Notes under the pieces: model-generated
What the model was told of the DNA's origin: nothing
Databases searched by the model: none
Seen by the model: only the letters and a program-made list of their open reading frames with translations
DNA from: Anaerolineae bacterium
GTDB lineage: Bacteria > Chloroflexota > Anaerolineae > UBA1429
Reading direction: 5' to 3'
NCBI GenBank assembly: GCA_007118555.1
Contig: SKRJ01000312.1
Span: 1-13,813 of the forward strand
Length of the DNA: 13,813 bases
Shown here: one piece after another, positions 1 to 13,813 of the stretch
Numbering within the stretch: position 1 is the first letter of the stretch
Layout of the letters: each line of letters opens with the position of its first letter
Translations under genes and position numbers: made by a program

Positions 1-1
1 C

Positions 2-1054
2 AACGGCTTTCGCAATCAGGTGGCGCCCGACGAAACCCAGGTGGTGCGCGGCATCGCCGAAGAGGTTGTGTTGCGCCTCAAGGAGCGCGACGGCCTGGGC
101 AACCAGAGCCCTTATTCCCAGCGCGATTTCCCCACAGAGCCGGGCCAGCTCGCCTATAGCTATGTCATTGACACCGAGCAGTTCAAGTATGTCCTGATGC
201 AGATGTCCCAGGAGGCCGGCGTCGAGCTGCTGCTGCACGCCTATTATGCCGCCAGCATCCTGGAGGATCAGGCGCTGCAGGGCATCCTGGTCGAGTCCAA
301 GTCGGGGCGGCAGGCCCTGATGGCCAAGGTCGTTGTCGACGCCAGCGGTGATGGCGACGTGGCGGCCCGCTCCTGTGCGCCGTTCTGGCAGATTCGGGCC
401 GACGAGGCCCCGCGCCTCAACGACGCCCTAATGTATCGGGTCACCAGCCAGGGGCGTCCGGAAAAGACCATGGCCTGCGATCTGGGCGCGACGCAGGTGC
501 TCTGGGGCCCCGGCGCCGGGCCTATCGATGCCACAGATGCCGCCGCCCTTTCCGCCGCCGAGGTGGATACGCGGCTCAGGATCTATGAGGATCTGGCCCG
601 CAAGCAGGAGCAGGACCCCAGCCTGGCGGGCGCCCGCATCGTCGAGACGCCGCCGCTCTTGGGCATTCGACAGACGCGCTTTATCGAGGGCGAGTACAAG
701 CTCACGGCGGAGGACGCCATCGAGGGCCGCCCCTTTGACGATGCCATCGCCATCAGCCCCTGCCCCATCATCCATTACTATGGGTACCGCCGCTACCTGG
801 AGCACGAGGGCTATGACATCCCCTATCGGACGTTGGTGCCCCTGCAGGTCGAGAACCTGTTGGTGGCGGGACGGTGCATCTCTAGCGAGCAAGAGCCCTA
901 CGAGTCGCACCGTGCCATGGTGCCCATGATGGCCATAGGTCAGGGTGCGGGCGTGGCAGCGGCCCTGTGCGCTGCCGAGGGCGTCACCCCCCGAGCGCTG
1001 GATCCGCAGGCCGTGCGCGAGCTGTTGCGCTCCCAGGGCGCCTTTATACGGTAG
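2..1054 (+). CDS. FAD-dependent oxidoreductase (FAD_oxidored family), 5'-truncated
   Basis: This is a probable soluble flavoprotein oxidoreductase of the PF12831 type; the substrate cannot be inferred. The frame is open to the left edge. The GTG at position 20 is not a credible start, because the N-terminal Rossmann GxGxxG dinucleotide motif is missing and must lie outside the window (roughly 80-100 residues lost). Counting from that GTG, the conserved family blocks are an ASGDGDVAA segment (residues 108-116) corresponding to the usual D-A-T/S-G-D-G-D motif, a PPLLGIRQTRFIEGEY block (211-226), and the C-terminal FAD-contacting block LLVAGRCIS (280-288) followed by MMAIGQGAGVAAAL (303-316). 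The gene ends at TAG 22 nt before a strong hairpin and is convergent with the minus-strand lipoprotein operon. Family assignment is secure; physiological role is unknown. Confidence 0.9.
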   Translation, partial: NGFRNQVAPDETQVVRGIAEEVVLRLKERDGLGNQSPYSQRDFPTEPGQLAYSYVIDTEQFKYVLMQMSQEAGVELLLHAYYAASILEDQALQGILVESKSGRQALMAKVVVDASGDGDVAARSCAPFWQIRADEAPRLNDALMYRVTSQGRPEKTMACDLGATQVLWGPGAGPIDATDAAALSAAEVDTRLRIYEDLARKQEQDPSLAGARIVETPPLLGIRQTRFIEGEYKLTAEDAIEGRPFDDAIAISPCPIIHYYGYRRYLEHEGYDIPYRTLVPLQVENLLVAGRCISSEQEPYESHRAMVPMMAIGQGAGVAAALCAAEGVTPRALDPQAVRELLRSQGAFIR

Positions 1055-1076
1055 CACCCTCGTTTGTTGCAACCAC

Positions 1077-1100
1077 AGAGACGGCCCTCGGGCCGTCTCT
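1077..1100. terminator. Bidirectional hairpin terminator between convergent genes
   Basis: A perfect 11-bp inverted repeat AGAGACGGCCC / GGGCCGTCTCT with a 2-nt centre (TC; in practice a 4-nt loop CTCG) sits in the 49-nt gap between the + strand oxidoreductase stop (1054) and the minus-strand lipoprotein stop (1104). The hairpin is very GC-rich but is followed by only a weak T-rich stretch on the + side (TGTCTATG) and none on the minus side. It may therefore work as a roadblock or RNA 3'-end stabiliser more than as a textbook intrinsic terminator. Confidence 0.75.
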
Positions 1101-1103
1101 TGT

Positions 1104-1685
1104 CTATGGCTCGGCCTCGATCACCATGTCCAGCCGCAGGGCATCGTCAGGGGCGCGTTCCCCGTTGACGTACAGGGGCAGGCGCTGCATTCCATTGTCG
1201 GGATCCAGCATCCCGATCCACACCCGGTAGAACCCCGCGTGGCCGTCGCCCCTGAGCGCCATCCGGTACGAGTCGACGATGGTCTCGCCCGGCTGCCAGC
1301 TAGACGTGGGGCGATCGCCCTCTACCGGAACGCGCTCTTTTTGCGCATACGTGTCGCCCGAAGGCCCGATGACCTCGGCGAACACGAGGTAATCCCCGTC
1401 CACAGGCGCGACGGCCTCCCAAAAGAGGGTCATCTCGATCACGCCCAGCGGGTGGATCATTGGCGGGCCCATGTCAAAGCCCAACAAGCGGATGCTCTCG
1501 CCCAGATGGGCCTCCTGCTGGCGACGGATCTCTACCGGCTCGGTGACCGTGGGTGGCTCGTCGTTGGTGCACGCGGCTACCGAGAGCACAAGTATCATCG
1601 TGCTCAGCACCAGCCAGGGCAAAATGCGCCGCGCTTTCAAGCGCCGCGCTGTGAAAAGGTCTGTCACGCTACTCTTCTTCCTCAT
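1104..1685 (-). CDS. Lipoprotein with beta-sandwich domain, unknown function
   Basis: Predicted 193-residue secreted lipoprotein. The N-terminus has a basic region (ARRLKARR), a hydrophobic core and a lipobox ending V-A-A-C, with Cys39 as the expected acylated residue. The mature part has a pattern I associate with Chloroflexota beta-sandwich domains: LFWEAVAPVDGDYLVF, then SSWQPGETIVDSY, then FYRVWIGMLD and RLPLYVNG. This kind of module often hangs on surface or glycan-related proteins, but no enzyme motif is visible. I chose ATG at 1685; an in-frame TTG at 1697 with GGAG upstream is an alternative. Either start lies inside the 3' end of the preceding small membrane-protein gene (overlap 17 or 29 nt), implying translational coupling. 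It is last in the minus-strand operon and ends 3 nt from the hairpin at 1077-1100. Confidence 0.75.
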   Translation of the reverse strand: MRKKSSVTDLFTARRLKARRILPWLVLSTMILVLSVAACTNDEPPTVTEPVEIRRQQEAHLGESIRLLGFDMGPPMIHPLGVIEMTLFWEAVAPVDGDYLVFAEVIGPSGDTYAQKERVPVEGDRPTSSWQPGETIVDSYRMALRGDGHAGFYRVWIGMLDPDNGMQRLPLYVNGERAPDDALRLDMVIEAEP

Positions 1686-1896
1686 CGTCTCTTTCAATGT
1701 TCTCCGGCCGCATCTCTCGCTTCCACAGGACCACGCCAGCGATGAGCATGGCGCCTCCGGCGATCACAAACCCCCACACCAATTGTGTGTTCACGGGCGC
1801 TCCCACCGTTTCCTGGATAATGACATGCAAGCCGGCTATGCCCAGCAGGATCAACCCCACAAAGAACAGTACCAGTGCAATGATCGCCTCGCTCAC
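1669..1896 (-). CDS. Small two-helix membrane protein, unknown function
   Basis: Predicted 75-residue integral membrane protein beginning at a GTG codon (1896-1894). The start is fixed by a GAGAGGAGAG ribosome-binding sequence four bases upstream. The same decamer with the same 4-nt spacing precedes the first gene of the operon. The longer open frame extending upstream would run into the flavodoxin gene and has no such signal. The sequence shows a helix near residues 4-24 (ALVLFFVGLILLGIAGLHVI), a short polar loop, a second helix near 36-55 (VWGFVIAGGAMLIAGVVLW), and a charged tail ending in a run of Asp/Glu (RDDEEEE). I do not recognise a named family. Its position, 34 nt after the flavodoxin and overlapping the lipoprotein, marks it as an operon member. 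Confidence 0.72.
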   Translation of the reverse strand: MSEAIIALVLFFVGLILLGIAGLHVIIQETVGAPVNTQLVWGFVIAGGAMLIAGVVLWKREMRPENIERDDEEEE

Positions 1897-1900
1897 GATT

Positions 1901-1910
1901 CTCTCCTCTC
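1901..1910 (-). promoter_or_regulatory. Ribosome-binding site of the small membrane protein
   Basis: The minus strand reads GAGAGGAGAG, then AATC, then the GTG start. It decides the start of the 75-residue membrane protein. The identical decamer and spacing recur at 3207-3216. Confidence 0.7.
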
Positions 1911-1930
1911 TTGATCCACTGCTTTCTCCG

Positions 1931-2440
1931 CTATGCCTCAGCCAGGCGAGGCGCGAGCCCCGTGGCCCAGTCGTCAATCGCCTGCCAGTCACGATGGTCG
2001 CCCTCCTGCGCGCGCATCAGCTTGAGCATGCCTCGCATCAGGAAGGACAGCCTGGCATAGTCCAGCTTGCCAGCAAAGATCGCCGTATCCACCGCACGGA
2101 GCCCCTCGGACTGCGTTGCCATATATGCCTCGAGCGTCTCTATTTGCTCTGGCTTGTCGTCATCGCAGGCCGACAAACACACGGCAAAGAGCGCTACAGG
2201 CATGTCCGCCAGCGCCTGGCGATGGGTGGACAGCCAGCTGGTCGCGGCAGGCAACCAGCGCCCGGCACGTATCGCGCTCCCCAACACCACCGCGTCATAG
2301 CCCGTGGGCGGGCCCGCGTCCTGCACCCGCATGACGGTTGTCTCCAGGCCCTGCGCGGCCAGCGTGTCGGCTATCGCCTCGGCGACCTCCTGGGTGGATC
2401 CGGCTCCCGTTGCATAGACGACCAATATCCGCTTGGTCAT
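1931..2440 (-). CDS. Flavodoxin domain protein, HemG-like (protoporphyrinogen oxidase-type)
   Basis: A 169-residue flavodoxin-fold protein. The N-terminal strand is followed by the FMN phosphate-binding loop YATGAGSTQEVA (residues 9-20). A GYDAVVLGSAIRAGRW segment then matches the flavin-binding loop of menaquinone-dependent protoporphyrinogen IX dehydrogenase (HemG, about 180 residues in E. coli). The motifs PVALFAVCLS and AGKLDYARLSFLMRGMLKLM also parallel HemG. HemG-type enzymes oxidise protoporphyrinogen IX to protoporphyrin IX in haem synthesis, but many related flavodoxins in this group have unproven roles, and no other haem gene is visible here. The ATG start has AAGGAG about 9 nt upstream. 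The gene begins 21 nt after the upstream lipoprotein and is followed 34 nt later by the small membrane protein. Confidence 0.88.
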   Translation of the reverse strand: MTKRILVVYATGAGSTQEVAEAIADTLAAQGLETTVMRVQDAGPPTGYDAVVLGSAIRAGRWLPAATSWLSTHRQALADMPVALFAVCLSACDDDKPEQIETLEAYMATQSEGLRAVDTAIFAGKLDYARLSFLMRGMLKLMRAQEGDHRDWQAIDDWATGLAPRLAEA

Positions 2441-2461
2441 GTTGCCTTCTCCTTGTGCAAA

Positions 2462-3202
2462 TCACTCTACGCAGAGTCCGTCCAGCGCCTTGTCGCGAAA
2501 GACGGGCCTGCGTCCCAACTCGGTGATCTCGCCATCGTTGCGCACGTGCAGATCCACCTCATAGGTCCAGTGGGGACCGCATCCGAACAAACGGAGATCG
2601 AACAGTGTCAGCCGATAGCCGTTGTAGACCTCGGTCACATGCGTATCCTCGATCCGATTCCCCTCGTACGCATAATCTGGGTGGCGCGCCAGCCCATAGC
2701 GTGCCTCGAGCCCGGTGGCGGCCAGGGCAAAGCTCAGGGCCTCCTCCGACGATTCGATGGGGGCATAGATCCCGCGCATGGCCTCGGCATCGGCAAGGAG
2801 CACGAACGCCCCATTCTTGTAGATTACATAGCGCACATAGATCGGCGTGGGGCCGGTGTGCTTGTAGACATAGTACTCTGATGCCTCCATGGCCCCCAGG
2901 CTGTGGGAAGATTCCTCCTCGTGCCAATCGGGATAGACGTCACACAGGGCGATGGGGAAACCCGGCTCCAGCCCGCCCAGCAGGTCGGGGGCGAGGCGCA
3001 TGGCGTCGCAACCCATCAGAGCGAACGGGCTTTCGGGCAAGCACCGTCGCAGGTCGTCCTGATCCACAGGGCAGCCGGCCGCCTCGAACGGCCCGTGATC
3101 CACAGTCAGGGTAGGCTGCGGGTGGTTGTCAAAGCGCGGCCCCAGCCTGCATCCGGCCAGCAGGGCTGCCATCACGAGCAACACCAGCGCTCGCGGGACC
3201 AT
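2462..3202 (-). CDS. Cysteine-rich lipoprotein, unknown function
   Basis: A 246-residue predicted lipoprotein and first gene of the minus-strand operon. It has a short hydrophobic signal segment (RALVLLVMAALLAGC) with a lipobox L-L-A-G-C, so Cys18 should be lipidated. The start ATG at 3202 is supported by the decamer GAGAGGAGAG four bases upstream; an in-frame ATG 21 bases upstream would place that sequence inside the gene. The mature protein has several cysteines (44, 54, 65, 87 and others near the C-terminus) consistent with disulfides in an extracytoplasmic protein. There is a Tyr-rich stretch (EYYVYKHTGPTPIYVRYVIY). No catalytic motif or named family is recognised. A candidate extended -10 promoter lies about 40 nt upstream. 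Confidence 0.78.
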   Translation of the reverse strand: MVPRALVLLVMAALLAGCRLGPRFDNHPQPTLTVDHGPFEAAGCPVDQDDLRRCLPESPFALMGCDAMRLAPDLLGGLEPGFPIALCDVYPDWHEEESSHSLGAMEASEYYVYKHTGPTPIYVRYVIYKNGAFVLLADAEAMRGIYAPIESSEEALSFALAATGLEARYGLARHPDYAYEGNRIEDTHVTEVYNGYRLTLFDLRLFGCGPHWTYEVDLHVRNDGEITELGRRPVFRDKALDGLCVE

Positions 3203-3206
3203 GCCA

Positions 3207-3216
3207 CTCTCCTCTC
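3207..3216 (-). promoter_or_regulatory. Ribosome-binding site of the cysteine-rich lipoprotein
   Basis: The minus strand reads GAGAGGAGAG, TGGC, ATG. It fixes the start at 3202 rather than at the ATG 21 nt further upstream. Confidence 0.65.
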
Positions 3217-3240
3217 GAGTCATGCTATCGCTTCGCCTGT

Positions 3241-3249
3241 ATTGTACCA
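3241..3249 (-). promoter_or_regulatory. Extended -10 promoter for the minus-strand lipoprotein operon
   Basis: The minus strand reads TGGTACAAT, an extended -10 element (TGn plus TACAAT, the hexamer at 3246-3241). It would start transcription near 3234 and give a leader of about 32 nt before the ATG at 3202. No good -35 hexamer is visible 17-18 nt upstream, which is tolerable for extended -10 promoters. It is divergent from the + strand promoter at 3323-3352. Confidence 0.5.
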
Positions 3250-3322
3250 TGATCTGCGCGCATAGCACCATACTCTGCCGGCGGCACAACCGACGGGCCC
3301 GCAAATTCAGGTTCTCCAGCGA

Positions 3323-3352
3323 TTGACATACAAGCACAAGACCCTGCATAAT
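3323..3352 (+). promoter_or_regulatory. Sigma70-type promoter for the delta-60 repeat gene
   Basis: A perfect -35 TTGACA (3323-3328), an 18-bp spacer and a -10 CATAAT (3347-3352) predict a start site near 3359. This leaves a leader of roughly 94 nt before the ATG at 3453. It is the best housekeeping-type promoter in the window. Confidence 0.65.
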
Positions 3353-3440
3353 GCGCCCCAACAGCAGTCCAGCCCATTTGGTGGCGTTGGACAGCGAACG
3401 TCCCTATCCGCCTGCCCAGTAGCCGACTGGCTCGTTGTCA

Positions 3441-3446
3441 AGGAGG
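3441..3446 (+). promoter_or_regulatory. Strong ribosome-binding site of the delta-60 repeat gene
   Basis: AGGAGG lies six bases before ATG 3453 but is directly abutted by ATG 3447. Normal spacing therefore selects 3453 as the start. Confidence 0.75.
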
Positions 3447-3452
3447 ATGACC

Positions 3453-4922
3453 ATGGTGCACCGGCGCGCTCTTATGATGGGGTTCCGCTGCTTGCTGGCT
3501 ACCGCACTGCTTCTGGGGGCGTTGGGCATGGGTGCGCCCTCGCTGGCCGACCCACCGGCCGGTTGGATGATCGACGCCCTTGATCCGCATCCCGACAGCC
3601 ATGTGGAGACCATTGTGGTGCAGCCCGATGGCAAGATCCTGATGGGCGGCTTTTTCGGGATGGTGGGTGACGTGTCTCTCCCCAGGCTTGCGCGGCTCAA
3701 CCCCGATGGTTCCCTCGATGATGCCTTTGATCCTCCTGCACCCCAAGATAGAGTGCGCGCTCTGGCCCTCGATGGGGATGGCAGAATCATCGTGGCAGCA
3801 AAGATTACCGATGCGGACTATATCGCGCGTCTGCATCAGGATGGTAGCCTGGACGACACCTTTGCCCCGGGCGCCGATGATATTGTCTTTGCGCTGGCAA
3901 TGCAGCCCGACGGCAAGATCGTCGTCGGCGGCCGTTTTACCACCATTGGCGGCCTTGCGCGTACCCATGTGGCCCGTCTGCATCCCGATGGCACGCCGGA
4001 CGAGTCGTTCAACGCGGTGCTGGATGGTGAGGTGTATGCTGTAGTCCTCCAGCCTGACGGAAAGCTTCTGATAGGTGGCCCCTTTGACACGGTGAATGGC
4101 GTGGCGCGGAGCGGCCTGGCTCGGCTGCATCCCGACGGCACCCTGGACGAGACCTTGGCGGTGGATGCCGATGGTCCGGTCTTTGTGGTCGGCCTGCATC
4201 CCAATGGCCGCATCTTGCTCGGCGGATCCTTTGGCAGCGTCAATGGTGAGCCCCGGCGGCATTTCGCGCGCCTGTCACCCCAGGGAGCAGTCGATGATCT
4301 TGACCCGGGCTTTGGGCTTACCGGGCAGGTACACGCCATCGTCTCCGATGCCGACGGTCGCATCATCCTGGGGGGACTGTTCTCCTGGCTGCCAGTGGGG
4401 GCCACGGACCACCTGGCCAATCTCGCCATCATCGATACCGACGGCGATCTGGTAGCCGATCCTACCCTGCACGTCAACGGTTTCGTCATAGCGCTGGCGT
4501 TGCAGGCGGATGGGTCGCTGCTGATAGGTGGGCAATTTTCCGAGATAGGCCGCCAGGCGCAGCGTTGGTGCATGGGGCGGCTCACGAACCCCACCCCGGC
4601 CGTGCAGAGCCTGGACCATGACGCGGCCACCCGCAGCGCCACCTGGCACCGTTCTGGCGCCAGCCCCGAGGTGTGGCGCGCCACTCTCGAACTCTCCACA
4701 GATGGTGTTACCTACACCTCCCTGGGCGAGGGCGTCCGCGTCGACAGGGGCTGGGCCTGGGAGGATCTTGCTCTGCCGCCCGGGCAAGACCTCTGGTTGC
4801 GGGCCCGGGGCTACCATACCACGGGAGGTCGCAACGCCTCGATCTCGGTCGTCGAGACAATCGCCGAGCTCCCTGCGGGTCCGGTTCTGGTTCTCCACCA
4901 TCTCCCGATTGCTCTGCGCTAG
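3453..4922 (+). CDS. Secreted delta-60 repeat (beta-propeller-like) protein
   Basis: A 489-residue secreted protein. It has a signal peptide (basic start, hydrophobic core, likely cleavage after SLA near residue 32). Seven consecutive repeats of about 44-52 residues follow, starting near residues 51, 101, 145, 194, 243, 293 and 345. Each follows the delta-60 pattern: V-x-A-x-x-x-Q-P-D-G-K-I-L-x-G-G-x-F, then ARL-x-P-D-G-x-x-D-x-x-F. Seven units would suit a closed seven-bladed propeller (inference). Residues 381-489 look like a beta-sandwich or fibronectin-like domain (LELSTDGVTYTSL, LWLRARGYHTTGGRN) and finish with HHLPIALR, resembling the L-P-x-x-x-R endings I have seen on extracellular proteins of Chloroflexota. 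Members of this repeat family are extracellular; no ligand is known for this one. The gene has its own promoter and no obvious terminator. Confidence 0.9.
   Translation: MVHRRALMMGFRCLLATALLLGALGMGAPSLADPPAGWMIDALDPHPDSHVETIVVQPDGKILMGGFFGMVGDVSLPRLARLNPDGSLDDAFDPPAPQDRVRALALDGDGRIIVAAKITDADYIARLHQDGSLDDTFAPGADDIVFALAMQPDGKIVVGGRFTTIGGLARTHVARLHPDGTPDESFNAVLDGEVYAVVLQPDGKLLIGGPFDTVNGVARSGLARLHPDGTLDETLAVDADGPVFVVGLHPNGRILLGGSFGSVNGEPRRHFARLSPQGAVDDLDPGFGLTGQVHAIVSDADGRIILGGLFSWLPVGATDHLANLAIIDTDGDLVADPTLHVNGFVIALALQADGSLLIGGQFSEIGRQAQRWCMGRLTNPTPAVQSLDHDAATRSATWHRSGASPEVWRATLELSTDGVTYTSLGEGVRVDRGWAWEDLALPPGQDLWLRARGYHTTGGRNASISVVETIAELPAGPVLVLHHLPIALR
3603..4592 (+). repeat. Seven degenerate coding repeats (delta-60 units)
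   Basis: About 150-bp coding units repeat seven times within the delta-60 gene. Each contains a segment coding Q-P-D-G-K followed about 60 bp later by one coding ARL-x-P-D-G. The repetition is clear in protein and visible in DNA (for example the stretches beginning near 3622, 3904 and 4051), but the copies have diverged substantially, which argues against recent expansion. Confidence 0.8.
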
Positions 4923-4935
4923 AGCCCCATTTCGG

Positions 4936-4964
4936 TTTGCACGTTCGCGAGAACGCGCTACAAT
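4936..4964 (+). promoter_or_regulatory. Promoter of the B12-riboswitch operon
   Basis: TTTGCA (4936-4941), a 17-bp spacer and TACAAT (4959-4964) predict transcription from near 4971, just upstream of the riboswitch aptamer. That location fits a leader RNA starting with the aptamer. The spacer contains a perfect inverted repeat CGTTC-GCGA-GAACG (4942-4955), a possible operator. Confidence 0.6.
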
Positions 4965-4984
4965 AGCTGCACAATCGAACAGTC

Positions 4985-5100
4985 CGGTCGTGGTGCCCTG
5001 CAGGCCCGGATGCCCAGGGCGAAGAGCGAAGCCGGTGCGAGTCCGGCGCTGTCCCGCAACTGTGAGCGATCCCGTATCGCAAGCCAGGTCGACTGCCACG
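4985..5100 (+). promoter_or_regulatory. Cobalamin (adenosylcobalamin-type) riboswitch aptamer
   Basis: The segment carries the conserved B12-box core GCCGGTGCGAGTCCGGC followed by GCTGTCCCGCAACTGTGA (5031-5065) and then AAGCCAGG (5081-5088), diagnostic of the cobalamin riboswitch family (Rfam RF00174). Visible helices support it: closing CGTGG (4989-4993) with CCACG (5096-5100); GCCCTG (4995-5000) with CAGGGC (5015-5020); GCCGG with CCGGC around the TGCGAGT loop; and GCGAT (5066-5070) with ATCGC (5076-5080). Family members bind B12 in the nascent mRNA and usually switch off downstream B12 uptake or synthesis genes. It sits between the promoter at 4936-4964 and the transcobalamin-like gene at 5274, so cobalamin-repressed expression of that operon is the natural inference. 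Confidence 0.95.
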
Positions 5101-5102
5101 TA

Positions 5103-5228
5103 CCGTACGCGCTACAGCCAGACCTTCGAGCGAAGGGTCGGCGCGTTGCTTGCTGGCACCACCTCTGCGGTTGGTGCGCCCTACACGCCGAGCCCGAGCC
5201 GGCGTGTTTCCTGTTGTCCCGCGTACGG
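5103..5228 (+). promoter_or_regulatory. Structured leader between aptamer and expression platform
   Basis: A 9-bp long-range complement, CCGTACGCG (5103-5111) with CGCGTACGG (5220-5228), would enclose three local hairpins. These are GACCTTCG/CGAAGG(G)TC at 5121-5139, GCACCA/TGGTGC at 5156-5177, and ACACGCCG/CGGCGTGT at 5183-5207. The last is followed by a weak T-rich stretch (TTTCCTGTTGT), so it could instead act as an attenuator. The segment has no plausible gene. It may simply position the platform, or be a further regulatory structure. Confidence 0.5.
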
Positions 5229-5231
5229 CCA

Positions 5232-5269
5232 CGTGCTCCGCCCGAGCTTGCCCAGGAAAAAGGAGCACG
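5232..5269 (+). promoter_or_regulatory. Shine-Dalgarno-sequestering hairpin (riboswitch expression platform)
   Basis: CGTGCTCC (5232-5239) is perfectly complementary to GGAGCACG (5262-5269), which contains the GGAG of the ribosome-binding site located 8 nt before the ATG at 5274. With a 22-nt loop, this 8-bp helix would block translation initiation, the usual OFF state of translational cobalamin riboswitches. Confidence 0.65.
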
Positions 5270-5273
5270 CCCC

Positions 5274-6584
5274 ATGTCGTCCCCGTTGTCATCCGTCTAC
5301 CGCCCATCCAAGCTCCGTATACTCGGTATGCTCCTGGCGCTCCTGCTGTTGAGCGTCTTGGGAGCCGCCTGCCAGCGCGGCACGCCGGCCGAATCCGCGG
5401 TCTCGGCCCATGTCGTAGTGCAGTTTGCCGATGGCGCCACCCACATCCGGCCCGTCGCCTGGTCCGGCGAGATGACCCGTGTGCAGGCCCTGGAGCAGGC
5501 GGGCTATGACGTCGTGTCGGATGAGGCCGGCGAGGCCATCTGCAGCATCGAGGGGTACGGCTGCCCCGCGACCGACTGTTTCTGCCCCGACAACCTCTGG
5601 GCCCAGGGGCAGTGGGAGGAGGACGGTTGGGATACCGATGCCTGGCCTCCCCCCGCTGTGGTCGAGGGCGATGTACTGGCCTTTCGCCTCGGGGCGCAGC
5701 CCGACTACTCCGACTGGGGCCTCTCGGGGCGCCTGCTGGAGGCGCCCAACTATGTGGCGGCCTACGGGGCCCTGGACTGGCTGCGCGGCCAGCAGGAGGA
5801 GGACGGCGGCTATGATGATGGCTTTGACGCGATCGGCGCCACCGTGCGCTCGCTACTGGCCGTGGGCGCCGCGGGTCTCGATCCCGATGCCTGGGGCGAG
5901 CCCAGCCTGAGCGCCTACCTGACCCAAGCTGAGGCCGAGAGCACCCGGGCCTATGCCCAGGGATCGGCCGCTGCCGCCGGCAAGCTGGCCATCGCCGCGC
6001 AGTGGGCCGGCATCGAACCCACGGATCTGGCGGGGCTCGACCTGGCGGACGAGATCGCGGCCACGTTCGATGCCGATACCGGTGCCTATGGCGGCGGCAG
6101 CGGCGATGCAGCGTGGGCCGTGCTGGGGCTCTATGCCCTCGAGCAGCCCATCCCACAGGAGGTGATTGCCTTTTTCGTCGAGGCGCAGCAAGAGGACGGC
6201 GGTTGGTCGTGGAACGAGCTCCAGAGCGAGAGCGAGATTCAGCACACGGCCATCGTCGTACAGGCCCTGCTCGCGGCCGGAGAGTCGCGGGATAGCGCCG
6301 CTCTATCCAGCGCCATGAGTCTTGTGCGCGATGCGGCCAATCCCGATGGCGGCTACCCCTACCAGATCTCGGGCGACAGCGATCTGGGCACCACGGCGGC
6401 CGTGATACAGGCGCTGATTGGCATGGGCCATCAAGAGACCGACGGCCAGGCGTTGTACGATGCGCTTGCCTATCTGCGGAACATGCAGCAAGAGGACGGC
6501 AGCCTGGAGGCGTGGTCGCCCCTGTACGCTACCCAAGAGGCCATCCCGGCCCTCATTGGGCGCACGCTGGGGCCGCGGCCTTGA
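5274..6584 (+). CDS. B12-riboswitch-controlled lipoprotein: DUF4430-like domain plus alpha/alpha-toroid (transcobalamin-like)
   Basis: A 436-residue lipoprotein with hydrophobic segment LGMLLALLLLSVLGAAC and Cys33 as lipid site. Residues 46-140 form a DUF4430-like beta module: an RVQALEQAGYDV segment, the cysteine cluster C-S-I-x3-G-C-P-A-T-D-C-F-C (90-104), Trp-rich stretch, and terminal GDVLAFRLG. Residues 158-436 form a prenyltransferase/squalene-oxidase-like alpha-toroid with repeats keyed by QQEEDGGYDD (173-182), GAYGGGSGDAAW, QQEDGGWSW (305-313), NPDGGY and QQEDGS. Intrinsic factor and transcobalamin combine the same two fold types (alpha barrel first, beta domain second); here the order is inverted. 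The cobalamin riboswitch upstream makes a corrinoid-binding surface protein the best inference; binding is not shown. AGGAG lies 8 nt before the ATG and can be masked by the leader hairpin. The next gene starts 8 nt after the stop. Confidence 0.87.
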   Translation: MSSPLSSVYRPSKLRILGMLLALLLLSVLGAACQRGTPAESAVSAHVVVQFADGATHIRPVAWSGEMTRVQALEQAGYDVVSDEAGEAICSIEGYGCPATDCFCPDNLWAQGQWEEDGWDTDAWPPPAVVEGDVLAFRLGAQPDYSDWGLSGRLLEAPNYVAAYGALDWLRGQQEEDGGYDDGFDAIGATVRSLLAVGAAGLDPDAWGEPSLSAYLTQAEAESTRAYAQGSAAAAGKLAIAAQWAGIEPTDLAGLDLADEIAATFDADTGAYGGGSGDAAWAVLGLYALEQPIPQEVIAFFVEAQQEDGGWSWNELQSESEIQHTAIVVQALLAAGESRDSAALSSAMSLVRDAANPDGGYPYQISGDSDLGTTAAVIQALIGMGHQETDGQALYDALAYLRNMQQEDGSLEAWSPLYATQEAIPALIGRTLGPRP

Positions 6585-6592
6585 GACTCGCC

Positions 6593-7198
6593 ATGATACG
6601 ACGCTCTCTCTGGCTGTTGCTGCTCATCACGGCGGCGTTGGCGCTGGCGCCGGTGCGATCCGTCGTTGGCCAGTCGCCCGTGCAGGTGGGGGTCGTCGTG
6701 CAGGAGGGGGCGGACTCGGTGGCGACCTACTGCGTCACTCTGACAGAGCCCGAGCCCACCGGATATGATGCGCTGGTCGCCACCGGGTTGCCGATTGTGG
6801 CGGCCATCTCGGCGCAGGGCTTGGGTGTGTGCCAGATTGGTGATACGGGCTGTCCCGCCAGCAACTGCTTTTGCCAGTGTCAGGGGGCCACGTGCAACTA
6901 CTGGGCTTACGCCTACCTGCGCGATGGCGCCTGGTTGACGTCCAACGTGGGCGCAGGGGCGCGGCAGGTGAGCCATGGCGATGTGGAGGGTTGGCGGTGG
7001 GGCCCGGGCGATCCGCCGCCTCTCTTTTCCTTTGCGCAGATCTGTACCGAGGGCGCACCGCCGTCCTCGGTAGCAGAGCCAGAGGCCCCTGACCGGCCGA
7101 CCGTGCCGCCGGGGCGCCAGGCCGCCTTTGTCGCTATCGCTATCGCCGTGGGCGCCGGGGGCCTGGCCATTGCGGCCAGCGCGAACAAGCGCTCCTAG
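6593..7198 (+). CDS. Membrane-anchored DUF4430-like protein, second gene of the B12-riboswitch operon
   Basis: A 201-residue protein with signal peptide (MIRRSLWLLLLITAALALAP, probable cleavage near residue 26), one DUF4430-like domain, a Pro-rich linker and a C-terminal transmembrane anchor (residues about 176-196) ending in NKRS. The domain repeats the hallmarks of its neighbour: C-Q-I-x3-G-C-P-A-S-N-C-F-C (80-94), two more cysteines (96, 101), a YWAYAYLRDGAW strand and HGDVEGWRWG. DUF4430 is the family of the transcobalamin C-terminal domain. The gene starts 8 nt after the preceding stop with only a weak ribosome-binding site, so translational coupling is likely and the riboswitch should control both. 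I infer a partner presenting or accepting corrinoid at the membrane; a redox or metal-binding role for the cysteines is an alternative. It ends in a CTAG shared with the opposing gene. Confidence 0.82.
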   Translation: MIRRSLWLLLLITAALALAPVRSVVGQSPVQVGVVVQEGADSVATYCVTLTEPEPTGYDALVATGLPIVAAISAQGLGVCQIGDTGCPASNCFCQCQGATCNYWAYAYLRDGAWLTSNVGAGARQVSHGDVEGWRWGPGDPPPLFSFAQICTEGAPPSSVAEPEAPDRPTVPPGRQAAFVAIAIAVGAGGLAIAASANKRS

Positions 7199-8673
7199 CG
7201 AAAGGTCGCGTCGGCGGGCATGCCCGGCTTGAGGCGGCCATCGACATTGTCCAGGGCGATCGTGACGGCAAACACCATGTTGACCCGTTCCTCCCGCGTC
7301 TCGACGTTGCCGGGGGTGAACTCGGCCCGCGAGGCGATCTGCGACACCCGCCCGTAAAAGACATCGGGATAGGCGTCCACCGTAACCTCGACCTCCTGGT
7401 TGAGGGACACTCGCCCCAGATCGGGCTGCGGCACATATACCGTCAGTGTCAGGTTCCTCAGATCCGCGAGGACCAACAACGGCGCCCCTGGTGAGGCAAG
7501 CTCGCCCACATGGGCTACGGATCGCAGGATCTCGCCGCGGATCGGCGCTCGCAACGACAGCATGTCGAGCTGGACCTCGGCTGTGCGCACCATGGATTCG
7601 GCGTTCTGCAGGCTGGCCTGCGCCCGTAGCACTTGGGCCTCTTGCATGGTTAGCTCCTCGGAACGAGCGCCCTCCAGCAGCATATCGAGGGACGCCTGGG
7701 ATTGCTCCTGCTGCGCCATCGCCGCATCAACCTGCGCCCGGGCCGTATCAATGTCCGCCTCGGCGATGCTCAGCGCGGCGCGGGCGCCCGCCGCCTGCGC
7801 GTCGGCGATCTCGATGCGGGCGCGGGCACCATCGACGCCCGCTGCTGCGGCGTCTGTCTGCGCCGCCAGGCTCGCCAGATCCTCCTCGCGCAGGCCTTGA
7901 CGCACCCGCCACAGCTCCACCTCGGCGACGGTCACCGCTTCCTCCAGGGCCTGCACACGTGCATTCTCCAGATCGCACAGGCCTCTGTCGCGGGCTAGGT
8001 CCAGACCGCATGCGGCATCGCGGGTATTCTGCCGGCCCCAGAGCTCGTTCTTGACCCTCTCCAGGTTGTGTTCCGCAATGGCGATTTCTTCGGGCGTGGC
8101 GCCCCTTTCCCCTTTGGTCTGGGCGGCGCGGGCCATGGCCAGCTCTGCCTCGGCGCCCCGCAGCCCCGCACGGGCCGTGGTGCTCTGTCCCTCCGCGGCC
8201 GTGGCCTCGGCCGCGGCCGCGTCACGACGGCCCTCGGCCACCCGCAACTGGCTCTCGGCCAGGGCCACGTTGGCCTCTGCCGCTGCGACAGCGCCCCGTG
8301 CCGCGTCGATCTCCCTCCCGCGAGCTCCTGCCTGGGCCAATTCCAGTTGCGCCTCGGCGGCCTTCAGAGCGCCGGTGGCCTCGAGCACCGCGGCTTTGGC
8401 CTGCGCGTGCTGCTCCTGCATCAGACGATCGTCCAGGGCCACAAGCAGATCGTCTTCCTCAACGGTCTCGCCTTCTTCCACCGTAATCTCGACGATGCGT
8501 GCGCTCATCTCGGCGGCCAGCACCACCTCGGTTGCCTCGATGATGCCCGAGAGCTCCATGGGCGAGTTCCGGGCGGCGCGTGGCATGGCATCGACCCTCT
8601 CTCCGCAGCCCAGCGCCGTGCCCCATGCGATCAGGACCGCCAAAAGAATCGACAGATCTCTTTTCGTGCTCAT
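7195..8673 (-). CDS. HlyD/YbhG-type membrane fusion (adaptor) lipoprotein
   Basis: A 492-residue adaptor subunit of the ABC exporter. The N-terminal hydrophobic segment ends T-A-L-G-C, so Cys23 may be lipidated. A biotinyl-lipoyl-like half-motif (residues 42-82, IVEITVEEGETVEEDDLLVALDD) is followed by an exceptionally long Ala/Glu/Arg-rich coiled coil (about 85-370). The second lipoyl half (LRAPIRGEILRSVAHVGELA) and beta-barrel/membrane-proximal domains follow. AEFTPGNVETREERVNMVF near 450-468 closely resembles the corresponding part of E. coli YbhG (332 residues), so the extra length is in the coiled coil. Cys222 and Cys233 flank a probable hairpin tip. Last gene of the five-gene operon; its ATG overlaps the upstream ATPase stop as ATGA, with GAGGAG 6 nt before. 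Confidence 0.92.
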   Translation of the reverse strand: MSTKRDLSILLAVLIAWGTALGCGERVDAMPRAARNSPMELSGIIEATEVVLAAEMSARIVEITVEEGETVEEDDLLVALDDRLMQEQHAQAKAAVLEATGALKAAEAQLELAQAGARGREIDAARGAVAAAEANVALAESQLRVAEGRRDAAAAEATAAEGQSTTARAGLRGAEAELAMARAAQTKGERGATPEEIAIAEHNLERVKNELWGRQNTRDAACGLDLARDRGLCDLENARVQALEEAVTVAEVELWRVRQGLREEDLASLAAQTDAAAAGVDGARARIEIADAQAAGARAALSIAEADIDTARAQVDAAMAQQEQSQASLDMLLEGARSEELTMQEAQVLRAQASLQNAESMVRTAEVQLDMLSLRAPIRGEILRSVAHVGELASPGAPLLVLADLRNLTLTVYVPQPDLGRVSLNQEVEVTVDAYPDVFYGRVSQIASRAEFTPGNVETREERVNMVFAVTIALDNVDGRLKPGMPADATFR

Positions 8674-9632
8674 TCGCGCTCCTCATCACCGCATCTCTGC
8701 ACGCTGGCGATGAATACATCCTCCAGCGATGGCGTGATCTCCTCCAGCCTCACGATCTCGATCCCCTCTTGCGCCAGGGTGGTCTCGATCTGGTCGCGGG
8801 CTTGTTCCGGGTCTTGGGCCACCACATGGATTTGGGCCCCATAGAGGGCCACCTCCTCAAAGGCCCCCGTCTTGCGCAAGGCTTGGATCGCCCTGTCAGG
8901 GGCGTCGCAACTCAGCTCCAGGACATGCCCCTGCATATGCTCATCCTTAATGTCGCGGGGCGTGCCCAGGGCGATCATCCTGCCACGCTGTATGAACCCG
9001 AGTCGATGGCACTGCTCGGCCTCGTCCATATAGTGTGTCGTGACAAATACCGTGCGTCCCTGATCCGAGAACCGGTACAGGAGGTCCCAAAAGGCGCGTC
9101 GCGCCACCGGATCGACGCCGGCCGTGGGCTCGTCGAGAAAGAGCACCTCGGGCTGATGCATGATGGCGCAGCCCAGGGCCAGGCGCTGGCGCGACCCTCC
9201 CGAGAGGGTGTTCGTTGGCTCTTGCTCGCGGCCCTCCAACTCGGCCATCTCCAACACCGAGGCCACATTTCTCTCCAGATTCTCGTCTCTTACGCCATAG
9301 ATGCCGCCAAAAAAGGCCAGGTTCTCGGCCACGCTGAGATCGTTGTACAGGCTGAATCGCTGCGACATGTACCCGATCCGTCTGCGTATCTCGCGCCTCT
9401 GGCGGGCTACATCATAGCCCAGGACGGTGGCCGCACCCGATGTGGGCTTGAGCAAGGCCAGCAACATGCGCATCGTCGTGGTCTTGCCAGCGCCATTGGG
9501 GCCCAGCAAGCCAAAGATCTCACCGCGCGGCACCTCAAAGGAGACGTCGTCCACCGCAACGAAACGCCCAAAGGTTTTGGAAAGACCCTTGGCCGCCACG
9601 GCTGGCCCGCCATTCGACCGATGGCCGGTCAT
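8670..9632 (-). CDS. ABC transporter ATPase, second half of a split YbhF-type pair
   Basis: A 320-residue cytoplasmic nucleotide-binding subunit. Motifs: Walker A GPNGAGKT (44-51), Q-loop GYMSQ (87-91), signature LSGGS (143-147, final Gln replaced), Walker B VLFLDE (163-168), D-loop AGVDP, and H-switch TTHYMDEAEQC with His200 present. The C-terminal about 90 residues are the usual extension of ABC-2/DrrA-like ATPases. The set GPNGAGK plus TTHxMDEAE matches the second nucleotide-binding domain of E. coli YbhF. This is probably the catalytically competent site of a heterodimer with the upstream ATPase. The start ATG overlaps the upstream stop by ATGA with little independent ribosome-binding sequence, and the stop overlaps the adaptor start the same way. 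Confidence 0.95.
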   Translation of the reverse strand: MTGHRSNGGPAVAAKGLSKTFGRFVAVDDVSFEVPRGEIFGLLGPNGAGKTTTMRMLLALLKPTSGAATVLGYDVARQRREIRRRIGYMSQRFSLYNDLSVAENLAFFGGIYGVRDENLERNVASVLEMAELEGREQEPTNTLSGGSRQRLALGCAIMHQPEVLFLDEPTAGVDPVARRAFWDLLYRFSDQGRTVFVTTHYMDEAEQCHRLGFIQRGRMIALGTPRDIKDEHMQGHVLELSCDAPDRAIQALRKTGAFEEVALYGAQIHVVAQDPEQARDQIETTLAQEGIEIVRLEEITPSLEDVFIASVQRCGDEERE

Positions 9633-10648
9633 CCCTCGCCGTCCGGTTCTATGTGACGGTCCCCATGATTGTCACGCATCATCTGTGGCGCGCTGGTATC
9701 CTGGGATCCATACTGTCGTTGGATCAAGCTGACAAAGGCCTCCTCCATGCGAATCGGCGCCGGGCGAATATCGCGAATCTCGATGCTGGCCTCGTCAAAC
9801 GCCTCTTGGATGCGGGGCAGGGCGGCATCGGCATCCTTCACGAGGACGCGCACCTGATCCCCATAGGGCTGCACCTCCTCTATCCACTCCATATCCTCCA
9901 GGGCGTGTCTCGCCTCAAAGAGCGACTCGGGCCACACCACCAGGAGCTCCCAAGACACAGAGCCCTTGATCTCGACCGGGGTATCGCAGGCCAAGAGGCG
10001 GCCTTGAAACATGAGCCCCACGCGAGAGCAGCGTTCCGCCTCATCCATATAGGGCGTGGACACCACCATCGTGACGCCCTGGCTGTGCAGCTCGCTCAGC
10101 ATATCCCAGAACTCGCGCCGCGACACAGGATCGACGCCCGTGGTGGGTTCATCGAGCAGGAGCAGATCGGGCTCGTGAATCAGTGCGCATGCCAGGGCCA
10201 GCTTTTTTTGCATGCCGCCCGACAGTTGCCCTGCCAGGCGCTCCCGAAACTCGGTCAGGCCGGCAAAGCCGAGCAGCCGCTCGTTGCGCTCGGCACGCTC
10301 CTTGCCGCGTACGCCTCGCACATCCCCATAAAAGCGCAGATTCTCCTGAACGGTCAGATCGGCATAGAGCGTAAATCGCTGAGCCATATAGCCGAGGCGC
10401 CCATGGATGCGGCCCGGATGCCGCATCGCATCGTGGTCAAACACCCTGACGCTGCCCACGGTCGGCTTGACCAGGCCCGTCAACAGTCGCAGCGTCGTGG
10501 TCTTGCCGGCGCCATCGGGGCCGACGAGGCCCAGAATCTCGCCCCGCCGCACCTGGAGATCGAGCCCATCGACGGCCACCGTGTCGCCAAACCGTCGCTC
10601 CAGATCGCTGGCCTCGATGATCAACTCCTCGGATGTTGGTTCTTGCAA
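9629..10648 (-). CDS. ABC transporter ATPase, first half of a split YbhF-type pair (H-loop His missing)
   Basis: A 339-residue ATPase counted from TTG 10648. Motifs: Walker A GPDGAGKT (43-50), Q-loop GYMAQ, signature LSGGM (142-146), Walker B LLLLDE (162-167), TTGVDP D-loop. The H-switch reads STPYMDEAERC, with Pro199 where the catalytic His normally sits. E. coli YbhF, a fused double-ATPase, also has GPDGAGK and a His-less ST-x-Y-x-DEAE in its first half, so this degeneracy is ancestral rather than a mutation here. The start is uncertain: no ATG or GTG exists in frame between the permease stop and the conserved domain. TTG 10648 precedes it by a plausible length but has only a weak purine-rich sequence upstream; TTG 10624 abuts an AGGAG. 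A candidate internal promoter precedes it. Confidence 0.93.
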   Translation of the reverse strand: MQEPTSEELIIEASDLERRFGDTVAVDGLDLQVRRGEILGLVGPDGAGKTTTLRLLTGLVKPTVGSVRVFDHDAMRHPGRIHGRLGYMAQRFTLYADLTVQENLRFYGDVRGVRGKERAERNERLLGFAGLTEFRERLAGQLSGGMQKKLALACALIHEPDLLLLDEPTTGVDPVSRREFWDMLSELHSQGVTMVVSTPYMDEAERCSRVGLMFQGRLLACDTPVEIKGSVSWELLVVWPESLFEARHALEDMEWIEEVQPYGDQVRVLVKDADAALPRIQEAFDEASIEIRDIRPAPIRMEEAFVSLIQRQYGSQDTSAPQMMRDNHGDRHIEPDGEG

Positions 10649-10700
10649 CTCGTGCTCATTTCTATCAACATGCTTGGTGCTCAGCCTGTATTCTATGTCA

Positions 10701-10709
10701 AGTATAGCA
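10701..10709 (-). promoter_or_regulatory. Candidate internal promoter before the first ATPase gene
   Basis: The minus strand reads TGCTATACT, an extended -10 (TGn plus TATACT at 10706-10701), with predicted start near 10694. It lies in the only sizeable gap (about 83 nt) of the exporter operon. No convincing -35 is present. Confidence 0.35.
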
Positions 10710-10731
10710 CATGCGCCGACCGCATCTGTGT

Positions 10732-11853
10732 CTATTGCAGCCGCTGTCGTAGCGAAATGACGCCCAACGTCCAGAAGACGACATTCAGCGCCACCAGGGC
10801 CCCAATCGGCACCAGATTGTCGACGAACCCACCCCCGCGCAGCAGAATGCTTCTTACCAGCACCAAATAGTGCCGCAGCGGCAGCAGCTCCGAGATCCAG
10901 GACAGGAACCCCGGCAGGTTCTCCACGGGCACGACATAGCCGCAAAAGGCCATGTCGAACAGAATCTGCACAAAGATGAGCTGGGTGGCCTGCTGCTGTC
11001 GGCGGACTCGCGACGAGAGGAACAGGCCCCAGGCGCTCTGCGCCAGGATGAACAGCAGCGCGGTGCCAAACAGCAACAGCACCGACCCACGGGCAGGCAG
11101 ATCCCAGATCCAGCGCGCTGCCGCAAAAAGCGCCCAGAAGTTGATGATCCCTACCAGGAGCGGCGGCAGCATCTTGCCCACGATCAACTCGAGGCGGGCC
11201 AGCGGCGTCACCAGCAACTGCTCCAGGGTGCCCGTCTCTGCCTCGCGCACGATGCTCAGCCCCGCCACCATCAGCACCACCTGATAGAGCAGGAATCCCA
11301 GTTGCGGTGCCAGGCGGCCCTGCAAGGCGGTGATCTCGAAATAGCGGGTGGGGCGCACCTCGATGCTCTGTGCGTCTGTCTGTGTGGTCCCCAGCGCACG
11401 AATGGCTCCCGAGGCTGTGCCCAGCAGCCGTATCGCGACAAAGGTATTGCTGGCATCCACCACGAGCAACACCTCGGCGGGCCGTACGCCTTCCCGGAGC
11501 AGACGCCCATAGTCGGGTGGAATCACGACCAGACCCTGCACCAGCCCCTCAAAGAGGGCGCGGTCGCCATCGGCCAGCCGGTCGATCCGCGCATGAACCA
11601 CGATCTCACGGGTATTCTCCAACGCCTGTGCGATGCGCCGCGATTGGGCGCTCCGGTCATGGTCCACCACGATGACCCGGTCGGCAGGTCGTGTTTCGCC
11701 CCCCGCGACGCTGACGACCATGCCCAGCAGCATCAGAGGCACGATGATCAGCAGGCCCGCAAAGATCTTGTCGCTGCGCAACTGCCAGAGCTCTTTTGTA
11801 GCCAGCGTCCGGATGCGGTGGAACATGCTCCCATCCATGCCTCTGTCGCTCAT
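10732..11853 (-). CDS. ABC-2 type permease (YbhS/YbhR-like), second of pair
   Basis: A 373-residue integral membrane subunit of the exporter. Transmembrane segment 1 (about 31-51, FAGLLIIVPLMLLGMVVSVA) is followed by a large extracytoplasmic domain of about 130-140 residues (RPADRVIVVDHDRSAQSRRI through TRYFEITALQG). About five more helices are grouped at the C-terminus. The motif REAETGTLEQLLVTPLARLELIVGKMLPP is the coupling-helix region typical of ABC2_membrane_3 (PF12698) proteins. The start ATG at 11853 overlaps the preceding permease stop as ATGA, with AGAGGG about 5 nt upstream. Upstream in-frame starts would intrude into that gene. It pairs with the next permease to form the heterodimeric channel. 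Confidence 0.93.
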   Translation of the reverse strand: MSDRGMDGSMFHRIRTLATKELWQLRSDKIFAGLLIIVPLMLLGMVVSVAGGETRPADRVIVVDHDRSAQSRRIAQALENTREIVVHARIDRLADGDRALFEGLVQGLVVIPPDYGRLLREGVRPAEVLLVVDASNTFVAIRLLGTASGAIRALGTTQTDAQSIEVRPTRYFEITALQGRLAPQLGFLLYQVVLMVAGLSIVREAETGTLEQLLVTPLARLELIVGKMLPPLLVGIINFWALFAAARWIWDLPARGSVLLLFGTALLFILAQSAWGLFLSSRVRRQQQATQLIFVQILFDMAFCGYVVPVENLPGFLSWISELLPLRHYLVLVRSILLRGGGFVDNLVPIGALVALNVVFWTLGVISLRQRLQ

Positions 11854-12959
11854 GCCACCCTCTTTTTGGCCAGCAAGAGACTGGCCAGCAGCGTGGCGGC
11901 GGCGATCCACAGCAGGTTGACAAGGCCTGCGCCCAGCGCCGAGAGTTGGGCGCCCTTGAGGAACAGCGAACGGTTCATGTCGACATAGTTCGCTGCGGGC
12001 AGCACCCGTACCAGGATCCGCTCCGCCAGACTTCCCGGCTCCAGGGGGATCAGCAGGCCGGACAAAAAGAACGAAGGCACGAAAAAGATCAGCACGATGA
12101 TAATGATCGTCAGGCGCTGGCTGTTAGCCGTCGACCCAATGAGGATGCCGATCCCCATGAGAGAGAGCATGAACGCCGAGGCCACCACCGTGAAATCAGC
12201 GAGCGAGCCGCGAAAGGGGACGCCAAACCACCAGAGAGCCGTCGCCCAGGCCAACAGGGTTCCAACCACGCCCAGCACCAGATAAGGCACCAGCTTGCCC
12301 AAGAGATACTCGATAGGGCGAATCGGCGTGGACAAGAGCCCCTCATAGCTGCCCTGCTCGGTCTCTCGGGCGCAGGCCAGGGCCACAGCGATGGCGGGAA
12401 AGGTAAAGGCCAATGCCATCAGCCCGGGGGTCATGGCATCGATCCAACTCATGGGCAGGTTGTACAGGGGGCGTGTATGCACCACGATCGGCGGCGGCCG
12501 TTGGGCCGTGGTGCCCTGTGTCGCAGCCCATGCCATGGTGCGCTGCTCGATATTCTGCAGATAGGTTTCGGCTTTGTGATAGTCGGAGCCGTCGAGCACG
12601 ATTTGAATCGCCGCGCTGCGTCCTGCCGTCAAATCCGCGTGGAACCCTGGCGGAACGACCACCACAACGCCCACTGCGCCCCGTTGCAGCAGCGCCAGGG
12701 TCTCGGCATAGCTGCCGGGATAGGCGACGACCAGCACCTCGTCATCAGAGGTGAGCGTGTGGACATAACGGCGCGAGCTGGGACTGTGGTCCTGATCCAT
12801 AACGCCGATGCGGACCTGCTGCAGGTCCGCTGCAAAGGTGTAGGTGAGCAGGAACAGGACAAAAGCCGGCGCCACCAGAACCATGAACAGAATCTGATAG
12901 TCGCGCCTGATGTGGGCGAGTTCCTTGCGGATCAGCGCCCATGTGCGCCTGAAGGACAT
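11850..12959 (-). CDS. ABC-2 type permease (YbhS/YbhR-like), first of pair
   Basis: A 369-residue membrane permease and first gene of the exporter operon. Transmembrane segment 1 (about 22-43, QILFMVLVAPAFVLFLLTYT) leads to a large outside domain (VRIGVMDQDHSPSSRRYV, LDGSDYHKAETYLQNIE). Five C-terminal helices follow, with coupling motif ARETEQGSYEGLLSTPIRP and the conserved VPSFFLSGLLIPLE segment. This is the ABC2_membrane_3 architecture and is strongly reminiscent of YbhS. I chose ATG 12959 (SFRRTWALIRKEL is a normal amino-terminus for the family), with GAGG six bases upstream; an in-frame ATG at 13025 lacks a ribosome-binding site. The substrate is unknown: relatives are proposed to export drugs, lipids or other hydrophobic compounds. 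Confidence 0.93.
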   Translation of the reverse strand: MSFRRTWALIRKELAHIRRDYQILFMVLVAPAFVLFLLTYTFAADLQQVRIGVMDQDHSPSSRRYVHTLTSDDEVLVVAYPGSYAETLALLQRGAVGVVVVVPPGFHADLTAGRSAAIQIVLDGSDYHKAETYLQNIEQRTMAWAATQGTTAQRPPPIVVHTRPLYNLPMSWIDAMTPGLMALAFTFPAIAVALACARETEQGSYEGLLSTPIRPIEYLLGKLVPYLVLGVVGTLLAWATALWWFGVPFRGSLADFTVVASAFMLSLMGIGILIGSTANSQRLTIIIIVLIFFVPSFFLSGLLIPLEPGSLAERILVRVLPAANYVDMNRSLFLKGAQLSALGAGLVNLLWIAAATLLASLLLAKKRVA

Positions 12960-13085
12960 CTCTAACCTCAGCCAAAACGATTCTATCGCTGCCGCACGGG
13001 TAGGATCGCTCTCACGCGGTTGCATTCGCCGCAGTGTGGATCATCAGAGCCACGGCCCGCCGGGGTCATCTTGACGGGTGGTACC

Positions 13086-13115
13086 AGTATAGCCGTCCAA
13101 GAGATCTTTACGCAA
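13086..13115 (-). promoter_or_regulatory. Candidate promoter of the exporter operon
   Basis: On the minus strand TTGCGT (13115-13110), an 18-bp spacer and TATACT (13091-13086) predict transcription from near 13079, leaving a leader of about 120 nt before the ATG at 12959. The -35 is a partial match. The 183-nt gap between hydrolase and permease holds no other gene that I can see. Confidence 0.45.
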
Positions 13116-13142
13116 GCATTTCATCTGCGTGTAGCGGGTTAG

Positions 13143-13813
13143 CTATTCGCCCGCCGTGGGGCTGCCATGCCCGCGCCCCTCCCAAAAGAGGTCGCTCTGG
13201 GCTCGCCAGAGGACCGCGTTGCTCTTGAGCCAGGGGTATTCGATATGAGGATGCCCCGTCTCGGACGCCAGATACACCGAGCAGTCGGGGATCCGCTCCG
13301 CGAGCCGGGCGTACTGCGCCGCGATACCGGGCGTGCGTGGATCGGCCAGGCAGCCGGTGAGCAGGGTGGGGCACGCGATCCCGTTCAGGGTCGCGACTGG
13401 CACCGCATACCCGCCGCGGTCGGCCATCCGCCGCACAAAGGCCGTGTCGGCATCCACCACAGCGCGCCAATCCTCCCCGTGCTGTTGCGCCAGGTTGCGG
13501 CTCTGCCGCCGGTAATAGTGCTCGCGCCTGTCCAGCATGCGGTGCAGGCTGCGCATGTCCATCTCGGGCAAAAAGCTGTCACACACGGCGCTCAAGGGCC
13601 GAATGTCGTGTTGGCGCGCCTGTTGGCCTGCCACATGCAGGGCCACCAGCGCCCCGCCATGGGAGCCCACCAGGTGGCAGGCCTCGATCCCCAGCTCCTG
13701 CAGGAGGTGGCAGCCCAGATCGGCCCAGTAGCCCCAGAGATCATACTCGTGCTCGTCGGGGTATGGGTCCTGCCGCGCCGAGCGGCCCCGCCCCGGATAG
13801 TCCATCGCGATCA
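13143..13813 (-). CDS. Alpha/beta hydrolase, 5'-truncated
   Basis: The 3' portion of a hydrolase gene running off the right edge; the frame is open to the end, so the ATG at 13805 is an internal Met. Counting from it, AMDYPGRGRSA corresponds to the conserved D-x-P-G-x-G-x-S loop after strand 4. LVGSHGGALVAL (45-56) is the nucleophile-elbow region. LTGCLADPRTPG supplies the acid (Asp155), and ETGHPHIEYP supplies the catalytic His (185). The elbow is unusual: the position normally occupied by the nucleophilic Ser is His49, with Ser48 one place earlier. About 60-90 residues of the N-terminus are probably missing. The reaction cannot be assigned; hydrolase or haloperoxidase/esterase-like members share this layout. 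It lies upstream of the exporter on the same strand but is separated by a candidate promoter. Confidence 0.85.
   Translation of the reverse strand, partial: IAMDYPGRGRSARQDPYPDEHEYDLWGYWADLGCHLLQELGIEACHLVGSHGGALVALHVAGQQARQHDIRPLSAVCDSFLPEMDMRSLHRMLDRREHYYRRQSRNLAQQHGEDWRAVVDADTAFVRRMADRGGYAVPVATLNGIACPTLLTGCLADPRTPGIAAQYARLAERIPDCSVYLASETGHPHIEYPWLKSNAVLWRAQSDLFWEGRGHGSPTAGE

Follow-up and report, generated by a model that had tools for sequence, protein, structure and literature searches.

The window, our term for the whole 13,813-nucleotide stretch of Anaerolineae DNA analyzed here, quite likely carries a riboswitch-controlled, two-gene operon for corrinoid capture at the cell surface, whose transcobalamin-like clamp would pass corrinoid to a CbrT-like ECF importer encoded elsewhere. 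The preliminary description, made from the sequence alone, had proposed much the same, and its interpretation as a whole is supported by the RF00174 match, the predicted B12-carrier folds, and the riboswitches of homologues; its observations were likewise confirmed, with two corrections, on DUF4430 kinship by sequence and on how general the lipid anchor is. Direct support extends to the riboswitch, the protein architecture, the predicted fold match, and, in relatives, the conserved linkage with riboswitch, ECF, and corrinoid-salvage genes.

Riboswitch, leader, and gene order

The features of the operon, all on the + strand, are as follows.

4936 to 4964, +, sigma-70-like promoter match TTTGCA-17-TACAAT (weak, 9/12)
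4974 to 5114, +, cobalamin riboswitch aptamer (RF00174; covariance-model match above gathering score)
5115 to 5273, +, leader and presumed expression platform (from sequence)
5260 to 5265, +, AAGGAG Shine-Dalgarno-like site, preceding the ORF1 ATG at 5274
5274 to 6584, +, ORF1, secreted SLBB/DUF4430-like beta domain plus alpha/alpha toroid, 436 aa, probable lipoprotein
5400 to 5693, +, ORF1 N-terminal beta-grasp domain with GCPATDCFC motif (about residues 43 to 140)
5739 to 6563, +, ORF1 alpha/alpha toroid (about residues 156 to 430)
6593 to 7198, +, ORF2, membrane-anchored SLBB/DUF4430-like protein, 201 aa
6671 to 7012, +, ORF2 beta-grasp domain, transcobalamin beta-domain fold, Cys-rich (about residues 27 to 140)
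7118 to 7189, +, ORF2 C-terminal transmembrane helix (residues 176 to 199)

The aptamer recognized in the preliminary description matched RF00174 over its full length (model positions 1 to 189 complete; 65.2 bits against a gathering score of 31.5; E = 1.7e-14) and was the single RF00174 match found in this genome (2.6 Mb, 78% complete). The promoter noted ahead of it exists but is a weak match; positions 4700 to 7400 hold two promoter-like sites of 9/12 grade, compared to 0.3 expected. The leader folded no better than shuffled versions of itself (z = 0.6), and its stability was set aside as uninformative. The two genes described behind the aptamer were found there, on the same strand with 8 bases between them. 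The genes next to ORF2 lie on the other strand; therefore, the operon ends with ORF2.

Elsewhere in the window, a Delta-60 repeat beta-propeller protein is encoded directly upstream of the riboswitch (3435 to 4922, + strand), and the related locus L002 keeps the same placement. A frame at 1931 to 2440 (− strand) resembles, by eye, a flavodoxin-type protein. Positions 7195 to 13025 (− strand) encode an HlyD-type adaptor, two ABC ATPases, and two ABC-2 permeases, an ordinary set resembling a split RbbA-type exporter.

Surface proteins and their predicted folds

ORF1 begins with a hydrophobic leader and a lipobox-like LGAAC, and is itself a probable lipoprotein. The lipid anchor is not general, however, since a loose lipobox-like pattern occurred in 7/46 rows of the ORF1-family alignment. 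In the predicted structure, ORF2 consists of a leader, a beta domain of the ORF1 type, and the C-terminal helix; the transmembrane anchor claimed earlier thus held, with a C-terminal hydrophobic segment in 35/37 members of the ORF2 family. The beta domains of the two proteins are homologous (A3 profile positions 13 to 135 match ORF2, E = 1.1e-16; BLASTP, 6e-6). Compared to L002, the closest named relative, ORF1 is 75.0% identical (differences of 0.142, 0.126, and 0.436 at codon positions 1, 2, and 3) and ORF2 is 65.0% identical (0.244, 0.208, and 0.396), a codon-position pattern typical of purifying selection, seen in both genes.

We compared the predicted structures of both proteins with known folds. 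The modeled ORF2 beta domain gave a specific match to the beta domain of the B12 carriers and also matched 3u7z, which we take to be DUF4430. Its beta-grasp fold lies close to the transcobalamin C-terminal domain, as in the SLBB clade of Burroughs et al. (2007; PMC1796856). A beta-hairpin insert after the helix is a trait of that clade in the available part of that article, and the ORF2 model has a helix at residues 57 to 62 followed by strands at 68 to 73 and 76 to 82. The modeled ORF1 toroid matched the B12 carriers as one of many toroids, the closest being terpene cyclases; because many toroids match it better than transcobalamin does, we rejected the toroid alone as evidence for B12.

Sequence comparison gave no support for transcobalamin kinship. 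PF14478 and PF01122 are the families that the preliminary description had proposed checking. In HMM searches at E ≤ 1, neither ORF1, ORF2, nor the 37 ORF2-family members matched PF14478 (DUF4430), and ORF1 did not match PF01122, to which the homologue P0065 gave a weak, sub-cutoff match (E = 0.0063). A PDB sequence profile search with the ORF2 family returned two chance matches (E = 0.29 and 0.30) and nothing else. Therefore, the DUF4430 kinship is visible in predicted structure only. Taken together, the predicted folds of the two surface proteins match both halves of the animal B12 carriers, the beta domain specifically and the toroid as one of many. ORF1 differs from transcobalamin, haptocorrin, and intrinsic factor in having its domains in reverse order, beta then toroid, rather than an N-terminal toroid and a C-terminal beta domain in one chain; in addition, a separate beta protein with a membrane helix (ORF2) is present here, and no sequence similarity of the animal carriers to either ORF was detected.

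ORF1 could instead be an extracellular enzyme with a terpene-cyclase- or glycosidase-like toroid, regulated by B12 through happenstance. The catalytic motif of class II terpene cyclases (squalene-hopene cyclase) is DxDD. This motif was missing from the toroid in 46/46 aligned sequences, the sole DxDD (P0012, position 116) lying outside it; ORF1 also has a secretion leader, and it is accompanied by a transcobalamin-type beta domain and, in relatives, by ECF and corrinoid genes. We therefore regard an enzymatic role as very improbable.

Most ORF2-type domains carry the database label PF28005.1, which did not appear in a second copy of Pfam. In two proteins, P0093 (345 aa) and P0096 (400 aa, named as a Chloroflexi protein), an ORF2-type beta domain is fused to a BtuF-type Peripla_BP_2 domain; a PF01497 match also turned up in one sequence of the alignment that includes P0093. 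This fusion suggests that the same beta domain came to serve B12-type importers of the other class. Several ORF1 relatives (P0065, P0067, P0069, L018:943-3696, and L004:2435-4651) are long, at about 730 to 917 aa, and the aligned P0065, P0067, and P0069 have more than one toroid-like stretch behind the beta domain.

Riboswitch and importer genes in relatives and in the same genome

A cobalamin or AdoCbl riboswitch was found in 38/47 named loci encoding an ORF2 relative (36/45 in the main scan, plus L048 and L045). None was seen in L003, L014, L017, L023, L028, L033, L035, L042, and L047; five of these operons (L003, L017, L033, L035, and L047) seem to be truncated by the start of their contig. 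For 35 of the 39 locus riboswitches, no more than 333 bases separate the riboswitch from the first toroid or beta-domain ORF downstream, whose called start may be too early. Among 151 genomes of Chloroflexota, the phylum to which named relatives also assign the window, the ORF1 family was matched in 41, strongly in 27 (E < 1e-30, a limit chosen with the list already in view); the remaining 14 had short matches (4.6e-11 to 1.3e-16), none with the S component described below. RF00174 or RF01482 lies directly upstream of a toroid gene in 21/27 strong-toroid genomes, our own included (17 among the matches listed, plus G088, G052, G150, and G146, checked separately). No nearby riboswitch was seen in G118, G126, G094, G138, G128, and G057 (the G094 toroid gene begins about 70 bases from a contig end), nor, among the matches listed, next to the second toroid copies in G061, G102, G034, G078, and G110. 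Some RF00174 match occurs in 135/151 genomes, mostly one to three per genome under stricter filters; therefore, chance adjacency to toroid genes is unlikely. Homologues thus generally carry B12 riboswitches, although the genomes are related, so that counts are not independent, and the locus and genome sets overlap in some genomes (L041 is G136). In L037 (Chloroflexaceae), two cobalamin riboswitch matches 1.5 kb apart (884 to 1040 and 2544 to 2671, the second barely over the cutoff) precede an isolated beta-domain gene by over 7 kb.

The toroid is usually alone in its gene: among the 27 strong-toroid genomes, only ours and G128 matched from the N-terminal domain on. A separate beta-domain match was present in 19/27, less than 1 kb from the toroid match in 17 of these 19 (about 3 kb off in G146, on another contig in G043). 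The usual form is therefore a split transcobalamin, to which the fused beta domain of ORF1 would be an addition, judging from these matches.

We examined gene neighborhoods in 76 sources, comprising 75 loci and the window. In the survey of homologues that the preliminary description had proposed, these hold ECF genes: EcfT (PF02361 in both representatives tested), a double EcfA (in L018, TIGR04520 at 385.8 bits; cutoff, 315), and a 280-aa membrane protein, the last in 36/76 sources and 29/47 named loci. At E ≤ 1, 20/24 members of the 280-aa family match PF12822 (best, 1.1e-14); its representatives matched no family at stricter limits. Among PDB entries, its profile best matched 6FNP, the structure of the vitamin B12 transporter ECF-CbrT (PMC5997447), at a membrane chain of 182 aa (E = 6.7e-9); taking this chain as CbrT by its size, the 280-aa protein looks like a CbrT-like ECF S component. 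It was found in 34/151 genomes, that is, 25/27 with a strong toroid versus 9/124 others; because the profile was built from loci found via the toroid and beta-domain families (5/24 rows from 5 of the 27 genomes), this co-occurrence is not fully independent and overlap is favored. In at least 8 of the 9 toroid-less genomes, RF00174 lies about 2.7 to 2.9 kb upstream of the S gene on the same strand. In 16/25 genomes, toroid and S gene lie on separate contigs or over 10 kb apart, as they would in the genome of the window; contig ends may hide some linkage. The putative clamp is often split into toroid and beta-domain chains and, in the window, is detached from ECF genes.

These observations bear on whether the pair could be surface structural or adhesive proteins without a small ligand, linked to the riboswitch incidentally. 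Surface anchors are present, toroid and beta-grasp domains have other roles elsewhere, and a reviewer of PMC1796856 cautioned, in the part available, that there may be ligands other than B12. Yet the riboswitch link recurs across both the genome and locus sets, the S component co-occurs with nearly all strong toroids, the beta domain is fused to BtuF, and both genes are under purifying selection relative to the closest named relative, making a ligand-free role highly unlikely.

Other neighbor clusters had representatives of CobS, CobT, CobU, CbiR, BtuR, and PF01923 adenosyltransferase, each in at least 2 to 7 of the 76 sources; these counts are lower bounds, as clusters need BLAST similarity. 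At L027:13242-14638, cobamide-remodeling CbiR and CobU genes lie inside a riboswitch-led toroid/ECF locus. Capture might therefore serve mainly the salvage and remodeling of incomplete or foreign corrinoids (cobinamide, other cobamides) rather than cobalamin itself, as CbiR, CobU, CobT, and CobS all accompany toroid, beta, and ECF genes in L027 and ECF-CbrT transports cobinamide too (PMC5997447). However, few sources have such genes (CobS type in at least 7, CobT type in at least 3, CbiR and CobU types in at least 2 each) and no CobS-, CobT-, CbiR-, or CobU-type gene was recognized in the window, so we consider this preference rather unlikely.

The importer expected elsewhere, of ECF or BtuFCD type according to the preliminary description, was narrowed to the former. 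PF01497 and PF01032 were not detected in the genome of the window, with controls positive in 13/14 genomes, arguing against BtuFCD. The genome has two EcfT genes, on contigs C39 and C78. On C78 (L110), EcfT (1339 to 2433) is followed by a double EcfA (2430 to 3864, cut by the contig end), 48% and 58% identical, respectively, to the riboswitch-linked genes of L018. On C39 (L109), a separate ECF set comprises an EcfT, two ATPases, and an S-like gene; we rejected it as the partner because its EcfT shows only distant similarity to those linked to riboswitches. No CbrT-like S component was found in this 78%-complete genome, and no riboswitch was seen near its EcfT and EcfA genes; as C78 ends inside EcfA, we read the missing S component as an effect of the contig end. 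In relatives, G151 (behind L002) has a P-type-ATPase-like gene, EcfT, EcfA, and S at a contig end (L115) in the same order as C78, and G152 (= G136), of the same family, has a riboswitch, BtuR, EcfT, EcfA, and then S (L117). The genome of the window has two B12-binding-domain matches over the cutoff and no CbiC match, which, as far as an incomplete genome can show, fits an organism that uses corrinoids but does not make them. Auxotrophy was rejected as support, since loss of B12 synthesis is no commoner among toroid genomes than among the others (CbiC in 7/27 versus 15/124).

Proposed mechanism, prior work, and implications

From these data we infer corrinoid binding, the clamp geometry, hand-over, and repression by B12. 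When B12 is scarce, the riboswitch would let the operon be made, and plentiful internal B12 would turn it off. At the cell surface, ORF1 and ORF2, the latter a beta domain on a membrane stalk, would hold corrinoid in a clamp formed by a toroid and a beta domain, by analogy with transcobalamin, and hand it to the S component of a CbrT-like ECF importer, which would also comprise EcfT and a double EcfA. In most descriptions of ECF systems, the substrate is bound by the S component itself. We tentatively suggest, at slightly less than even likelihood, that this ECF vitamin importer is served by extracellular binding proteins of its own, a surface clamp loading the CbrT-like S component, with the Cys cluster possibly a cobalt ligand or redox site. 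If true, import would follow a mixed architecture, and bacteria would possess a counterpart of the animal B12 carriers. Because a cysteine can ligate cobalt during uptake by BtuM (PMC6072759), the conserved Chloroflexota Cys cluster is of interest, speculatively, as a possible cobalt ligand.

The novelty of bacterial B12 capture was overstated in the preliminary description, as the general idea has been in print since 2007. The available text of Burroughs et al. (PMC1796856) describes SLBB proteins of bacteria that carry a toroid before or after the SLBB domain, frequently accompanied by a second SLBB protein and CbiO/CbiQ, and predicts B12 scavenging; that text mentions neither Chloroflexota (as "chloroflex") nor a riboswitch. 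Beyond those proteins, the present system adds riboswitch control, a CbrT-like S component, a Cys-rich SLBB domain, an SLBB-BtuF fusion, and an operon detached from ECF genes; that it is a variant of the predicted kind is well supported. It resembles ECF-CbrT (Santos et al. 2018; PMC5997447) in the S-profile match to the 6FNP chain and in having EcfT and EcfA. In contrast, EcfA here is a double ATPase of about 550 aa, and dedicated capture proteins accompany the importer, whereas the available text describes no extracellular ones for CbrT and leaves the product of cbrS, beside cbrT, undescribed. ORF1 matches the actinobacterial SCO2321_fam (NF053823; E = 1.8e-12) at 46.9 of the curated 300 bits and ORF2 matches SCO2322_fam (NF040672; E = 0.004) at 17.5 of 85, both far below cutoff; the actinobacterial loci L045 and L048 combine a riboswitch, ORF1/ORF2-type genes, and S/ATPase-type genes. 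The likeness to BtuF/BtuCD lies in B12 import and in the P0093 and P0096 fusions; this genome differs in the absence of detected BtuF- and BtuCD-type domains. A study of five Chloroflexi genomes (Sun et al. 2013; PMC3766115) reported riboswitch-regulated B12 transport, with no mention of these proteins in the available part. In searches of open-access journal articles, we found no experimental test of such proteins.

Many bacteria need external B12. If our reading is true, corrinoid capture in part of a phylum widespread in the environment relies on what are at least fold relatives of the animal B12 carriers, and the captured corrinoid would feed an ECF importer, not BtuFCD. With the riboswitch, S component, and binding proteins named, a computational prediction from 2007 becomes directly testable, and the outcome may bear on the origin of the animal B12 carriers.
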